NCBI GenBank assembly: GCA_019115455.1
Contig: DXDN01000025.1
Location: forward strand, 1-64,000
Origin: Candidatus Eubacterium faecigallinarum
GTDB taxonomy: Bacteria > Bacillota > Clostridia > Oscillospirales > Acutalibacteraceae
Direction: 5' to 3'
DNA: 64,000 nt
The notes under the pieces are model-generated. The model worked only from the letters and a program-made list of their open reading frames with translations. It was not told the DNA's origin and ran no database searches. Position 1 is the stretch's first letter, and each line of letters opens with the position of its first letter. Positions 1 through 64,000 of the stretch are shown here, piece by piece. The position numbers were made by a program, and so were the translations under genes.

Positions 1-64
1 TATAACCTGCAAATAATAATTTTTCGGCAAGGAAAAATTCTTATATCTGTTATAAAACAAAAAC
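1..64. repeat. Left arm of a perfect 64-bp inverted repeat
   Basis: Bases 1-64 are the exact reverse complement of 359-422, with 294 bp between the arms. The right arm lies inside the membrane protein gene at 285-947, so the left arm looks like a displaced inverted copy of coding sequence. It begins at the first base of the window, so the repeat may extend further upstream. It could be an inversion breakpoint, an invertible segment or a fold-back artefact at a contig end. Confidence 0.95.
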
Positions 65-221
65 TACAAGAAGGGGTAACGGCGGTACGTCGATTCAGTA
101 TTTTAATTACGAGACCCCACAGGGCAAAGTAAATAAATATATGTTCTATCCTTATCAGGATGACGGGATAGACTATTTGATGAAAAAAATTAACGGCGAA
201 GAGGCTGACATTAACTATTAA
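6..221 (+). pseudogene. 3' remnant of an unidentified ORF
   Basis: An open frame ends at TAA 219-221 and has a stop at 3-5 inside the inverted-repeat arm. From base 66 onward it reads like genuine protein, rich in aromatic residues and including GKVNKYMFYPYQDDGIDY. The first 20 codons are antisense to the gene at 285-947 and are probably not native. I read it as the C-terminus of a protein whose upstream part was replaced by the repeat arm. No family is recognised. It ends 63 bp before the next gene on the same strand. Confidence 0.4.
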
Positions 222-284
222 TTGTCTGCCAAAGTGCATTTGTGATATTTTTAATCAGTTACAACATTGTTTTAAGGTGTGTTT

Positions 285-947
285 ATGAAGAGTCAATTGA
301 TAAGTATTTTGCTGTTTTTCCTGTGCTTTTGGTTAACCAATGTCTTCCTTTGTCTGTCGTTTTTGTTTTATAACAGATATAAGAATTTTTCCTTGCCGAA
401 AAATTATTATTTGCAGGTTATACTGTTTGGCTTTCTTTATCTTGTAAAACTCAAAATATCACACGCAGATATTTGCGTTCAGTCACAGAGCGAGGATGAA
501 AAGGGAGCCGGCACCAATCATAGCCAAACCCATAGAATAAAAGCACTTGCCTTTTTAATACTGTATATCCTGTGTATGATTCTGTTTTTGTTCGGCGTTG
601 TTCAGTACTACAAGAGTACATATTTCGATAAATCATATTATGACAGATACGGTGTTGAATACAGCGATCGTGCAGATGTTATATTTTACTCCAGGGAGGG
701 GCAGGAATATAAATTTTCCGAAGACAAATTTGCATTTTTTGAACAGGAAAATCCTGATGAAAAAATAAATGCTGCCGATTGCTATGTTGATAAAGACGGG
801 TATTTTGTAATTATTGACAGTGAAGATATTAAATATAACGGCGACTTACCGATGGAAAATCCTTATTGTTTATACGACAGCAGCGGGAATTTTTATGCCG
901 ATGCAACAATAGTATATTGGAACGAAAAAGGCGAACTGCTTGCTTGA
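285..947 (+). CDS. Hypothetical membrane protein
   Basis: A protein of about 220 residues that I do not recognise. The N-terminal third is strongly hydrophobic, with one membrane segment at about 3-28 and a second stretch near 40-55. A hydrophilic loop follows, then another membrane helix at about 88-110, then a soluble acidic tail of about 110 residues rich in Tyr and Asp. ATG 285 is chosen over GTG 279 because AAGG at 274-277 is well spaced from it. Codons in the loop before residue 50 lie in the right arm of the inverted repeat. No function can be assigned. Confidence 0.65.
   Translation: MKSQLISILLFFLCFWLTNVFLCLSFLFYNRYKNFSLPKNYYLQVILFGFLYLVKLKISHADICVQSQSEDEKGAGTNHSQTHRIKALAFLILYILCMILFLFGVVQYYKSTYFDKSYYDRYGVEYSDRADVIFYSREGQEYKFSEDKFAFFEQENPDEKINAADCYVDKDGYFVIIDSEDIKYNGDLPMENPYCLYDSSGNFYADATIVYWNEKGELLA
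359..422. repeat. Right arm of the perfect 64-bp inverted repeat
   Basis: Exact reverse complement of bases 1-64. This copy reads continuously in the frame of the membrane protein at 285-947, so it is probably the native copy. Confidence 0.95.
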
Positions 948-1080
948 ATAACAGCAAATCACAATCATTAAATAAGTCAGAAGCGCCAATAATATCTTTT
1001 CGTTAAAAGCGTGTGATTTGTTGCAATATTAGTTAAAATACTGTTATTACAAATCGTGTTTTTATAATACACTCTAATAC

Positions 1081-1120
1081 AATAAAACGGACTCCATATC
1101 ATAATGAAGTCCGTTTTATT
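1081..1120. terminator. Hairpin downstream of the GPH symporter gene
   Basis: A 13-bp perfect stem (1081-1093 with 1108-1120) includes the AAAACGGACT/AGTCCGTTTT core. It ends 8 bp before the stop of the minus-strand gene at 1128. A/T tracts on both sides suit intrinsic termination in either direction. Confidence 0.75.
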
Positions 1121-1127
1121 TATGTTT

Positions 1128-3542
1128 TTATTTTTTATTAGCTTTTCTGTTGGCTTTTCGCATAGCAAGCTCTGCCTCGGCTTCCGCTTTCTTTGCGGCA
1201 ATTGCCTTTTCCTTTTCGATGTCTTCCTCGGCGGCCTTAATTTTTGCTTCTTCATAAAGCGCCGCTATCTCATCAAAGTGGCTGTAATTTTCTTCCTGGT
1301 CAAGAAGTCTCTTGGCGTCGTTATACGGCTTTGCTGCACGGTTGAATTTTGCAAATTCGTCCTTGAGCGCCTTCTCTTTTGCCTGTATTGATTTCTTCTG
1401 AACAGAAAGCTCCTTTATCTTACTCTTGAACTCTGCGGCGGCTTCCTTATCGTCAGCCTTCTTAGCCTGAGTATGGGATTTATTGAGCTCAAAGATTTCT
1501 GCGTCGAGTTCATCCTCTTTATTAAACAGGCTCATGAGTTCTTCCATATCGGGTTCTTTGAACTCGTTTATTGTTCCGTAATACTTATCAAATGCCTTCT
1601 TGGCAGAAATCTTTTTCTTGGCAATTTCAATCTCAAAGTGGCGGAAATCCTTTTCATCCTGAGTGTTCTTCGGCAGGTTTCTTGCGTCCTTAAGCTGGCT
1701 CTTTGCCTGACTTAGATTTATACCGGTGATTCCGTTAAGCCCCTGGGCATAAATTTCTCTGCAAACCTGAACCTTGTGGCGGAAAAGGTCGGAATCAAAT
1801 TTGTCAAGCTCTTGGCATACGAATTTTGAAATCTCGATTTCTTCGTTGTATGCCAGATTTTCACGGTACTGCTTTTTGGCAAGCTTTCGTTCTTCTTTGT
1901 CCGAAATTGATTTGTAAGCCGATTTGTCAACGCTTTTCGGCTGAGCCTGGGAGAGCTCTCTTGCCTCGTTTACCATATTTATGGCTTCGACTATCTGGTG
2001 GTTGTTAAGCGCATTATTGGCGTAGTCCTCGAAGAGCGAGCGTATCTGAAGCACGCGAATAACTGATTTCTGCTTTTTCTCCGTAAAGTCATAGAAGAAA
2101 TACGGAGCAACATTCAAGAATGCGCCGACGCCTGCCATGATGATTATTGCCGCCATCATTTTATACAGCAGTCCGGGCTCTCCTGTAGTTACGTCGAGAA
2201 TGTCAAAGGGCTGGTCGTAGCCGTTGTTTTCGTGAACTCCGTAATATTTCTCTACAGCGGGGATTACGGAAGATGTGACAAGCTGAATGAGGTTACCGAT
2301 TGTCGCCACGGTGGAGAACATACCGTCGATTCTCTGTTCTGATTTGTACTGCTGGTAGTCACGTATGTCTGCCTGAATAGCGGGCGTGGTGATCTGCTCA
2401 AAGGCACCTACCATCATGTTAAAGTAAACGCAGATGAAAAGCCACCAAATATTCCTCATATTAACCAGCATAAGCAGTATGCAGGCTACGTTTATCATGT
2501 TTACAAATACAAGCACTTTTTTCTTGCCAAAGCGGCGGATAAAGAACGGCGCCGCCAGCATTCCCCATAATGAAGCGTTACCCACAAGGGTGTTTATAAT
2601 TGTCATTTGCGTACCGTTACAGGTGTGACCGTAGGTGTATGACCAGTTGAGCACGTTGCTGTATGAAAGCTCAAGAAATCCAAGCCACCCGGCAAGGGAG
2701 ATTATCCAGAAGTACTTGTTTTTCGCAACTTCTTTGAATGCGTCCACAAAACTTATCTGAACGGTGTGTGACTTTGCCTGTACTATCTTTTCTTTTGTGT
2801 TGGCGAAAACGACTATCGTCAGGGCGATACCGATTACTGCAAATACGGGGTAAGAGAGTCTGTATACTCTGATGTCGTAGAGATTATCGTCAGCAAAATA
2901 CTGAGCAACGATGGGCAGCGCCATATTGATAATTGACGGAGCCAGCGAATAAACGACGGATTTAACGGCAAGAACGTCCGTTCTTTCCTGAGTGTTGGGG
3001 GAAAGAACGTGGATAAGATTCGTATAAGCGTCCTGGAAGAAATAAAAGAAGAAATGCAAAAGCAGATTGAACACGAACACGAGAGCGCAGGTGACGAAAT
3101 ATCCGCCTGATTTGCCCAGGATATCCTGGGTGAATATCATATCGAGCTTTTCATAAGGGAACCAGACGTATGCCAACGCAATCAGCGCAGTGGGTATGCC
3201 CATTGACAGCAGATACGGTCTGTACTTACCGGTTTTTCCTCTGGTGTTATCAATCATATTTGCCCTGACGGCACTCAGCGGAATATTAATAAATGTCGCC
3301 AGAAGATAGATTATGTACATATCGGTAGGGGAAACGCCTATGGCGCCGCCTACTATCATATTGGTGGTGCTGACTATCAGTGTGCTTCCCAGCTGAATGA
3401 TGAAGTAAGCGCCGATACCGCCTCCTGCATATGCCGCAACCTCTTTTAGCGCCATATATTTGCCTTTTGGAGGTTCGTTCCAGTAGTATCTTACGTTGTC
3501 AATAAGCGAACGCGCTTTTGTTTTAAGGTCTGTATTACCCAT
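1128..3542 (-). CDS. GPH-family sugar:cation symporter with long C-terminal helical extension
   Basis: A protein of about 804 residues. Residues 1 to about 480 form a 12-helix major facilitator resembling the glycoside-pentoside-hexuronide:cation symporters (MelB type). From about 485 to the end runs a soluble, charged, largely helical region of some 320 residues. It is Lys/Glu/Ala rich and coiled-coil-like, with a very basic end (RKANRKANKK). Usual GPH members are about 450-500 residues, so the tail is extra. ATG 3542 is preferred over an ATG 51 bp upstream because an AAGGGA ribosome binding site precedes only the former. The gene is divergent from the GH95-like lipoprotein, which suggests import of the released sugar, but the substrate is not determinable. 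Confidence 0.8.
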   Translation of the reverse strand: MGNTDLKTKARSLIDNVRYYWNEPPKGKYMALKEVAAYAGGGIGAYFIIQLGSTLIVSTTNMIVGGAIGVSPTDMYIIYLLATFINIPLSAVRANMIDNTRGKTGKYRPYLLSMGIPTALIALAYVWFPYEKLDMIFTQDILGKSGGYFVTCALVFVFNLLLHFFFYFFQDAYTNLIHVLSPNTQERTDVLAVKSVVYSLAPSIINMALPIVAQYFADDNLYDIRVYRLSYPVFAVIGIALTIVVFANTKEKIVQAKSHTVQISFVDAFKEVAKNKYFWIISLAGWLGFLELSYSNVLNWSYTYGHTCNGTQMTIINTLVGNASLWGMLAAPFFIRRFGKKKVLVFVNMINVACILLMLVNMRNIWWLFICVYFNMMVGAFEQITTPAIQADIRDYQQYKSEQRIDGMFSTVATIGNLIQLVTSSVIPAVEKYYGVHENNGYDQPFDILDVTTGEPGLLYKMMAAIIIMAGVGAFLNVAPYFFYDFTEKKQKSVIRVLQIRSLFEDYANNALNNHQIVEAINMVNEARELSQAQPKSVDKSAYKSISDKEERKLAKKQYRENLAYNEEIEISKFVCQELDKFDSDLFRHKVQVCREIYAQGLNGITGINLSQAKSQLKDARNLPKNTQDEKDFRHFEIEIAKKKISAKKAFDKYYGTINEFKEPDMEELMSLFNKEDELDAEIFELNKSHTQAKKADDKEAAAEFKSKIKELSVQKKSIQAKEKALKDEFAKFNRAAKPYNDAKRLLDQEENYSHFDEIAALYEEAKIKAAEEDIEKEKAIAAKKAEAEAELAMRKANRKANKK

Positions 3543-3664
3543 AAAAAATCCCTTTCCATATACCTTGTCGTCAAAGACCTGATAATTGTGCATTATCCGT
3601 TTGCTAACTGCTAAAATTCTCTAATATAAAGTTTATCATAATTTTAAGTAAAATCAAAACAAAG

Positions 3665-3699
3665 AAATGCGACATATTATTTTGAATTATGTCGCATTT
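3665..3699. promoter_or_regulatory. 12-bp perfect inverted repeat between divergent genes; possible operator
   Basis: AAATGCGACATA at 3665-3676 is mirrored exactly at 3688-3699 across an 11-nt A/T-rich spacer. It sits in the gap of about 210 bp between the GPH symporter and the GH95-like gene and lacks a T-tract. A binding site for a regulator of both genes is more likely than a terminator. Confidence 0.5.
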
Positions 3700-3754
3700 G
3701 TGAAAAATATTTATGGTAGAATAAAACTGTAAAATTCACTAAGGGGTGTCAACG

Positions 3755-6427
3755 ATGAACACTAAGATAAAAAAATTAATCTGCGTATCCATGTGTGCGG
3801 TTATCGGCATGTCGATGGCGTCATGTTCTAAAACCACAGCGGACACAGATGTAATCAACAGTCTTTTCACCGATCTTTCAAAGATTTCATATTCTATGGA
3901 TTATACCGGTCTGAAAGATAATAAAACCAACAAGGACAGCAGATGGCGCCAGGGTATGGTTTCGGGCAATGGTATGCAGGGCTTTATCACCAGCGGAGAT
4001 CCCTACAGCGACACATATATCTATCAGAATATGCATTTCATAATTCCCAATGATAATCCCAGGGACTGCCCTGTGACTTTTGACGAGCTTGAAACCGTTA
4101 AGCAGGCAATCGTTAAAGGCGAGGACATTGTGGACGATGCCAGCTATGACGACGTGTATACATATCATCCCGGTGCTCAGATGAGAATCACTATGGACGC
4201 TGCCAAAGCAAATGATTACGTAAGATACACCGATTATGAAACGGGTCAGGTCGGAGTTCATTATTCTGATAAAAACGGCGTGTGGGACAGAAAAGCCTTT
4301 ACATCAATGGCGGACGGCGCTGTTATTACACAAATTGCAAGTTCCTCCACCGGCTCAAAGGTCAATATGACTCTGTCAGTGGACGATATCTCCACCATAG
4401 CTAAGTTCGGAGACGGCAGTGAGACCGGCATTAGGTATAAGAAAATAGTATCAGACAGTGCTGATTATATTACAATGGTGGCACATTATCCGAGCTTTGA
4501 AAACAGTGAGCTTAAGGACGGCGGTTACGCAACCCTTACATATGTTGTTACAGTGGGCGGAAGCAAGGAAAAGGTAGTCCTTGATACCATTAACGAAGAG
4601 GAACAGTATGTCGGAGACGGTAATCAGGCTGTTAAAATCAGCGACGCTGATGCCGTTTATCTCGTGACTGTTTCCGACAGAACACACGAAATGGGCAGTA
4701 TCGACGATTTCACATCTCAGCAGAGCTATGGGCTGGTTGATGAAATATACGAAACCGCTAAAGCGGTGGCTGACAAATATTCGTCAAACGGCACATTTGA
4801 TTATGACGCTGCGCTTCAAAATCATCTTGATATTTATCAGCCCCAGTTTGACGCTGTTACCATAGAACTGGGTGACGAAAATACAAATCAGTCCAACGAG
4901 GCACTGCTCAAAGAGCAGCGAGGTGAGGATGAGCTCAACAGCGAGCTTATGGAAAGAGCATATTATTCGGGAAGATACGCTTATCTTTGCTGCGCAGGAT
5001 ACTCTACCAGCCGCCTTTACGGCATGTGGACAGGTGAGTGGAATGCCAGCTGGGGTAGCAAGTACACCATGGACGCAAACGTAAATCTCCAGACATCTTC
5101 TATGAACACAGGCAATATTTCCAGCGCTCCTGTGGGATATGCGTACTTTATCCTCAGACAGCTTCCCGACTGGGAGGAGAATGCCTACGCCACTCACGGA
5201 TTTACGGATGCAATCCAGGCTCCCGTTAATACCGACGGCGACAAGGCTGTGATTACTGAAACCTGCTATCCGTATCCTTTCAGATATTGGAACGCTGGTA
5301 CATCATGGATGATTCAGCCCCTCTATGAAACACTCAAGACATATGGCAACATAAATATTCCGCTAAGTGATGAATTCAGCCTTGAGGCTGTAAGCTCCGT
5401 TTTGGACCTTGACGATGAGAAAATAGCTCAGATAAATGAGCAGGGTTATCTGAAGCTGGAAGAGGATATTCTTTATCCTATGCTTATAAAGAGCGTGAAC
5501 TACTGGGAGCAGATGTTCAGTCCTGACTATTATACCTCAGCAGACGGAACTATTCATTACGAAGAGGGCAAAACCGAGCTGGCTGACGACGAAGCATACT
5601 GCATTCTTCCCAGCTATTCGCCTGAGAATAATCCGTCTAACTATCCCAGCCCGTCAACAGCAAACTGCGCTATTGACATTTCTGCCTGCAAGAACAATAT
5701 TGAGATGCTTCTTGATGTTGTTAAGGACGTAGCTCCTGACACCGATACATCAAAATGGGAGTATATGTACGAAAAGGTACCGCCGTATCTCTATGACGAG
5801 ACAGGCGCTCTCAAGGAATGGGCAACCACCTCCTTTGAGGAAAATAACGAGCATAGGCACCTGAGCCACCTTTACGGTGTATGGCCGCTGTTTGAGGCAC
5901 AGGACAATGAAGAATTTGTTAATGCCTGCGAGCAGGCAATCGCCAACCGTGAAAGCGAGAATGAGGCGTCGCATGCCCTTGTTCACCGTTCCCTCATTGC
6001 CGCAAGGCTTAAGGACAGGGACAGCCTGACCGAGGCACTGACATCGCTTATGAACCACAAGATTCATTACGATTCACTTATGACAAACCACGATTATGAC
6101 AGAGGCAGCGGCTACTGTACCGATTTCGCTATCGGATATCTTGGAATAGTCAATGAAAGCCTTGTTTTCTCAAATACAGGTGATATTGAGATTCTTCCGG
6201 CGCTTCCTAACACCGGATTTGACAAGGGCAAGATAACCGGTATCAAAACAAGGACCAGAGCCACCGTTGACTCGCTTGAATGGGATGTAAGCAAAAAGAC
6301 TGCCACAGTTGAGATTACGTCGGATATTGACCAGACCATTGAGCTGTCAAGTCCCATGAGCGACCAGACAGAAACCCTTACCTTTAAGGCAGGGGAGAGC
6401 AAAACAGTGGAATTTGCGCTTAATTAA
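3755..6427 (+). CDS. GH95-like glycoside hydrolase, lipoprotein
   Basis: A protein of 890 residues, predicted to act on alpha-L-fucosides or related linkages such as alpha-L-galactosides outside the membrane. The N-terminus is a lipoprotein signal ending in MASC, so the mature protein would be lipid-anchored. Features resembling GH95 are an N-terminal GNGMQGF motif, N442 and N444 in NVNLQ (an N-x-N pair like the catalytic asparagines), E624 in SPEN, and HRHLSHLYG from about H700. Overall similarity to classical GH95 seems modest, so substrate is uncertain. ATG 3755 is chosen because AAGGGG at 3740-3745 abuts the alternative GTG 3746. It is divergent from a GPH symporter and followed by a terminator. 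Confidence 0.75.
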   Translation: MNTKIKKLICVSMCAVIGMSMASCSKTTADTDVINSLFTDLSKISYSMDYTGLKDNKTNKDSRWRQGMVSGNGMQGFITSGDPYSDTYIYQNMHFIIPNDNPRDCPVTFDELETVKQAIVKGEDIVDDASYDDVYTYHPGAQMRITMDAAKANDYVRYTDYETGQVGVHYSDKNGVWDRKAFTSMADGAVITQIASSSTGSKVNMTLSVDDISTIAKFGDGSETGIRYKKIVSDSADYITMVAHYPSFENSELKDGGYATLTYVVTVGGSKEKVVLDTINEEEQYVGDGNQAVKISDADAVYLVTVSDRTHEMGSIDDFTSQQSYGLVDEIYETAKAVADKYSSNGTFDYDAALQNHLDIYQPQFDAVTIELGDENTNQSNEALLKEQRGEDELNSELMERAYYSGRYAYLCCAGYSTSRLYGMWTGEWNASWGSKYTMDANVNLQTSSMNTGNISSAPVGYAYFILRQLPDWEENAYATHGFTDAIQAPVNTDGDKAVITETCYPYPFRYWNAGTSWMIQPLYETLKTYGNINIPLSDEFSLEAVSSVLDLDDEKIAQINEQGYLKLEEDILYPMLIKSVNYWEQMFSPDYYTSADGTIHYEEGKTELADDEAYCILPSYSPENNPSNYPSPSTANCAIDISACKNNIEMLLDVVKDVAPDTDTSKWEYMYEKVPPYLYDETGALKEWATTSFEENNEHRHLSHLYGVWPLFEAQDNEEFVNACEQAIANRESENEASHALVHRSLIAARLKDRDSLTEALTSLMNHKIHYDSLMTNHDYDRGSGYCTDFAIGYLGIVNESLVFSNTGDIEILPALPNTGFDKGKITGIKTRTRATVDSLEWDVSKKTATVEITSDIDQTIELSSPMSDQTETLTFKAGESKTVEFALN

Positions 6428-6462
6428 TCATTAAACATTATAATTAGGTGAAAATACAACAA

Positions 6463-6500
6463 ATATACCGCAGTCAAAAAGACTGCGGTATATTGCTTCT
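6463..6500 (+). terminator. Intrinsic terminator after the GH95-like gene
   Basis: A 13-bp perfect stem (6463-6475 with 6481-6493) with an AAAAA loop is followed by a short, imperfect T-rich stretch. Confidence 0.8.
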
Positions 6501-6529
6501 GTACCCTAAAAAATTCACAATACTGTTAC

Positions 6530-6558
6530 TTGATTATATATACAGACTGCTGTATAAT
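6530..6558 (+). promoter_or_regulatory. Sigma-A promoter of the pyridoxamine kinase gene
   Basis: TTGATT at 6530 and TATAAT at 6553 are separated by 17 bp. The start codon follows at 6589. Confidence 0.8.
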
Positions 6559-6588
6559 GTGAAAAAAGATTAAACGGGGGTTATTTGT

Positions 6589-7416
6589 ATGAAAAGAATA
6601 GTAACAATTCAGGATATATCATGTCTTGGCAAATGCTCATTAACAGTGGCTCTGCCGATAATTTCCGCTATGGGTGTGGAGGCTGCCATTATTCCGACGG
6701 CTGTTTTGTCCACTCATACTATGTTTAAGAATTTCACCTTTAAGGACCTTGACGACCAGATCGTTCCTATTGCCAATCACTGGAAGAATGAAAATCTTAA
6801 ATTTGACGGTATATATACCGGCTATCTTGCCTCGTCGGAGCAGATAAAGACCGTTATGGGAGTTATTGATATGCTCAAGGGCGATAATACGCTGGTAGTT
6901 GTTGACCCTGCTATGGCAGATAACGGCAAACTGTATCCAGCCTTTGACGATGCATTCCCCAAGGCTATGGCAAAGCTGTGCGGCACTGCCGACATAGTGC
7001 TTCCCAATATTACTGAGGCGTGCTTTATGACCGATACAGAGTATAAGGAAGATTATGACGCCGATTATATCAACGCTCTTCTTAAAAAGCTTGCCGCCTT
7101 TGGCTGTAAAAAGGTTGTTCTTAAGGGCGTAAATCTTGACGGAAAATACGGCGTTCTTTCCTACGACTGCGAAAGCGGTGAGATTAAGTCTTATTTCCAC
7201 GAAAAGCTCAGCAGGAGCTTCCACGGTACCGGCGATATCTTCGCTTCCACCTTTGTGGGCGCTGTTATGAGAGGTATGGATATGGAGGAGAGTGTAAAGC
7301 TTGCCGCTGATTATACAGTTGAATGTATCCGCAAGACCATTGACAGCGAAACTCCAAACTGGTACGGCGTTGATTTTGAAGCCGTAATGGGATTTCTTGT
7401 AAACAGACTTAAATAA
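6589..7416 (+). CDS. pdxY: Pyridoxamine/pyridoxal kinase
   Basis: A 275-residue ribokinase-superfamily enzyme that phosphorylates B6 vitamers to salvage pyridoxal phosphate in the cytosol. Visible features are the N-terminal MKRIVTIQDISCLGKCSLT typical of the clostridial pyridoxamine kinase group, a VVDPAMADNG segment, LPNITEA, and the C-terminal HGTGDIFAST anion-hole and catalytic Asp motif. Length matches the family. It has its own promoter and is closed by a terminator, so it is monocistronic. Several PLP enzymes are encoded nearby (dat, alr), but no operon link is seen. Confidence 0.9.
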   Translation: MKRIVTIQDISCLGKCSLTVALPIISAMGVEAAIIPTAVLSTHTMFKNFTFKDLDDQIVPIANHWKNENLKFDGIYTGYLASSEQIKTVMGVIDMLKGDNTLVVVDPAMADNGKLYPAFDDAFPKAMAKLCGTADIVLPNITEACFMTDTEYKEDYDADYINALLKKLAAFGCKKVVLKGVNLDGKYGVLSYDCESGEIKSYFHEKLSRSFHGTGDIFASTFVGAVMRGMDMEESVKLAADYTVECIRKTIDSETPNWYGVDFEAVMGFLVNRLK

Positions 7417-7424
7417 AATTAAAA

Positions 7425-7458
7425 GCGAATGCCGTGTGATAACGGCATTCGCTGCTTT
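7425..7458 (+). terminator. Intrinsic terminator after pdxY
   Basis: An 11-bp perfect stem (7425-7435 with 7442-7452) of GCGAATGCCGT is followed by a weak T-rich run. Confidence 0.7.
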
Positions 7459-7507
7459 GTTAATAAGATAAAAATGACAGGTTAAAATAAAAACGGCAGG
7501 TGTTATT

Positions 7508-7990
7508 ATGGGAAAATTAAAGGATAAAACCAATGTCATGAGAGTTCTTGACAGTAAAAAAATAAAATATGTAAGTCATGAATATACAAACACGGACGCA
7601 GTCAGCGGCGTTGAGGTGGCACAGGCTCTCGGCGAGGACCCGAGACGCACCTTTAAGACGCTTGTGACAGTTGCCCCGTCTAAAAATCACTATGTTTTTC
7701 TCGTGCCGGTAAACGGTGAGCTTGATCTCAAGAAAGCCGCTAAAAGCGTGGGCGAAAAGAAGATAGAGATGATTAAATCAAAAGAACTGCTGCCGTTGAC
7801 AGGGTACATCCACGGAGGATGCTCCCCGGTGGGCATGAAAAAATTTTTCAAAACCACTATAGACAAAAGCGCACAGGATTTTGATACAATAATCTTCAGC
7901 GCCGGCAAAATAGGCTATCAGGTGGAAACAAGCCTTTCCGAGCTGGAAAAAGTTATCCGCTTCAGCCTTGACGATATCGCGGTTGATTAA
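7508..7990 (+). CDS. ybaK: YbaK/EbsC-type aminoacyl-tRNA deacylase
   Basis: A 160-residue single-domain editing protein of the YbaK/ProX superfamily. Known members hydrolyse Cys-tRNA(Pro) formed by misacylation. Recognisable segments are RTFKTLV, the conserved VPVNGELDLKKAAKSVG block containing the catalytic-type lysines, and GYIHGGCSPVGMKK. Size is normal for the YbaK branch. ATG 7508 has a GGCAGGTG ribosome binding site. Its stop codon overlaps the end of the convergent yhcH-like gene by 4 bp. Confidence 0.88.
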   Translation: MGKLKDKTNVMRVLDSKKIKYVSHEYTNTDAVSGVEVAQALGEDPRRTFKTLVTVAPSKNHYVFLVPVNGELDLKKAAKSVGEKKIEMIKSKELLPLTGYIHGGCSPVGMKKFFKTTIDKSAQDFDTIIFSAGKIGYQVETSLSELEKVIRFSLDDIAVD

Positions 7991-8448
7991 TCTGTCTGAA
8001 TTTTAAACACAATCTTTCTTACACTTATTTCTTTTTCTGCGCACAGTCCGGGAAGATGAGCGTCCTCGGGTGTTAACAGCAGGAAAGTGCCTTTTGTGAG
8101 GGTGAAATCAAACTGAGCGTCGCCCTCGTAAAATGCAATGTCATTTCCTTTGCTGTATTCCTCCCTGACCTGTGAAACACGGTCAAGACTTGCCCATTTT
8201 ATGCGTTCCATTCCGCGCACAATATACTGGACATCAATATATTTTTTATGAGCCTCAAACATCATTTCAGGTGTTTGGGCTTTTGTTTTATAGCTTTGTA
8301 TCATTGCAAACACGCGCCTGCCGTCAATTTCATACGTACCGTCCGGCTTGTCGTTTTTGTTGAATTCGTCAACAAATTCCTTGATAAGCTTCATATCGGC
8401 ATATGTGTCGTAATAATCCGCCGCGTTAGAGATTTTGTCGAAAATCAT
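7987..8448 (-). CDS. YhcH/YjgK/YiaL family protein (DUF386)
   Basis: A 153-residue cupin-like protein. Family members include E. coli NanQ (YhcH), which speeds sialic acid anomer interconversion, and EbgC. Conserved family features include FEAHKKYIDVQYIV, a His-bearing stretch usually implicated in metal binding, and TPEDAHLPGL near the C-terminus. ATG 8448 is used because GGGGTGA precedes it; a longer frame to 8496 lacks a site. It stands next to sugar-use genes, and a sialidase is encoded 40 kb away, so a sugar-anomer role is plausible but unproved. Confidence 0.85.
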   Translation of the reverse strand: MIFDKISNAADYYDTYADMKLIKEFVDEFNKNDKPDGTYEIDGRRVFAMIQSYKTKAQTPEMMFEAHKKYIDVQYIVRGMERIKWASLDRVSQVREEYSKGNDIAFYEGDAQFDFTLTKGTFLLLTPEDAHLPGLCAEKEISVRKIVFKIQTD

Positions 8449-8545
8449 AATATCACCCCATAAGATTTTATCATATAAGCTGTCGCAGTTCAACAAGCTA
8501 TAATGTTTATAATTGTGTCATAATTAACTAAATTATAGATATGTG

Positions 8546-8575
8546 TTGAAAAAAATATTGTATATAATATATAAT
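8546..8575 (+). promoter_or_regulatory. Sigma-A promoter of the GPH-GH2 operon
   Basis: TTGAAA at 8546 and TATAAT at 8570 are separated by 18 bp. The -10 box covers an upstream in-frame ATG at 8574, which rules that ATG out as the start. Confidence 0.65.
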
Positions 8576-8612
8576 GAACTTAACTGAAAAGAAAAAACGG
8601 AGGGGCAGATTT

Positions 8613-9962
8613 ATGGACGCTTCAAAGGCTGTAAGGCCGTTCGGCTTCAGGGACAAATTAGGTTACGGGTTCGGTGATTTCGGCTGTAATATGAGCTTTG
8701 CTTTTATTAACAGTTACCTTATGGTGTTTTACGTCACCTGTATGAAAATTGATCCCGGCCATTTTGCTATTATTATACTTTTGGCAAAGATATTCGACGC
8801 AATTAACGACCCGATTATCGGCGGACTTTGCGACGCTTCAAAACCGGGTAAGAACGGTAAATTTAAGCCATGGATAAAATGGGCGAGTATTCCGCTTCTG
8901 ATTTCCAGTGTGCTTATGTTTATTTATGTTCCCGACGCTCCGTATGCTGTGAAAATCGCAATGTGTCTGGGACTTTACTGCGTTTGGAGCGTAGCATATA
9001 CCAGCGTAAATGTGCCATATGGCTCAATGCAGTCGGTAATTACTACCCGTTCAGACGAAAGGACAGCCCTTTCCACCAGCAGAAGCATAGGCGCCCTGCT
9101 GGCTCAGATTCCCATAATGATTGTTTTGCCGATGCTGGTTTATGATGAGAACGATAATCCGAGAGGCGAGCTCTTTATCATATTCGTTGCTGTTATGGGT
9201 GTAATCGGGCTGATATCATTTTATCTTTTAAGAAAGCTTACTGTGGAGAGAGTTGCACCTCAGACTGTGGAAAAACAGAAGTTTAACTATGTAGCCACTT
9301 TAATTTCTTTCTTTAAAAACCGTCATATGCTGGGCGTAACTATTTCTACGGTATCATATCTTGCCCTTATGATGACCGTTACAAATTCTCTTCAGTATGT
9401 ATTTATGTGCTATTTTGAAAATACAAATCTGATTTCACTTGCAACCATACTTGCCGGTCTGCCTGTAGCGCTGGGAATTGTGCTTGTTAAACCTGCGTCA
9501 AAGAAGTTTACCAAAAAACAGCTTTGCACGTACCCATTTGCTATTTCGGCGGTAGCTTCAGGACTTGCTACTTTTATCAGATTTGAAAATCCGTATGTGT
9601 GGATAGCTCTTATTTCAATAGCAATGTTCGGAGCCAGCTTTTATATGGTATTAATGTGGGCGCTGGTGGCGGACTGCATTGATTTTCAGGAGAAAGTGAC
9701 TGGCAGAAGAGAGGAAGGCTCAATCTATGCCACATATTCGCTCTTCAGGAAAATAGCTCAGGGCGTAGGAGCTTCACTTGTTTCGCTTGCTATTAAAATG
9801 ACAGGGTATGACCAGACACTTAATGCTTTGGAGCAGGCCGCAGGTGTGGACGAGAAGATATATTTCGTAACAGGACTTTTACCGTTTATCGGTTCGCTGA
9901 TTTGCCTTGTGAGCATGCATTTTCTTTATAAACTGGACGACAAAAATCAGGAGGAAGCATAA
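8613..9962 (+). CDS. GPH-family glycoside/hexuronide:cation symporter
   Basis: A 449-residue 12-helix major facilitator of the MelB/UidB/XynP type, without the long tail of the paralogue at 1128-3542. GYGFGDFGCNM near the start and the DPIIGGLCD/GKFKPWI stretch after helix 2 are GPH hallmarks. A charged DFQEKVTGRREEGSIYA loop late in the protein also fits. ATG 8613 follows GGAGGGG; the upstream ATG lies within the promoter -10. The stop overlaps the start of the GH2 gene (TAATG), so importer and hydrolase are translationally coupled. It probably imports the beta-glycoside that the GH2 enzyme cleaves. Confidence 0.88.
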   Translation: MDASKAVRPFGFRDKLGYGFGDFGCNMSFAFINSYLMVFYVTCMKIDPGHFAIIILLAKIFDAINDPIIGGLCDASKPGKNGKFKPWIKWASIPLLISSVLMFIYVPDAPYAVKIAMCLGLYCVWSVAYTSVNVPYGSMQSVITTRSDERTALSTSRSIGALLAQIPIMIVLPMLVYDENDNPRGELFIIFVAVMGVIGLISFYLLRKLTVERVAPQTVEKQKFNYVATLISFFKNRHMLGVTISTVSYLALMMTVTNSLQYVFMCYFENTNLISLATILAGLPVALGIVLVKPASKKFTKKQLCTYPFAISAVASGLATFIRFENPYVWIALISIAMFGASFYMVLMWALVADCIDFQEKVTGRREEGSIYATYSLFRKIAQGVGASLVSLAIKMTGYDQTLNALEQAAGVDEKIYFVTGLLPFIGSLICLVSMHFLYKLDDKNQEEA

Positions 9963-12211
9963 TGAGAAAAATAACTAATATTAACAGTGGTTGGCTTTTT
10001 TCAAAGGACGCCGAAAAGGTGCCAAATGTTCTGCCGGATAACTGGCAGGAGGTTGACCTGCCACATACCTGGAACGGTGATGACGGTCAGGACGGCGGCA
10101 ACGATTATTACAGAGGAACTTGCTATTACGCTAAGGAGCTTGACGGCAGCCTTTTTGATGAGGGCAAAGTCAATTATCTTGAGTTTAGGGGAGTAAATTC
10201 CATCGCCGAGATATTCTTCAACGGAGAGAAGCTGATTACACACCACGGCGGATATTCTACATTCAGAGTGAAGATTCCACAGGTAAAGAGCAGTAATCTC
10301 CTTGTGGTAGCGGCGGACAACAGCCCCAATGATTTCGTCTATCCTCAGGTGGCTGATTTTACGTTTTACGGCGGAATATACAGAGACGTTAATTTGATTA
10401 CCGTTGAGGAAAATCACTTTGACCTTGATTATTACGGCGCGCCCGGTATCGCAGTAACTCCCACGGTAAACGGCAGTGACGCCGATGTTAAGATTCAGGC
10501 GTATGTTTCCGTTAAGGAGAAGTGTGATATTTCCTTTGAAATTTATGACGACGGCGAGCTTATCTTAAGCCGAAAATCCGATACCGATAATCCGGAAACA
10601 CAGATGACAATTAAAGATGTGCATTTGTGGGATTCGGTAAACGACCCGCATCTTTATACAGCCAAAGCTGTTATGATAAAAGACGGAAGCGAGATTGACT
10701 GCGTATTTGCAGATTTCGGCTGCCGGACTTACAGCATAGACCCGGAAAAAGGATTTATATTAAACGGCAGACCCTTTGCGCTCAGGGGTGTAGCAAGGCA
10801 TCAGGACCGCCCGAAGATAGGTAACGCTTTAAAATACGAGCACCACAAGGAGGATATTGAGCTTATATGTGAAATGGGAGCCAACACAGTGCGCCTTGCT
10901 CACTATCAGCACGACCAGGCTTTTTATGACCTCTGCGACCAAAGGGGACTTGTGGTGTGGGCGGAGATACCGTATATCTCCAAGCATATGCCAAAGGGGC
11001 TTGACAATACCGTGTCCCAGATGACGGAGCTTATATGCCAAAACTACAATCACCCGTCCATTGTGGTGTGGGGACTGTCAAATGAGATAACAATGAACGG
11101 CGCGGCTGACAGCAGTTTGCTGGAAAATCACCGTAAGCTAAACGAACTTGCCCATAAGCTCGATAAAACACGACTGACCACCATTGCCGTTTTGTCAATG
11201 TGTTCTCCGTCGGAGGAGTATGTGACTATTCCAGACGTGATTTCGTATAATCATTACTTCGGCTGGTACGGCGGCAACGTGGCGATGAACGGCACATGGT
11301 TTGACGATTTCCATAAAAAATATCCGGGCAGGTGCGTGGGACTCAGCGAGTACGGCTGCGAGGCGCTTAACTGGCACACCTCCGACCCTCAGCAGGGGGA
11401 CTATACCGAGGAATATCAGACATATTATCACGAGGAGCTTATAAAGCAGATTGCTAAAAGGCCTTATCTGTGGGCGACTCATGTGTGGAATATGTTTGAC
11501 TTTGCCGCAGATGCCAGAAGCGAGGGCGGCGAAAACGGTATGAATCACAAGGGACTTGTTACCTTTGACCGCAAATACAAAAAAGACTCATTTTATGCCT
11601 ATAAGGCGTGGCTGAGTCAGGAGCCGTTTGTGCATATCTGCTCAAAGAGATATGTTGACAGAGTGGAAGATGTAACCGAGGTTACGGTTTATACCAATCA
11701 GCCGCAGGTGGAGCTTTTTGCTAACGGAAAGAGTCTTGGCGTAATGAAGAGAGGGGAATATCCGTTTTATCACTACAAGGTAAAAAACGAGGGCGAAACA
11801 AAGCTTCTTGCAAAAGCAGGGGACTGTGTTGACGAAAGCGTTATCCGCAAGGTCGATACCTTCAATACTGATTATGTAATGAAGGAACAGGGAGCGGTTA
11901 TCAATTGGTTTGAGATAGAAACTCCCCCGGGTTATTTCTCTGTAAATGACACAATAGGCGATGTTCTTTCAACATTTAAGGGCAAGATATTTGCGCTGAA
12001 AATGGTTAAAATTATCAAAAAAACGCTCGGCGGCTCTGGTGAGGGCGGCTCAATGAGTGCTGCCGGATTCAAAATCAACAAAACGATGCTGGATATGGCA
12101 AAGGGCTTTACTATTAAGCGTGTGTTTATGATGCTGGGCGGCAAATTTACAAAGGAGCAGATTTTGGAAATAAACTCCATGCTCAATAAAATTAAAAAGA
12201 AGAGTAAGTAA
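9962..12211 (+). CDS. Glycoside hydrolase family 2 (beta-galactosidase/beta-glucuronidase type)
   Basis: A 749-residue cytoplasmic GH2 enzyme without a signal peptide. It has the sugar-binding jelly-roll (about 1-180), an immunoglobulin-like domain (to about 270) and a TIM barrel with acid/base E375 in GLSNEI and nucleophile E463 in LSEYG. After about residue 640 comes an unusual Gly/Met/Lys-rich helical tail of about 100 residues ending in NKIKKKSK. Known GH2 activities include beta-galactosidase, beta-glucuronidase and beta-mannosidase; the motifs seen do not settle which. Coupling to the GPH symporter suggests uptake of an intact glycoside followed by intracellular cleavage. Confidence 0.88.
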   Translation: MRKITNINSGWLFSKDAEKVPNVLPDNWQEVDLPHTWNGDDGQDGGNDYYRGTCYYAKELDGSLFDEGKVNYLEFRGVNSIAEIFFNGEKLITHHGGYSTFRVKIPQVKSSNLLVVAADNSPNDFVYPQVADFTFYGGIYRDVNLITVEENHFDLDYYGAPGIAVTPTVNGSDADVKIQAYVSVKEKCDISFEIYDDGELILSRKSDTDNPETQMTIKDVHLWDSVNDPHLYTAKAVMIKDGSEIDCVFADFGCRTYSIDPEKGFILNGRPFALRGVARHQDRPKIGNALKYEHHKEDIELICEMGANTVRLAHYQHDQAFYDLCDQRGLVVWAEIPYISKHMPKGLDNTVSQMTELICQNYNHPSIVVWGLSNEITMNGAADSSLLENHRKLNELAHKLDKTRLTTIAVLSMCSPSEEYVTIPDVISYNHYFGWYGGNVAMNGTWFDDFHKKYPGRCVGLSEYGCEALNWHTSDPQQGDYTEEYQTYYHEELIKQIAKRPYLWATHVWNMFDFAADARSEGGENGMNHKGLVTFDRKYKKDSFYAYKAWLSQEPFVHICSKRYVDRVEDVTEVTVYTNQPQVELFANGKSLGVMKRGEYPFYHYKVKNEGETKLLAKAGDCVDESVIRKVDTFNTDYVMKEQGAVINWFEIETPPGYFSVNDTIGDVLSTFKGKIFALKMVKIIKKTLGGSGEGGSMSAAGFKINKTMLDMAKGFTIKRVFMMLGGKFTKEQILEINSMLNKIKKKSK

Positions 12212-12227
12212 ATAGTTTATTTACAGT

Positions 12228-12257
12228 ACGGACCGGATTAATCTCCGGTCCGTTTTT
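12228..12257 (+). terminator. Intrinsic terminator after the GH2 gene
   Basis: A 10-bp perfect stem (ACGGACCGGA, 12228-12237, with 12244-12253) is followed by TTTT. Confidence 0.88.
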
Positions 12258-12347
12258 CGGTGTTTTTGAGCAGAAATGGCTATTAAAATTCTCTAATAAA
12301 ATTAATAAAAACTTATTTTACACCATTTTAATTATTTACTTTTTTGT

Positions 12348-12353
12348 TATAAT
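12348..12353 (+). promoter_or_regulatory. Probable -10 box of the D-glutamate/5-oxoproline operon
   Basis: TATAAT lies 53 bp before dat in an A/T-rich gap after the GH2 terminator. No good -35 is present at the usual distance, so an activator may be needed. The whole run of genes to 18743 has no other clear promoter. Confidence 0.45.
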
Positions 12354-12405
12354 GTAATAAAATATAAAAGTATTTTAAATTATTTGACTACAGGAGGATC
12401 AGGTA

Positions 12406-13251
12406 ATGAAAAATTTAGGCTATTATAACGGCAAGTATGCCACAATTGAGGAAATGCAGATTCCTATGCTGGACAGAGTTTGCTGGTTCGGCGACGGAAT
12501 ATACGACGCTACATATTCTCATAATCACAAGATTTTTGATATGGACGCTCACCTCGACAGATTTTATAACAGTGCAAAGCTACTGGATATTAAAATGCCT
12601 ATGGAACGCCAGGAACTGGAGGAACTTCTCAAAGAGCTTGTGCTCAAGGTGGATGACGGCGATCAGTTCGTATATATGCAGGTTACCAGGGGCTCAGGAC
12701 TCAGAAATCATATCTACAGCGAGGATATGAAGGGCAATTTGTGGATAACTCTTACTCCGGCACCTGTGGCTGATACTTACAAGCCTATTGACGTTATTAC
12801 TTATGAAGATAAAAGATTCTATTACTGCAATGCCAAAACCCTGAATCTTATTCCGTCGTGCCTCGCCGCCACTGCCGCCGACAGGGCAGGCTGCCAGGAA
12901 GCAATCTTCCACAGGGGCGATATTGTTACCGAGTGCGCTCATTCCAACGTGTCAATATTTAAGGACGGCTGCGTGATTACTCACCAGCTTGATGACAAGG
13001 TACTGCCGGGCACTGCAAGACTTCGTCTGCTTGCTTTTGCCAAAAAGCTCGGTTATGAAACTCAGGAGAGGGATTATACTCTTGACGAGCTTATGAACGC
13101 CGATGAAATCGTGGTTCACTCAACAGGTTCATTCTGTATCCCTGTAAAAACGGTTGACTCAAAGCCAGTGGGCGGAAAGGCGCCTGAGATGCTCAAGAGA
13201 ATCCAGGATGCGCTTGTTGCTGATTTTGAGGAGCAGTGCAAGGCTGACTGA
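12406..13251 (+). CDS. dat: D-amino-acid transaminase (class IV aminotransferase)
   Basis: A 281-residue fold-type IV PLP enzyme. D-amino-acid transaminases interconvert D-alanine plus 2-oxoglutarate with pyruvate plus D-glutamate. K144 in NAKTLNLIPS is the expected Schiff-base lysine, and the following VTECAHSNVSIF block matches the VTEGSSSN region of the family. FGDGIYD near the N-terminus is also typical. AGGAGG precedes the start. It is the first gene of the operon and would supply or remove D-glutamate for the downstream cyclase-like and oxoprolinase genes. A branched-chain aminotransferase is the main alternative; the operon partners favour the D-amino-acid role. Confidence 0.85.
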   Translation: MKNLGYYNGKYATIEEMQIPMLDRVCWFGDGIYDATYSHNHKIFDMDAHLDRFYNSAKLLDIKMPMERQELEELLKELVLKVDDGDQFVYMQVTRGSGLRNHIYSEDMKGNLWITLTPAPVADTYKPIDVITYEDKRFYYCNAKTLNLIPSCLAATAADRAGCQEAIFHRGDIVTECAHSNVSIFKDGCVITHQLDDKVLPGTARLRLLAFAKKLGYETQERDYTLDELMNADEIVVHSTGSFCIPVKTVDSKPVGGKAPEMLKRIQDALVADFEEQCKAD

Positions 13252-13280
13252 GAGTAAACACACATTTTGCGAGGATGAAT

Positions 13281-14342
13281 ATGACAAGAGAAGAATTGAC
13301 CGAATATAACGTTGGCTGTAATCTTGATACTCTTATGAACCTTGACCCCAGGGGATACGGCGTGTGCCGAATTCTGTATGAGGGCGCCAGGGAATTTACG
13401 GGCGAGCCCCTTTCAACCCACGCAGCCAAGGGATTGATAAATAATGTTAAAAAGGGCGAGAAAGTTTTTATCCTGACCGGATTTGTTCTTCTTCCGTGGG
13501 AAGAGGCTGAAACGGACGGAATAATATCCTCAAACGTGCTTGCTACTTTTCTTATGAAAGCATTCGGCGCAAAGCCGGTTCTTATAGTACCGTCCCAGTG
13601 CGTAAAGGCGGTTAAGGCAATTTCAAACGTGCTGTCATTTAAGATTACGGATGATTTGGACAATATCGGCGAAAATACGGTGTGCGTTGTTGAATTTACA
13701 AAAGAGCTTGAAAAGGCTGAGGAGCAGGCACGGGAAATACTCTCCCACGGAACACCCTGCGCTGTTATAAGCAATGAGGCACCCGGCAGGAATAAGAACG
13801 GCTACTACCATAATGCCGTTGGCGTAAACACTACCAAAGTTGAGGCAAAGTATGACGTGCTGTTCAAGATGCTTCAGAACAAGGGCGTTTATAACCTTTC
13901 AATCGGCGACCTTGGTAATGAAATAGGTATGGCAGCAATCGAGGATCATATTAGAAAATATGTTCCGTACGCTGAGATATGCGGCTGCAAGGCAGGAACA
14001 GGATTCGGTATTCTTGCTGACAGTGCAGCCGACAATATAATTACCGCCACGGTGTCCGACTGGGGATGTAATGCGCTGATGGCTGCCTGTGCTTTTCTGC
14101 TGGGCAAGCCTGAGCTTTTCCACGATGCTGAGACTCAGACATCCGCTATGGACGCAGCCGCAGCAAGCGGAATGCTTGATATGTACGGCGAACCGAGACC
14201 GTATATTGACGGAATCGGAAAGAATATAAATGTTCCTCTTATTGAAATGATGAGGGCGCTTATTGATTATCCTCACACCGTTGAGGAGAAGACCACCGCC
14301 TGGTTTGAAAATACAATTAAAAAAGGATTCTTTACCCGATGA
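13281..14342 (+). CDS. DUF4392 protein, homologous to the C-terminal half of DGLUCY D-glutamate cyclase
   Basis: A 353-residue cytosolic protein of the DUF4392 family. In vertebrates this domain is fused behind DUF1445 in DGLUCY, which converts D-glutamate to 5-oxo-D-proline. Supporting segments are the early LTGF...PWEEAETDGI block, KNGYYHNAVGVN, SIGDLGNEIGMA and CGCKAGTGFGI. The DUF1445 half is a separate gene at 16023. ATG 13281 has GAGG at 13271-13274 with 6-nt spacing; ATG 13275 is too close. The stop overlaps pxpB by 4 bp (ATGA). Inferred role: part of a two-protein D-glutamate cyclase. Assignment rests on recalled motif similarity and context. Confidence 0.78.
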   Translation: MTREELTEYNVGCNLDTLMNLDPRGYGVCRILYEGAREFTGEPLSTHAAKGLINNVKKGEKVFILTGFVLLPWEEAETDGIISSNVLATFLMKAFGAKPVLIVPSQCVKAVKAISNVLSFKITDDLDNIGENTVCVVEFTKELEKAEEQAREILSHGTPCAVISNEAPGRNKNGYYHNAVGVNTTKVEAKYDVLFKMLQNKGVYNLSIGDLGNEIGMAAIEDHIRKYVPYAEICGCKAGTGFGILADSAADNIITATVSDWGCNALMAACAFLLGKPELFHDAETQTSAMDAAAASGMLDMYGEPRPYIDGIGKNINVPLIEMMRALIDYPHTVEEKTTAWFENTIKKGFFTR

Positions 14343-15064
14343 ATTATTCATTTCTGCCAAACGGCGACACAGGCTTGACTGTCAGCTTTAAAAATGAAAT
14401 CAGCCGGGAAGTAAATTCACACGTGACTTCTTTTGTGAGTGAAGTGGAAAAGGCGAAAATCAGGGGCGTAATCGAGCTTGTTCCTGCGTTTTCGTCGGTA
14501 ACGATAATTTATGACCCGTGCAGTATATCCTATATGATTTTAAAGCTGAAGCTCAAACGTATTCTGAAAAATCTGTCCCAGGGCAATACCTTTGTTCCTG
14601 TGCTTTATAAAATCCCCGTTTGCTATGACGGCGAATTTGCGCCCGATATGGCTAACGTGTCAAAGCACACAGGGCTTACCAAGGAAGAGATTGTCAGCAT
14701 CCATACCTCGTGTGATTATCTGATTTATATGCTGGGATTTCTGCCCGGCTTTGCCTATCTCGGCGGTATGGATGAGCGACTTGTTACTCCGAGACTTGAG
14801 TCCCCACGCCTTGAAATAAAAAAAGGCTCCGTGGGAATCGGCGGCGAGCAGACAGGTATCTATCCCGTGGCATCGCCCGGCGGCTGGCAGATAATCGGCA
14901 AAACGCCTGTTGACGTTTATGACAGGAATAAGGAAAACCCTATCCTTTACAGGGCAGGGGATTATATCAGATTTGTTCCCGTGTCTGCTGACAGGTATTA
15001 TGAAATTGAAGAAATGATAAAAAATAACAGCTACAGCGTTGAGAGCGAGGAGGTAGTGAAATGA
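14339..15064 (+). CDS. pxpB: 5-oxoprolinase subunit PxpB (KipI family)
   Basis: A 241-residue protein of the KipI/allophanate hydrolase subunit 1 family. PxpB with PxpA and PxpC forms the prokaryotic ATP-dependent 5-oxoprolinase that opens pyroglutamate to glutamate. The conserved C-terminal stretch is present: MLGFLPGFAYLGG, GSVGIGGEQTGIYPVASPGG and WQIIGKTP. Start and stop both overlap the neighbouring genes by ATGA, so it is translationally coupled to DUF4392 and pxpC. In Bacillus the homologue was first known as a KinA inhibitor. The company of pxpA, pxpC and cyclase-like genes makes the enzymatic role the better call. Confidence 0.92.
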   Translation: MNYSFLPNGDTGLTVSFKNEISREVNSHVTSFVSEVEKAKIRGVIELVPAFSSVTIIYDPCSISYMILKLKLKRILKNLSQGNTFVPVLYKIPVCYDGEFAPDMANVSKHTGLTKEEIVSIHTSCDYLIYMLGFLPGFAYLGGMDERLVTPRLESPRLEIKKGSVGIGGEQTGIYPVASPGGWQIIGKTPVDVYDRNKENPILYRAGDYIRFVPVSADRYYEIEEMIKNNSYSVESEEVVK

Positions 15065-15999
15065 GTGTTGAAATCATTGCTGCCGGTATGCTTTCAACAG
15101 TGCAGGATTTCGGCCGTTTCGGTGTTATGAAAGACGGCTTCCCTCAGTGCGGCGTTATGGACACCCGTTCAATGAAAATTGCAAACCGCCTTGTGGGAAA
15201 CAGCCTGGACTGCGCTGTTATTGAAATGACAATGGCAGGAATAACTGCCCGCTTTACCGATAATTACCTGATTTGTCTTTCAGGTGCGGATATGTCGTCA
15301 AAAATAAATGATATGCCCATACGCACCAACAAGGCTTATGAAATAAAATCCGGCGATGTGCTCACCTGCTCCTATGCCAAAAGCGGAGTGAGAGCATATT
15401 TGGCGGTGAGCGGCGGAATTGATGTGCCGAAAATAATGTCAAGCCGTTCCACTGACCTTAAATCAGCACTGGGCGGACTCGACGGCAGAAAACTTCAAAA
15501 AGGCGATGTCCTTGAAACAGGGCACGATAATTTTATGATTCCTCCTGAAAGCCTTGACAAATGGCAGGTTAAGGAGAGCGAATACAGCGATGAAATTACG
15601 GTTCGTGCTGTCAGCGGACCTCAGGATTTTATGTTTTCCGACGAGGCGATAAGGAAGTTTTATTCCAGCCAGTGGACAGTTACAAATCAGTCCGACAGAA
15701 TGGGAATAAGACTTGACGGAATGCCGGTTGAAAGCGAAAACGGAGTTGACATAATAAGCGACGGAATCGTTTTCGGCTCGGTGCAGATACCTAAAAACGG
15801 AAAGCCGATAATCCTTATGGCAGACCATCAGACCACAGGCGGCTATGCCAAAATCGCCACGGTGATTTCCACTGATCTGCCGCTGCTGGCACAGGCAAGA
15901 CCCAACAGCAAGCTGAGATTTGTCAGCGTGTCCGTGTCAAAGGCACAGGTGCTTGCAAGAAAAGAGAAAAAATATTTTGACAAATTGTTTTTTGTTTGA
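15061..15999 (+). CDS. pxpC: 5-oxoprolinase subunit PxpC (KipA family)
   Basis: A 312-residue protein of the KipA/allophanate hydrolase subunit 2 family, the partner of PxpB in ATP-dependent 5-oxoprolinase. Characteristic segments are AAGMLSTVQDFGRFG, GVMDTRSMKIANRLVGN, AYLAVSGGIDVP, VTNQSDRMGIRLDG and the TTGGYAKIATV motif near the C-terminus. It overlaps pxpB by 4 bp and is followed 23 bp later by the DUF1445 gene. Length matches the family. Confidence 0.92.
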   Translation: MSVEIIAAGMLSTVQDFGRFGVMKDGFPQCGVMDTRSMKIANRLVGNSLDCAVIEMTMAGITARFTDNYLICLSGADMSSKINDMPIRTNKAYEIKSGDVLTCSYAKSGVRAYLAVSGGIDVPKIMSSRSTDLKSALGGLDGRKLQKGDVLETGHDNFMIPPESLDKWQVKESEYSDEITVRAVSGPQDFMFSDEAIRKFYSSQWTVTNQSDRMGIRLDGMPVESENGVDIISDGIVFGSVQIPKNGKPIILMADHQTTGGYAKIATVISTDLPLLAQARPNSKLRFVSVSVSKAQVLARKEKKYFDKLFFV

Positions 16000-16022
16000 T
16001 TTGTGTTTATAAGGAGAATTTT

Positions 16023-16808
16023 ATGGATTATTCCGAAATGAAGCCGCAGCAGGTCACAGAGCTCATAAGGCAGGGCAAAATAACCCACCAGACATCAGGT
16101 ATGTGCAACGGCTATGCCCAGGCAAATCTCTGCATACTTCCAAAAGAATATGCCTTTGATTTTCTGCTTTTTTGTATGCGCAACCCTAAGCCGTGCCCTG
16201 TGCTTGAGGTCGGCGACGTGGGAAGCAAGCTTATAAAGAAAATGGCTGATAGCGGAAATGTCTGCACCGATTTTCCTAAATACAGGATTTGGAAAAACGG
16301 AGTTTTGGAAAAGGAAGTCACGGATATTACCGAGTATTGGCAGGATGATTTTGTGTATTTTCTTATAGGCTGTTCTTTCTCATTTGAAGCAGAGCTTCTG
16401 GAGGCGGGAGTGCCTGTCAGACATATAGAAGAGGGAAAGAATGTTCCTATGTTCAATACCAATATAGAGCTGGAAAGCGCAGGTGTTTTTCACGGAAACA
16501 TGGTGGTTTCCATGCGCCCGATTCCTTATGACTTGGTGGTAAAAGCTGTGAATGTTACTGCCGCAATGCCGAGAGTACACGGAGCCCCCGTGCATATCGG
16601 CGACCCTCAGCAAATAGGAATTAAGGATACCTCACATCCTGATTACGGCGACAGCGTAACGATAAATGACGGCGAGGTAGAGGTGTTCTGGCCCTGCGGA
16701 GTAACTCCTCAGAATATTGTTATGCAGACGAAACCGCCTATAGCAATAACACATGCGCCGGGGCATATGTTTATCACTCAGATGAAGAATACCGCGTTAA
16801 AGTACTGA
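16023..16808 (+). CDS. DUF1445 (YcsI) protein, homologous to the N-terminal half of DGLUCY D-glutamate cyclase
   Basis: A 261-residue protein of the DUF1445/YcsI family, annotated in databases as a putative hydro-lyase and forming the N-terminal part of vertebrate DGLUCY. Hallmarks are QANLCILPKEYAFDFLLFC, NPKPCPVLEVGD, FLIGCSFSFE, VVSMRPI, VHGAPVHIGDP, FWPCGVTPQN and THAPGHMFIT. ATG 16023 follows AAGGAG; a longer frame from 15996 lacks a site. It lies between pxpC and pxpA, as ycsI neighbours the pxp genes in Bacillus. Inferred role: catalytic or structural partner of the DUF4392 protein in D-glutamate cyclisation. Confidence 0.88.
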   Translation: MDYSEMKPQQVTELIRQGKITHQTSGMCNGYAQANLCILPKEYAFDFLLFCMRNPKPCPVLEVGDVGSKLIKKMADSGNVCTDFPKYRIWKNGVLEKEVTDITEYWQDDFVYFLIGCSFSFEAELLEAGVPVRHIEEGKNVPMFNTNIELESAGVFHGNMVVSMRPIPYDLVVKAVNVTAAMPRVHGAPVHIGDPQQIGIKDTSHPDYGDSVTINDGEVEVFWPCGVTPQNIVMQTKPPIAITHAPGHMFITQMKNTALKY

Positions 16809-16836
16809 GCTTATCGTTCTTAAAAGGTGTGATGAT

Positions 16837-17592
16837 ATGTATAAAATCAATCTTAACTGCGACCTGGGAGAGGGCGCAAAGTATGATGAATTAATAATCC
16901 CAATGATAAATTCCGCCAATATCGCCTGTGGTTTTCATGCCGGTGACAGCGATATGATGATGGAAACGATTGATATCTGCAAGAAAAACGGTGTGGGAAT
17001 AGGCGCTCATCCGGGTTATCCCGACAGGGAGAATTTCGGCAGAACCAATATGAACGTAACTCCCCGTCAGATATACGGTTATACGCTTTATCAGTTGGGA
17101 GCGCTGACCTCTCTGGCAGATGCATCAGGAGCAAAAGCGAGCTACGTTAAACCCCACGGTGCAATGTACAATATGGCGGCTAAGGATTACGAGCTTGCCA
17201 AGGCTATAGCGGATGCTATCAGGGATTTTGACAGCAGTTTGATTTTTCTCGGACTCAGCGGCTCACAAATGATAAAAGCGGCGTCAGATAACGGCATGAG
17301 ATATGCCTGCGAGGTGTTTGCTGACAGAGCATATGAGGCGGACGGAACCCTCAGACCACGCAGTCTTGAAGGTTCTATGATAACCGACGAGGACCAGGCA
17401 ATAGCCAGAGTTATTCGCATGGTCAAAGAGGGAAAGGTTAAGGCATATACCGGAGAGGATATTGATATTGAGGCTCATTCCGTTTGCGTGCACGGCGACG
17501 GAGAGAAAGCGCTGGATTTTGTTCGGGCGCTGAATAAAGCATTTGCAGATAATTCTGTAAAAACAGTTTCTATTTCAGAGGTAATTGATTGA
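16837..17592 (+). CDS. pxpA: 5-oxoprolinase subunit PxpA (LamB/YcsF family)
   Basis: A 251-residue protein of the LamB/YcsF family, the third subunit of prokaryotic 5-oxoprolinase. The family signature is clear at the start (LNCDLGEG), then NIACGFHAGD, GIGAHPGYPDRENFGR, YVKPHGAMYN and VCVHGDGEKA near the C-terminus. These contain the His/Asp residues typical of this deacetylase-like barrel. AAAGGTG precedes ATG 16837. The stop overlaps the alanine racemase start (TGATG). With pxpB and pxpC in the same operon the complex is complete. Confidence 0.93.
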   Translation: MYKINLNCDLGEGAKYDELIIPMINSANIACGFHAGDSDMMMETIDICKKNGVGIGAHPGYPDRENFGRTNMNVTPRQIYGYTLYQLGALTSLADASGAKASYVKPHGAMYNMAAKDYELAKAIADAIRDFDSSLIFLGLSGSQMIKAASDNGMRYACEVFADRAYEADGTLRPRSLEGSMITDEDQAIARVIRMVKEGKVKAYTGEDIDIEAHSVCVHGDGEKALDFVRALNKAFADNSVKTVSISEVID

Positions 17593-18743
17593 TGTGTTAC
17601 AGAACTCAGGCTCAAATTGATCTTGATGCCATTGAATATAATTATAACAGTGTTCGCAGTAAGGTCGGTGACAGTGTTAAAATTCTGGGAGTTATTAAGG
17701 CTGACGCTTACGGACACGGAGCGGTTGAAGTCGGCAGACTCCTTGAGGGGAAATGCGATTTCTTCGGCGTTGCTTGTATCGAGGAAGCAATGGAGCTGAA
17801 AAGAGCAGGCATAAAAACTCCTGTTCTTATTCTCGGATATGTGTTCCCCGACGCATATGAAAACGTGGTAAAATATGATATAAGAATCCCTGTGTTTTCT
17901 TACGAAACTGCTTTAGCGCTTTCAAATGAAGCAAAGAAGCAAAATAAGCGTGTGCCGTTTCATTTTTGTGTTGATACGGGTATGAGCCGTATCGGATTTC
18001 AGGTAACTGAACAGAGCGCCGATGAATGTGAAAAAATTTACGCCCTTGATAATATATATCCTGAGGGGGTTTTTTCTCATTTTGCTACAGCTGATGAAAA
18101 GGAGCTCGGCAAAGCTGTTGCTCAGCGTGACAGGTTCAAAAAATTTATAAAAATGCTGGAAGACAGGAAGATTAATATAGAGATTAAACATATCAATAAT
18201 TCTGCCGGAATAATGAATTTTGATGAATATTTTGATATGTGCCGTATGGGCATAGTAACTTATGGCCTTTATCCCTCAGAGGAGGTGGATAAGACTCTTC
18301 TGAGTATTAAACCTGCAATGCGCTGGACGGCTTGCATATCACACGTTAAAAATCTTGAACCTGACCGTGAAATATCTTACGGCGGAACGTTTAAGACACA
18401 GAGTACCCGTAAAATAGCTACAATTCCTGTCGGCTATGCGGATGGTTATCCCCGTTGCCTTTCCAACAAAGGACAGGTCATAGTAAACGGTAAATATGCC
18501 CCCATCGTTGGCAGAGTGTGTATGGACCAGTTTATGGTGGACGTAACCGATATAGAAAATGTATCTGTGGGAACTGAGGTAACCCTTGTGGGTACCGACG
18601 GCGAGGCAAGCCTTTCTATGGAAAAAGTCTCCGCCCTTGCACATTCGTTTAACTATGAGCTTCCGTGCAGAGTGTCACGAAGAGTGGACAGAGTATATTT
18701 TAAGAATGGAAAAATCGTAAAAAAAGTTAATTATCTTGGATGA
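17592..18743 (+). CDS. alr: Alanine racemase
   Basis: A 383-residue fold-type III PLP enzyme that interconverts L- and D-alanine. K36 in VIKADAYGHG forms the Schiff base, and Y263 in ISYGGTF is the expected second catalytic base. RVCMDQFMVD and a C-terminal beta domain with VSRRVDRVY complete the family pattern. ATG 17592 overlaps the pxpA stop (TGATG), so the gene is coupled to the 5-oxoproline operon. A TTG at 17589 is possible but less likely. With dat as first gene, D-alanine and D-glutamate pools would be linked. It may also serve cell-wall synthesis. Confidence 0.93.
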   Translation: MCYRTQAQIDLDAIEYNYNSVRSKVGDSVKILGVIKADAYGHGAVEVGRLLEGKCDFFGVACIEEAMELKRAGIKTPVLILGYVFPDAYENVVKYDIRIPVFSYETALALSNEAKKQNKRVPFHFCVDTGMSRIGFQVTEQSADECEKIYALDNIYPEGVFSHFATADEKELGKAVAQRDRFKKFIKMLEDRKINIEIKHINNSAGIMNFDEYFDMCRMGIVTYGLYPSEEVDKTLLSIKPAMRWTACISHVKNLEPDREISYGGTFKTQSTRKIATIPVGYADGYPRCLSNKGQVIVNGKYAPIVGRVCMDQFMVDVTDIENVSVGTEVTLVGTDGEASLSMEKVSALAHSFNYELPCRVSRRVDRVYFKNGKIVKKVNYLG

Positions 18744-18753
18744 AAGGTAAATT

Positions 18754-18795
18754 AAAAGCCGTAATGTGCTTATGTCAGCACATTACGGCTTTTTT
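18754..18795 (+). terminator. Strong intrinsic terminator of the dat-alr operon
   Basis: A 17-bp perfect stem (18754-18770 with 18777-18793) has a 6-nt loop and a T-run at its 3' end. It closes the operon that starts at dat and also faces the end of cotJC. Confidence 0.93.
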
Positions 18796-18824
18796 GTGAT
18801 TTTCTAACCCGATTTAATAGGCAG

Positions 18825-19424
18825 TTATTTGTCAAAGCTGGGGTTTGTCATATAATAATTCTTGCTGTCAAGCTTGTCGGTTACAATCCTTAATCCCTCA
18901 CCAAAGCGCTGATAGTGCACAATCTCACGCTGGCGCAGGAATTTGATGGGCTCAATAATATCCGGATCGTCAACAAGACGAAGAATATTATCGTAGGTAA
19001 CACGTGCTTTTTGTTCTGCCGCAAGGTTTTCGTTAAGATCGGCAATAGGGTCGCCCTTTACTGCCATGCTGGCAGCGTTCCATGGTGAGCCGCTTGCTGA
19101 AGTCGGATATACACCGGTAGTGTGGTCAACAAAATATGCCGCAAATCCTGGATTTTTTTCTATCTGATCTTCAGTAAGATTTCTTGTAAGCTGATGTACC
19201 ATAGCGCCTATCATTTCAAGATGACCGAGTTCCTCCACGCCTATATCTGTAAGCAGACCTTTAAGCTCGGGATAAGGCATTGAATATCTCTGTGAAAGAT
19301 AGCGAAGAGAGGCACCAAGCTCTCCGTCCGGTCCGCCGTACTGGGATATTATAATGGAGGCGGCTTTTGGGTCTGGATTTTTAATATTAATGGGGTATTG
19401 CAGTTTTTTTATATAATTAAACAT
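18825..19424 (-). CDS. cotJC: CotJC-type manganese catalase family spore coat protein
   Basis: A 199-residue ferritin-like four-helix protein of the manganese catalase family. CotJC of Bacillus is a spore coat component. Likely dimanganese ligands are E35 (GELGASLRY), E65 and H68 (EELGHLEM), E137 (AAEQKA) and H170 (REIVHYQ). The protein is shorter than true Mn catalases (about 270), as is normal for CotJC. AAGGAG lies 7 nt before ATG 19424. CotJA and CotJB are not beside it. It supports the view that the organism forms spores. Confidence 0.88.
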   Translation of the reverse strand: MFNYIKKLQYPINIKNPDPKAASIIISQYGGPDGELGASLRYLSQRYSMPYPELKGLLTDIGVEELGHLEMIGAMVHQLTRNLTEDQIEKNPGFAAYFVDHTTGVYPTSASGSPWNAASMAVKGDPIADLNENLAAEQKARVTYDNILRLVDDPDIIEPIKFLRQREIVHYQRFGEGLRIVTDKLDSKNYYMTNPSFDK

Positions 19425-19451
19425 AAGTTCAACTCCTTAAATTTCTGTTAC

Positions 19452-19478
19452 ATTCTATGCCTAACGGCAATTATGGTG
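19452..19478 (-). promoter_or_regulatory. Possible mother-cell sigma (SigE/SigK-like) promoter of cotJC
   Basis: On the minus strand a CAC lies 16 nt upstream of CATAGAAT, about 28 bp before the start codon. This resembles the AC...CATA pattern of late sporulation promoters. The match is short and could be chance, but no sigma-A promoter is evident there. Confidence 0.3.
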
Positions 19479-19498
19479 AAAAAGTTAAAATATAAGAA

Positions 19499-19541
19499 AA
19501 AACAAAACTGACTCCGTTTGAAGTACGGAGTCAGTTTTTTG
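19499..19541 (-). terminator. Terminator of the glycosyltransferase gene
   Basis: A stem of about 14 bp around AAACTGACTCCGT and its mirror has T-tracts on both strands. On the minus strand it follows the gene at 19616-20791 and precedes cotJC. Confidence 0.8.
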
Positions 19542-19615
19542 CTTGAATTTAAATTTCTGTTTTAGTCAGCCTTCTTATATTGTTTGCATAATTTAGTCAG
19601 TTAAGTATAAGAGTA

Positions 19616-20791
19616 CTATTTATTTTTATTGAAATTTTCTATAACAACTTTATATCTGTCGTATGCTTTTTTTACGGCGTCTTCCCAGCTGATATAAATA
19701 TTTTGCTGTGCGTTTTTGCCGACTTTTTCAAGAAGCTGCTTGTTGTCCATGATTTTTGAAAGCGTGGAGGCTATTGAGTGGGCGCTTTCCATACACAGGA
19801 AACCGGTCTCGCAGTCCGTAATACCCTCGGACGCACAGCTGTTTCGCACTAAAAGGCTTGGCGTAGCACACGCCGCCGCTTCTCTTACTACAAGTCCGTT
19901 TGTGTCAAAAACCGACGGGAACAGCAGGATATCAGATATGCCGTAATATCCCTGAATCTCGTTTCTGTCAAGTATATGTCCTGTCCAAATGATATTGTCT
20001 TTTAGCCCTGATTTTGCCGCATAGCGCTTAATAGCATTTTCGTCAGCGCCAAACCCCAGCATAATAAGAATAAACTGCTTGCCTTCGTTTTTCAGCTTAG
20101 CGCAGGCGTCAAGAATAAGACGAATGTTTTTGTACCAAATCATTCTGCCACAGTAAAGAAATATCGGAACATTCTCCGGTATGCTGTGCTTGCGTTTTAT
20201 AACTGCTGTATCTTTTTCCGACACGTTGAGTACGGGAAGGTCGCAGCCGTTTGGCATAAGCACATAGTCGCCGGTATAACCCATTTTCCTTAAGGAATCA
20301 ACGGAGCCGTTGCTGGTAACCCACACTTCGTCGGCGGCGTTGATGTTATTTAGCAGAAAATGATATGCAAAATCCTTTAGTGGCTTTGTGGGTATTCTTT
20401 TTTCAATATCGTATTCATACTTGGTATGATAGGTGAGAACTACTGGAATTTTCTTCTTCTCCGTTACACGCCTGAAATAATAACTGGTTGCCAGAGGCGC
20501 GTGGGAATGAAGAATATCAAAATTCATATCAATAATTGCCTGATGAAGCTCATCGCTGAAAGGCCAGCCGATGCTATACCCCTCTTTGGAGGGAAGCCAC
20601 CAGCTCTTGTAGCGGAAAATCTTATAATCGTATTTGTAATCAAGCTGATTGGGATTCTTAGGAGTGATAACAACCGCTTCTCCCAGCTTATCATTAATCT
20701 GGCTGGCATAGTTTTGGGCAACATTGCTTATGCCGTCCGTGGTAGGGGGAAAAGCATCCGTGCCTATGCCGACCTTAAGTCTGTCTTTCAA
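19616..20791 (-). CDS. Family 4 glycosyltransferase (diacylglycerol glucosyltransferase-like)
   Basis: A 391-residue GT-B enzyme. The N-terminal GIGTDAFPPTTDGISNV and HSHAPL segments fit the acceptor domain of glycolipid-forming GT4 enzymes. The C-terminal donor domain contains FLYCGRMIWYKN and FPSVFDTNGLVVREAAACATP. At the usual E-x7-E motif, D296 replaces the first Glu and E304 is retained. Closest known roles are 1,2-diacylglycerol glucosyltransferases or related membrane-glycolipid enzymes; donor and acceptor are not determined. The start is TTG 20791-20789, with GAGGT suitably upstream and no better ATG. The gene has its own minus-strand promoter. Confidence 0.8.
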   Translation of the reverse strand: MKDRLKVGIGTDAFPPTTDGISNVAQNYASQINDKLGEAVVITPKNPNQLDYKYDYKIFRYKSWWLPSKEGYSIGWPFSDELHQAIIDMNFDILHSHAPLATSYYFRRVTEKKKIPVVLTYHTKYEYDIEKRIPTKPLKDFAYHFLLNNINAADEVWVTSNGSVDSLRKMGYTGDYVLMPNGCDLPVLNVSEKDTAVIKRKHSIPENVPIFLYCGRMIWYKNIRLILDACAKLKNEGKQFILIMLGFGADENAIKRYAAKSGLKDNIIWTGHILDRNEIQGYYGISDILLFPSVFDTNGLVVREAAACATPSLLVRNSCASEGITDCETGFLCMESAHSIASTLSKIMDNKQLLEKVGKNAQQNIYISWEDAVKKAYDRYKVVIENFNKNK

Positions 20792-20907
20792 AATAATACC
20801 TCAATTTCACACTAATGATTAATACGGGCAGCCGCTATTATCACGGCAGTCCCGGTGCAGATATATAAATCTGCCGAAGCTCAAAACGAGCTGATAACAT
20901 TTATTTA

Positions 20908-20936
20908 AGTGTAGCATAAATCCTCTCATATGTAAA
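20908..20936 (-). promoter_or_regulatory. Sigma-A promoter of the glycosyltransferase gene
   Basis: On the minus strand TTTACA and TACACT are separated by 17 bp. The transcript would have a leader of about 110 nt containing several small hairpins (for example around 20821-20850 and 20861-20877) that match no riboswitch I know. Confidence 0.65.
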
Positions 20937-20982
20937 TAATGTTATAAAGATAATTTAATCGGCAATAAATATTAAAAATACC

Positions 20983-21011
20983 TTGATTAAGTAATGATGA
21001 TAATTTATAAT
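20983..21011 (+). promoter_or_regulatory. Sigma-A promoter of the hprK operon
   Basis: TTGATT at 20983 and TATAAT at 21006 are separated by 17 bp, 59 bp before hprK. Confidence 0.8.
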
Positions 21012-21069
21012 AAACTTGTATATTGTTTGAAACGAAAATACCTGCTTCCACCGATAAAAAGGAGTATAT

Positions 21070-22038
21070 ATGAGCAATTCTTATTCCGTTTCACTGGAAA
21101 ATGTGATTAAAAACAATAATATGGAAACTGTGTATCTTCCTCGTCCGGCTGATGAAATTATGATAACTACCGCTGAGGTAAACAGACCGGGAATAGTTAT
21201 GACAGGTTACACGGATTATTTTGATCCGCTCAGAATTCAGATTTTGGGCTGGACAGAATTTGGATTTCTTATTAATATGAGCCATGACGACCGAATGAAA
21301 GCGCTTTCTTATTGGCTTAGCCTTAGACCGGCGGCGGCTGTTGTAACCAGGGGATTGGAGATACCCGATTATTTTGTGGAGGCCTGCAAGAAGTACGAGG
21401 TCCCGCTGTTTAAGACTCAGGAGGAAACGTCTCCGTTTTTGGCGGCGCTTATTGCGTACCTGAACAAAGAACTTGCTCCGAGAATTACAAGGCACGGCGT
21501 GCTTGTGGAGGTTTACGGTGAGGGCGTGCTGATTACGGGTGACAGCGGAGTCGGTAAGAGCGAGGCGGCTATCGAGCTGATTAAACGAGGTCACAGGCTT
21601 ATCGCCGACGACGCAGTTGAAATAAGGAAAATAAGCGATAACTCACTGCTGGGCAATTCCCCCACAAATATACGTCATTTTATTGAGGTAAGGGGTATAG
21701 GAATTATTGACGCGCGCAGGATTTTCGGTATGGGCGCTGTAAAACTCAGCGAAAAGATAGATATGGTAATACAGCTCGAGCCGTGGGATTCCACAAAGGC
21801 TTATGACAGGCTTGGGCTTGATAATGAGTACGCACGTATTTTGGACGTGAAGGTGCCTGCGATAACGGTTCCGATTACACCGGGACGTAATCTTGCCGTA
21901 ATTGTTGAAACTGCGGCAATGAATAACAGACAGAAAAAAATGGGATATAATGCTGCTAAGGATCTTATGCTCAGTCTTGGTATGGATGAAGTTCAGCCTG
22001 CGGACAAAGAGGTAGATATCTGGCAGAATAATGATTGA
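21070..22038 (+). CDS. hprK: HPr kinase/phosphorylase
   Basis: A 322-residue bifunctional enzyme that phosphorylates and dephosphorylates Ser46 of HPr, the central carbon catabolite signal of Firmicutes. The Walker A loop GDSGVGKS spans residues 157-164. The C-terminal family signature is represented by IEVRGIGIIDARRIFG and the following IQLEPWD, with VPITPGRN further on. The N-terminal domain is of normal size. AAAAGGAG precedes ATG 21070. It begins a co-directional run through a glucokinase, murB, rapZ, whiA and dnaE. Confidence 0.95.
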   Translation: MSNSYSVSLENVIKNNNMETVYLPRPADEIMITTAEVNRPGIVMTGYTDYFDPLRIQILGWTEFGFLINMSHDDRMKALSYWLSLRPAAAVVTRGLEIPDYFVEACKKYEVPLFKTQEETSPFLAALIAYLNKELAPRITRHGVLVEVYGEGVLITGDSGVGKSEAAIELIKRGHRLIADDAVEIRKISDNSLLGNSPTNIRHFIEVRGIGIIDARRIFGMGAVKLSEKIDMVIQLEPWDSTKAYDRLGLDNEYARILDVKVPAITVPITPGRNLAVIVETAAMNNRQKKMGYNAAKDLMLSLGMDEVQPADKEVDIWQNND

Positions 22039-22053
22039 CGGAGGACAAATTAT

Positions 22054-23010
22054 ATGTACAGTATAGGAATTGATCTCGGGGGAACAAATATTGTTTCATC
22101 AGTTGTTAATGACAGCTATGAGATTGTTGCCACTTCGAAAACGGCTACAAACAGCCCCAGAAGCGCTGAGGAGATATTCGACGATATAGCCAAAGTTACT
22201 CTTGAGGCGATTGAAAAGGCAGGACTTTCAATAGCTGATATTGACTCTGTCGGTCTCGGAACTCCCGGAACTGTCAACGGAAACGGAGTTATTGAATTTG
22301 CAAACAATCTTGTATTTAACAACGTTCCGGCAAAGCAGATGCTTATTGACAGGCTGGGAATTGAAAAGGTTTATATAGAAAACGACGCTAACTGCGCCGC
22401 TTTGGGCGAGGCTTATGCCGGAGTAGGAAACGGGGCAAAGGATTTCGTTGCAGTAACTCTCGGAACCGGCGTAGGCTCAGGTATTATAGTTGACGGCAGG
22501 ATAGTAAACGGCGTAAACTTTGCCGGCGGCGAATGCGGACATATGGTTATAGTAGTTGACGGCGAGCAGTGCACCTGCGGCAGAAAGGGATGTTGGGAAG
22601 CATATGCTTCGGCAACAGCACTTATAAGACAGACAGAAAGAGCTATGGAGGAAAATCCCGATTCTGTTATGCATCAGATTGCCGCAGAGGAGGGCAAGGT
22701 TTCAGGCAGAACTGCTTTTGACGCTATGCGAAAGGGCGATATAGCAGGCATCAAGGTTGTTGACCAGTACATAAAATACGTAGCCTGCGGAATAATTAAC
22801 CTTGTAAACGCCTTGCAGCCGGAAGTTATCTGCGTTGGCGGAGGTATCTGCAACGAGGGTGAAACACTTATGAAACCTCTTCGCAGATATGTTCAGGCTG
22901 AAAGATATTCTATTTACAGTAAAATACAGACCAAGATCGTAAAAGCACAGCTTGGCAATGACGCCGGTGTAATCGGCGCTGCGATACTCGGTAGAGTTAA
23001 AGAAGACTGA
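22054..23010 (+). CDS. glk: ROK-family glucokinase
   Basis: A 318-residue sugar kinase of the ROK family, predicted to phosphorylate glucose in the cytosol. The N-terminal GIDLGGTN phosphate loop is present, as are ENDANCAALGE (with the catalytic Asp) and LGTGVGSGI. The ROK zinc motif is CTCGRKGCWEAYAS. It starts 15 bp after hprK with a GGAGGA site. Pairing with HPr kinase suggests the unit handles sugar phosphorylation state. Substrate within the hexose or N-acylhexosamine range is not proven. Confidence 0.9.
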   Translation: MYSIGIDLGGTNIVSSVVNDSYEIVATSKTATNSPRSAEEIFDDIAKVTLEAIEKAGLSIADIDSVGLGTPGTVNGNGVIEFANNLVFNNVPAKQMLIDRLGIEKVYIENDANCAALGEAYAGVGNGAKDFVAVTLGTGVGSGIIVDGRIVNGVNFAGGECGHMVIVVDGEQCTCGRKGCWEAYASATALIRQTERAMEENPDSVMHQIAAEEGKVSGRTAFDAMRKGDIAGIKVVDQYIKYVACGIINLVNALQPEVICVGGGICNEGETLMKPLRRYVQAERYSIYSKIQTKIVKAQLGNDAGVIGAAILGRVKED

Positions 23011-23023
23011 TTGGTGATATTGC

Positions 23024-23932
23024 TTGACGGATTTAACTGAATTAATTGAATTTTGTAAAAGTATCGGTTGTGAATATGATATTGACGAACCGATGTCGCT
23101 CCATACTACATTTAAAATAGGCGGCAAAGCGGCTGTTGTAGTTTACCCTGAGAGCGAAGAACAGATAAGCGGTATTGTAAAGCAGTGCAAAAACAGCGGC
23201 ATTAGACTGCTTGCCGTGGGTAACGGCTCAAATCTTCTTGTAGATGACGAGGGTATTGACGCCTGCGTTATGATACTTGACGACCATTTTGCCGAGATAA
23301 GGCTTATTGATGAGGAAACGGTTTTTGCCACTGCCGGAACAATGCTTATAAGATTATGCAGGTTTGCCTATGAACAGGGTCTGTCGGGGCTTGAATTTGC
23401 TTACGGCATACCGGGTTCCTGCGGCGGAGCTGCGTTTATGAATGCCGGCGCATACGGCGGCGAGATGAAGGACGTGCTGTTTAAGTGCAGTCATATCGAC
23501 AGCGACGGGAATAAGGGATTTCTTGAAAATGACGATTTGAAATTGTCATACCGTCATTCTGCCTATTATGATAACGGCTGCATAATAACAGGACTTTATC
23601 TTAAGCTGAAAAAAGCCGACAAAAAAGAAATAAAAGAAAAAATGGACGACCTTATTTCCCGCAGGAGGGCTAAGCAGCCGCTGGAGTATCCGTCTGCCGG
23701 ATCAACATTCAAGCGCCCTGAGGGCTATTTTGCCGGAGCACTGATACAGGAATGCGGACTGAAGGGAAGAAGTGTCGGCGGTGCTCAAATAAGCGAGAAG
23801 CACGCAGGCTTTGTTATCAATACCGGCAATGCAACGTGCCGTGACGTGCTGGAGCTTTGCAAAATATGCAGCGATACTGTTTATGATAAAAAAGGCGTAA
23901 GACTGGAAATGGAAATACGCGTTACAAAATAA
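23024..23932 (+). CDS. murB: UDP-N-acetylenolpyruvoylglucosamine reductase
   Basis: A 302-residue FAD enzyme that reduces UDP-GlcNAc-enolpyruvate to UDP-MurNAc in peptidoglycan synthesis. FAD-domain motifs AVGNGSNLLV and YGIPGSCGGAAFMNAGAYGGEM are visible. So are the YRHSAYY substrate-binding segment, AGSTFKRP with the catalytic-type Ser, and the C-terminal GVRLEMEIR Glu region. The type IIb form found in Firmicutes fits its length. The start codon is TTG 23024, preceded by GGTGAT; no in-frame ATG would keep the conserved N-terminus. Confidence 0.95.
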   Translation: MTDLTELIEFCKSIGCEYDIDEPMSLHTTFKIGGKAAVVVYPESEEQISGIVKQCKNSGIRLLAVGNGSNLLVDDEGIDACVMILDDHFAEIRLIDEETVFATAGTMLIRLCRFAYEQGLSGLEFAYGIPGSCGGAAFMNAGAYGGEMKDVLFKCSHIDSDGNKGFLENDDLKLSYRHSAYYDNGCIITGLYLKLKKADKKEIKEKMDDLISRRRAKQPLEYPSAGSTFKRPEGYFAGALIQECGLKGRSVGGAQISEKHAGFVINTGNATCRDVLELCKICSDTVYDKKGVRLEMEIRVTK

Positions 23933-23957
23933 TTTTAGTACAAAGGGGCGGATAAAT

Positions 23958-24821
23958 ATGGATAAGGAACTTGTTGTTCTTACAGGTGTCAGCGGTGCGG
24001 GAAAATCCACTGCAATGAAGTTTTTAGAGGATGTCAGCTATTACTGTATAGATAATATGCCGCCTCAGCTGATGGGTACATTTGTGGGACTGCTTGCCAA
24101 GAGCGACGAATATTCCAAGGTGGCGCTGGTTACTGACGTAAGGTCACGCCACATTTTTCAGTCTCTGATTGACAGCATTGAAGAAATAGAAAATTACGGA
24201 TATATTGTAAAAGTAATATATCTTGACATTAATGACAAGGAAGCGCTGAAAAGATATAAGCTTACCCGCAGGAAACACCCGTTTGCCGACAAATTTTCCG
24301 GCAGCATCTCCCAGGCGATTGCTTATGAAAAGGAAATATTGTCCCCGCTGAGAGCCAGGGCGGACCACGTTATCGACACATCAGACCTTGACCCTGCAAA
24401 ACTCAGAAAAAGGCTTACTCAGATACTCCTTGGCGATGACAGCGAGGTTATGAATATTCACTGCATGTCGTTTGGCTTTAAGCACGGCATTCCGTCAGAG
24501 GCGGATTTTGTAATAGACGTGCGCTGTCTGCCTAATCCGTACTGGGTTGAGAGCCTGCGTGACAAAACAGGGCTTGACAGTGAGGTAAAAAACTATGTTT
24601 TCTCTTTTGACGAGTCGCACGAGCTTTTAAAACGTCTTATTGATATGCTGGATTTTCTTAATCCGCTCTACATAAAGGAAGGCAAGAGTCAGTTTGTTAT
24701 AGCGGTGGGCTGTACCGGCGGCAACCACAGAAGCGTGGCGATAGCCGAAGCATTAAAGGAGCATTTTTCCAAGAAGTGGGACAATGTGTCCGTAAATCAC
24801 AGGGATATAGACAGGAAATAG
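23958..24821 (+). CDS. rapZ: RapZ/YvcJ nucleotide-binding protein
   Basis: A 287-residue P-loop protein. Walker A GVSGAGKS is at 10-17, DVRSRH lies in the first domain, and the C-terminal domain carries the conserved GCTGGNHRSVAIAE signature. In E. coli RapZ is an RNase E adaptor sensing glucosamine-6-phosphate. In Bacillus the YvcJ homologue hydrolyses GTP and affects competence. Here the exact role is unknown. AAGGGGCG precedes ATG 23958. It is followed 12 bp later by whiA with no yvcK gene between. Confidence 0.93.
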   Translation: MDKELVVLTGVSGAGKSTAMKFLEDVSYYCIDNMPPQLMGTFVGLLAKSDEYSKVALVTDVRSRHIFQSLIDSIEEIENYGYIVKVIYLDINDKEALKRYKLTRRKHPFADKFSGSISQAIAYEKEILSPLRARADHVIDTSDLDPAKLRKRLTQILLGDDSEVMNIHCMSFGFKHGIPSEADFVIDVRCLPNPYWVESLRDKTGLDSEVKNYVFSFDESHELLKRLIDMLDFLNPLYIKEGKSQFVIAVGCTGGNHRSVAIAEALKEHFSKKWDNVSVNHRDIDRK

Positions 24822-24833
24822 AAGAGTTAAAAA

Positions 24834-25721
24834 ATGTCTTTTTCACAGGATGTAAAAAATGAACTGCTGAAAATTGAATATGAAAACAGTTGCTGCGAAA
24901 AATCCCTGCTTTACGGGATGCTTATTTTCGGTAAAAGTTTTTCGCAGTACGGCGTTAGTATGCAGACGGAAAATAAAGATATATCAGAGCTTTATAAATC
25001 ACTGCTGAAAAAATATTGCAATGTCGACTGTGCGGTAAAAGTATCGCCAAAAGCCAGAAGCTATTCCGTACTGATAGAAAACAAGAGCGACTGCGACAAA
25101 ATATTGGGCGCTTTCGGACATTCTATGGGCGGCAGTCTGAAAATAAATCACGCAAATTTTGATTGTCCGACGTGTATTAACGCTTTTTTGGCAGGCACTT
25201 TTCTGTCCTGCGGAACTATATCGGACCCGAAAAAGGACTACCATTTGGAGTTTACCGTGCCGTATATGAATTTGGCTAAAAGTCTTGTGACTTTTCTTGA
25301 GGAGACGGAGCTTTCTCCCAAGCAGTCAAACAGAAAGGGCTATAACATCGTATATTTCAAGGGCAGCGAATCTATCGAGGACTGCCTTTATCTTATGGGT
25401 GCGTCTTCTGCCATGTTTGAAATGATGAATGTTGAAATCATTAAGAATATAAGAAACAAGGCAAACCGCACCGCAAACTGTGAAACGGCGAATATTGACA
25501 AAACGGTAAAGGCAAGCCTTGTCCAGATTGACGCTATTGAAAAAATCGAAAGTACAAAGGGACTGGATTATTTGAACAATGATTTGAGGGAAATGGCTGT
25601 CCTCAGAAAAGATAACCCCGAGGCTTCGCTGGCGGAGTTGTCAAGATTAAGCGGTATGTCAAGATCCGGGGTCAATCACAGGCTTAAAAAAATCGTTGAA
25701 ATCGCCCAACAGATAAAATAG
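24834..25721 (+). CDS. whiA: WhiA-type DNA-binding protein
   Basis: A 295-residue protein combining an inactive LAGLIDADG-like N-terminal domain with a C-terminal helix-turn-helix. Visible family features are the FSQDVKNEL start, CPTCINAFLAGTFLSCGTISDP, EMMNVEIIKNIRNKANR and the ending LSRLSGMSRSGVNHRLKKI. WhiA controls sporulation or division genes in Streptomyces and influences chromosome segregation and division in Bacillus. It is the usual partner of rapZ in Firmicutes. Confidence 0.95.
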   Translation: MSFSQDVKNELLKIEYENSCCEKSLLYGMLIFGKSFSQYGVSMQTENKDISELYKSLLKKYCNVDCAVKVSPKARSYSVLIENKSDCDKILGAFGHSMGGSLKINHANFDCPTCINAFLAGTFLSCGTISDPKKDYHLEFTVPYMNLAKSLVTFLEETELSPKQSNRKGYNIVYFKGSESIEDCLYLMGASSAMFEMMNVEIIKNIRNKANRTANCETANIDKTVKASLVQIDAIEKIESTKGLDYLNNDLREMAVLRKDNPEASLAELSRLSGMSRSGVNHRLKKIVEIAQQIK

Positions 25722-25745
25722 CTATTTTACAGAAGGTAGAAGAAT

Positions 25746-28700
25746 ATGTTTACTCATTTGCACACGCATACTGAATTTTCACTGCTTGACGGCGCCTGCC
25801 GTATTGAGCAGCTGGTGAGTCGTGCAAAGAGCCTTGGAATGCAGTCTCTTGCTATTACCGACCACGGTAATATGTACGGGGCTGTTGATTTTTATAAGGC
25901 GTGTAAAAAAGAGGGCATAAATCCCATAATCGGATGCGAAGTTTATGTTGCCGCAAGGAGCCGATTCGACAGGGACAAGGTGCTTGATAAGGATTATAAT
26001 CATCTTATCCTGCTTTGTGAAAACGAAACGGGTTACAAAAATCTTATCAGCATGGTGTCAAAGTCGTTTACCGAGGGCTTTTACTTCAAGCCGAGAATAG
26101 ACAGGGATTTGCTTGAAAAATATCACGAGGGTCTGATATGCCTGTCTGCCTGCCTTGCCGGGGAGATACCCCAGGCTATACTTCAAAAGGATTATGAAAA
26201 GGCGAAAAGAACTGCGCTGTGGTATCGCGACGTTTTCGGCAAGGGAAATTATTATCTTGAGTTGCAAAACCACGGACTTGACGAGCAGTTTTCCGTAAAC
26301 GAGGGGATAAAGCGAATTTCCAGAGAAACGGGAATACCCATGGTCGCTACTAACGACGTTCATTATATCGAAAAGCAGGATGCAAAAATACAGCAGGTGC
26401 TCATTTGTATCGCCACAAACCATGTTCTGGGTGACGATACGGGACTGGAATTTCACGCCGATGAGTTTTATCTCAAGAGCGAGGAGGAGATGCGTGAGCT
26501 GTTTGCCGATGTTCCGGCGGCAATAGACAATACCCAGCTGATTGCAGACAGATGCAATTTTGATTTTGAATTCGGCAAAACCAAACTGCCTTATTACGAG
26601 ACACCTGATAATCAGGACCATTTTGAATATTTCAGACAGCTTTGTATGCAGGGGATGAAGCGGCGCTACGGTGAGAATCCCCCTGCCGAATACTATGACA
26701 GATTGGAATACGAGCTTAAGACTGTTGAAGCGATGGGGTATACGGACTACTACCTTATAGTGTGGGATTTCGTCACCTTTGCCAAAAGCAGTGGAATACC
26801 CGTGGGACCGGGAAGAGGCTCCGGCGCCGGCTCTATTGCCGCATACTGTATGGGCATAACGGACCTTGATCCAATGAAATATAATTTGCTTTTTGAGAGA
26901 TTTCTTAATCCGGAAAGAGTATCAATGCCGGATTTTGATATTGATTTCTGTTATGAAAGGCGTTCTGAGGTTATTGATTATGTCACTCAGAAATACGGCC
27001 AGGATCATGTGGCTCAGATAGTAACCTTTGGTACTCTTGCCACACGTGCCGCAATCAGGGACGTGGGCAGAGCCATGGGAATGACCTATGCGTCTGTGGA
27101 CGCTGTGGCAAAGCTGGTGCCAAATGACTTTCATATTACAATCGACCAGGCGGTTAAAAAATCAAAGGAGCTTTCCGATCTGATGAGTGAAAATCAGCAG
27201 GTCAGGGAATTGATTGAAACCGCCAAAAAGGTTGAGGGCATGCCGAGAAATACGTCCACTCATGCGGCAGGCGTGGTAATAACACGTGATCCCGTGTCAT
27301 CATATGTGCCGTTGGCGTCAAACGACGGCGTTCCCGTTACTCAGTATATTATGACCACGCTGGAGGAGCTGGGACTCCTTAAAATGGACTTTCTCGGGCT
27401 AAGAACCCTTACGGTTATAGATGATGCCTCAAAGGCAGCAGGTATTGATATTAATAAAATACCTATTGATGATGAGAAAGTTTACAGGCTTTTTTCCAGG
27501 GGACAGACAGAGGGAATATTCCAGTTTGAATCCTCGGGAATGAAGCAGATGCTCACAAATCTCAAGCCGAGAGCGCTTGAGGACCTTATTGCCGCCACGT
27601 CCCTTTACAGACCAGGCCCTGCAAAGCAAATTGACACCTTTGTAGAAAATTCCCATAATCCTGCTAAAGTGAAATATATAACGGAAAAGCTAAGACCCAT
27701 ACTTGAAAACACCTACGGCTGTATGGTGTATCAGGAGCAGGTAATGCAGATATTCAGGGAACTTGCAGGGTATTCCTACGGAAAAGCTGATATCGTGCGC
27801 CGTGCCATGAGCAAGAAAAAGATTGACGTTATGGAGCACGAGCGTGGGAATTTTATAGACGGCTGCAGCAAAAACGGAATTGATGAATCCGCCGCCAACA
27901 CGATTTTTGACCAGATGTCAGACTTTGCGAAATACGCATTCAACAAATCCCACGCTGCCTGCTACGCTTTGGTGGCATACAGAACGGCGTACCTGAAATG
28001 CTATTATCCTGCCGAGTTTATGGCGGCGCTTATGACTTCGGTACTTGACCAGACAAACAAGATTGCAAGATATACAGCAGAATGCAAGCGCATCGGTCTG
28101 AGGCTCGGACCGCCCGATATAAATACGTCTATGAAAGGCTTTACCGCTAACGGCAAAGTTATTAACTACGGACTTTTGGGAATTAAAAACGTGGGCTCAG
28201 ATTTTATCGACGAGGTTGTAAAAGAGCGTAAAAACGGCAAATTTACCGACTTGACAGATTTTTGCAAGCGTATGCAGGAGGGGCATTTTAACCGAAGAGC
28301 AGTTGAAAGCCTTATTCGCTGCGGTGCTATGGATTGCTTTGAGGGCAACAGACGCCAGATGCTTCAGGCGCTGCCGTCACTGATAACAAATCTTGAAAAT
28401 TACAGGCAGAGCACAAGATACGGTCAGGTAGGATTTTTCGATCTCGGTGCCGGGGAGATTATGAAGCTGGATACCGAATTGCCCGACGTTGAGGAGTTCC
28501 CAAAGACGGAGCTTCTTAAAATGGAAAAAGACATGACGGGACTTTATCTGTCGGGTCATCCTATGGACAAATATGCTGATATATGTAAAAACAGGGGATA
28601 TGCCTATACTATTGACCTTATAGACGCGGAAAACGACGCTATGTCACGCTACAGGGACAAAAGCACCGTCAAGCTTTGCGGTATTATTACCCATATAACT

Positions 28701-29195
28701 CTTAAACAAACCAGAAACGGCGCCACTATGGCGTTTGTGACGGCGGAGGACCTTTACGGTTCAATAGAAATTATCGTATTTCCCAAAACGCTGGAGAAAT
28801 ATTCTGCTCTTTTGTACGAGGGGAGTGTAATAAGCGTTACCGGCAACCTGTCCCTGGAGGAGCAGAAGGATGCCAAAATACTTGCAAGCGAAATTGCACC
28901 GCCGCCGACTCAGGGCGATGAAGTCAGTGAGCCGCACCCTGACGCTAAGCGGCAGAAAAAACACCGCCGTGTGGGTCTTTTTCTCAGATTTCGTAACGAA
29001 TCGGACGATAATATAAGGCTTGCCAAGCGGGTGACGGATATTTTTGACGGAACAGTTCCGCTGTATTTTTACTATATTGATAGTAAAAGATATGAGCTTC
29101 AGCCTGCCGAAAACTTTGTGGAGGTCAACGAAACGGAGCTGGCGGAGCTAAGGCGAATACTAGGTGATGAAAATGTGGTTTATGTGGGCGGATAA
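25746..29195 (+). CDS. dnaE: DNA polymerase III alpha subunit (DnaE type)
   Basis: A 1149-residue replicative polymerase. An N-terminal PHP domain begins with HLHTHTEFSLLDG. The catalytic PDFDIDF is at 395-401, GRGSGAGSIAAYC lies earlier in the palm, and NKSHAACYALVAYRTAYLK is in the fingers region. Helix-hairpin-helix and OB-fold regions follow. In low-GC Gram-positives DnaE works beside PolC; in Bacillus it extends RNA primers before handing over to PolC. AGAAGGTAGA precedes ATG 25746. It ends the run that starts at hprK. Confidence 0.95.
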   Translation: MFTHLHTHTEFSLLDGACRIEQLVSRAKSLGMQSLAITDHGNMYGAVDFYKACKKEGINPIIGCEVYVAARSRFDRDKVLDKDYNHLILLCENETGYKNLISMVSKSFTEGFYFKPRIDRDLLEKYHEGLICLSACLAGEIPQAILQKDYEKAKRTALWYRDVFGKGNYYLELQNHGLDEQFSVNEGIKRISRETGIPMVATNDVHYIEKQDAKIQQVLICIATNHVLGDDTGLEFHADEFYLKSEEEMRELFADVPAAIDNTQLIADRCNFDFEFGKTKLPYYETPDNQDHFEYFRQLCMQGMKRRYGENPPAEYYDRLEYELKTVEAMGYTDYYLIVWDFVTFAKSSGIPVGPGRGSGAGSIAAYCMGITDLDPMKYNLLFERFLNPERVSMPDFDIDFCYERRSEVIDYVTQKYGQDHVAQIVTFGTLATRAAIRDVGRAMGMTYASVDAVAKLVPNDFHITIDQAVKKSKELSDLMSENQQVRELIETAKKVEGMPRNTSTHAAGVVITRDPVSSYVPLASNDGVPVTQYIMTTLEELGLLKMDFLGLRTLTVIDDASKAAGIDINKIPIDDEKVYRLFSRGQTEGIFQFESSGMKQMLTNLKPRALEDLIAATSLYRPGPAKQIDTFVENSHNPAKVKYITEKLRPILENTYGCMVYQEQVMQIFRELAGYSYGKADIVRRAMSKKKIDVMEHERGNFIDGCSKNGIDESAANTIFDQMSDFAKYAFNKSHAACYALVAYRTAYLKCYYPAEFMAALMTSVLDQTNKIARYTAECKRIGLRLGPPDINTSMKGFTANGKVINYGLLGIKNVGSDFIDEVVKERKNGKFTDLTDFCKRMQEGHFNRRAVESLIRCGAMDCFEGNRRQMLQALPSLITNLENYRQSTRYGQVGFFDLGAGEIMKLDTELPDVEEFPKTELLKMEKDMTGLYLSGHPMDKYADICKNRGYAYTIDLIDAENDAMSRYRDKSTVKLCGIITHITLKQTRNGATMAFVTAEDLYGSIEIIVFPKTLEKYSALLYEGSVISVTGNLSLEEQKDAKILASEIAPPPTQGDEVSEPHPDAKRQKKHRRVGLFLRFRNESDDNIRLAKRVTDIFDGTVPLYFYYIDSKRYELQPAENFVEVNETELAELRRILGDENVVYVGG

Positions 29196-29251
29196 TTTGC
29201 CGTTCGTTCATCACATTTTATTGAATTAACATATAATAAAAAAGTCGATAC

Positions 29252-29280
29252 TTGACATTTTTATTATATGATATTAAAAT
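29252..29280 (+). promoter_or_regulatory. Sigma-A promoter of pfkA
   Basis: TTGACA at 29252 and TAAAAT at 29275 are separated by 17 bp. Confidence 0.75.
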
Positions 29281-29330
29281 GTATGTTACTGTGTTAATCG
29301 ACATTGTGAATTTTAGGAGGATACTGAATT

Positions 29331-30296
29331 ATGAAAACAATTGCAGTATTGACAAGCGGCGGAGACGCGCCGGGCATGAATGCGGCTGTTAGAGCGGTTG
29401 TTCGCACAGCCTGTGAAAACGGTATAAAAGTATACGGAGTAATCCGCGGATACAACGGACTTATCAACGGAGACTTCATTGAAATGGACCTTCGCTCCGT
29501 TTCGGATATTATTAACAGAGGCGGTACGATTCTTTATTCTGCCCGTTCTGTAGAGTTTGCAACCGAGGAGGGTATGCGCAAGGCTGTTCGTACCTGCCAG
29601 GAATGGGGTATAGAAGGCGTTGTTGTTATCGGCGGCGACGGTTCCTTCCGCGGCGCCAGAGACTTGTCTGAGAGAGGAATCCCATGCGTTGGTATTCCCG
29701 GTACTATTGATAATGATATTGCCTGCTGTGATTATACTATCGGCTATGATACATGTCTTAATACTATAATGGAAATGGTTGACCGTCTTCGTGACACCGC
29801 AGAGTCACACGACAGATGCTCCGTTATCGAGGTAATGGGCAGAAGAGCGGGTTACCTTGCACTTAATTCAGGTATCGCCTGCGGCGCAACTTCAATCCTT
29901 ATTCCGGAAGTGCCGTTTGATATTGAAAAGCACGTTATCCAGAGAATGAAAAAGACTCAGAGAACTGACAAGAAGCACTTTATCATAATTGTTGCTGAGG
30001 GCTGCGATGTCGATGTTGCCGAGCTTGCAAAGGAAATCCAGAAGAAGACCGGCGTAGAATCACGCTCAACTGTTCTCGGTCATACTCAGCGCGGCGGCTC
30101 ACCTACTGTTAAGGACAGAGTTATGGCTACTCGTATGGGTAATTATGCTGTTAAGCTGCTTATGAAAAATATCGGTAACCGTGTTGTTGCGGCTCAGAAG
30201 GAAGAAGTTGTTGATTACGATATCTTTGAGGCGCTCAATATGACTAAATCCATTGATATGAACCTCTATAACGTAGCTCACGAGGTTTCAATCTAA
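29331..30296 (+). CDS. pfkA: ATP-dependent 6-phosphofructokinase
   Basis: A 321-residue glycolytic enzyme converting fructose-6-phosphate to fructose-1,6-bisphosphate. The N-terminal TSGGDAPGMNAAVRA, the GGDGSFRGA loop, PGTIDNDIACCDYTIG with the catalytic Asp region, MGRRAGYLA and LGHTQRGGSP are all canonical. Its Gly at the residue after GGDGS and overall length fit ATP-dependent PfkA rather than PPi-dependent enzymes. AGGAGGA lies upstream. It has its own promoter and terminator, and no pyruvate kinase gene follows. Confidence 0.95.
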   Translation: MKTIAVLTSGGDAPGMNAAVRAVVRTACENGIKVYGVIRGYNGLINGDFIEMDLRSVSDIINRGGTILYSARSVEFATEEGMRKAVRTCQEWGIEGVVVIGGDGSFRGARDLSERGIPCVGIPGTIDNDIACCDYTIGYDTCLNTIMEMVDRLRDTAESHDRCSVIEVMGRRAGYLALNSGIACGATSILIPEVPFDIEKHVIQRMKKTQRTDKKHFIIIVAEGCDVDVAELAKEIQKKTGVESRSTVLGHTQRGGSPTVKDRVMATRMGNYAVKLLMKNIGNRVVAAQKEEVVDYDIFEALNMTKSIDMNLYNVAHEVSI

Positions 30297-30350
30297 GGTA
30301 CATAGAGTCGAAATTTTAAATTAAAATTTTATAAAACATAAAAATTTTTT

Positions 30351-30381
30351 AAGGACATCCATGTGATGTCCTTATTTTTTT
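30351..30381 (+). terminator. Intrinsic terminator after pfkA
   Basis: A 9-bp perfect stem AAGGACATC/GATGTCCTT (30351-30359 with 30365-30373) is followed by a T7 run. Confidence 0.88.
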
Positions 30382-30406
30382 GTCAATACTATTATCGGTG
30401 ATTTTA

Positions 30407-31609
30407 ATGAAAAAATTTATAAGGGCGGCAGACGCCTGCATTGCTGTAATGCTGATATTCATTTATGTTTTGGTGGGTGTAGGCGATTACTCCCTTCCGG
30501 ACCGTATTTCGACCTATTCTTCAAAAGATATAAGCTATAACAGTATATATAAGGTTGATGTTACCGAAAACAGTCAGGTGGATTTTCAGAATAACGCACG
30601 TGTTTCTCCCAGCGAATCAGAGATAAAGCTTTTAGGCATTATTCCGGTAAAATCAGCACAGGTAACGCACGAGAGCGAGCAGAGAGTCTATGTCAGCGGA
30701 GAATGTTTCGGTATAAAGCTTTATACTGACGGGGTAATAGTTGTGGGCACAAAGGATGTTGTGACTGATGAGGGAAAATGCAATCCGGCAAAGGAAGCCG
30801 GTATAGAAAAAGGCGATATCATCATCAGTATCAACAATGTTAAGATGACGTCCTCTTCTCAGGTGGAGGAGACATTTAATGACAATAACGGCAAGGATTA
30901 TGAAATTACGGTGAAACGTAACGGAAATTATAAAAAATTTACATTAACTCCTGTTTATTCCAAATCGGAGGGCAGATATAAAGTCGGTATCTGGGTAAGA
31001 GATTCCACCGCCGGAATAGGTACTATAACATTTTATAATCCCGAAAACAGCAGTCTTGCCGCCCTGGGTCATCCCATTACCGATGTGGACACAAACGAGA
31101 TAATGCCCATACTTAACGGTGAGGCTGTAAAGGCAAATGTTACTAAGATTTACAAGAGCACTGACGGCGAGGCAGGATCACTTAGCTGCGACTTTACAAA
31201 TGAGGCAATAGGAAGCCTGAGTGTAAACAGCAACTGCGGAATTTACGGCAAATATCAGTGCGCTCTTTCGGACAAGCGACTTTATAAGGTGGCAAACTCC
31301 CAGGAGGTGGAAAAGGGCAGCGCTCAGATACTGTGCACTGTGGACGAAAAAGGTCCCCAGCTTTACGACGTGGAAATAACCAGAATATCGTACAGGGAAA
31401 ATAACGACGAAAAAAATATGGTAGTAAAGGTTACCGACAAAAATCTGCTGGAAAAAACGGGCGGAATCGTTCAGGGAATGAGCGGCTCACCGATAATTCA
31501 AAACGGTATGCTGGTGGGCGCTTTAACGCATGTTATAGTGGATAATCCCGAAAAGGGTTATGCGATTTTTGCCGAAAAAATGATGCAGCAGTCGGAAGAA
31601 ATCAAATAA
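30407..31609 (+). CDS. spoIVB: SpoIVB peptidase (S55 family)
   Basis: A 400-residue serine peptidase made in the forespore and exported to the intermembrane space, where it triggers pro-SigK processing in Bacillus. An N-terminal membrane anchor (about 8-27) is followed by a PDZ domain (about 120-190, containing GIEKGDIIISINN) and the S55 domain. The latter has LAALGHPITDVD with the catalytic-type His and GIVQGMSGSPIIQNG with the Ser. The TTG at 30380 lies in the upstream terminator T-run, so ATG 30407 with a weak GGTGA site is chosen. Adjacent to spo0A, as in most spore formers. Confidence 0.93.
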   Translation: MKKFIRAADACIAVMLIFIYVLVGVGDYSLPDRISTYSSKDISYNSIYKVDVTENSQVDFQNNARVSPSESEIKLLGIIPVKSAQVTHESEQRVYVSGECFGIKLYTDGVIVVGTKDVVTDEGKCNPAKEAGIEKGDIIISINNVKMTSSSQVEETFNDNNGKDYEITVKRNGNYKKFTLTPVYSKSEGRYKVGIWVRDSTAGIGTITFYNPENSSLAALGHPITDVDTNEIMPILNGEAVKANVTKIYKSTDGEAGSLSCDFTNEAIGSLSVNSNCGIYGKYQCALSDKRLYKVANSQEVEKGSAQILCTVDEKGPQLYDVEITRISYRENNDEKNMVVKVTDKNLLEKTGGIVQGMSGSPIIQNGMLVGALTHVIVDNPEKGYAIFAEKMMQQSEEIK

Positions 31610-31693
31610 GAAAAAATGCCTTTGTTTTATTACTCACAATTAAACGAATAACACAAAAAGTGAAAATTAATTACAAAAAAAAGTGAAAAATAC

Positions 31694-31722
31694 TTGCAAT
31701 CTGCAATGAAAAATGGTAATAT
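31694..31722 (+). promoter_or_regulatory. Promoter of spo0A
   Basis: TTGCAA at 31694 and TAATAT at 31717 are separated by 17 bp. The -10 lies 29 bp before the start. No clear TGTCGAA-type 0A box was seen beside it. Confidence 0.6.
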
Positions 31723-31751
31723 GTGGAAGTAATAACAAAGGAGGGTTTTTA

Positions 31752-32522
31752 ATGAAAACCAATTTAAAAGTATTAATTGCTGATGATTCGGAAAGTTTCG
31801 GCAGAGAATGTCAAAAGGAGTTGAAAGAAGCCGGTTTCGACGTAATAATTACTGCGAAGGACGGTTCCAGGGTTATGTCCGTCATTGACGCCCAGCATAT
31901 CGACGTTGTGCTCATCGACGCATTTATGCCCAATGGTGACGCTATCGACATACTCGAGCATCTCAACAGCTCCCTTAACGAAAAGCCGCTGGTCGCTGTT
32001 ATATCCTCGGTGGACTCACAGGATTTTGAGGAGCAGATGATAAGCGCCGGGGCAAACTACTACTTCATTAAACCGGTCACTCCACAATCTGTGGCACGCC
32101 GTATTGTGAGCCTTGCCTCATGGAAAACTCAGAAAAGAAAGCGTGAGCAGAACAGTATAAGCGACAGTGATATCGAAATAACAATATCCGACATTATGCG
32201 CCAAATCGGTGTTCCTGCTCACATAAAAGGTTATCAGTATTTAAGAACGGCAATTAAGCTTTCAATAAATGACAGCGAGATGCTGGGCTCGGTAACGAAA
32301 CTTCTTTATCCCACTGTGGCAAAAATGTATAACACTACTGCTTCACGTGTGGAGCGTGCTATCAGGCATGCCATCGAGGTGGCGTGGGACCGCGGCGACG
32401 TTGACGTTCTCTCATCTTACTTCGGTTATACTATCCAGTCGCAGAGAGGCAAGCCCACAAATTCCGAATTTATCGCCATGATAGCGGATAAGCTTAAACT
32501 TTCACTTAAAACCACCGCTTAA
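31752..32522 (+). CDS. spo0A: Sporulation master regulator Spo0A
   Basis: A 256-residue response regulator. The receiver domain (about 1-120) has the acidic pair D11/D12 and phosphoacceptor D56 in VVLIDAFMP. The C-terminal Spo0A DNA-binding domain (about 150-256) contains [42 protein letters not shown] and the terminal region with PTNSEFIA. The ATG at 31752 has AAGGAGGG 6-7 nt upstream; a longer frame from 31713 overlaps the promoter. Phosphorylation would switch on sporulation genes. Placement after spoIVB is classical. Confidence 0.97.
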
Positions 32523-32546
32523 TTATTATATATACATTAAATCTAT

Positions 32547-32596
32547 ATCTTGTGGCACAAGGCGTAACATAAGCCGATTTGCCACAAGATTTTTTA
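32547..32596 (+). terminator. Intrinsic terminator after spo0A
   Basis: An 11-bp perfect stem ATCTTGTGGCA/TGCCACAAGAT (32547-32557 with 32580-32590) closes a 22-nt loop and is followed by TTTTT. Confidence 0.85.
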
Positions 32597-32678
32597 TTGT
32601 GCACTTTTACAGAAATTTAAAAGCAAAATTCAGTAAATTTGCACAAGGAAAAATTTTATAAAAAATTTAATAATTGCC

Positions 32679-32707
32679 TTGACAACGGTGTTTCTTTAAT
32701 ATATAAT
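32679..32707 (+). promoter_or_regulatory. Consensus sigma-A promoter of the S10-spc-alpha superoperon
   Basis: A perfect TTGACA at 32679 and perfect TATAAT at 32702 are separated by 17 bp. The -10 lies within the left arm of a 14-bp inverted repeat (32697-32710 with 32729-32742) that spans the expected start site. Confidence 0.93.
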
Positions 32708-32713
32708 AAGTGA

Positions 32714-33021
32714 GCCTGTGAAAAAGGGCTTATTATATATTATTATAAAAGCGCTTTGTTCACACCTTAGATATGCGATGATGTGTGAGGTTGCATCATA
32801 ATGACCCAGATGGTAATTCACACGGAGTATGTCCGATTTTAAACCGGGCGAAAAACACCGATAGGTAACTGTGCCGTCAGCGGCTTGCGTACGCTGATAT
32901 TGTGCCAAATTCTGTATGCCCGAATGAAAATCATTCGGTTTTATTTACAGAGAGGGTTGAAACACACGGTAGCGTGGAAGCTTATCGGAGCTCGCACCAT
33001 ATTTTTTCAGGAGGAAATAAA
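32714..33021 (+). promoter_or_regulatory. Leader of about 300 nt before rpsJ, possible attenuator
   Basis: This gene-free stretch lies between the predicted transcription start and rpsJ. It holds a small hairpin CCGAATG/CATTCGG (32920-32926 with 32932-32938) followed by TTTTATTT, which could act as an attenuator, and other dyads such as ACGCTGA-type repeats near 32875-32900. In E. coli the S10 leader is the target of L4 feedback. I cannot show the same mechanism here and match no known Rfam family by eye. Confidence 0.45.
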
Positions 33022-33336
33022 ATGGCAGCAAGTAAAGTTAAAATTCGAATCAGGCTTAAGGGCTATGATCACAGCCTTGTTGATCAGGCAGCTGAGAAGA
33101 TTGTTGAGACCGCCAAGAGAACAGGCGCTCAGGTAAGCGGACCTATTCCGCTTCCGACAGAAGTTGAGAAGATCACAATCCTCAGAGCTGTTCACAAGTA
33201 CAAGGACAGCCGTGAGCAATTCGAACAGAGAACACACAAAAGACTCATCGACATTCTCAGACCTTCAAACAAGACTGTTGAAGCTCTGACAAGTCTTGAG
33301 CTCCCAGCCGGCGTAGAGATCGAAATCAAACTCTAA
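33022..33336 (+). CDS. rpsJ: 30S ribosomal protein S10
   Basis: A 104-residue small-subunit head protein, also known as the antitermination factor NusE. Recognised by [53 protein letters not shown] and the [11 protein letters not shown] end. ATG 33022 follows AGGAGG; an open frame continues upstream through the leader but has no site. First gene of the S10 cluster. Confidence 0.97.
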
Positions 33337-33393
33337 TAACGGCTGAGGTCATGTTGGGGAAACTCAACCAATAACCAAAAGGAGGAAATAAAC

Positions 33394-34026
33394 ATGAAAA
33401 AAGGTCTTATCGGCAAGAAGATCGGAATGACTCAGATCTTTGACGAAAACGGAAAAGTAATTCCCGTAACAGTAGTTGAAGCTGGTCCGTGTCCGGTTAC
33501 ACAGATCAAGACAATGGACAACGACGGTTATCAGGCTGTACAGGTTGGCTTCGGTGATGTTAAGGTATCACGTGTCAACAAGCCTATGAAAGGTCACTTT
33601 GACAAGGCCGACGTTGCTCCGAAGAAAACATTGAAGGAATTCCGTCTGGACAGCATCGAGGGCATTGAGGTTGGCAACATTCTCAAGGCTGACATATTCG
33701 AGGCAGGCGAAACCGTAGATGTTAAGGGTACAAGCAAGGGTCACGGAACTTCAGGCGCAATCAAACGCTGGAACTTCGCAAGACTCAGGATGACACACGG
33801 TACAGGCCCGAACCACCGTCATGCAGGTTCACTGGGTGCATGTTCAAGCCCTTCAAGAGTATTCAAGGGCAAGAAGATGGCGGGTCATTACGGATGCGAC
33901 ACAGTAACGGTTCAGAACCTCAAGGTTGTTAAGGTTGACGCAGAAAACAATCTTATCGCAATCAAGGGCGCAATTCCGGGTCCTAAGGGCGGAATCGTTG
34001 TTATCGCCGACGCAGTTAAAGCTTAA
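33394..34026 (+). CDS. rplC: 50S ribosomal protein L3
   Basis: A 210-residue large-subunit protein that helps start 23S rRNA assembly near the peptidyl transferase centre. Starts [13 protein letters not shown] and contains [10 protein letters not shown] and the [19 protein letters not shown] loop characteristic of bacterial L3. AGGAGG precedes the ATG. A 57-bp gap separates it from rpsJ. Confidence 0.97.
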
Positions 34027-34043
34027 CGGAAGGAGAGATTAGA

Positions 34044-34667
34044 ATGGCACAGGTTCAGGTTTATAACCAGGAAGGTAAGAAAACTTCAAAATTAGAACTT
34101 GCTGATTCAGTTTTCGGCATTGAGCCAAACACATCAGCAATGCATCTTGCAGTTGTTAGCTATCTTGCTAATCAGCGTCAGGGTACACAGTCAACTCTCA
34201 CTCGTTCAGAAGTAAGCGGTGGCGGTGCAAAACCCTGGAGACAGAAAGGCACAGGCCGTGCACGTCAGGGCTCAACACGCAGCCCGCAGTGGACACACGG
34301 CGGAATCGCTCTCGGTCCTAAGCCGAGAAAGTATAAGGTAAACCTTAACAAGAAAGTTAAGAGACTCGCTATGAAGTCAGCACTTTCAAGCAAGGTTGCC
34401 GCAGACGAAATGATGGTAATCAACAAGGTTGAGCTTGAGGAAATCAAGACAAAGGCTGTTGTTGAAATGCTTGCTAAGCTTAAGGCAGCAAAGAAAACTC
34501 TTATCGTTACCGCTGAAAGCGACGAGAAGATTTACAAGAGTGCACGCAACATCGATGGCGTAAAGGTAGCTACAGTAAATACACTTTGCGTTTATGATAT
34601 TCTTAATTGCGACTCATTTGTTGTTCTTAAGGACGCAGCCAAGAAGATAGAGGAGGTATATGCATAA
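34044..34667 (+). CDS. rplD: 50S ribosomal protein L4
   Basis: A 207-residue protein lining the exit tunnel. The extended loop is recognised by RSEVSGGGAKPWRQKGTGRARQ and GPKPRKYKVNLNKKVKR. In several bacteria L4 also represses its own S10 operon. The stop overlaps the rplW start (TAATG). Confidence 0.97.
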   Translation: MAQVQVYNQEGKKTSKLELADSVFGIEPNTSAMHLAVVSYLANQRQGTQSTLTRSEVSGGGAKPWRQKGTGRARQGSTRSPQWTHGGIALGPKPRKYKVNLNKKVKRLAMKSALSSKVAADEMMVINKVELEEIKTKAVVEMLAKLKAAKKTLIVTAESDEKIYKSARNIDGVKVATVNTLCVYDILNCDSFVVLKDAAKKIEEVYA

Positions 34668-34963
34668 TGAAAACTGCTCAGGATATCATTATCAAGCCTA
34701 TCATCACTGAGGAATCAATGATGGGTATTATGATGAAAAAGTATACCTTCAAGGTTGCAAAGGACGCCAACAAGATTGAGATTGCCAAGGCTGTTGAGGA
34801 AGTATTCCCCGGCACAAAGGTAGCTAAGGTAAACACAATCAACGTTCGCGGTCAGAAGCGTCGTCAGGGTATGAACGTCGGCTATACTCCTTCATGGAAA
34901 AAGGCGATCGTTACCCTTACAGAAGATTCAAAGGAAATTGAATTCTTCAACGATATGATGTAA
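34667..34963 (+). CDS. rplW: 50S ribosomal protein L23
   Basis: A 98-residue protein at the tunnel exit that docks SRP and trigger factor. Recognised by IIKPIITEESM, YTFKVAKDANKIEIAKAVEE and the GQKRRQG loop. Translationally coupled to rplD by a 1-nt overlap. Confidence 0.96.
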   Translation: MKTAQDIIIKPIITEESMMGIMMKKYTFKVAKDANKIEIAKAVEEVFPGTKVAKVNTINVRGQKRRQGMNVGYTPSWKKAIVTLTEDSKEIEFFNDMM

Positions 34964-35067
34964 TCACATCTCTATATTATAAATAGTATAGCTGAATAAT
35001 AATTTCGGATGATGAGGTATGAAAGGTGCCATCCTTTCGCAAAGTTATCCGGAAAGGAGAAAAAATA

Positions 35068-35901
35068 ATGGCAATTAAAAATTACAAGCCAACCACTCCT
35101 TCAAGAAGAAACATGTCAGTAATTGATTATTCAACCGTTTCAAAGGTTGCTCCTGAGAAGTCACTGCTTGAGCCACTCAGCAAGAAATCAGGCCGCAACT
35201 CCTACGGCAGAATAACAGTTCGTCATCGTGGTGGCGGTAACAGAAGAAAGTATCGTATTATTGATTTCAAGAGAAACAAGTTTGACGTACCTGCAACTGT
35301 ACAGACAATTGAGTACGATCCTAACAGAAGCGCTCACATTGCTCTCATTCAGTATGAGGACGGAGTTAAGAACTATATCACAGCTCCTGAAGGTCTTAAG
35401 GTAGGCGACACTGTTATGTCAGGCCCTAACGCCGATATCGTAGCAGGTAACGCTCTGGCTCTTAAGGATATGCCGGTAGGTACAATCGTTCACAACGTTG
35501 AGCTTTATCCCGGCAACGGCGCTCAGCTTGCTCGTTCAGCCGGCAACAGCGCTCAGCTTATGGCTCTTGAAGGCGCTTATGCGCTTCTCAGACTTCCCTC
35601 AGGCGAGCTGAGAAACGTTCCTAAGGATTGTATGGCAACTGTAGGCGTTGTTGGTAACTCTGACCACGCTAACGTAAAGATCGGTAAAGCCGGACGTAAG
35701 CGCAACATGGGTTGGAGACCTACAGTCCGCGGTTCTGTAATGAACCCGAACGACCACCCGCACGGTGGTGGTGAAGGTAAGTCACCAATCGGCCGTCCAG
35801 GTCCGTGTACACCTTGGGGCAAGCCTGCTCTTGGTTATAAGACACGTAATAAGAAGAAGGCATCTAATAAGTTAATCGTTCGCCGTCGTAACGGTAAATA
35901 A
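35068..35901 (+). CDS. rplB: 50S ribosomal protein L2
   Basis: A 277-residue protein needed for subunit joining and peptidyl transferase. Recognised by [30 protein letters not shown] and the C-terminal [18 protein letters not shown] containing the conserved His. ATG 35068 follows GGAAAGGAG; a frame opening at 35026 lacks a site. The preceding 104-bp gap after rplW is the longest in this part of the cluster. Confidence 0.97.
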
Positions 35902-35921
35902 GAAGAAAGGAGAAGATTAAT

Positions 35922-36194
35922 ATGAGCAGAAGTACTAAAAAAGGACCTTATGTAGAAGAAAGTCTCTTCAAAAAGGTTGAAGCGCTTAACGCTTCAGGCG
36001 ACAAGCAGGTTATCAAGACCTGGTCAAGAAGTTCAACAATCTTCCCTGAATTCGTAGGACACACATTTGCTGTTCATGACGGAAGAAAGCATGTTCCTGT
36101 ATATGTTACAGAGGATATGGTTGGACACAAGCTCGGCGAGTTCGCGCCGACAAGAACATTCAGAGGCCACGCCGGCTCTAAGACATCTAAGTAA
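35922..36194 (+). CDS. rpsS: 30S ribosomal protein S19
   Basis: A 90-residue protein of the 30S head, partner of S13. Recognised by [44 protein letters not shown] (quoted in part) and [14 protein letters not shown]. Confidence 0.97.
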
Positions 36195-36211
36195 TCGAAA
36201 GGAGAATTATT

Positions 36212-36550
36212 ATGGAAGCAACAGCTAAAGCAACCTACGTCCGTATCTCTCCTCGAAAGGTGCAGATTGTTCTTGATCTTATCAGAAATCAGCCTGCCGA
36301 CAAGGCAATGGCAATCCTTCAGTACACACCGAAGGCTGCCTGCGAGCCTGTTATGAAGGTTCTCAAATCAGCCATGGCAAACGCTGAAAACAACAACAAT
36401 ATGGACGTATCAAGATTAGTAGTAAGCTACTGCAACGCAACTGCCGGTCCTACTCTTAAGAGAATTCAGGCAAGAGCACAGGGCAGAGCATACAGAATCA
36501 ATAAGAGAACATCACACATCACCATTACCGTTAAGGAAATGGAAGACTAA
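36212..36550 (+). CDS. rplV: 50S ribosomal protein L22
   Basis: A 112-residue protein whose beta hairpin forms the exit-tunnel constriction with L4. Recognised by ATYVRISPRKVQIVLDLIR, MANAENN and the RIQARAQGRAYRINKRTSHI tail (hairpin and C-terminus). Confidence 0.97.
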   Translation: MEATAKATYVRISPRKVQIVLDLIRNQPADKAMAILQYTPKAACEPVMKVLKSAMANAENNNNMDVSRLVVSYCNATAGPTLKRIQARAQGRAYRINKRTSHITITVKEMED

Positions 36551-36568
36551 GCGAGGAGGTAAAGTTAA

Positions 36569-37261
36569 ATGGGACAGAAATGTAATCCAACCGGTTTAAG
36601 AATCGGTGTTATCAAGAACTGGGACTCCCGCTGGTACGCAAAGAAGGGTGAATTCGGCGATACACTTGTTGAAGATTACAAGCTTCGTAAGTATCTCCTT
36701 GAAACCCTCTACGGCGCAGGTGTTCCTAAAGTTGAGATCGAAAGAGACGCCAAGAGAGTTAGAATCAACATCCACTGCGCTAAGCCGGGTATGGTAATCG
36801 GTAAGCAGGGTGCTGAAATCGAAAAGCTCAAGGCTATATGCGCTAAGAAGCTGGGCAAGAACGCTAACGAAGTTTTCATCAACATCGTTGAGATTAAGCA
36901 GCCCGACCTTAACGCAACACTCGTTGCACAGAATATCGCTCAGCAGCTTGAGAGACGTGTATCTTTCAGAAGAGCTGTTAAAGGCGCTATCAGAAACACA
37001 ATGAGATTTGGTGCCCGCGGTATCAAAATCATGGTTTCAGGCAGAATCGGCGGTGCTGAAATCGCTCGTTCTGAAACTTATAAAGAAGGTACAATTCCGC
37101 TTCAGACTCTCCGTGCGGACATTGATTACGGTTTTGCAGAGGCTAAAACAACCTACGGCAGAATCGGTGTTAAGACCTGGATCTATCAGGGAGAGGTTCT
37201 TCACGAGTCCCGTAACAGGAACAAGAGAAGATCAAATCGTAAGGAAGGGGGAAAAAGATAA
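36569..37261 (+). CDS. rpsC: 30S ribosomal protein S3
   Basis: A 230-residue protein at the mRNA entry site. It has an N-terminal [14 protein letters not shown], a KH domain with [17 protein letters not shown], and a C-terminal half with [21 protein letters not shown]. The stop overlaps rplP by 1 nt (TAATG). Confidence 0.97.
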
Positions 37262-37686
37262 TGCTCTTACCTAAGCGTGTAAAGCACAGAAAGCAGCACA
37301 GAGGCCGTATGACCGGCGTAGCTACAAGAGGAAACAAAGTAACCTACGGCGAGTTTGGTCTTCAAACAACAGAGCCGGCATGGATCACAGCAGCTCAGAT
37401 TGAGGCTGCCCGTATCGCAATGACACGTTACACAAAGCGTGGCGGTAAAGTATGGATCAAGATTTTCCCCGACAAGCCGATCACGGCAAGACCTGCTGAC
37501 ACCCGTATGGGTAAAGGTAAAGGTAACGTTGACTACTGGGTAGCAGTAGTTAAGCCGGGAAGAGTTATGTTTGAGCTCGGCGGCGTTGACGAGGCAACAG
37601 CCCGTGAGGCTATGCGTCTTGCGGCAAACAAGCTTCCTGTAAAGTGTAAGTTTGTTAAGAAAGAAGAAGAGGGAGGCGAGCAGTAA
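37261..37686 (+). CDS. rplP: 50S ribosomal protein L16
   Basis: A 141-residue protein near the A site. Starts [15 protein letters not shown] and contains [15 protein letters not shown] and [16 protein letters not shown]. Overlaps both rpsC and rpmC by 1 nt, so the three are coupled. Confidence 0.97.
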
Positions 37687-37889
37687 TGAAGGCATCAGAA
37701 ATCAAGGCTCTTTCAGCAGAGCAGAGAAAAGCAAAGCTTGCAGAGCTTAAAGAAGAGCTTTTCAACCTGCATTTCCAGCAGGCCATCAACCAGCTCGACA
37801 ATCCCATGAGAATTAAGGCTGTCAAGAAAGATATCGCTCGCATCAAAACAGTTGAGAGAGAAATCGAACTTGAAAGCGCTAATTCTTAA
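37686..37889 (+). CDS. rpmC: 50S ribosomal protein L29
   Basis: A 67-residue helical-hairpin protein at the tunnel exit. The LHFQQAINQLDNPMRIKAVKKDIARIKTV core (quoted in part: FNLHFQQA, DIARIKTV) is typical. Confidence 0.95.
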   Translation: MKASEIKALSAEQRKAKLAELKEELFNLHFQQAINQLDNPMRIKAVKKDIARIKTVEREIELESANS

Positions 37890-37907
37890 GAAGGAGGTAA
37901 CTGAATA

Positions 37908-38162
37908 ATGGAAAGAAACCTCAGAAAAACCAGAGTAGGTATTGTTACAAGCGATAAGATGGACAAAACCGTTGTTGTTACTATTAAGGACAGGGTACGT
38001 CATCCGCTTTACAATAAAATTGTAAACCGTACTGTAAAGTACAAGGCACACGACGAAAATAACGAGTGCGGTATCGGTGACAAGGTACTTATCATGGAGT
38101 GCCGCCCATACAGCAAGGACAAGAGATGGCGTGTGGTTAACATTGTCGAGAAAGCTAAATAA
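37908..38162 (+). CDS. rpsQ: 30S ribosomal protein S17
   Basis: An 84-residue OB-fold 16S-binding protein. Starts [21 protein letters not shown], then HPLYNKIV and [24 protein letters not shown] lies upstream. A 96-bp gap with a weak ACTGCAA/TTGCAGT dyad follows before rplN. Confidence 0.96.
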
Positions 38163-38258
38163 TCGTTACGATTTACAGCTTTTTTAAATTTAGTCAATAT
38201 GAAATAATAACTGCAACTTAGCAAAGTGTTATTTTGCAGTACGAAGGAGGAAATTGCT

Positions 38259-38627
38259 GTGATACAACAGGAAAGTCGTCTTAAAGTTGCTGACAACACA
38301 GGCGCTAAAGAGCTTCTCTGCATCAGAGTTCTGGGCGGTTCAGGCAGAAGATATGCAAATATCGGCGATGTAATCGTAGCCAGCGTCAAGAAAGCAGCTC
38401 CCGGCGGTGTTGTTAAGAAGGGCGAAGTTGTTAAAGCAGTCATCGTTCGTACAACTAAAGGTGTACGTCGTGACGACGGTCAGTACATTCGTTTTGACGA
38501 AAATGCTGCCGTAATTATTAGAGAGGATAAAACTCCTCGTGGTACTCGTATTTTCGGGCCTGTAGCTCGTGAGCTGCGTGAAAAGGACTATATGAAGATC
38601 CTTTCACTCGCTCCGGAAGTACTTTAA
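38259..38627 (+). CDS. rplN: 50S ribosomal protein L14
   Basis: A 122-residue protein at the subunit interface. Recognised by [26 protein letters not shown] and [16 protein letters not shown] (each quoted in part). The start is GTG 38259, with AAGGAGG eight nt before it; the longer open frame upstream is not conserved. Confidence 0.96.
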
Positions 38628-38642
38628 TTGGAGGGCGAAAGT

Positions 38643-38945
38643 ATGAGTAAAATGTTTGTAAAAACCGGTGATACCGTGCTGGTACTCAGCGGCAAATCAA
38701 AGGGCGTTAAGGGCGAGGTAATCGCTGTAAGTCCAAAAGAGGATAAAGTCATCGTTAAGAAAGTCAACGTTGTTACAAAGCATGTTAAACCCCGTAAGAT
38801 GGGTGAGGCAGGCGGTCTCGTTGAGGTAGAGTCAGCGCTCTACGCTTCAAAGGTTCAGCTTGTTTGCCCTAAATGCGGCGAGGCAACACGTGTTGGCCGC
38901 AAGGACGGCAAGCGCGTTTGCAAAAAGTGCGGCAACGAATTTTAA
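38643..38945 (+). CDS. rplX: 50S ribosomal protein L24
   Basis: A 100-residue assembly-initiating protein with a KOW motif (KTGDTVLVLSGKSKGVKGEV region) and a C-terminal CPKCGEATRVGRK / RVCKKCGNEF zinc-ribbon-like end of the kind common in Gram-positives. ATG 38643 follows GGAGGG, which excludes a TTG at 38628. Confidence 0.96.
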   Translation: MSKMFVKTGDTVLVLSGKSKGVKGEVIAVSPKEDKVIVKKVNVVTKHVKPRKMGEAGGLVEVESALYASKVQLVCPKCGEATRVGRKDGKRVCKKCGNEF

Positions 38946-38964
38946 GTGAGGGAGGAACATAACA

Positions 38965-39507
38965 ATGGCAGCAGTATTGAAAGAAACATATAAAAATGAT
39001 ATTGCACCGGCATTGATGAAGAAATTCGGTTACAAGTCTGTTATGCAAATCCCAAAGCTTGACAAGATTGTTATCAATGTTGGTTGCGGTGAAGCACGTG
39101 AGAATTCTAAGGTTGTTGACGCAATAATCAATGACCTTCAGACAATTACCGGCCAGAGACCGGTTATCTGCCGCGCTAAGAAATCAGTTGCTAACTTCAA
39201 ACTCCGTGAGGGTATGCCCGTTGGAGTTAAGGTTACACTTCGTGGCGACAGAATGTATGAATTCCTTGAGAGATTCTTCAATCTCGCACTTCCAAGAGTT
39301 CGTGACTTCAGAGGTATCAACGCTAATTCCTTTGACGGCAGAGGCAACTATGCTATGGGCGTTAAGGAACAGTTGATTTTCCCTGAAATTGATTATGACA
39401 AGATCGATGCCGTTCGCGGTATGGATATTATTATGGTAACAACTGCAAACACCGACGAGGAAGCTCGTGAGCTTCTTAAGTTGCTCGGTGCACCGTTTGC
39501 AGAGTAA
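38965..39507 (+). CDS. rplE: 50S ribosomal protein L5
   Basis: A 180-residue 5S rRNA-binding protein of the central protuberance. Recognised by [37 protein letters not shown] and the C-terminal [20 protein letters not shown]. Confidence 0.97.
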
Positions 39508-39519
39508 GGAGGGATTATC

Positions 39520-39705
39520 GTGGCAAAAACATCTATGAAAGTTAAGGCGGCTAAGCCGGCTAAGTATTCAACAAGACAGTATAACAGATGCAAGATCTGC
39601 GGTAGACCTCATGCTTATCTTCGCAAGTACGGTGTATGCAGAATCTGCTTCAGAGAGCTTGCTCACAAGGGCGAGATCCCGGGAGTTAAGAAGTCATCTT
39701 GGTAA
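39520..39705 (+). CDS. rpsZ: 30S ribosomal protein S14, zinc-binding short form
   Basis: A 61-residue type Z S14. Cys pairs CKIC and CRIC with the [11 protein letters not shown] spacer form the zinc ribbon. It starts with GTG 39520 after GGAGGG. The zinc-containing form indicates the primary rather than the zinc-starvation paralogue. Confidence 0.96.
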
Positions 39706-39743
39706 GAACTGAGAATTGCTAATCTAACAAGGAGGAATTATCA

Positions 39744-40142
39744 ATGCACATTACAGATCCAATCGCTGATATGCTTACGAGAATCCGTAATGCTAATTCA
39801 GCAAAGCACGATTCAGTAGATATTCCTGCGTCAAACATGAAGAAGGCAATCGCTCAGATTCTTGTTGATGAAGGATATATCAAAAACTACAAAATGATCG
39901 AGGACGGTAAGCAGGGTGTTATCCGTGTAACACTCAAGTACGGCGAGGGTAAGAGCCAGGTTATCACTGGTCTTCGCAGAGTATCAAAGCCCGGTCTTCG
40001 TATTTATTCAAACGTTGAGGATATGCCCAAGGTTATGAAGGGACTCGGTGTTGCAATCGTTTCAACTTCTAAGGGCATTATGACAGACAGAGAAGCCCGC
40101 AAGCAGAACGTGGGCGGCGAAGTTCTGGCATTCATTTGGTAA
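39744..40142 (+). CDS. rpsH: 30S ribosomal protein S8
   Basis: A 132-residue 16S-binding protein, the translational repressor of the spc operon in E. coli. Starts [17 protein letters not shown]; ends with [18 protein letters not shown] and AFIW. Confidence 0.97.
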
Positions 40143-40157
40143 GGAGGTGCAGTCAGG

Positions 40158-40697
40158 ATGTCACGTATCGGTTTAAAGCCAATTACAATTCCTGCCGGCG
40201 TTGATGTTAATATCAATGCCAACACTGTTACCGTAAAAGGACCTAACGGAACTCTTACAATGGATGCTCATCCTAATATGGATATCAGTGTTGAGGGCAG
40301 TGAAATCATCGTTAGCAGACCTAACGATCAGAAAGAAAACAGATCTCTTCACGGTCTTACTCGTACACTTATTGCCAACATGGTTACCGGTGTTACGGAA
40401 GGTTTCAAGAAAACATTAGAGGTTAACGGTGTAGGTTACCGTGTTCAGCTTCAGGGCAGCACGCTCGTTATGAACCTCGGTTTCTCACATCAGGTTACAA
40501 TGGAAGCTCCTGAGGGCATTAAGATCGAATGTCCATCGGCAAACTCAATCGTTATCAGCGGTGCTGATAAGCAGAAGGTTGGTCAGTTCGCAGCTCAGGT
40601 TCGCGAGAAGAGACCGCCGGAGCCGTATAAGGGCAAGGGTATTAAGTACTCAGACGAGCACATCCGTCGTAAAGAAGGAAAAGCAGGTAAGAAATAA
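40158..40697 (+). CDS. rplF: 50S ribosomal protein L6
   Basis: A 179-residue two-domain protein near the GTPase centre. Recognised by MSRIGLKPITIPAGVDV, VKGPNGTL, HGLTRTLIANMV and RPPEPYKGKGIKYSDE. Confidence 0.97.
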   Translation: MSRIGLKPITIPAGVDVNINANTVTVKGPNGTLTMDAHPNMDISVEGSEIIVSRPNDQKENRSLHGLTRTLIANMVTGVTEGFKKTLEVNGVGYRVQLQGSTLVMNLGFSHQVTMEAPEGIKIECPSANSIVISGADKQKVGQFAAQVREKRPPEPYKGKGIKYSDEHIRRKEGKAGKK

Positions 40698-40715
40698 GGG
40701 AAGGAGTGAAATACA

Positions 40716-41075
40716 ATGGTTTCAAGACAGGATGCCAATAAGGCAAGAAAAAAGCGCCACACAAGAGTGCGCGGTAAGATCAGCGGTACTGCTGAATGTC
40801 CAAGACTTAACGTATATCGCTCTCTCAGCAATATTTACGTGCAGTTGATCGACGATGTTGCAGGCGTTACAATCGCTTCTGCTTCAACAGTTGAGAAGGA
40901 CTTCACAGAGTACGGCGGAAATGTAGAAGCAGCTAAGGCTGTGGGTAAGACAATAGCAGAAAGAGCCAAGGCAAAGGGTATTGAAAAGTGCGTTTTTGAC
41001 CGCGGCGGTTACGTTTATCACGGACGTGTGGCAGCAGTTGCCGACGGCGCTCGTGAGGGCGGACTTAAGTTCTAA
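40716..41075 (+). CDS. rplR: 50S ribosomal protein L18
   Basis: A 119-residue 5S rRNA-binding protein. Contains [37 protein letters not shown] and the [20 protein letters not shown] end. Confidence 0.97.
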
Positions 41076-41093
41076 CGAAGGAGGTAAATTTTT

Positions 41094-41594
41094 ATGGCAA
41101 AGATTGACGTATCTTCAATGGAGCTTGAAGAAAGAGTAGTAACAATTAACCGTGTATCAAAAACCGTAAAGGGTGGTAGAATTTTCAAATTCTCAGCTCT
41201 CGTAGTTGTTGGCGACGGTAACGGTCTTGTAGGTTTCGGTATCGGTAAGTCAGGCGAAGTTCCGGACGCTATCCGTAAGGGTATCGAAGACGCCAAGAAA
41301 AATGTAATCAAGGTTGCTCTCAGAGGAACAACAATTCCTCATGAAATCAAGGGCAAATACGGTGCCGGTGAAGTATTGCTTATGCCAGCTCCGAAAGGTA
41401 CCGGCGTTATCGCCGGCGGTCCGGTTCGTGCCGTTGTTGAAACAGTCGGCATTAAGGACGTAAGAACAAAGGCTATCCGTTCCAACAATCCCTGCAATGT
41501 TGTAAGAGCAACAATCGACGGTCTGAGCAAGCTCAGAACAGCCGACGAGGTTGCAGCGGTTCGCGGCAAAGCTACAAAAGATATTTTAGGTTAA
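41094..41594 (+). CDS. rpsE: 30S ribosomal protein S5
   Basis: A 166-residue protein involved in decoding accuracy. Contains [39 protein letters not shown] and the [19 protein letters not shown] block. Confidence 0.97.
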
Positions 41595-41607
41595 GGAGGG
41601 TGGAAAA

Positions 41608-41787
41608 ATGGCAGATATTAAAATAAAGCTCACCAAGAGCTTAATCGGCAGTAAAGCGGATCAGATTGCCACCGCCCACTCACTTGGTCTTCGCAAAATA
41701 GGCAATGTAACAGTTCAGCCTGACAACGCTCAGACAAGGGGTAAGCTTGATAAAATAGCTCATCTCGTAACTGTTATTGACGAATAA
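41608..41787 (+). CDS. rpmD: 50S ribosomal protein L30
   Basis: A 59-residue protein in its standard place between rpsE and rplO. It reads [16 protein letters not shown], then [17 protein letters not shown] and [24 protein letters not shown] precedes ATG 41608. Confidence 0.95.
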
Positions 41788-41801
41788 GGGGAGGTGCAGA
41801 T

Positions 41802-42245
41802 ATGAAATTACATGAACTTTCTCCCGCTCAGGGCTCAAAGAAGAGCGTAAAGAGAATCGGCAGAGGTACTGCTTCAGGACAGGGTAAAACTTCAGGTAAA
41901 GGTCAGAAGGGTCAGAAGTCACGTTCAGGCTACAGCAGACGCTTTGGCTTTGAAGGCGGTCAGATGCCTCTTCAGAGACGTGTACCGAAGAGAGGTTTCA
42001 ACAACATTTTTGCTACAGAGTATGCAGTTGTTAACCTTTCCACACTCAACGATAAGTTTGAGGACGGAGCTACTGTTGATGCTCAGGCTCTTGTTGATGC
42101 AGGTATCATCAAGAAAACACTTGACGGTGTAAAGATTCTCGGCAAAGGTGAGATCACCAAGGCAATTACCGTAAAGGCTACTGCCGTAAGTGAGGCAGCA
42201 AAGTCAAAGATTGAAGCTGCAGGCGGTAAGGTGGAGGTGCTCTAA
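41802..42245 (+). CDS. rplO: 50S ribosomal protein L15
   Basis: A 147-residue late-assembly protein. Recognised by [40 protein letters not shown] and the [17 protein letters not shown] loop. Confidence 0.97.
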
Positions 42246-43595
42246 ATGATAAAAACCATCATAAATGCATGGAAAGTAGCAGATATACGTAAAAAGATAC
42301 TGTTTACTGCATTTATTGTCCTTGTATTCAGGATTGGTTCATTCATTCCGGTGCCTTTTCTTAACATTGTTGATGAAATCAGCGTTGGTAAGGGAAATAC
42401 AATACTGACGTATTTAAGCCTTATGACAGGTAGTGCATTCACATACGGAACGATTTTCGCAATGTCAATCACTCCTTACATTAACGCTTCAATTATTATG
42501 CAGCTTCTTGCTGTTGCCATTCCTGCACTGGAAAGGCTTCAGAAAGAAGGCGAAGAGGGCAGAAAGAAGATCGCCTCAATTACAAGAGTTGTAACTGTTG
42601 TACTCGGTCTTTTGCAGTCACTTGCTTATTTCTTCTATCTTCGTGCAAATAATTATCTTTTAATGGATGTAAACGGTGAGGCTTTCACAGGATTTGACGC
42701 TGTGTTCCAGGCTGTAGTTATTATTCTTGTTCTTACTGCCGGAACCGCTATAATCATGTGGCTCGGCGAGCAGATCACTATCAGCGGTATAGGTAATGGT
42801 ATCTCAATCATCCTTTTCGCAGGTATCGTATCTCGTTTCCCGACTCTCATTAAGCAGCTCTTCCAGTATCTTGATACCGGTAGACTCGTTTACAGATTCC
42901 TTGTTCCCCTTGTATGCGTAATCTTCCTTCTTATGATTGCATACATTGTGTTTATGGACAATTCGGAAAGAAGACTGCCAATCACATACGCAAAGCGTGT
43001 TGTCGGCAGAAAGCAGATGGGCGGTCAGTCAACTCATATGCCTATCAAGGTAAATATGAGCGGCGTACTTCCCGTAATCTTCGCTTCCTCAATCCTTTCA
43101 CTTCCGGGAACAGTTCAGATGTTTATTTCTGAGAGTAAGTATGAAGGTACATTCTGGGAGAAATTCTTCAACGCTTTCCAGGGCGATTCCTGGTGGTATG
43201 CGTTAATGTACTTCCTGCTTATCATATTCTTTGCTTATTTCTACAGTACAATTCAGTACAATCCTATTGAAATGGCAAACAATCTCCGTAAAAATAACGG
43301 AGCTATTCCGGGTATCAGACCTGGCAGACCGACCTCTGATTACATTTTCAGAGTTCTCTCCAGACTTACCCTTATCGGTGCGTTAATGCTTTCAATTATC
43401 GCACTGTTCCCAATCATTTATTCACTTATCTGTGATTTGGCTATCCCGCCGCTTACTGAGGGCGGAGATGACGGCGGAATGACAATTTCACTGGGCGGTA
43501 CATCACTTATCATTATGTGCGGTGTTGCTCTTGAAACAGTTCGTCAGCTTGAATCTCAGATGATGATGCGTCACTACAAGGGCTTCCTTGATTAA
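42246..43595 (+). CDS. secY: Preprotein translocase subunit SecY
   Basis: A 449-residue, ten-helix channel subunit of the Sec translocon. Typical segments are FRIGSFIPVP, TPYINASIIMQLL, WLGEQITISGIGNGIS in mid-protein, and IKVNMSGVLPVIFASSI. A NP-x-E-MANNLRKNNGAIPGIRPGRPT cytosolic loop (from IEMANNLR) precedes the last helices. The ATG follows the rplO stop directly; the GGAGGTG site lies within rplO. Confidence 0.97.
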   Translation: MIKTIINAWKVADIRKKILFTAFIVLVFRIGSFIPVPFLNIVDEISVGKGNTILTYLSLMTGSAFTYGTIFAMSITPYINASIIMQLLAVAIPALERLQKEGEEGRKKIASITRVVTVVLGLLQSLAYFFYLRANNYLLMDVNGEAFTGFDAVFQAVVIILVLTAGTAIIMWLGEQITISGIGNGISIILFAGIVSRFPTLIKQLFQYLDTGRLVYRFLVPLVCVIFLLMIAYIVFMDNSERRLPITYAKRVVGRKQMGGQSTHMPIKVNMSGVLPVIFASSILSLPGTVQMFISESKYEGTFWEKFFNAFQGDSWWYALMYFLLIIFFAYFYSTIQYNPIEMANNLRKNNGAIPGIRPGRPTSDYIFRVLSRLTLIGALMLSIIALFPIIYSLICDLAIPPLTEGGDDGGMTISLGGTSLIIMCGVALETVRQLESQMMMRHYKGFLD

Positions 43596-43614
43596 TTTAA
43601 CAGGGGTGATATTT

Positions 43615-44247
43615 ATGAAACTTATTCTTCTCGGTGCTCCAGGTGCCGGCAAAGGTACCCAGGCAGAAAAGATTGTTGATAAATACGGTATTCCCGCAAT
43701 CTCAACAGGAAACATTCTTCGCGCCGCTGTAAAAGACGGCACGGACATGGGAATGAAAGCAAAGGCGTTTATGGACGCCGGTCAGCTTGTTCCGGATGAG
43801 GTTGTAATCGGTATAATCAAGGACAGACTCAAAGAAGACGACTGCAAAAATGGTTTCATTCTCGACGGTTTTCCAAGAACCATTCCTCAGGCTCAGGCGC
43901 TTGAGGATGCGGGAATTGAAATTGATAAAGTTGTAGATATCGAGGTTTCAGACGAAGCCATAACAAAAAGAATGAGCGGTCGCCGCGTATGCTCAAAATG
44001 TGCTAACTCATATCACATTGAGTATAAGAAGCCAAAGGTTGACGGAATCTGTGATTCCTGCGGCGGCGAACTTATTCAGCGAAAAGACGATGCTCCCGAA
44101 ACGGTTCAGGCAAGACTTGCCGAGTATCACGAGATGACAGAGCCTCTTAAGGATTTTTATTCTAAGCTCGGCAAACTTGTGATAGTTGAGGGACAGGAAG
44201 AAGTTGCTGATACAACAGCGCTTGTTTTCGCAGCATTGGAGGATTAA
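43615..44247 (+). CDS. adk: Adenylate kinase, zinc-type LID
   Basis: A 210-residue enzyme interconverting ATP, AMP and ADP. The P-loop GAPGAGKGTQ is at 7-16, followed by LDGFPRTIPQAQAL and GRRVCSKC. The LID carries a Cys4 set (CSKC and CDSC), as in Gram-positive zinc-binding adenylate kinases. ATG 43615 follows AGGGGTGA; the frame open to 43588 overlaps secY. Its usual place after secY is kept. Confidence 0.97.
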   Translation: MKLILLGAPGAGKGTQAEKIVDKYGIPAISTGNILRAAVKDGTDMGMKAKAFMDAGQLVPDEVVIGIIKDRLKEDDCKNGFILDGFPRTIPQAQALEDAGIEIDKVVDIEVSDEAITKRMSGRRVCSKCANSYHIEYKKPKVDGICDSCGGELIQRKDDAPETVQARLAEYHEMTEPLKDFYSKLGKLVIVEGQEEVADTTALVFAALED

Positions 44248-44248
44248 C

Positions 44249-44998
44249 ATGATAGTGCTTAAAAGCAGCCGCGAACTGGAGCTGATGAAGGAAGCTTGTC
44301 AGATATCTGCTGAAGCATTAATGGTAGCAGGCGAGGCGGTAAAGCCGGGAGTCTCCACCAAGGAGATCGACGAGATAGCGTACAAGTTTATTATAAAACA
44401 CGGCGCTACACCTAACTTTTTAAATTATGCCGGATTTCCTGCTACCGCATGTATATCTATTAATGATGAGGTTATCCACGGTATCCCCAGCGCTGACCGT
44501 ATAATCCGTGAGGGCGATATAGTCAGCATAGATCTTGGAGCTGCTAAAAACGGCTATAACGGCGATAATGCTGCCACATTTGCGGCTGGGACTTGCTCTC
44601 CCGAAGCAAAGCGGCTGATGGACACCACCCGTGAGAGCCTTTACAAAGGCATCGAGCAGGCTGTTCCTGGCAACAGAATCGGCGATATTGCAAATGCGGT
44701 TCAGACCTACTGCGAGGAGAGAGGATACGGCGTTGTGAGAGATTTTGTCGGTCACGGCGTCGGAACAAAACTTCATGAAGAGCCAAGCGTACCAAACTTC
44801 GGTCACGCAGGTCGTGGTATCAGACTGTTACCCGGAATGACATTGGCAATTGAACCAATGATTAATCTGGGAACCTATAAGGTTAAACAACTTTCAGACG
44901 GCTGGACGGTAAAAACCGCCGACGGAAAACTGTCAGCTCACTTTGAGCACACAGTGGCAGTCACCTCCAACGGTCCGGTTATACTGACAAGAGTCTGA
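44249..44998 (+). CDS. map: Methionine aminopeptidase, type I
   Basis: A 249-residue metalloenzyme that removes N-terminal Met from new proteins. Metal ligands fit [20 protein letters not shown] (two Asp), [18 protein letters not shown] (His), LAIEPMIN (Glu) and [11 protein letters not shown] (Glu). The start ATG 44249 lies one base after the adk stop with GGAGG inside adk. Confidence 0.96.
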
Positions 44999-45092
44999 CG
45001 GTAAAGTCAATTGCTGGCGATTACGCCGTAATGTGATTCCAGTTAATAATATAGAAACATCAATCGTATTAACATTTTCAGCGAGGTATAAG

Positions 45093-45311
45093 ATGTCCAA
45101 GTCAGATATGATAGAAGTTGAAGGTACTGTTGTTGAGGTTTTACCTAACACAACCTTTAAGGTAACTCTTCAGAATGGCCACATTATAACTGCCCACATC
45201 AGCGGAAGGCTCAGGATGAACAACATCCGCATTCTTCCCGGTGACAGGGTAACAATTGAAATGTCACCTTATGACCTTACAAAGGGTCGTATTATATGGC
45301 GTTCCAAGTAA
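45093..45311 (+). CDS. infA: Translation initiation factor IF-1
   Basis: A 72-residue OB-fold protein that occupies the A site during initiation. Recognised by [39 protein letters not shown] and [14 protein letters not shown] 45093 has GCGAGGT upstream. The 94-bp gap after map has no gene; a KOW-domain gene found here in some Clostridia is absent. Confidence 0.97.
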
Positions 45312-45333
45312 ATTATTTAGGAGGATATTCAAA

Positions 45334-45447
45334 ATGAAAGTTAGACCTTCTGTAAAGAAAATTTGCGAAAAGTGCAAAGTTATAAAGCGCAACGGAAAAG
45401 TAATGGTTATCTGTGAAAATCCAAAGCATAAACAGCGTCAGGGCTAA
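45334..45447 (+). CDS. rpmJ: 50S ribosomal protein L36
   Basis: A 37-residue zinc-ribbon protein beginning [19 protein letters not shown] and ending [11 protein letters not shown], with the C-x2-C...C...H metal set. AGGAGGA precedes ATG 45334. Confidence 0.96.
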
Positions 45448-45479
45448 ACCTGAACTAACAATCGGAGGTAAACAGTAGT

Positions 45480-45848
45480 ATGGCACGTATTTCAGGTGTT
45501 GACTTACCTAATGACAAGAGAGTAGAGATCGGTCTTACCTATATTTACGGTATCGGTCTTACTACTTCTAAAAAAGTTATCGAAGCAACAGGTATTGATC
45601 CTAACACTCGTTGCAGAGATTTGACGGAAGACGATGTTAAGAAGCTCAGCGACTATATCACCAATCATCTTACTGTTGAGGGTGACCTTCGCAGGGATAC
45701 AGCTTTTGACATCAAGAGACTTATCGAAATTGGTTGCTATCGTGGCGTTAGACACAGAAAGGGTCTGCCGGTAAGAGGCCAGACTTCAAAGAACAACGCT
45801 CGTACACGCAAAGGTCCTAAGAAGACGATAGCAAATAAGAAGAAATAA
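45480..45848 (+). CDS. rpsM: 30S ribosomal protein S13
   Basis: A 122-residue protein of the 30S head contacting tRNA and L5. Starts [19 protein letters not shown] and contains [17 protein letters not shown] and [15 protein letters not shown]. Confidence 0.97.
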
Positions 45849-45867
45849 GTAGGAGGAAACAAATAGT

Positions 45868-46263
45868 ATGGCTACTAAAAAGACCACAGGCTCACGCAAG
45901 CGCCGTGAGAAGAAAAATATAGAGCGTGGTGCTGCCCATATTCAATCAACCTTCAACAACACAATCGTAACAATTACCGATATCAACGGCAACGCCGTTT
46001 CATGGGCTTCTGCCGGTGAGATGGGATTCCGCGGCTCAAGAAAGTCTACTCCTTTTGCTGCTGCAACAGCCGCTGAAGCTGCAGCAAAAACAGCAGTAGA
46101 GTGCGGAATGAAAACTGTTGAAGTTTACGTTAAGGGTCCGGGATCAGGACGTGAATCAGCTATCAGAGCTCTTCAGACAGCAGGTCTGGATGTAAGTCTT
46201 ATTAAAGATGTTACTCCTATTCCACACAATGGCTGCCGTCCACCCAAAAGACGCCGCGTATAG
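45868..46263 (+). CDS. rpsK: 30S ribosomal protein S11
   Basis: A 131-residue platform protein. Recognised by [39 protein letters not shown] and the end [16 protein letters not shown]. Confidence 0.97.
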
Positions 46264-46286
46264 TATAAACTTGGAGGTAACTTGAT

Positions 46287-46913
46287 ATGGCAAGATATAC
46301 AGGACCTGCTTGTAAGCTTTGTCGTCGTGAGGGCAAGAAGCTTTTCCTCAAGGGTGACAGATGTTATACAAGCAAATGTGCACTCGACCGTCGTTCATAT
46401 GCGCCGGGTCAGCACGGTCAGAACAGAAAGAAGACTTCAGAGTATGGTCTTCAGCTTCGTGCAAAGCAGTCCGCTCGTCGTTACTACGGAATCAGCGAGG
46501 GACAGTTCCACAAATACTTCCTTATGGCTGAGCGCAAGGCAGGAGTTACAGGTTCAAACCTTCTCCAGATTTGTGAAAGCCGTTTGGACAATGTTGTTTA
46601 TACAGCAGGTTTCGCAAGCTCAAGAGCTCAGGCACGCCAGCTTGTAAATCATGCTCATTTCACTGTAAACGGTACGAAGGTTGATATTCCTTCTTATCTC
46701 CTTAAAGCTGGCGACGTTGTTGCCGTTAAGGATAAGAGCAAGACAACTGACGAGTTTAAGTCAATCGTTGAGTCAAATGCGTCACGTCCTGTTCCGCAGT
46801 GGGTTGATGTCAACAAGGACGCTATGGAAGCGAAAATTGTTAAGCTCCCTGATAGAGATGAGATAGCAACACCTGTTGAAGAGCATTTGATCGTTGAGTT
46901 CTACTCTAAATAA
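46287..46913 (+). CDS. rpsD: 30S ribosomal protein S4
   Basis: A 208-residue assembly-initiating protein. Starts [20 protein letters not shown], keeps the Cys-containing N-terminal motif (C-x2-C...C), and has the S4 RNA-binding domain [31 protein letters not shown]. Confidence 0.97.
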
Positions 46914-46965
46914 TAGCTGAGCTGTTATTTAGCGAAAACAAATACAACATTTAGGAGGCTTTTAA

Positions 46966-47922
46966 ATGATCGAAATTGATAAGCCTAAAATCGAGATTGT
47001 AGATGTGTCTACTATCGGAAGCCGCAGCACCGGCAGATTTATTGTTGAGCCCCTTGAAAGAGGCTTCGGCACTACTCTCGGCAACAGCATGAGAAGAGTT
47101 CTTCTTTCTTCTCTTCCGGGTTATGCAATCACTTCCGTAAAGATTGATGGTGTTTTACACGAATTTTCAACAATCCCTCATGTTAAGGAAGATGTAACGG
47201 AAATCGTCCTTAATCTTAAAAATGTAATTCTTAAGATACATGACGAGAATCCTAAGACTCTTTACATTGAAGTTTCCGGCGCAGGTGAAATCACTGCCGG
47301 CGATATCAAGCATGACGCAGATGTTGAGATTCTTAATCCGGACCTTCATATCGCTTATCTTGATGAAGGTGCAAATGTAGTTATGGAGCTCACTGCCGAC
47401 CACGGCAGAGGTTATGTTCCGTGTGACAGAAACAAGCAGCTTTTGGATCTGCCCATCGGTACAATAGCAATCGACTCTATTTACACACCTGTTCTTAAGG
47501 TGAACTACACTGTTGAAAACACCCGTGTAGGTCAGCAGACCGATCTTGACAAACTCATTCTCGACATTGAGACAGACGGTACCATCCCGGCTGACGAGGC
47601 GGCTTCACTCGCCGCAAAGATTCTCAATGACCACCTTATGCTCTTTGTTGATCTTTCCGAGGAAATCGGAAATCAGGACATTATGGTTGAAAAAGACGAT
47701 GACAGCAAGGAAAAGGTTCTTGAAATGACTATTGAAGAGCTTGATCTTTCAGTTCGTTCGTTCAACTGTCTCAAGAGAGCAGGCATTAATACCGTAGAAG
47801 ATCTGATTGGTAAATCAGAAGAAGATATGATGAAAGTCAGAAACCTTGGCCGCAAGTCACTTGACGAAGTTGTTGCAAAACTTGCTTCACTCGGTTTCGG
47901 ACTCAGCAAGGAAGAGGACTAA
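46966..47922 (+). CDS. rpoA: RNA polymerase alpha subunit
   Basis: A 318-residue subunit that nucleates RNA polymerase assembly. The N-terminal domain has [20 protein letters not shown] and RVLLSSLPG. After a linker at about 225-245 the C-terminal domain ([30 protein letters not shown]) binds UP elements and activators. Confidence 0.98.
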
Positions 47923-47936
47923 AGGAGGGAATTTCA

Positions 47937-48278
47937 ATGCCAGGTAGCAGAAAGCTGGGCCGCCCAACTGATCACAGAAAGGCTATGCTCAGAGGTATGG
48001 TTACTTATCTTTTAGAAAACGGCAAGATTGAAACTACCGTTACAAGAGCAAAGGAAGTTCGTGCTATGGCTGAGAAGATGATCACTCTCGGCAAAAACGA
48101 TACTCTCCATTCAAGAAGACAGGTTCTTTCTTATGTTACTAAGGAAGACGTGGCAAAGAAACTTTTTGATGAGGTTGCTCCAAAATACAGCGACAGAAAC
48201 GGCGGTTATTGCCGTATTGTCAAAACAGGCCCACGTCGCGGCGACGCAGCTGAGATGTGCATCATCGAGCTTGTTTAA
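47937..48278 (+). CDS. rplQ: 50S ribosomal protein L17
   Basis: A 113-residue protein at the tunnel exit. Starts [19 protein letters not shown], then [10 protein letters not shown] and [15 protein letters not shown]. It ends the superoperon here; no ecfA/ecfT/truA/rplM genes follow. Confidence 0.97.
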
Positions 48279-48297
48279 GATAATACCGAATAAATTT

Positions 48298-48324
48298 AAA
48301 GGACAGTCAGCCGACTGTCCTTTT
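48298..48324 (+). terminator. Terminator of the S10-spc-alpha superoperon
   Basis: An 8-bp core stem GGACAGTC/GACTGTCC (48301-48308 with 48313-48320), flanked by A/T pairs, is followed by TTTT. Confidence 0.88.
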
Positions 48325-48385
48325 CTTGTTATGTTTGTATATGTTTTTAGAAGTATATATATGTATAATCAATGAATATTTGCAG

Positions 48386-49726
48386 TTAAATCAAATCTGA
48401 AATTTTAAACTTTTTAAAGCATATGTATGAACTGGGCTGAGCCTCATAAAGTACACCGATGTGCTCGTCGTCCACCTGTGCCAAGCAGGAGTAAGCAAAA
48501 AATCCCTTGTTTATCTCCACCTCAGAGTACCAGTTGATACCGACGGTTCGTCCTTTAACTCTGCTGAATCTGCCTACGGTTATAACTCCGTTTTCTCTCT
48601 TCTTTTCAGAAGGGTGCGAGCAGAAGACGTAATTGCCGATACTGATGACGCTCTTCTGGCATTTCGGAGCATAAAGCGCAGTTGGCTTTGCTTTTACCCA
48701 GTGTTTGCCGTTGTCATATGAGATGGAAAGGGGAGTTTTGCCGTAATGCTTTTGTCTTCCGAGTCCGAGAATTGCCCCGTCGGGCGCCTGCACAGCCTGC
48801 CACTCGTCAATATTGCAGGAGTAGGGCTGCTGGGTCATTCTGTGCCATGTCTCTCCGTTGTCAATGCTGTATACACTGACAGTTTCCTTGCGGTCAACGT
48901 ACAGGGGCATAATAATTCTGCCGTCCTGAGCGGTAAGTCCTACGCCGGGAGCTACGCCTAAAAAAGTTCCGTCAGTTTTGATAAGGAAATCGCCTGTTAT
49001 ATCAACCGGGTCGGACCAGGTCTTTCCGTTGTCCGAGCTTTTGAGCATAAAGACATAGTTGCGCTTCGGCGCTTTCAGCGGAGCACCGAAGGTGGTCACT
49101 GCGTCAGCCTCATTACTGCCCGTCTTTCCGTTAAGATAAATATTGCCGACGTATTCGTCACCTTTGTAAAGTGAGCCTTTCCAGTCGGTCACTTTGTACT
49201 CCGTTTCATTATAGCGGTGATCCAGCACAGCGCCGTTTTCTGTGATAAGATAGAAATTCCCGTCGCGGTCATATATTACGGGATACATTTTATTTTTGTA
49301 CATAGAATACGGGATTTTCTTTTTGTCAAGCAGGCGCTTGTTGTGCAGTCCCTTGCATTCGGGATAGAAATCCACTATCATGATAACCTCGCCGTTTTGC
49401 GCCACTGCCATGCACGGGTCAATAAAAAACGCCGATGCGTAGCAGTCGTCAGTCAGCTTTGTTTCTCTTGCAGGCGGCGCCGCTATTGTCTGAATATCAG
49501 TCCAGGTTTCTCCGCCGTCGCTGCTGGTTCTTACAGCCAGTTCTATGAATCCCCAGTCTGCGCCGCAGGACTGCTTGTCAATTACTGCGATAAGAGTGTC
49601 GCCAGCCTTAACAAGGCTCGGTATCCTAAACGCTGTTCCGCCGTTAGATTCGTTGCTCTGCTGCGTCAGTTCCTTTGTGAGAAAACGCTCGTTATTGCCG
49701 CAGAAAATCAGTTTTTCGTTGTCCAT
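48386..49726 (-). CDS. Exo-alpha-sialidase-like protein (GH33, BNR repeats)
   Basis: A 446-residue six-bladed propeller predicted to release terminal sialic acids. FRIP (33-36) supplies the first arginine of the usual triad. Asp boxes SSDGGETW (68-75), SSDNGKTW, SIDNGETW and SYDNGKHW are clear. There is no signal peptide, anchor or carbohydrate-binding module, so it appears cytoplasmic, unlike most secreted bacterial sialidases. Where many sialidases have D-x-R after the first blade, this one reads DKQ. GGGGGT precedes the ATG. No nan catabolic genes adjoin it, although a YhcH-family gene lies at 7987. It may act on imported oligosaccharides. Confidence 0.8.
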   Translation of the reverse strand: MDNEKLIFCGNNERFLTKELTQQSNESNGGTAFRIPSLVKAGDTLIAVIDKQSCGADWGFIELAVRTSSDGGETWTDIQTIAAPPARETKLTDDCYASAFFIDPCMAVAQNGEVIMIVDFYPECKGLHNKRLLDKKKIPYSMYKNKMYPVIYDRDGNFYLITENGAVLDHRYNETEYKVTDWKGSLYKGDEYVGNIYLNGKTGSNEADAVTTFGAPLKAPKRNYVFMLKSSDNGKTWSDPVDITGDFLIKTDGTFLGVAPGVGLTAQDGRIIMPLYVDRKETVSVYSIDNGETWHRMTQQPYSCNIDEWQAVQAPDGAILGLGRQKHYGKTPLSISYDNGKHWVKAKPTALYAPKCQKSVISIGNYVFCSHPSEKKRENGVITVGRFSRVKGRTVGINWYSEVEINKGFFAYSCLAQVDDEHIGVLYEAQPSSYICFKKFKISDLI

Positions 49727-49826
49727 TATTTTACCCCCGTGCGGTTGTGTCTTATATATTTATATTAACTTTAAAATCATAATATCATATGCAATTGTTT
49801 TTTAAAAGACTATTTTTCCAAAACAC

Positions 49827-49855
49827 TTGAAAAAAATCTGTTAAAACTGTACAAT
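49827..49855 (+). promoter_or_regulatory. Sigma-A promoter of the iron alcohol dehydrogenase gene
   Basis: TTGAAA at 49827 and TACAAT at 49850 are separated by 17 bp. Confidence 0.75.
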
Positions 49856-49886
49856 AAAATAGAAATATTTTGAAAGGAGGAACAAA

Positions 49887-51095
49887 ATGCTCTGGACACT
49901 TAAAAAATGCTGGTATCGAATTTACCAAAGAGTTTTTAAGCTTGCAATGTGCTTTATGGACTGGTCTGAGCCTGAACTTCTTGAGGGCGCCGGCAGCATA
50001 CTTAAGCTTCCTGAATTCATTAAGGGCAAGGGTATCAGCAAGATACTTGTTGTTACCGATAAAGGATTGATGAGTCTGCATCTCCTTGACCCCTTGTTTG
50101 AAAAACTCACTGAAGTGGGAGTTGAGTATGTTGTTTTCGACGGAGTACAGCCTAATCCTACGATCCCGAATATTGAGGATTGTAAGGATATGTACGTAAA
50201 AAACGGCTGTCAGGGTATCGTGGCGTTCGGCGGCGGTTCACCTATGGACTGTGCAAAAGCCGCAGGTGCGAGAGTTGTAAAGCCTAATCAGACAGTTCGC
50301 AATATGCGCGGTCAGTTAAAGGTACATAAGAAGCTCCCGCCGTTCTTTGCTGTTCCGACAACAGCAGGTACAGGCTCCGAAACAACTGTTGCCGCAGTTG
50401 TTACCGACCCTGAAACCCATGAGAAGAACGCTATCAACGATACTTGTCTTCGTCCTAAATATGCGGTGCTTGACCCCGAGCTTACAGTAGGTCTTCCGCC
50501 GCACATTACTTCCACCACCGGTATGGACGCTCTTACCCATGCGGTAGAGGCTTATATCGGCAAGAGTAATACGAAGGACACTATCCGCGAAGCTGAGCAG
50601 GCAACCAAGCTGATCTTTGACAATATTGAAACAGCATACAATGACGGAAAGAATCTTGAAGCAAGAGGCAATATGCTTAAAGGTTCTTACCTTGCCGGAC
50701 GTGCGTTTACTCATGCCTATGTAGGTTATGTTCATGCAATTGCTCATAATCTCGGCGGTCTTTACGGTACTCCGCACGGTCTTGCCAATGCGGTTATTCT
50801 GCCGTATGTTCTTGACTACTATGCCGACGCTGCATATCCTCAGCTTGCTAAGCTGGCAGATATAGTCGGTATCGGTAAAGGACTTGATACAGCAGGTAAG
50901 GGCAAAGCCTTTATCGAAGCTATCAGAACTCTCAACAGGAATATGAATATCCCTGAAAAATTTGATTTTATCAAAGAGGAAGATATTCCGCTTCTTGTTA
51001 AGCGTGCACTCAAGGAGGGCAATCCTCTTTATCCTGTGCCGAAAATTATGGACGCTAAGGATTGCGAATCCGTTATTCGTAATTTTATGGCATAA
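49887..51095 (+). CDS. Iron-containing alcohol dehydrogenase
   Basis: A 402-residue group III NAD(P)-dependent dehydrogenase, predicted to reduce an aldehyde or oxidise an alcohol in the cytosol. Nucleotide-binding GGGSPMDCAKA and PTTAGTGSE are present, followed by the metal region TTGMDALTHAVEAY (Asp and His) and HAIAHNLGGLYGTPHGLANA (two further His). About 30 residues precede the usual start of the domain (WSEPELLEGAG), including a basic LKKCWYRIYQ segment. AAAGGAGG precedes ATG 49887. Monocistronic with its own promoter and terminator; substrate unknown. Confidence 0.9.
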   Translation: MLWTLKKCWYRIYQRVFKLAMCFMDWSEPELLEGAGSILKLPEFIKGKGISKILVVTDKGLMSLHLLDPLFEKLTEVGVEYVVFDGVQPNPTIPNIEDCKDMYVKNGCQGIVAFGGGSPMDCAKAAGARVVKPNQTVRNMRGQLKVHKKLPPFFAVPTTAGTGSETTVAAVVTDPETHEKNAINDTCLRPKYAVLDPELTVGLPPHITSTTGMDALTHAVEAYIGKSNTKDTIREAEQATKLIFDNIETAYNDGKNLEARGNMLKGSYLAGRAFTHAYVGYVHAIAHNLGGLYGTPHGLANAVILPYVLDYYADAAYPQLAKLADIVGIGKGLDTAGKGKAFIEAIRTLNRNMNIPEKFDFIKEEDIPLLVKRALKEGNPLYPVPKIMDAKDCESVIRNFMA

Positions 51096-51101
51096 AAATT
51101 T

Positions 51102-51127
51102 AAGCAGTCGTTATCGGCTGCTTATTT
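51102..51127 (+). terminator. Terminator after the iron alcohol dehydrogenase gene
   Basis: AAGCAGTCG at 51102 pairs with CGGCTGCTT (one G-U pair) across a TTAT loop and is followed by ATTTTTT. Confidence 0.82.
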
Positions 51128-51197
51128 TTTATTATAATAGTGAAAAATACTCACATAATAAATCAGTAAAATTTTATACTTAGGAAGATGAATAACA

Positions 51198-52187
51198 ATG
51201 TGTACAGCGCTGACATTTAAAACAAATGATTTATATTTCGGACGGACTCTTGACCTTGATTTCTCGTATGGCGAGGAGATTATTGTTACCCCCAGAAATT
51301 ATCCGTTCAAATTTTCCGACAAGGGTCTGATTAGCACCCATTACGCATTTATCGGCACAGCTCTTGAAGCAGAGGGCTATCCGCTTTATTATGACGCCGT
51401 GAACGAAAAGGGACTTTGCGCCGCAGGGCTCAACTTTTCTGATGAGGCTCAGTATAATGAACCGGTGACAAATAAAGATAATGTTGCCGCATTTGAATTT
51501 ATACCGTGGATACTTTGTAATTGCGCTGACTTAAAAGAGGCAAAGGCTTATATTGAGAAAATGAATTTTACCAATACTGCTTTTAGCAAAAAACTGCCGC
51601 CGGCGCTTTTGCACTGGATAATATCTGACAAAAGCGGTTCTATAACCGTTGAGTCGGTTAAGGACGGATTAAAGGTATATGACAATCCTGTGGGAGTGCT
51701 CACAAACAGCCCCGATTTTGAAAAGCAGATGCACAATCTCAGTAACTATATGTCGCTTTCGGCACAGCCGCCGCAAAACACATTTTCAAAAGCGATTGAA
51801 TTAAAAGCCTACAGCAGGGGAATGGGAGCTATCGGACTGCCGGGGGATCTCTCCTCCCAGTCAAGATTCATAAGGGCGGCGTTTGTGAAATTAAATTCCG
51901 TGTGTGAAGCCGGGGAGGAGCAGAGCGTCAGTCAGTTCTTCCATATTCTCGGCAGTGTGGACAACCAGCGTGGTTGCTGCCGCTTAGATAACGACAAGTA
52001 CGAAATAACTGTGTATTCCTGTTGTTTTAACGCCGACCGTGGCATTTATTACTATCAAACATATGACAATCACCGTATCTGCGCCGTTGATATGCGTGAG
52101 GAAAATCTTGATTCTTATGAGCTTATTCGCTATCCTATGATAAACCACGAGCAGATTTATTATCAAAACAAAGAGATTACCCGATGA
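51198..52187 (+). CDS. Choloylglycine hydrolase family protein (probable bile salt hydrolase)
   Basis: A 329-residue Ntn-hydrolase that would cleave the amide of conjugated bile acids or a related amide. The key residues of known bile salt hydrolases are all present: nucleophile Cys2 straight after Met1, R16 and D19 (GRTLDLD), N79 (GLNFSD), N170 (LTNSPDF) and R223 (SQSRFIR). There is no signal peptide, so Cys2 is exposed simply by removal of Met. Penicillin V acylase is the other known activity of the family and cannot be excluded. AGGAAG lies upstream of ATG 51198. A terminator overlaps the stop. Confidence 0.88.
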   Translation: MCTALTFKTNDLYFGRTLDLDFSYGEEIIVTPRNYPFKFSDKGLISTHYAFIGTALEAEGYPLYYDAVNEKGLCAAGLNFSDEAQYNEPVTNKDNVAAFEFIPWILCNCADLKEAKAYIEKMNFTNTAFSKKLPPALLHWIISDKSGSITVESVKDGLKVYDNPVGVLTNSPDFEKQMHNLSNYMSLSAQPPQNTFSKAIELKAYSRGMGAIGLPGDLSSQSRFIRAAFVKLNSVCEAGEEQSVSQFFHILGSVDNQRGCCRLDNDKYEITVYSCCFNADRGIYYYQTYDNHRICAVDMREENLDSYELIRYPMINHEQIYYQNKEITR

Positions 52188-52207
52188 TTTTTTCATCGGG
52201 TGTTTTT
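52179..52207 (+). terminator. Terminator overlapping the end of the bile salt hydrolase gene
   Basis: A 9-bp perfect stem ACCCGATGA/TCATCGGGT (52179-52187 with 52193-52201) contains the stop codon and is followed by GTTTTT. Confidence 0.88.
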
Positions 52208-52303
52208 ATGGGTACATATTGTTTTTTTAAAACGGACTTAGTACAACAGATTGTGTCAATATAAAAGGTGAAAATTTTATTTATTTTTTTATTTGACATT
52301 CTC

Positions 52304-52332
52304 TTGACATCGGAGCTTTACTTTAGTATAAT
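52304..52332 (+). promoter_or_regulatory. Consensus sigma-A promoter of ylxM-ffh-rpsP-khpA
   Basis: TTGACA at 52304 and TATAAT at 52327 are separated by 17 bp. A second TTGACA stands just upstream at 52293. Confidence 0.92.
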
Positions 52333-52389
52333 ACCTCTTGCTGTAAAGATTAATTGCTTTACACTTATGCTTTGAAGGGAGAGATAGTT

Positions 52390-52755
52390 GTGGCTAAAAA
52401 TCTTGAGATTCCGTTTTTGCTGGATTTTTACGGCGAAATGCTTACTCAGAAACAGCACGACTTTCTCGTATATTATTATGAAGAGGATCTCTCTCTTTCC
52501 GAAATAGCTGAAAACGAGGGCATTACACGTCAGGGAGTGCGTGATTCAATTAAGCGCGCCGAGGCACAGCTCTTTGATATGGAGAAACGTCTTGGACTTG
52601 CAAAACGCTTTAATGAAATGAAAAAGGGTATTGATGAGATCATAGAATGTGCTGAAATCATCAACGAGTATAACCTAAATCATTCGCTTTCAATGGAAAT
52701 CAACGACTGTGTTGCCCGTATAAAAACACTTGCCTCATTCCTTAAAGAGGGATAA
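52390..52755 (+). CDS. ylxM: YlxM family helix-turn-helix protein
   Basis: A 121-residue protein with a sigma-70 region 4-like helix-turn-helix. Recognised by LLDFYGEMLTQKQHDFLVYY and EDLSLSEIAENEGITRQGV. YlxM is nearly always encoded just upstream of ffh and is thought to support or modulate the signal recognition particle. The start is GTG 52390 after AGGGAGA; a longer frame overlaps the promoter region. It is 24 bp from ffh. Confidence 0.92.
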   Translation: MAKNLEIPFLLDFYGEMLTQKQHDFLVYYYEEDLSLSEIAENEGITRQGVRDSIKRAEAQLFDMEKRLGLAKRFNEMKKGIDEIIECAEIINEYNLNHSLSMEINDCVARIKTLASFLKEG

Positions 52756-52779
52756 CAAGCGTAGTCAGGAGCTGATTAT

Positions 52780-54177
52780 TTGGCATTTGAAGGATTAAGC
52801 GAACGCTTAGAAAATTCATTTAAAAAATTACGTGCCAAGGGTAAACTGACCGAATCGGACGTAAAAGCGGCAATGCGCGAGGTGCGCCTTGCTCTGCTGG
52901 AGGCTGATGTTAACTATAAGGTTGCCAAGGAATTTACCGTCAAGGTAACCGACAGAGCCATCGGTGCTGACGTTATGGAGTCGCTGACTCCCGGTCAGAT
53001 GGTTATAAAAATAGTAAACGAAGAGCTGACCGAGCTCATGGGCGGCAACGAAGCTCGCCTTGCAATAGCAAATCATCCACCCACAGTGGTTATGATGTGC
53101 GGTCTTCAGGGCAGCGGTAAGACTACTCACTCAGCAAAGCTTGCCCTTAAGCTGAAAAAAGAAGGGCACAGACCTCTGCTTGTTGCCTGCGACGTTTATC
53201 GTCCCGCAGCTATCAAGCAGCTCCAGGTAGTGGGTGAGCAAGTTGGCGTTCCTGTTTTTGAAATGGGTAACGAGAATCCCGTTCTGATAGCTCAGGAGGC
53301 AGTTAAGTTCGCCAAAGACCACGGCAACGACTATGTTTTCCTTGATACAGCAGGAAGACTTCACGTTGACGAGCAGCTTATGGAGGAACTGCAGAATATC
53401 CGTTCAACAGTACATCCCCATGAGATACTGCTGGTAATCGACGCTATGACAGGTCAGGATGCCGTTAATGTTGCCAAGAGCTTTAATGAAACACTCGGTA
53501 TTGACGGCGTGATTCTTACCAAGCTTGACGGTGACACCAGGGGCGGCGCAGCGCTTTCCGTAAGAGCTGTAACAGGTAAACCGATTAAGTTTATCGGTAC
53601 AGGCGAAAAGCTTGACAATCTTGAAACCTTCCACCCCTCACGTATGGCTTCACGTATACTCGGCATGGGCGACGTTTTGTCGTTTATCGAGAGGGCGGAG
53701 CAGTCGCTGGACGAAAAGAAAGCGGCTGAGCTGGAAAAAAAGCTGGCTAAAAACAAGTTTGACCTTAATGACCTTTTGGACCAGTTCGACCAGATCGAGC
53801 GCATGGGAAGCCTTAAGGACACTATAAAGATGATTCCGGGAATCGGCAGCAAGATCAAGGACGAGGATATTGACGAAGGCGCTTTCGGCAAATTCAGGGC
53901 AATAATCTATTCCATGACCAAGCAGGAAAGAACTCATCCGGATATAATCAACCCCTCGAGAAAACGCAGAATCGCAGCAGGCTGTGGTATGCAGGTTGAG
54001 GACGTCAACAAGCTTCTTTCACAGTTTAAGCAGATGCAGAAGATGATGAAACAGTTTGGCGGCGGCAAGGGCGGACCGAAAATGAGCAAGAAGATGCGCC
54101 GCATGATGCAGGCAAATCCCCAGATGGCTGAAAAAATGATGGGCAAAATGGGCGGCTCTAATCCGTTCGGATTTTAA
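52780..54177 (+). CDS. ffh: Signal recognition particle protein Ffh
   Basis: A 465-residue SRP54 GTPase that targets nascent membrane proteins. The NG domain has [15 protein letters not shown] (G1), DVYRPAA, DTAGRL and [13 protein letters not shown]. The C-terminal M domain is methionine-rich ([26 protein letters not shown]) and binds 4.5S/6S RNA and signal peptides. The start is TTG 52780 with CAGGAG upstream; it gives the conserved [10 protein letters not shown]-terminus. Confidence 0.96.
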
Positions 54178-54245
54178 AACAAGTAAATAAACCTAATTTG
54201 GTTTTAATAATAAAAAAAGATTTATATTTTTTGGAGGTAATCAAA

Positions 54246-54488
54246 ATGGCAGTAAAAATCAGACTTCGTCGTATGGGCGCTAAGAAAGCTCCTTTCTATC
54301 GTGTAGTAGTTGCAGATTCAAGATATCCCCGTGACGGACGTTTCATCGAGGAAATCGGCACATATAACACAATGACCGATCCTGCTGAAATCAAAATTGA
54401 CGCCGACAAGGCTAAGAAATGGATAGCAAACGGAGCTCAGCCTACAGATACAGTTAAGAGCATTCTCAAAAAAGAAGGCATCCTTTAA
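54246..54488 (+). CDS. rpsP: 30S ribosomal protein S16
   Basis: An 80-residue early-assembly 30S protein. Recognised by [20 protein letters not shown] and [16 protein letters not shown] 54246 follows TGGAGG; an open frame from 54198 is not conserved. Confidence 0.97.
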
Positions 54489-54530
54489 TCTTTGATTTTC
54501 TTTTACAAAGTTTAACAGGAGGTGTTTTCT

Positions 54531-54764
54531 TTGAAGGATTTGTTAATTTCCATCACTAAGGGATTAGTTAATGATCCCGACAAAGTTTCTGTTGATGTTA
54601 GCGAACCTAACGAAGAGGGCGTAACTGTTTATCATCTTCACGTAGCAGAGGATGACATGGGAAGAGTAATCGGAAAGCAGGGCAGAATTGCCAAGGCGAT
54701 CCGTGTTGTTATGCGTGCTGCGGCAACAAGAAACGACGCAAAAATATCCGTAGAAATTGACTGA
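54531..54764 (+). CDS. khpA: KH-domain RNA-binding protein KhpA
   Basis: A 77-residue single KH-domain protein (YlqC family). The GxxG-type loop lies in GRVIGKQGRIAKAIRVVMRA. KhpA pairs with KhpB (Jag) in Gram-positives and affects cell division and RNA regulation. The start is TTG 54531, seven nt after AGGAGG; it gives the expected KDLLISITKGLV start. The usual followers rimM and trmD are missing here, as a terminator comes next. Confidence 0.93.
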   Translation: MKDLLISITKGLVNDPDKVSVDVSEPNEEGVTVYHLHVAEDDMGRVIGKQGRIAKAIRVVMRAAATRNDAKISVEID

Positions 54765-54767
54765 TTA

Positions 54768-54799
54768 AAAAGGACTGTGATTTTTCACAGTCCTTTTTT
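54768..54799 (+). terminator. Terminator of ylxM-ffh-rpsP-khpA
   Basis: A stem of about 13 bp around AAAGGACTGTGA and TCACAGTCCTTT has a short T loop and ends in a T-run. Confidence 0.92.
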
Positions 54800-54836
54800 C
54801 TTTTATAGTATATATAAGTTAATACCACAAACAAAA

Positions 54837-54859
54837 AACCACCCGTAAACCGGGTGGTT
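54837..54859 (-). terminator. Terminator of hpf
   Basis: A 9-bp perfect stem AACCACCCG/CGGGTGGTT lies 7 bp past the hpf stop. On the minus strand it is followed by a T6 run. Confidence 0.88.
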
Positions 54860-54865
54860 AATTTT

Positions 54866-55414
54866 TTATCCGCAGATAAGGAGTCCGTAGCCTTTTTTGC
54901 GCTGATAAACTATCTTTGTCTGACCGTCGATTCCGAGATAAACGAAAAAGCTGTGCCCCAGCATTTCCATCTGAACAATTGCCTCGTCATCTGTCATCAT
55001 CTGAGGAGTAATTGTCTTTTTCCTTTTGATTTCAGCTGAGGAAGCGTCGTACTGCTCAAAGTCATCCATGGTTACTTCCTCTTCAAGCGGAGCGAATGCG
55101 TCTGCCAATTCATCAAGTCCGCCTTTGCGCTTTTTGTCTACCAAGTAAGTTTTAAGCTTTCTTATCTTCCTCTTGAGGTCGTCTACTGCCATATCAAGCA
55201 CCGGCTCGATTCTGTCCGCCTGTGCCTCGCCTCGGATGAAAGAACCAACATTGATAACAGTTATGTCACATTTATATCCGTCTTTAACCTTAGAAAGCGT
55301 AACGTCAAATGAGGCTGCGGGCGGCAGCATTTTCTCAATTCTCTTAAGTTCCTTGTCAATTCCGTCCTTTGTGCCCTGCTTAAGTTCAAAGCCTCTTGCC
55401 GTAATATTGATCAT
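54866..55414 (-). CDS. hpf: Ribosome hibernation promoting factor, long form
   Basis: A 182-residue protein with an N-terminal HPF/RaiA domain (about 1-95) and a C-terminal dimerisation domain (about 122-182) containing FVYLGIDGQTKIVYQRKKGYGL. Long HPF pairs ribosomes into inactive 100S dimers in starved Gram-positives. GGGAGGATG precedes the ATG at 55414. A terminator follows. Monocistronic. Confidence 0.95.
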   Translation of the reverse strand: MINITARGFELKQGTKDGIDKELKRIEKMLPPAASFDVTLSKVKDGYKCDITVINVGSFIRGEAQADRIEPVLDMAVDDLKRKIRKLKTYLVDKKRKGGLDELADAFAPLEEEVTMDDFEQYDASSAEIKRKKTITPQMMTDDEAIVQMEMLGHSFFVYLGIDGQTKIVYQRKKGYGLLICG

Positions 55415-55514
55415 AATATCATCCTCCCGATGAAGTGAATTTGATAGACGAAGTATAAATAAAATTATATTTCGCTGATTTAATTATACACCCAATCAAA
55501 TATAATTAACAGTA

Positions 55515-55543
55515 TTTACTTTGCTGGTATAATTTGATATAAT
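55515..55543 (+). promoter_or_regulatory. Probable promoter of the GH28 gene
   Basis: TTTACT at 55515 and TATAAT at 55538 are separated by 17 bp. The start site would fall on the 30-bp palindrome at 55550. Confidence 0.55.
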
Positions 55544-55549
55544 ATTATA

Positions 55550-55579
55550 AGTGAGCGTATTCATATGAATACGCTCACT
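55550..55579. promoter_or_regulatory. 30-bp perfect palindrome, probable operator of the GH28 gene
   Basis: Bases 55550-55579 equal their own reverse complement with no spacer; the half-site is AGTGAGCGTATTCAT. It begins 7 bp after the -10 box, a classic repressor position. As RNA it would fold into a hairpin at the 5' end of the message; no T-run follows, so it is not a terminator. Confidence 0.75.
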
Positions 55580-55609
55580 GTCAGTTTTATGAGAAATTCG
55601 GTGATTTCT

Positions 55610-57157
55610 ATGACAAAGAAGAGAAGAAATGTTCTGGACAAGCTAAATACTTTGCTTAGGGGTAAGGATTTGAGGGTAACCTGCGGTGAGCCGTATACTG
55701 CTGTAAGGGAGTATGATTTTTCATCGTATTATCCCGAGGATAAGTATATCAGATATCAGGATGTTCCTGACGGGAAAGTCTTTGACATAAGAGATTTCGG
55801 CGCAGATACCGGCAGTACGGATAATTCAGATGCTATAAATCAGGCGGTTGACGCTGCAAGCACCGTAAGCGGAACAGTTCTTATAAGCGGCGGCGATTAT
55901 CTTTCCGGTACTGTGGTTCTTAAATCCGGGGTTACGCTTTTTATTGATAAAAATTCTTCCGTTACTGCAAGACCTGACGGCGAAAATCTGCGGGAAAAGT
56001 CGGCGCTGATGTATGCTGAAAATGTCAGCGACATTAGGCTGACCGGCGGCGGAAGGCTTAACGGCAACGGCAATCTTTTCGGCAGGGAGCCTGTGGCGCC
56101 GTGCAATAACACAAAGCCTGCCGAGTATATCGACGTTATTGAGATGCGCCGCGATTACCGCTCTCAGCTGCGTTTTGCTCATCCCTCAAAGTATGGCTGT
56201 CTGATCTATTTTAAGGATTGCAGAAATATTATGGTAGATAATTTTATTATAGAAAACAGCGCTTACTGGAGTTTTAAGCTGTCAAACTGCGACGGAGTAA
56301 AAATAACCGATTTTGTTATAAATAATAACCGCAACGTTGCCAATGCCGACGGTATTGATATTGCCGGTACCAGTAATGTTATAATTGACCACTGCTTTAT
56401 TTCTACTGCCGATGACGGCATAGTTATGAAAAATGCGTCCTGGCTCTTGAATCATAATAAAATGAGCAACATCAAGATAACAAACTGCGAAATTATCAGC
56501 AGAACCAACGCAGTTAAGGTGGGCACGGAAACTACATATGATATCAGCGACATAACAATAAGCGATTGTAAATTGTTTATGACCGACCTTTATCCGGGCA
56601 GCGTCAGCGGTATTTCGCTGGAGGCGTGTGACGGAACGGCGCTCAGTAATATCAGAATCAACAATATTACTATGGACAGATGCACCTGCCCAATTTTTAT
56701 AAGGCTTGGTAACAGAAACCGTGCCAAAACAGTGAACGCTCAGAGTGCCAACGCCATTGAATTTGGTGCCAAGGCGAGTAAAGGCGGAGAGCTTGACAAA
56801 AAGATTTTTAACTCCAAAAGCAGTATCAGCGATATATTGATTACAAATATCTCTGCCTCAGGGGTTGAAATACCGATAATAATAGCCGGATACAGGCAGG
56901 GCGGCAGAATTAAAAGAGTCGAAAACGTGATTTTGAGGAATATTGAGCTTGAATACGCCGATATTCCCGAAACCGTTGACAGAAGACTTTTTATACCTGA
57001 ATATGCGAAAGAATATCCCGAATGCTGGCGATTCAGAAATCTTCCTGCCTATGCTCTGTGGATCAGGCATGCGTCAAATATTCAGACTCAAAACTTTGTT
57101 TGCCGCCATCCGCGTAAAACATGGAAAAAAGAAACAATATATCTTGATGTTATATAA
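55610..57157 (+). CDS. Glycoside hydrolase family 28 (polygalacturonase-like)
   Basis: A 515-residue right-handed beta-helix enzyme predicted to cleave galacturonan or a related glycan. The early VFDIRDFGADTGSTDNSDAI is a pectinase hallmark. Likely catalytic Asp residues are D247 (NADGIDI) and D268/D269 (STADDGIV). The usual G-H-G segment is replaced by SRTNAVKVGTE, seen in GH28 branches acting on other linkages. No signal peptide, so likely intracellular and acting on imported oligomers. ATG 55610 is chosen with a weak GGTG site, because ATG 55565 lies in the palindrome. Monocistronic as far as seen. Confidence 0.82.
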   Translation: MTKKRRNVLDKLNTLLRGKDLRVTCGEPYTAVREYDFSSYYPEDKYIRYQDVPDGKVFDIRDFGADTGSTDNSDAINQAVDAASTVSGTVLISGGDYLSGTVVLKSGVTLFIDKNSSVTARPDGENLREKSALMYAENVSDIRLTGGGRLNGNGNLFGREPVAPCNNTKPAEYIDVIEMRRDYRSQLRFAHPSKYGCLIYFKDCRNIMVDNFIIENSAYWSFKLSNCDGVKITDFVINNNRNVANADGIDIAGTSNVIIDHCFISTADDGIVMKNASWLLNHNKMSNIKITNCEIISRTNAVKVGTETTYDISDITISDCKLFMTDLYPGSVSGISLEACDGTALSNIRINNITMDRCTCPIFIRLGNRNRAKTVNAQSANAIEFGAKASKGGELDKKIFNSKSSISDILITNISASGVEIPIIIAGYRQGGRIKRVENVILRNIELEYADIPETVDRRLFIPEYAKEYPECWRFRNLPAYALWIRHASNIQTQNFVCRHPRKTWKKETIYLDVI

Positions 57158-57181
57158 TTAATTATTTATATTAAAAAATTA

Positions 57182-57210
57182 TTGACTTATTACGCTCAAT
57201 TAAATATAAT
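57182..57210 (+). promoter_or_regulatory. Sigma-A promoter upstream of the Mn2+ riboswitch
   Basis: TTGACT at 57182 and TATAAT at 57205 are separated by 17 bp, which places the start just before the aptamer. Confidence 0.82.
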
Positions 57211-57216
57211 AATACA

Positions 57217-57321
57217 GAAAAAGGGAGTAGTTTGCATTTTATTTTGATAAAATGATGTGCTGGTCGTCAATACGGGAAACCCGGTCAGCGCTACACTGAT
57301 TGCAGTTAAAACGAGACTTTT
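57217..57321 (+). ncRNA. yybP-ykoY manganese riboswitch aptamer
   Basis: Conserved features of this class appear in order: AAAGGGAGTAG at 57220-57230, a variable hairpin (CATTTTA/TAAAATG), GTCGTCAATACG at 57263-57274, the GGGAAACCC hairpin, CCGGTCAG at 57281, and ACGAGAC at 57311-57317. These match, from memory, the Lactococcus lactis yybP-ykoY element, with its AAAGGGGAGUAGC start, GUCGUCAAU-bearing loop and CAAGACCUU end. Known members bind Mn2+ and turn on metal-efflux genes. The 3' strand is also part of a terminator hairpin. Confidence 0.82.
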
Positions 57322-57350
57322 GTCACTTGGTGATGAGGTCTCGTTTTTAA
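57308..57350 (+). terminator. Riboswitch expression-platform terminator
   Basis: AAAACGAGAC at 57308-57317 pairs with GTCTCGTTTT at 57338-57347, followed by more T and A residues. It shares the conserved ACGAGAC strand with the aptamer, so ligand binding should prevent the hairpin and allow read-through. Confidence 0.85.
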
Positions 57351-57418
57351 AAATTACGCAGCCATTTTTTGCCCGGCAACGGGCTGATTATAGGATTATA
57401 GTAAAAGGAGAAATGAAA

Positions 57419-58597
57419 ATGGTAGAAACAATTCTGATGAACTCATCTGTTTTGTCAGATTTTGCCAATTTGTTTTCCAACGTGCTCAACATTGAATGGA
57501 GAATGGTTTTAATGTGGGCAGTAGGCGGAATACTTATCTTTTTGGCAATCAAAAAGCAGATGGAACCGACATTACTTTTGCCTATGGGCTTTGGTACAAT
57601 CCTTGTAAATCTTCCGATGTCAGGCGCAATTACGCAGGATGCGGAGGCGGTGCTCAAGGGGCTTGAGTCAAACGGACCTCTGACAGAGCTTTTTAATGCA
57701 GGTATCGCAAACGAGCTTTTCCCGCTTCTTCTGTTTATCGGTATCGGCGCTATGATAGATTTCGGACCGCTGCTTAAGAACCCGTGGCTTATGCTTTTCG
57801 GTGCCGCAGCTCAGTTCGGTATCTTCTTCACATTCTTTGTAGCAAGCTTCTTCTTCGATGTAAACGACGCTGCGTCAATTGCTATTATCGGTGCTGCTGA
57901 CGGTCCTACATCTATTTTCGTTGCTAACGAGCTTGGTTCAAAGTATCTCGGCGCAATCATGGTAGCCGCTTACTCTTACATGGCTCTTGTTCCGATTGTT
58001 CAGCCGCCTGTAATCAGGGCTGTAACAACCAAGAAAGAGCGCAGAATCAGAATGAAATATAAACCCGGTGAGGTTTCAAAAACCACAAAGATTCTCTTCC
58101 CGATCGTTGTAACCATTATCGCCGGTCTTGTTGCTCCGAAGTCAGTTGCACTTGTAGGCTTCCTGATGTTCGGTAACCTTATCAGAGAGTGCGGCGTGCT
58201 CAATCAGCTTTCCGAAACAGCTCAGAACGCTCTTGCTAACCTGATTACAATACTTCTCGGTATCACAGTTGCTTCTCAGATGCACTACGAGCAGTTCGTA
58301 CAATGGGATACTATCCTCATTCTTGCTCTCGGACTTGTAGCATTTGTATTCGATACCGTAGGCGGTGTTCTGTTTGCTAAGGTTATCAATATTTTCCTTA
58401 AGGGCGACAAGAAGATTAATCCTATGATCGGCGCGGCAGGTATTTCCGCATTCCCGATGAGCGGACGTGTTGTAAACCAGATGGGACTTAAGGAGGATAA
58501 TCAGAACTTCCTTCTTATGCAGTCAATCAGTGTAAACGTATCAGGTCAGATCGCTTCCGTAATCGCAGGCGGACTTATCCTGACACTCGTATCATAA
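57419..58597 (+). CDS. OadB-like sodium-translocating decarboxylase beta-subunit family membrane protein
   Basis: A 392-residue polytopic membrane protein of the oxaloacetate/glutaconyl-CoA/methylmalonyl-CoA decarboxylase beta-subunit family, which pumps Na+. Key Klebsiella OadB positions appear kept: D161 in GAADGPTS (D203), N334 and G338 in NPMIG (N373, G377), S343 (S382) and R350 (R389). The usual C-terminal HAMGPNVAG reads QSISVNVSG. No carboxytransferase alpha or biotin protein gene adjoins it; a small partner gene follows. It sits behind a Mn2+ riboswitch, so a cation-transport role is possible. ATG 57419 is chosen for AAGGAG spacing (8 nt); ATG 57413 is too close. Confidence 0.85.
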   Translation: MVETILMNSSVLSDFANLFSNVLNIEWRMVLMWAVGGILIFLAIKKQMEPTLLLPMGFGTILVNLPMSGAITQDAEAVLKGLESNGPLTELFNAGIANELFPLLLFIGIGAMIDFGPLLKNPWLMLFGAAAQFGIFFTFFVASFFFDVNDAASIAIIGAADGPTSIFVANELGSKYLGAIMVAAYSYMALVPIVQPPVIRAVTTKKERRIRMKYKPGEVSKTTKILFPIVVTIIAGLVAPKSVALVGFLMFGNLIRECGVLNQLSETAQNALANLITILLGITVASQMHYEQFVQWDTILILALGLVAFVFDTVGGVLFAKVINIFLKGDKKINPMIGAAGISAFPMSGRVVNQMGLKEDNQNFLLMQSISVNVSGQIASVIAGGLILTLVS

Positions 58598-58615
58598 CAG
58601 GAGGTTATTGGGCAT

Positions 58616-58810
58616 ATGTATAATTTGTTAATGACTGTTCTCATGGCAGTATCAATTAATGCCGACAGCTGGAAGAACTCCCTGCCGGTTGTGCTTTTCG
58701 GTATGGTCGGTATTTTCATTGTAATCGGCGTTATTGTTCTTTTAACTTATCTGCTTAATAAGGTAACCTCAAAATCCTCAAAAAAGAAGGATAAGAACAA
58801 GGACGAATAA
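58616..58810 (+). CDS. Small membrane protein, OadG-like
   Basis: A 64-residue protein with one membrane helix (about 24-48, LPVVLFGMVGIFIVIGVIVL region) and a Lys-rich cytosolic tail. The layout resembles the gamma subunit of Na+-pumping decarboxylases, which stabilises the alpha-beta complex. It begins 19 bp after the OadB-like gene with AGGAGG and is surely co-transcribed. The zinc-binding His-rich tail of classical OadG is absent; here the tail is only basic. Confidence 0.7.
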   Translation: MYNLLMTVLMAVSINADSWKNSLPVVLFGMVGIFIVIGVIVLLTYLLNKVTSKSSKKKDKNKDE

Positions 58811-58862
58811 GCTTCGCAACCAGCGGTTGACAGAAAAATAACCTTATGTAAACTCAAATATG

Positions 58863-58891
58863 TGGACATTTTGCCGATTAAAGGGTAAAAT
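58863..58891 (+). promoter_or_regulatory. Promoter of the XRE regulator-PepSY pair
   Basis: TGGACA at 58863 and TAAAAT at 58886 are separated by 17 bp. Confidence 0.6.
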
Positions 58892-58920
58892 GAGATTATC
58901 AAACAGAAAGGAATTTTGAT

Positions 58921-59538
58921 ATGAACTTATTGACAGCAAACAGACTGCAGCAGCTCAGAAAAATGAATGGGTACAGCCAGGAAGTCCTTGCCGAAAAGCT
59001 TGGAATTAGTCGTCAGTCCATTTCAAAATGGGAACGTGCCGAAGCATCTCCCGAAATTGATAATCTTATGGCTCTGGCTAAAATATACGGCATCACCGTT
59101 GACGAATTGCTTGATACAAGTAATGATAAGGTGGTAGTCGCGAATACTAATAAGAAGGACAGGGATATTAAAGGAAAGCTGAAATCACTTCTTTCAAAAG
59201 CTAACGATTTCGGTATTTATCCGAATGTCGCAAAGGCTCTTTTGATATTCCCGTTCCCGATTATCTTAGTTATTCTTTATATTGCACTGTCAATGATATT
59301 TGATATATGGCATCCTCTTTGGATAGTATTTCTGACACTGCCTATGTATTACAGATTTGCTATCGCCTGTAAGGCTAACAATAAAAAAGTATTTATGCTT
59401 TTGATGCCTGTTCCGGAATTCATTGTAACTGTATTTTTACTTCTCGGAATTTTGACCGGTGCCTGGGGCTATGCATGTATATTATTTATAATCATTCCTC
59501 TTTACTATTGGTTAGCTATGTTTATAAAAAGTAAATAA
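58921..59538 (+). CDS. XRE-family regulator with C-terminal membrane segments
   Basis: A 205-residue protein. Residues about 6-62 form a Cro/CI helix-turn-helix (RLQQLRKMNGYSQEVLAEKL, SRQSISKWERAEASPEI). After a linker of about 30 residues come three or four membrane helices (about 105-130, 135-150, 160-180 and 182-200). Membrane-tethered XRE regulators of this plan are common in Clostridia and often sense envelope or peptide stress. AAAGGAA precedes ATG 58921. It is followed 21 bp later by a PepSY protein, likely its functional partner. Confidence 0.82.
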   Translation: MNLLTANRLQQLRKMNGYSQEVLAEKLGISRQSISKWERAEASPEIDNLMALAKIYGITVDELLDTSNDKVVVANTNKKDRDIKGKLKSLLSKANDFGIYPNVAKALLIFPFPIILVILYIALSMIFDIWHPLWIVFLTLPMYYRFAIACKANNKKVFMLLMPVPEFIVTVFLLLGILTGAWGYACILFIIIPLYYWLAMFIKSK

Positions 59539-59559
59539 ACCTTGGAAAGGAAGATTTTT

Positions 59560-60051
59560 ATGAATAAGAGTGAAAAAAAGGTTATTACCATTATCGCACT
59601 TGTAATCGTAGTTTGTATTGCCGCTGTTACTGCTGTGGCATTTGCTAACAGACAAAACAGTATGGTGCAAAAGAATGAGAGTTTCAACGGTACCGTTCAG
59701 AGCAGCACAATTACAGGCGGCGCTTTGAGTACTACCGCATCAAACACTGCCGGCAGTGACACGACGGTCGCTTCCCAGCAGTCCGCTTCTTCAGCAGGGG
59801 ATGTTTCATCATCCGCAGCCCAGCAGGCTGCTGCTCAGATTACTATCGATCAGGCTAAGAGTATCGCCCTGAACGACAGTAAAGCTGACCAGAACGCTGT
59901 AGTTTTTGAAAAGCAGAAGCTTGATTTTGAGCACGGCGTATACGAATACGAAATTGAATTTCACGATTCAGCAACGGAATACGAGTATGAAATTAACGCC
60001 CAGACAGGCGATATAATTTCCAGATCTTCCGAACCGTATGATTTTCATTAA
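59560..60051 (+). CDS. PepSY-domain membrane-anchored protein
   Basis: A 163-residue protein with an N-terminal signal anchor (about 8-31), an extracytoplasmic linker rich in Ser, Thr, Ala and Gly (about 45-95), and one PepSY domain (about 98-163). The domain has ITIDQAKSIALNDSKADQ, YEYEIEF and YEINAQTGDIIS. PepSY domains occur in secreted inhibitors and sensors of proteases. ATG 59560 follows GGAAAGG; an ATG 18 bp upstream is less well placed. Co-transcribed with the XRE regulator and closed by a terminator. Confidence 0.82.
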   Translation: MNKSEKKVITIIALVIVVCIAAVTAVAFANRQNSMVQKNESFNGTVQSSTITGGALSTTASNTAGSDTTVASQQSASSAGDVSSSAAQQAAAQITIDQAKSIALNDSKADQNAVVFEKQKLDFEHGVYEYEIEFHDSATEYEYEINAQTGDIISRSSEPYDFH

Positions 60052-60066
60052 TCTAAATAAAACAAT

Positions 60067-60097
60067 AAAAGGCTGTGAATAATCACAGCCTTTTTAT
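60067..60097. terminator. Bidirectional terminator between the PepSY and dtxR-type genes
   Basis: AAAAGGCTGTGA at 60067-60078 pairs with TCACAGCCTTTT from 60083, with T-tracts on both strands. It serves both convergent genes. Confidence 0.88.
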
Positions 60098-60102
60098 TTT
60101 AG

Positions 60103-60477
60103 TTATTTCTGATTAAGTTGAGCGGCAAGCTTTTTTATGGCTTCAAAGCTTTCGTTGCTGATTATGTGTTCCATTTTGCAGGCGTCGTCCACTGCTGTTT
60201 GAGAATCAACTCCCAGACTTATGAGCCAGTCGGATATCGTAGTGTGACGCTCATACATTTTCTCGGCAATCTCAAGTCCGCTCTCCAGCAGGGTAATATA
60301 TCCGTTTTCGTCCACATCAATGTAACCGTTTTGCCTTAAGTTCTTCATCGCCACGCTGACGCTGGGTTTGGAGAATTCCAGCTCGTTTGCTATGTCAATA
60401 GACCGAACAAGCCCTTTCTTGTTTTTTATCATCAGTATTGTTTCCAGATAATTTTCTGCGGATTCATGAATCTTCAT
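60103..60477 (-). CDS. DtxR-family iron-dependent transcriptional regulator
   Basis: A 124-residue repressor with an N-terminal winged helix (RSIDIANELEFSKPSVSVAM) and a dimerisation/metal domain holding DACKMEHIIS. The C-x2-E-H pattern matches the Fe2+ site of DtxR/IdeR (C102, E105, H106) better than the Glu set of MntR. The SH3-like third domain is absent, as in the short clostridial group. It is divergent from feoA, and palindromes beside feo suggest it represses iron uptake when Fe2+ is sufficient. The ATG at 60477 is kept for the conserved HESAENYLETI start. Confidence 0.9.
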   Translation of the reverse strand: MKIHESAENYLETILMIKNKKGLVRSIDIANELEFSKPSVSVAMKNLRQNGYIDVDENGYITLLESGLEIAEKMYERHTTISDWLISLGVDSQTAVDDACKMEHIISNESFEAIKKLAAQLNQK

Positions 60478-60518
60478 GCCGTCACGCTCACATTCTTTAA
60501 TTTAATTATATTTTATTC

Positions 60519-60547
60519 ATTATATCATTTTAGTATGTCATTTTCAA
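60519..60547 (-). promoter_or_regulatory. Sigma-A promoter of the DtxR-type regulator gene
   Basis: On the minus strand TTGAAA and TATAAT are separated by 17 bp, 41 bp before the start codon. Confidence 0.78.
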
Positions 60548-60605
60548 TAACGGCAGGGCATATAATTATTGTGTAAAAATATTTGAAATATTTAAATTTT
60601 TATTA

Positions 60606-60657
60606 TTGACAAAATAGTTAGCTAATGCTAACATATACGCGATTAGTAAAGGCTAAC
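60606..60657 (+). promoter_or_regulatory. feo promoter with two DtxR-type operator sites
   Basis: TTGACA at 60606 and TAACAT at 60629 are 17 bp apart. GTTAGC-taat-GCTAAC (60617-60632) overlaps spacer and -10. A weaker copy with the same 6-4-6 layout, ATTAGT-aaag-GCTAAC, lies at 60642-60657. Both resemble DtxR half-sites (TTAG...CTAA). Confidence 0.75.
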
Positions 60658-60727
60658 TAAAAACATACATCAGACGAGCCAAGTCATATGTTAAATTGAT
60701 TTGACTCTGGACAGAAAGCGGAGAAAA

Positions 60728-60949
60728 ATGAAAACACTCAAACAGATTAAAATAGGCAAAAGTGCAACTGTAGTTAAGCTGCACGGAGAAGGCGCCTTGA
60801 AAAGAAGAATTATGGATATGGGCATTACCAAGGGAGTAAACGTCTATGTCCGCAAGGCTGCACCGCTGGGCGACCCCATTGAAGTTACTGTTAGAGGTTA
60901 TGAGCTTACACTCAGAAAGGCAGACGCCGATATGATTGAGGTTAAATAA
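60728..60949 (+). CDS. feoA: Ferrous iron transport protein A
   Basis: A 73-residue SH3-like cytosolic protein that assists FeoB in Fe2+ uptake. Typical features are GALKRRIMDMGITKGV and APLGDPIEVTVRGYELTLRKADA. ATG 60728 follows GCGGAG; the ORF extends 27 bp upstream without a site. Only one feoA is present, 106 bp before feoB; the gap contains a further operator-like palindrome. Confidence 0.93.
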   Translation: MKTLKQIKIGKSATVVKLHGEGALKRRIMDMGITKGVNVYVRKAAPLGDPIEVTVRGYELTLRKADADMIEVK

Positions 60950-60998
60950 AAATCACTTCATATTATACAGATAGCGAAATGATATAGGACAGTTACAG

Positions 60999-61014
60999 GT
61001 TAGCAGCCACTAAC
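60999..61014 (+). promoter_or_regulatory. Third DtxR-type operator-like palindrome, before feoB
   Basis: GTTAGC-agcc-ACTAAC has the same 6-4-6 layout as the sites before feoA. A TATAAG at 61018 might serve as a -10 for a feoB-proximal promoter. Confidence 0.6.
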
Positions 61015-61055
61015 TCATATAAGACAGTGTGATAAATTAGTGAAGGGAATTACAT

Positions 61056-63458
61056 ATGGAAATCAAAATCGCTCTTGCAGGTAATCCGAATTGCGGAAAG
61101 ACTACACTTTTTAATGCGCTGACAGGCTCAAATCAGTTTGTCGGTAACTGGCCGGGTGTTACTGTTGAAAAAAAGGAAGGCAGGCTGAAAAAAGACCAAA
61201 ATGTTATTGTTACGGACCTGCCCGGAGTCTATTCTCTTTCTCCGTATACCCTTGAGGAGGTAGTCGCCCGAAATTATCTTGTCGACGAGCGGCCCGACGC
61301 CATTTTAAATATAATTGACGCAACTAATCTTGAGAGAAATCTGTATCTTACAACTCAGCTTATTGAACTGGGCATTCCGGTGGTTGCGGCTCTTAATATG
61401 ATGGATATAGTGAAAAAGAACGGCGACAGAATACGTATTGACGAACTATCACGCCGTATCGGCTGCCCGATTGTTGAGATATCCGCCTTGAAGATGACGG
61501 GTATTGACGAGGCTGCTCAGGCGGCGACAGAGGCGGCAAGGTCTCATAAAACCGCAAAGCTACAGACATTTTCCGCCACAGTGGAAAATGTTATTTCCGA
61601 TATAGAAAAAATCGCCCTTCATGGAGTACCCGCTGTGCAGAAGCGCTGGTATGCCGTTAAGGTTTTTGAGCGTGATGAAAAGGTGCTGGCAAGGCTGAAG
61701 CTTAGCACAGATACGCTAAAAAAAGTAGAGCGCCTGATAAGCGATACAGAAAAAAAGCTTGACGATGACGCCGAAAGCATTATCACAAACGAGAGATACA
61801 ACTACATAACAGATCTCATTAAAGGAGCGTATAAAAGGGCTGGCGCTGGCAAGCTTTCCACCTCGGACAAAATCGACAGAATTGTTACAAACAGATTTTT
61901 AGCGCTGCCGATATTTGTTATTGTAATGTTTCTTGTTTATTACATTTCGTGGACTACCGTGGGTACATTTGTAACTGACTGGATGAACGACGGCGTGTTC
62001 GGCGACGGCTGGCACCTGACAGGGCAGAGCCAGTACAACGACGCTATGAATGATTTCGCCGCTGAGTATATCTGGACTCAGGATGTTGTTGACACGGTTA
62101 ATGCAGCTGCGGCTGATGACGCTGTCGGCGCTAAGGAGCTTCAGTCAGCTATGACGGACGGGGATTATGCCGCTTTTGAAGAGGCATATGCTTCTTACGG
62201 AGATTCTCTTGCCAAGGACGGCTATGATATTTCCTATGCTGTTAATGATGCACTGACTTCTCAAAATGTTCCGCAGTCGCTGGATTACGGAATTTACGTG
62301 CCCGGTATACCTACCATTACAGAGCACGCCCTTGATTCAATAAACTGCGCCGACTGGCTTAAAAGTCTTGTGGTGGACGGAATCATCGGCGGTGTCGGAG
62401 CAGTTCTGGGATTTGTTCCCCAGATGCTGGTGCTCTTCATTTTGCTGGCGTTTCTTGAGGGGTGCGGATATATGTCCCGTGTTGCGTTTATCATGGACAG
62501 AATTTTCAGAAAATTCGGTCTTTCCGGCAAATCCTTTATCCCAATGCTTGTAGGCACAGGCTGTGGTGTCCCCGGTATAATGGCGAGCCGAACCATTGAA
62601 AATGAGCGCGACCGCAGAATGACTGTAATTACCACAACCTTTATACCCTGTAGTGCTAAAATGCCGGTTGTTGCGCTTATTTCCACAGTGCTTTTTCACG
62701 GCGAATGGTGGGTGGCGCCCAGCGCTTACTTTGTCGGAGTGGCGGCAGTTGTGATTTCAGGAATTATGCTTAAGAAAACACGGCTGTTTGCCGGTGATAC
62801 GGCGCCGTTTGTAATGGAGCTTCCGGCATATCATATGCCCACGGCAGGCAATGTGCTTCGTTCAATGTGGGAGCGCGCCTCGTCATTTATAAAAAAAGCA
62901 GGAACGGTCATTTTGATTGCGACGGTGTTCGTGTGGGTAGCGTCTCATTTCGGAAAGCTGGAAAACGGCGGTATCGGATTTGATACTGATATGCAGCTGG
63001 AATCATCACTGCTCGGTATTATCGGTAACGCTATAAAGACGATATTTATACCGCTGGGCTTCGGAAATATAAAAGCCGCTATTGCCACGATTATGGGACT
63101 CGTCGCTAAGGAAGAGGTTGTCGGAGTATTCGGAGTGCTTGATTTTGAAGAGTTCACTCCCGTGGCTGGTTATTCATTTTTGGTATTCAATCTGCTTTGC
63201 GCCCCGTGCTGTGCCGCAATGTCAGCAATCAGAAGAGAAATGAACAGCGCCAAATGGACTCTCTTTGCCATCGGCTATCAGTGTGTTTTTGCTTATGCTG
63301 TATCCTTTATGATTTATCAGTTTGGTATGCTGTTTATCGGTCAGGCAGATATTCTCGGAGTAATAGCGGCGGTAGTTGTTCTCGGCTTTATGATTTATAT
63401 GCTGGTTCGTCCGCAGAAAAAATACAATAAGCCGACGGTCAGAGCGGTTGACGCATAA
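61056..63458 (+). CDS. feoB: Ferrous iron transporter FeoB
   Basis: An 800-residue membrane transporter for Fe2+. The N-terminal G domain has GNPNCGKTT (9-17), DLPGVYSL (G3) and NMMD (G4), followed by a helical regulatory domain. The membrane part shows the two Gate motifs, SFIPMLVGTGCGVPG with its Cys and CAPCCAAMSAI. Between the first helix (about 280-305) and GIIGGVGAVLGFVPQ lies an extracytoplasmic stretch of about 110 residues (roughly 312-420), much longer than in E. coli FeoB. AAGGGA precedes ATG 61056. Followed by a Cys-rich small protein. Confidence 0.95.
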   Translation: MEIKIALAGNPNCGKTTLFNALTGSNQFVGNWPGVTVEKKEGRLKKDQNVIVTDLPGVYSLSPYTLEEVVARNYLVDERPDAILNIIDATNLERNLYLTTQLIELGIPVVAALNMMDIVKKNGDRIRIDELSRRIGCPIVEISALKMTGIDEAAQAATEAARSHKTAKLQTFSATVENVISDIEKIALHGVPAVQKRWYAVKVFERDEKVLARLKLSTDTLKKVERLISDTEKKLDDDAESIITNERYNYITDLIKGAYKRAGAGKLSTSDKIDRIVTNRFLALPIFVIVMFLVYYISWTTVGTFVTDWMNDGVFGDGWHLTGQSQYNDAMNDFAAEYIWTQDVVDTVNAAAADDAVGAKELQSAMTDGDYAAFEEAYASYGDSLAKDGYDISYAVNDALTSQNVPQSLDYGIYVPGIPTITEHALDSINCADWLKSLVVDGIIGGVGAVLGFVPQMLVLFILLAFLEGCGYMSRVAFIMDRIFRKFGLSGKSFIPMLVGTGCGVPGIMASRTIENERDRRMTVITTTFIPCSAKMPVVALISTVLFHGEWWVAPSAYFVGVAAVVISGIMLKKTRLFAGDTAPFVMELPAYHMPTAGNVLRSMWERASSFIKKAGTVILIATVFVWVASHFGKLENGGIGFDTDMQLESSLLGIIGNAIKTIFIPLGFGNIKAAIATIMGLVAKEEVVGVFGVLDFEEFTPVAGYSFLVFNLLCAPCCAAMSAIRREMNSAKWTLFAIGYQCVFAYAVSFMIYQFGMLFIGQADILGVIAAVVVLGFMIYMLVRPQKKYNKPTVRAVDA

Positions 63459-63478
63459 GGAAAGAAAAAGGTGAGGAT

Positions 63479-63643
63479 ATGTTAAATTTTATTTTTGAAA
63501 ATATTGGTACCATTGTTGTTTTTTTGATGGTGGCGGCGTCAGTGACGGCAGCCGCCGTAAAAATGGCGTCGGATAAAAAATCAGGAAAATCAGGTTGTTG
63601 CGGTGACTGCGGCAAATGCGGCGGATACTGCAACTCAAAATAA
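63479..63643 (+). CDS. FeoB-associated Cys-rich membrane protein
   Basis: A 54-residue protein with one N-terminal membrane helix (about 8-28) and a short tail containing CCGDCGKCGGYC. Such proteins commonly follow feoB in Firmicutes and are thought to act in iron delivery or, like FeoC, in regulation; the role is unproven. GGTGAGGA precedes ATG 63479, 20 bp after feoB. A terminator follows, so it ends the feo operon. Confidence 0.85.
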   Translation: MLNFIFENIGTIVVFLMVAASVTAAAVKMASDKKSGKSGCCGDCGKCGGYCNSK

Positions 63644-63651
63644 AAGTGGAA

Positions 63652-63693
63652 AAACCCGCTGTTGTTTGATATAATGAATAACAGCGGGTTTTA
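63652..63693 (+). terminator. Terminator of the feo operon
   Basis: AAACCCGCTGTT and its mirror AACAGCGGGTTT form a stem of about 12 bp over a 17-nt loop, followed by a T-rich run. Confidence 0.85.
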
Positions 63694-63763
63694 TTTTGTG
63701 ATAATATTTTTATGTCATCAATTGCATATCACATACTGAAATCATAACACAGAGGGGGAGAAC

Positions 63764-64000
63764 ATGGTGATCAAAAACGTACTTCTTGATCTTGACGATA
63801 CAATCCTTGATTTTAAAAAAGCGGAGAGTCAAGCTCTTTGCAAAACTCTGCGTTCTCTCGGAATTGAACCCTCACAGCACATAGTACAGCTTTACAGCGA
63901 TTATAATCTTTCCCAGTGGAAACGTCTTGAGCGAGGAGAGATAACCCGAGCTGAGGTCAAAGTCAACAGATACAGGCTTTTGTTTGACGATCTTGGGGTG
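63764..64000 (+). CDS. HAD-superfamily hydrolase (YjjG-like), 5' part
   Basis: Seventy-nine codons are visible before the window ends. The start VIKNVLLDLDDTILDFKKAE is HAD motif I (DLDDT), with the nucleophile Asp and general acid two residues later. The following LEPS...YNLSQWKRLERGEI helical cap fits YjjG-type nucleotidases and related phosphatases. AGAGGGGGAG precedes ATG 63764. Substrate cannot be told from the fragment. Confidence 0.82.
   Translation, partial: MVIKNVLLDLDDTILDFKKAESQALCKTLRSLGIEPSQHIVQLYSDYNLSQWKRLERGEITRAEVKVNRYRLLFDDLGV

Follow-up and report, generated by a model that had tools for sequence, protein, structure and literature searches.

The Mn2+-sensing riboswitches of the yybP-ykoY class provide the closest described parallel to the leader considered here. 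In L. lactis, the switch has been described as following an ON logic, with antitermination through helix P1 (PMC11087558), and loop L3 of the Mn2+-bound aptamer reads UCA41AU43UC (PMC6754395). The corresponding loop of the X. oryzae aptamer, also solved with Mn2+, reads ACA48U49ACU, and the Mn2+-specific contact is reported to be made by N7 of that L3 adenine (PMC6754395). Likewise, the leaders of mntP and alx in E. coli have been described as Mn-sensing riboswitches (PMC9603457).

The window analysed here, meaning the whole 64,000-nucleotide stretch of Candidatus Eubacterium faecigallinarum DNA, carries a leader of this kind directly upstream of oadB. In our judgement, it is probably a yybP-ykoY-class ON riboswitch controlling the membrane half (beta and gamma-like subunits) of a Na+-translocating decarboxylase. 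What is new is the recurrent use of a Mn2+-class riboswitch before a Na+-pump subunit; no report of the pairing was found in the open-licence papers searched, in agreement with an earlier sequence-only reading of the same DNA, which knew of none.

Architecture of the leader and its predicted switching

The features of the locus are collected in Table 1. As read from the sequence, some 9 bases separate the end of the promoter from the start of the aptamer, and the transcription start expected from the position of the promoter falls within the first bases of the aptamer. Translation of oadB starts at either 57413 or 57419, and the stretch singled out by the sequence-only reading ends at 58810, with the stop codon of the small oadG-like gene. 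On its 5' side, the switch is preceded by a gene that matches models of pectin-degrading glycosidases, every one of them below cut-off. Genes for an HTH regulator, a PepSY protein and a DtxR-type regulator, together with feoA-feoB, lie 3' of the oadB/oadG-like pair.

Table 1. Features of the switch-oadB locus, with positions in the window
Feature	Position	Strand	Basis
Sigma-70-type promoter TTGACT-17-TATAAT	57182..57210	+	11/12 consensus matches
yybP-ykoY (Mn2+) riboswitch aptamer	57219..57321	+	Model R1, 42.8 bits, E 5.3e-8
Aptamer P1	57219-57223/57317-57321	+	Sequence and forced-P1 fold
Aptamer L1, GGAGUA	57224-57229	+	Read from sequence
Aptamer L3, UCAAUAC	57267-57273	+	Read from sequence
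Predicted metal-contacting A of L3 (L. lactis A41 equivalent)	57269	+	Sequence comparison
3' side of L1, GAGA	57313-57316	+	Read from sequence
Intrinsic terminator hairpin	57308..57347	+	Folding, -18.6 kcal/mol alone; U-tract 57344-57348
oadB, beta subunit of Na+-translocating decarboxylase, 394 aa	57413..58597	+	PF03977, TIGR01109, 6iva
Small oadG-like gamma subunit gene, 64 aa	58616..58810	+	Sub-cut-off PF04277/NF040909 matches

The 5' arm of the terminator holds the ACGAGAC motif and the 3' strand of P1, so that terminator and P1 are mutually exclusive. When the leader is folded freely (-38.7 kcal/mol, z -3.3), the terminator forms and P1 is absent; when P1 is forced, the complete aptamer (P1, P2, P3/L3/P3.1 and P4) folds at -24.4 kcal/mol, leaving only a five-pair tip of the terminator. 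Among 38 oadB leaders, all but L096, L152 and L159 show an overlap between the 3' strand of P1 and a terminator (35 of 38), versus 11 of 760 control windows taken 300-900 bases further down. A rule-based terminator scan called no terminator at this site, presumably because the rule needs a T-run past the stem and the Ts of this hairpin are base-paired inside it.

We read the leader as a transcriptional ON switch, and ON behaviour would be expected in vivo. The sequence-only reading had likewise assembled promoter, aptamer and ACGAGAC-sharing terminator into an ON-type switch, a description with which the near-consensus promoter and the overlap within the hairpin agree. Without metal, the nascent RNA would pair ACGAGAC with GUCUCGU to form the terminator, leaving oadB-oadG untranscribed; docking of Mn2+ at L1 and L3 would hold P1, block the terminator and allow oadB-oadG to be made.

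Class membership and core nucleotides

The Rfam model of the class, RF00080, gave no match at its gathering score (45 bits) within the 64 kb window and none at E<=10 in positions 57100-57500. Nor did any of 291 genomes of the taxonomic class, mntP leaders included, or any of 60 genomes of the family reach that cut-off. Sub-cut-off matches to RF00080 numbered 29 in the 291 genomes of the class (about 18-39 bits), of which 25 had the downstream gene read (leaving out L076, L077, L079 and L083), and 16 in the family, where L032-L034 were read and L035-L047 were assessed by motif scan alone. By eye, the genes behind these weak matches are mntP, P-type ATPase, CaCA, TMEM165/GDT1 and htpX-like genes, and a Pfam check of eight of them agrees with the identity assigned. 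One match, L059, is followed by no clear first ORF, and another, L073 (24.1 bits, E 1.1e-4), precedes an oadB of the clade to which the window's oadB belongs. Because mntP leaders of the class also score below the cut-off, the RF00080 miss is not read as a refutation; rather, Clostridia members of the yybP-ykoY class escape Rfam's cut-off.

Covariance model R1 was built from alignment A3, which comprises 18 Clostridia leaders of other genes and not one oadB leader, with helices P1, P1.2, P2, P3 and P3.1 assigned by hand. In this alignment, 90.7% of cells pair, both sides change in 19 of 24 pairs, and covariation stands at 0.644 versus 0.257 in shuffles. At E<=10, the aptamer is the sole match of R1 in the whole window, and as positive controls the mntP and alx leaders of E. 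coli K-12 score 50.3 and 23.0 bits, respectively. A second model, R2, was built from alignment A4, consisting of 38 oadB leaders and no other genes. It recovers all 22 control leaders: besides the 18 sequences in A3, these are the two that precede mntP and the ATPase gene in the window's own genome and two from E. coli, at 33.0 bits (mntP) and 25.0 bits (alx). The two models thus recognise each other's members. Since A4 was aligned with R1, the structure of R2 is inherited from R1, while its sequences are independent. Within A4, 90.9% of cells pair, double changes occur in 20 of 24 pairs, and covariation is 0.572 versus 0.196 when shuffled and at most 0.132 in slid controls, counts that lean towards the R1 structure because the alignment was fitted to it.

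By these tests of sequence and structure, Rfam's cut-off excepted, the RNA belongs to the Mn2+ riboswitch class, to which the sequence-only reading had assigned it. Of the covariance searches, the one with the Rfam model that this reading had called for gave no match here, and the one with R1 found the aptamer at 42.8 bits.

The core nucleotides of the class are also in place. The conserved L1 sequence GGGAGUA occurs at 57223-57229 and the 3' (A/G)AGAC at 57313-57317, and L1 GAGUA and 3' AGAC are kept in all 38 oadB leaders. The equivalent of A41 is an A in 37 of the 38 (A57269 within UCAAUAC in the window); the lone exception, L127, is probably a misaligned row, the leader itself holding CGTCAATCCCGG. 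The L3 of the window is close to the UCAAUUC of L. lactis. When tallied by simple patterns, L3 begins with UCA in 29 of 38 oadB leaders, with ACA in six and with CCA in two, one being misplaced. In the census, every one of the 19 mntP leaders is ACA-type, the ATPase leaders divide into 34 ACA, 18 UCA and three other (n=55), and the CaCA leaders into four ACA, eight UCA and one other (n=13). Since both L3 subtypes have been solved with Mn2+, we read the difference between oadB and mntP leaders as probable lineage or fine tuning, with Mn2+ as the likely ligand of the oadB copy; the pattern is also what a specificity shift might be expected to look like.

Recurrence, other targets and the decarboxylase subunits

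Recurrence of the pairing was surveyed at 80 named oadB loci, the best 80 among the matches listed. A simple descriptor found 29 switches in these loci versus 32 in 4000 shuffled sequences. At E<=5, R1 gave 31 matches (30 complete ones and L132, which is cut by a contig end), every one directly upstream of oadB, with none elsewhere in 508 kb. Model R2, run on 71 loci, confirmed three more descriptor matches, L086 (Gemmiger formicilis ATCC 27749), L088 and L091 (Faecalibacterium sp. I4-1-79); its other matches were L132 and, at chance level (E 0.99), L090. In total, 34 of the best 80 named loci among the matches listed carry the switch, and the coupling of riboswitch and OadB from which the sequence-only reading started is borne out as a recurrent one. 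The hosts of the pairing are gut and rumen bacteria.

With R1 and R2 together, 46 of the best 80 loci listed yielded no switch; four of these (L123, L144, L148 and L157) have fewer than 400 bases upstream. A family sample yielded the switch at 8 of 29 clade-1 oadB loci fetched. On a quick OadB tree of 79 labelled rows, switch presence changes at least 18 times, five of the changes being forced by well-supported branches. The association is therefore patchy, with several gains or losses, and the loci without a detected switch, together with the changes on the tree, indicate that the switch is not essential to OadB.

A search of 200 family genomes with R1 placed oadB among the other genes under the switch, the target being identified from the first long downstream ORF by blastp against references and by Pfam. 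R1 matched 130 places in 105 genomes, ahead of P-type ATPase genes in 56 cases, mntP in 19, oadB in 19 (11 fetched and 8 already known) and CaCA/Na_Ca_ex genes in 14. The rest comprise two CitMHS genes, two TetR regulators, one gene each for TMEM165, TerC and an ABC ATPase, one gene with no Pfam match, three places with no readable ORF and 11 weak places that were not fetched. As a target, then, oadB is level with mntP and behind the P-type ATPases, and an abundant metal-sensing riboswitch class gains a recurrent target outside Mn2+ transport. The host genome itself has three switches, preceding mntP (contig C21, 71.5 bits; PF02659), a P-type ATPase gene (C27, 49.4 bits; PF00122) and oadB. Under stricter filters, which can lose weak copies, the oadB switch was the only one found in 11 of the 19 genomes that have it.

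The controlled gene encodes an intact OadB, with 496.5 bits against PF03977 (cut-off 31.6) and 412.2 bits against TIGR01109 (cut-off 190.6), and PDB 6iva is its closest solved relative (E 3.6e-92). Six residues that we take to be essential for Na+ pumping in the Klebsiella enzyme (D203, Y229, N373, G377, S382 and R389) have the equivalents D163, Y189, N336, G340, S345 and R352 (numbering via 6iva), and all six are invariant in 11 OadB sequences (alignment A1). The 64-aa gene is named oadG-like only, because its Pfam score lies under the curated cut-off (PF04277, 25.1 bits against 27; NF040909, 20.9 bits against 25); by eye, a short membrane-protein ORF resembling it occurs 3' of oadB at 28 of 30 loci listed.

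No alpha subunit adjoins oadB in the window. Another contig of the host genome (G000:C24) groups the genes for a Carboxyl_trans protein, a biotin carrier and an alpha/PycB-type subunit, and a second oadG-oadB pair, whose gamma scores fully, lies on C22. The sequence-only reading was thus right on two counts: the target is an OadB homologue, and the alpha subunit is not beside it.

A census of subunits covered 40 genomes, 19 with an oadB switch and 21 with a clade-1 oadB lacking a detected switch. The alpha subunit (PYC_OADA) is present in 16 of the former and 19 of the latter, the switch genomes in which it is missing being G010 (69% complete), G400 (84%) and G420 (100%). It lies near the switch-bearing oadB in one of the 16 switch genomes having one, many of which are drafts. 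In G447, the switch-oadB unit stands about 0.5 kb upstream of an operon for gamma, biotin carrier, beta and alpha subunits on the same strand; in its genus-mate G042, a draft, unit and operon are on different contigs. PF01039 was found in 31 of the 40 genomes, in a mix of ACC, MmdA and other proteins too varied to point to the partner subunit. An mntP gene was found in 18 of the 19 switch genomes and in 19 of the 21 others, counts on which the idea of OadB as an MntP replacement was rejected. Na+-coupled Mn2+ export by Na_Ca_ex was also considered as the reason for the pump and set aside as no general link, the gene occurring in 3 of 19 switch genomes versus 1 of the 21 with no detected switch.

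Weighing the readings

Together, the invariant Na+ residues, the presence of alpha subunit and mntP, and the operon of G447 make a Na+-pump subunit, rather than a Mn2+ exporter, the probable identity of OadB. The sequence-only reading had proposed instead that OadB, perhaps with OadG, expels Mn2+, possibly in exchange for Na+. In keeping with that proposal, 91 of the 130 family switch places precede transporters of known or putative Mn2+/Ca2+ homeostasis, the oadB switch is often the only one found in its genome, and in the window oadB has no alpha-subunit gene as a neighbour. We nonetheless consider Mn2+ efflux very unlikely, given that the six Na+-site residues are kept, that mntP persists in nearly all switch genomes, hence no replacement is seen, that 46 of the best 80 orthologues listed have no detected switch, and that in G447 the gene neighbours a decarboxylase operon. 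Under the pump reading, OadB probably pairs with a distant alpha subunit; OadB-OadG, with the distantly encoded biotin carrier and alpha subunit, would expel Na+, and a Na+ pump would thereby be placed in one Mn2+ regulon with mntP and the P-type ATPase. The arrangement suggests that Mn2+ governs Na+ expulsion in these bacteria, and the Na+ gradient of common gut bacteria would then be tied to their Mn2+ status.

A different question is the ion itself; the locus is directly relevant to whether ions other than Mn2+ are sensed by some yybP RNAs. Common yybP variants are described as probably sensing other divalent ions (PMC7266159), and Na+-I riboswitches as governing oxaloacetate decarboxylase genes in other bacteria (PMC9337991), so that the oadB-linked RNAs might be variants of the yybP fold with a different specificity, responding to, for example, Na+ or Ca2+. 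The subtype of L3 does track the gene, with UCA prevailing before oadB and CaCA genes (29/38 and 8/13) versus ACA before mntP and ATPase genes (19/19 and 34/55), and this tally has moved some weight from the pump reading under Mn2+ control towards such variants. Even so, the idea strikes us as quite improbable: the UCA loop of L. lactis and the ACA loop of X. oryzae were both solved with Mn2+ (PMC6754395), the adenine of the Mn2+-specific N7 contact is kept in all but one oadB leader, UCA-type leaders also precede 18 of 55 P-type ATPases, and R1 and R2 recognise each other's members.

As to what a Mn2+-controlled pump would be for, it may serve Na+ and pH homeostasis when the cell is stressed by Mn2+ or alkalinity, or it may be matched to metal-dependent oxaloacetate metabolism. 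The carboxyltransferase domain of the decarboxylase family holds a divalent metal, and metal-dependent oxaloacetate metabolism is compatible with a link between Mn2+ and the pump. Alkalinity is also compatible, a Na+ pump being a sensible response to it, and such pumps are well known to extrude Na+ under alkaline conditions. One refinement of the preferred explanation, whose odds overlap with it, holds that the switch mainly reports alkaline stress via Mn2+ while the pump aids pH and Na+ homeostasis. The E. coli mntP riboswitch is described as gaining 17-22 fold in Mn2+ affinity at pH 8.5 and as partly activated by alkaline pH (PMC9603457), but the pH effect is known from E. coli alone, and we hold this refinement only tentatively, as rather doubtful. 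A broader proposal, which we judge unlikely, would make the yybP-type riboswitch a general ion-stress switch tying Mn2+ status to Na+ energetics in gut Clostridia, with the stand-alone OadB-OadG as a dedicated Mn2+-stress Na+ pump that possibly moves or antiports Mn2+, or with mostly UCA-type oadB leaders tuned to another ion.

Among known systems, the L. lactis yybP-ykoY aptamer (RF00080) shares with the leader P1, P2, P3/L3/P3.1, the L1 sequence GGGAGUA, the invariant A of L3 and antitermination through P1 (PMC11087558, PMC6754395). The locus departs from the RF00080 class in that its target is a Na+-pump beta/gamma pair and no known Mn2+ transporter, in that P1 is A-U rich, and in a score below the cut-off, as is also the case for other Clostridia members. 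The Na+-I riboswitch (DUF1646 motif) is likewise described as ion-sensing and as controlling oxaloacetate decarboxylase genes in some bacteria (PMC9337991), but it is another RNA than the leader in the window: its model has no match in the window at the Rfam cut-off, nor in 57100-57500 at E<=10, and scores above gathering at none of the 46 oadB loci that yielded no switch. The encoded protein resembles the OadB of 6iva/6iww in its full PF03977 domain and retained Na+-site residues, and differs in that its gene stands apart from an alpha subunit and that its gamma-like partner is very short. Finally, the consensus of RF02617, SSRC10 (Streptococcus sRNA 10), has GGGAGUAG...CGUCAAUACGG...GCGAGAC in common with the leader, and three oadB leaders give weak matches to RF02617, at 22-28 bits against a cut-off of 56. 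Although catalogued as an sRNA and not as a riboswitch, SSRC10 looks like a streptococcal yybP-ykoY leader.

L3 subtype and the gene controlled

The subtype of L3, the aptamer loop that carries the Mn2+-contacting adenine, tracks the gene controlled across the mntP, ATPase, CaCA and oadB leaders. Among the leaders of the census, all of those preceding mntP (19/19) possess an L3 of the ACA type, so named for its first bases, and the subtypes are mixed in the ATPase and CaCA leaders. The oadB leaders, meanwhile, are mostly of the UCA type.

Genes around the switch and around oadB

Additional genes are found immediately 3' of the switch in relatives' genomes. These include TetR-type regulators in two genomes (loci L195 and L237) and CitMHS (citrate transporter family) genes at L198 and L203, where citrate uptake could serve as a supply for oxaloacetate decarboxylase. 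One genome (G227) possesses two switches, L057 and L082, each before an htpX-like gene of its own, and the L057 product is a Peptidase_M48.

Among the oadB loci L012, L013, L018, L024, L028, L029 and L030, a prolyl-tRNA synthetase-like gene follows oadB-oadG in several relatives and an acyl carrier protein gene precedes oadB in some, both identified by eye. In the window itself, 1.3 kb separates the oadG-like gene from a DtxR-type regulator further downstream, which has feoA and feoB next to it. These surroundings are metal-related, although the placement may reflect chance.

Further features of the window
Feature	Position	Strand	Score
S10-Clostridia ribosomal protein leader, RF03136	32770-32854	+	37.7 bits, over cut-off
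DtxR-type metal regulator (124 aa), feoA, feoB	60103-63458	minus (regulator)	

Rfam coverage of Clostridia Mn2+ riboswitches

In the Rfam scan of the 64-kb window, RF03136 was the sole match at gathering score. Rfam's Manganese model, RF00080, reached its cut-off in 0 of 291 class genomes and 0 of 60 family genomes, despite the presence of mntP-linked leaders in these samples, and Clostridia Mn2+ riboswitches are therefore probably undercounted by the RF00080 census.

Three oadB leaders (L007, L008 and L009) weakly match RF02617, the Streptococcus "sRNA 10" family SSRC10. The SSRC10 consensus resembles a yybP-ykoY leader, and this family may be a misfiled Mn2+ riboswitch.
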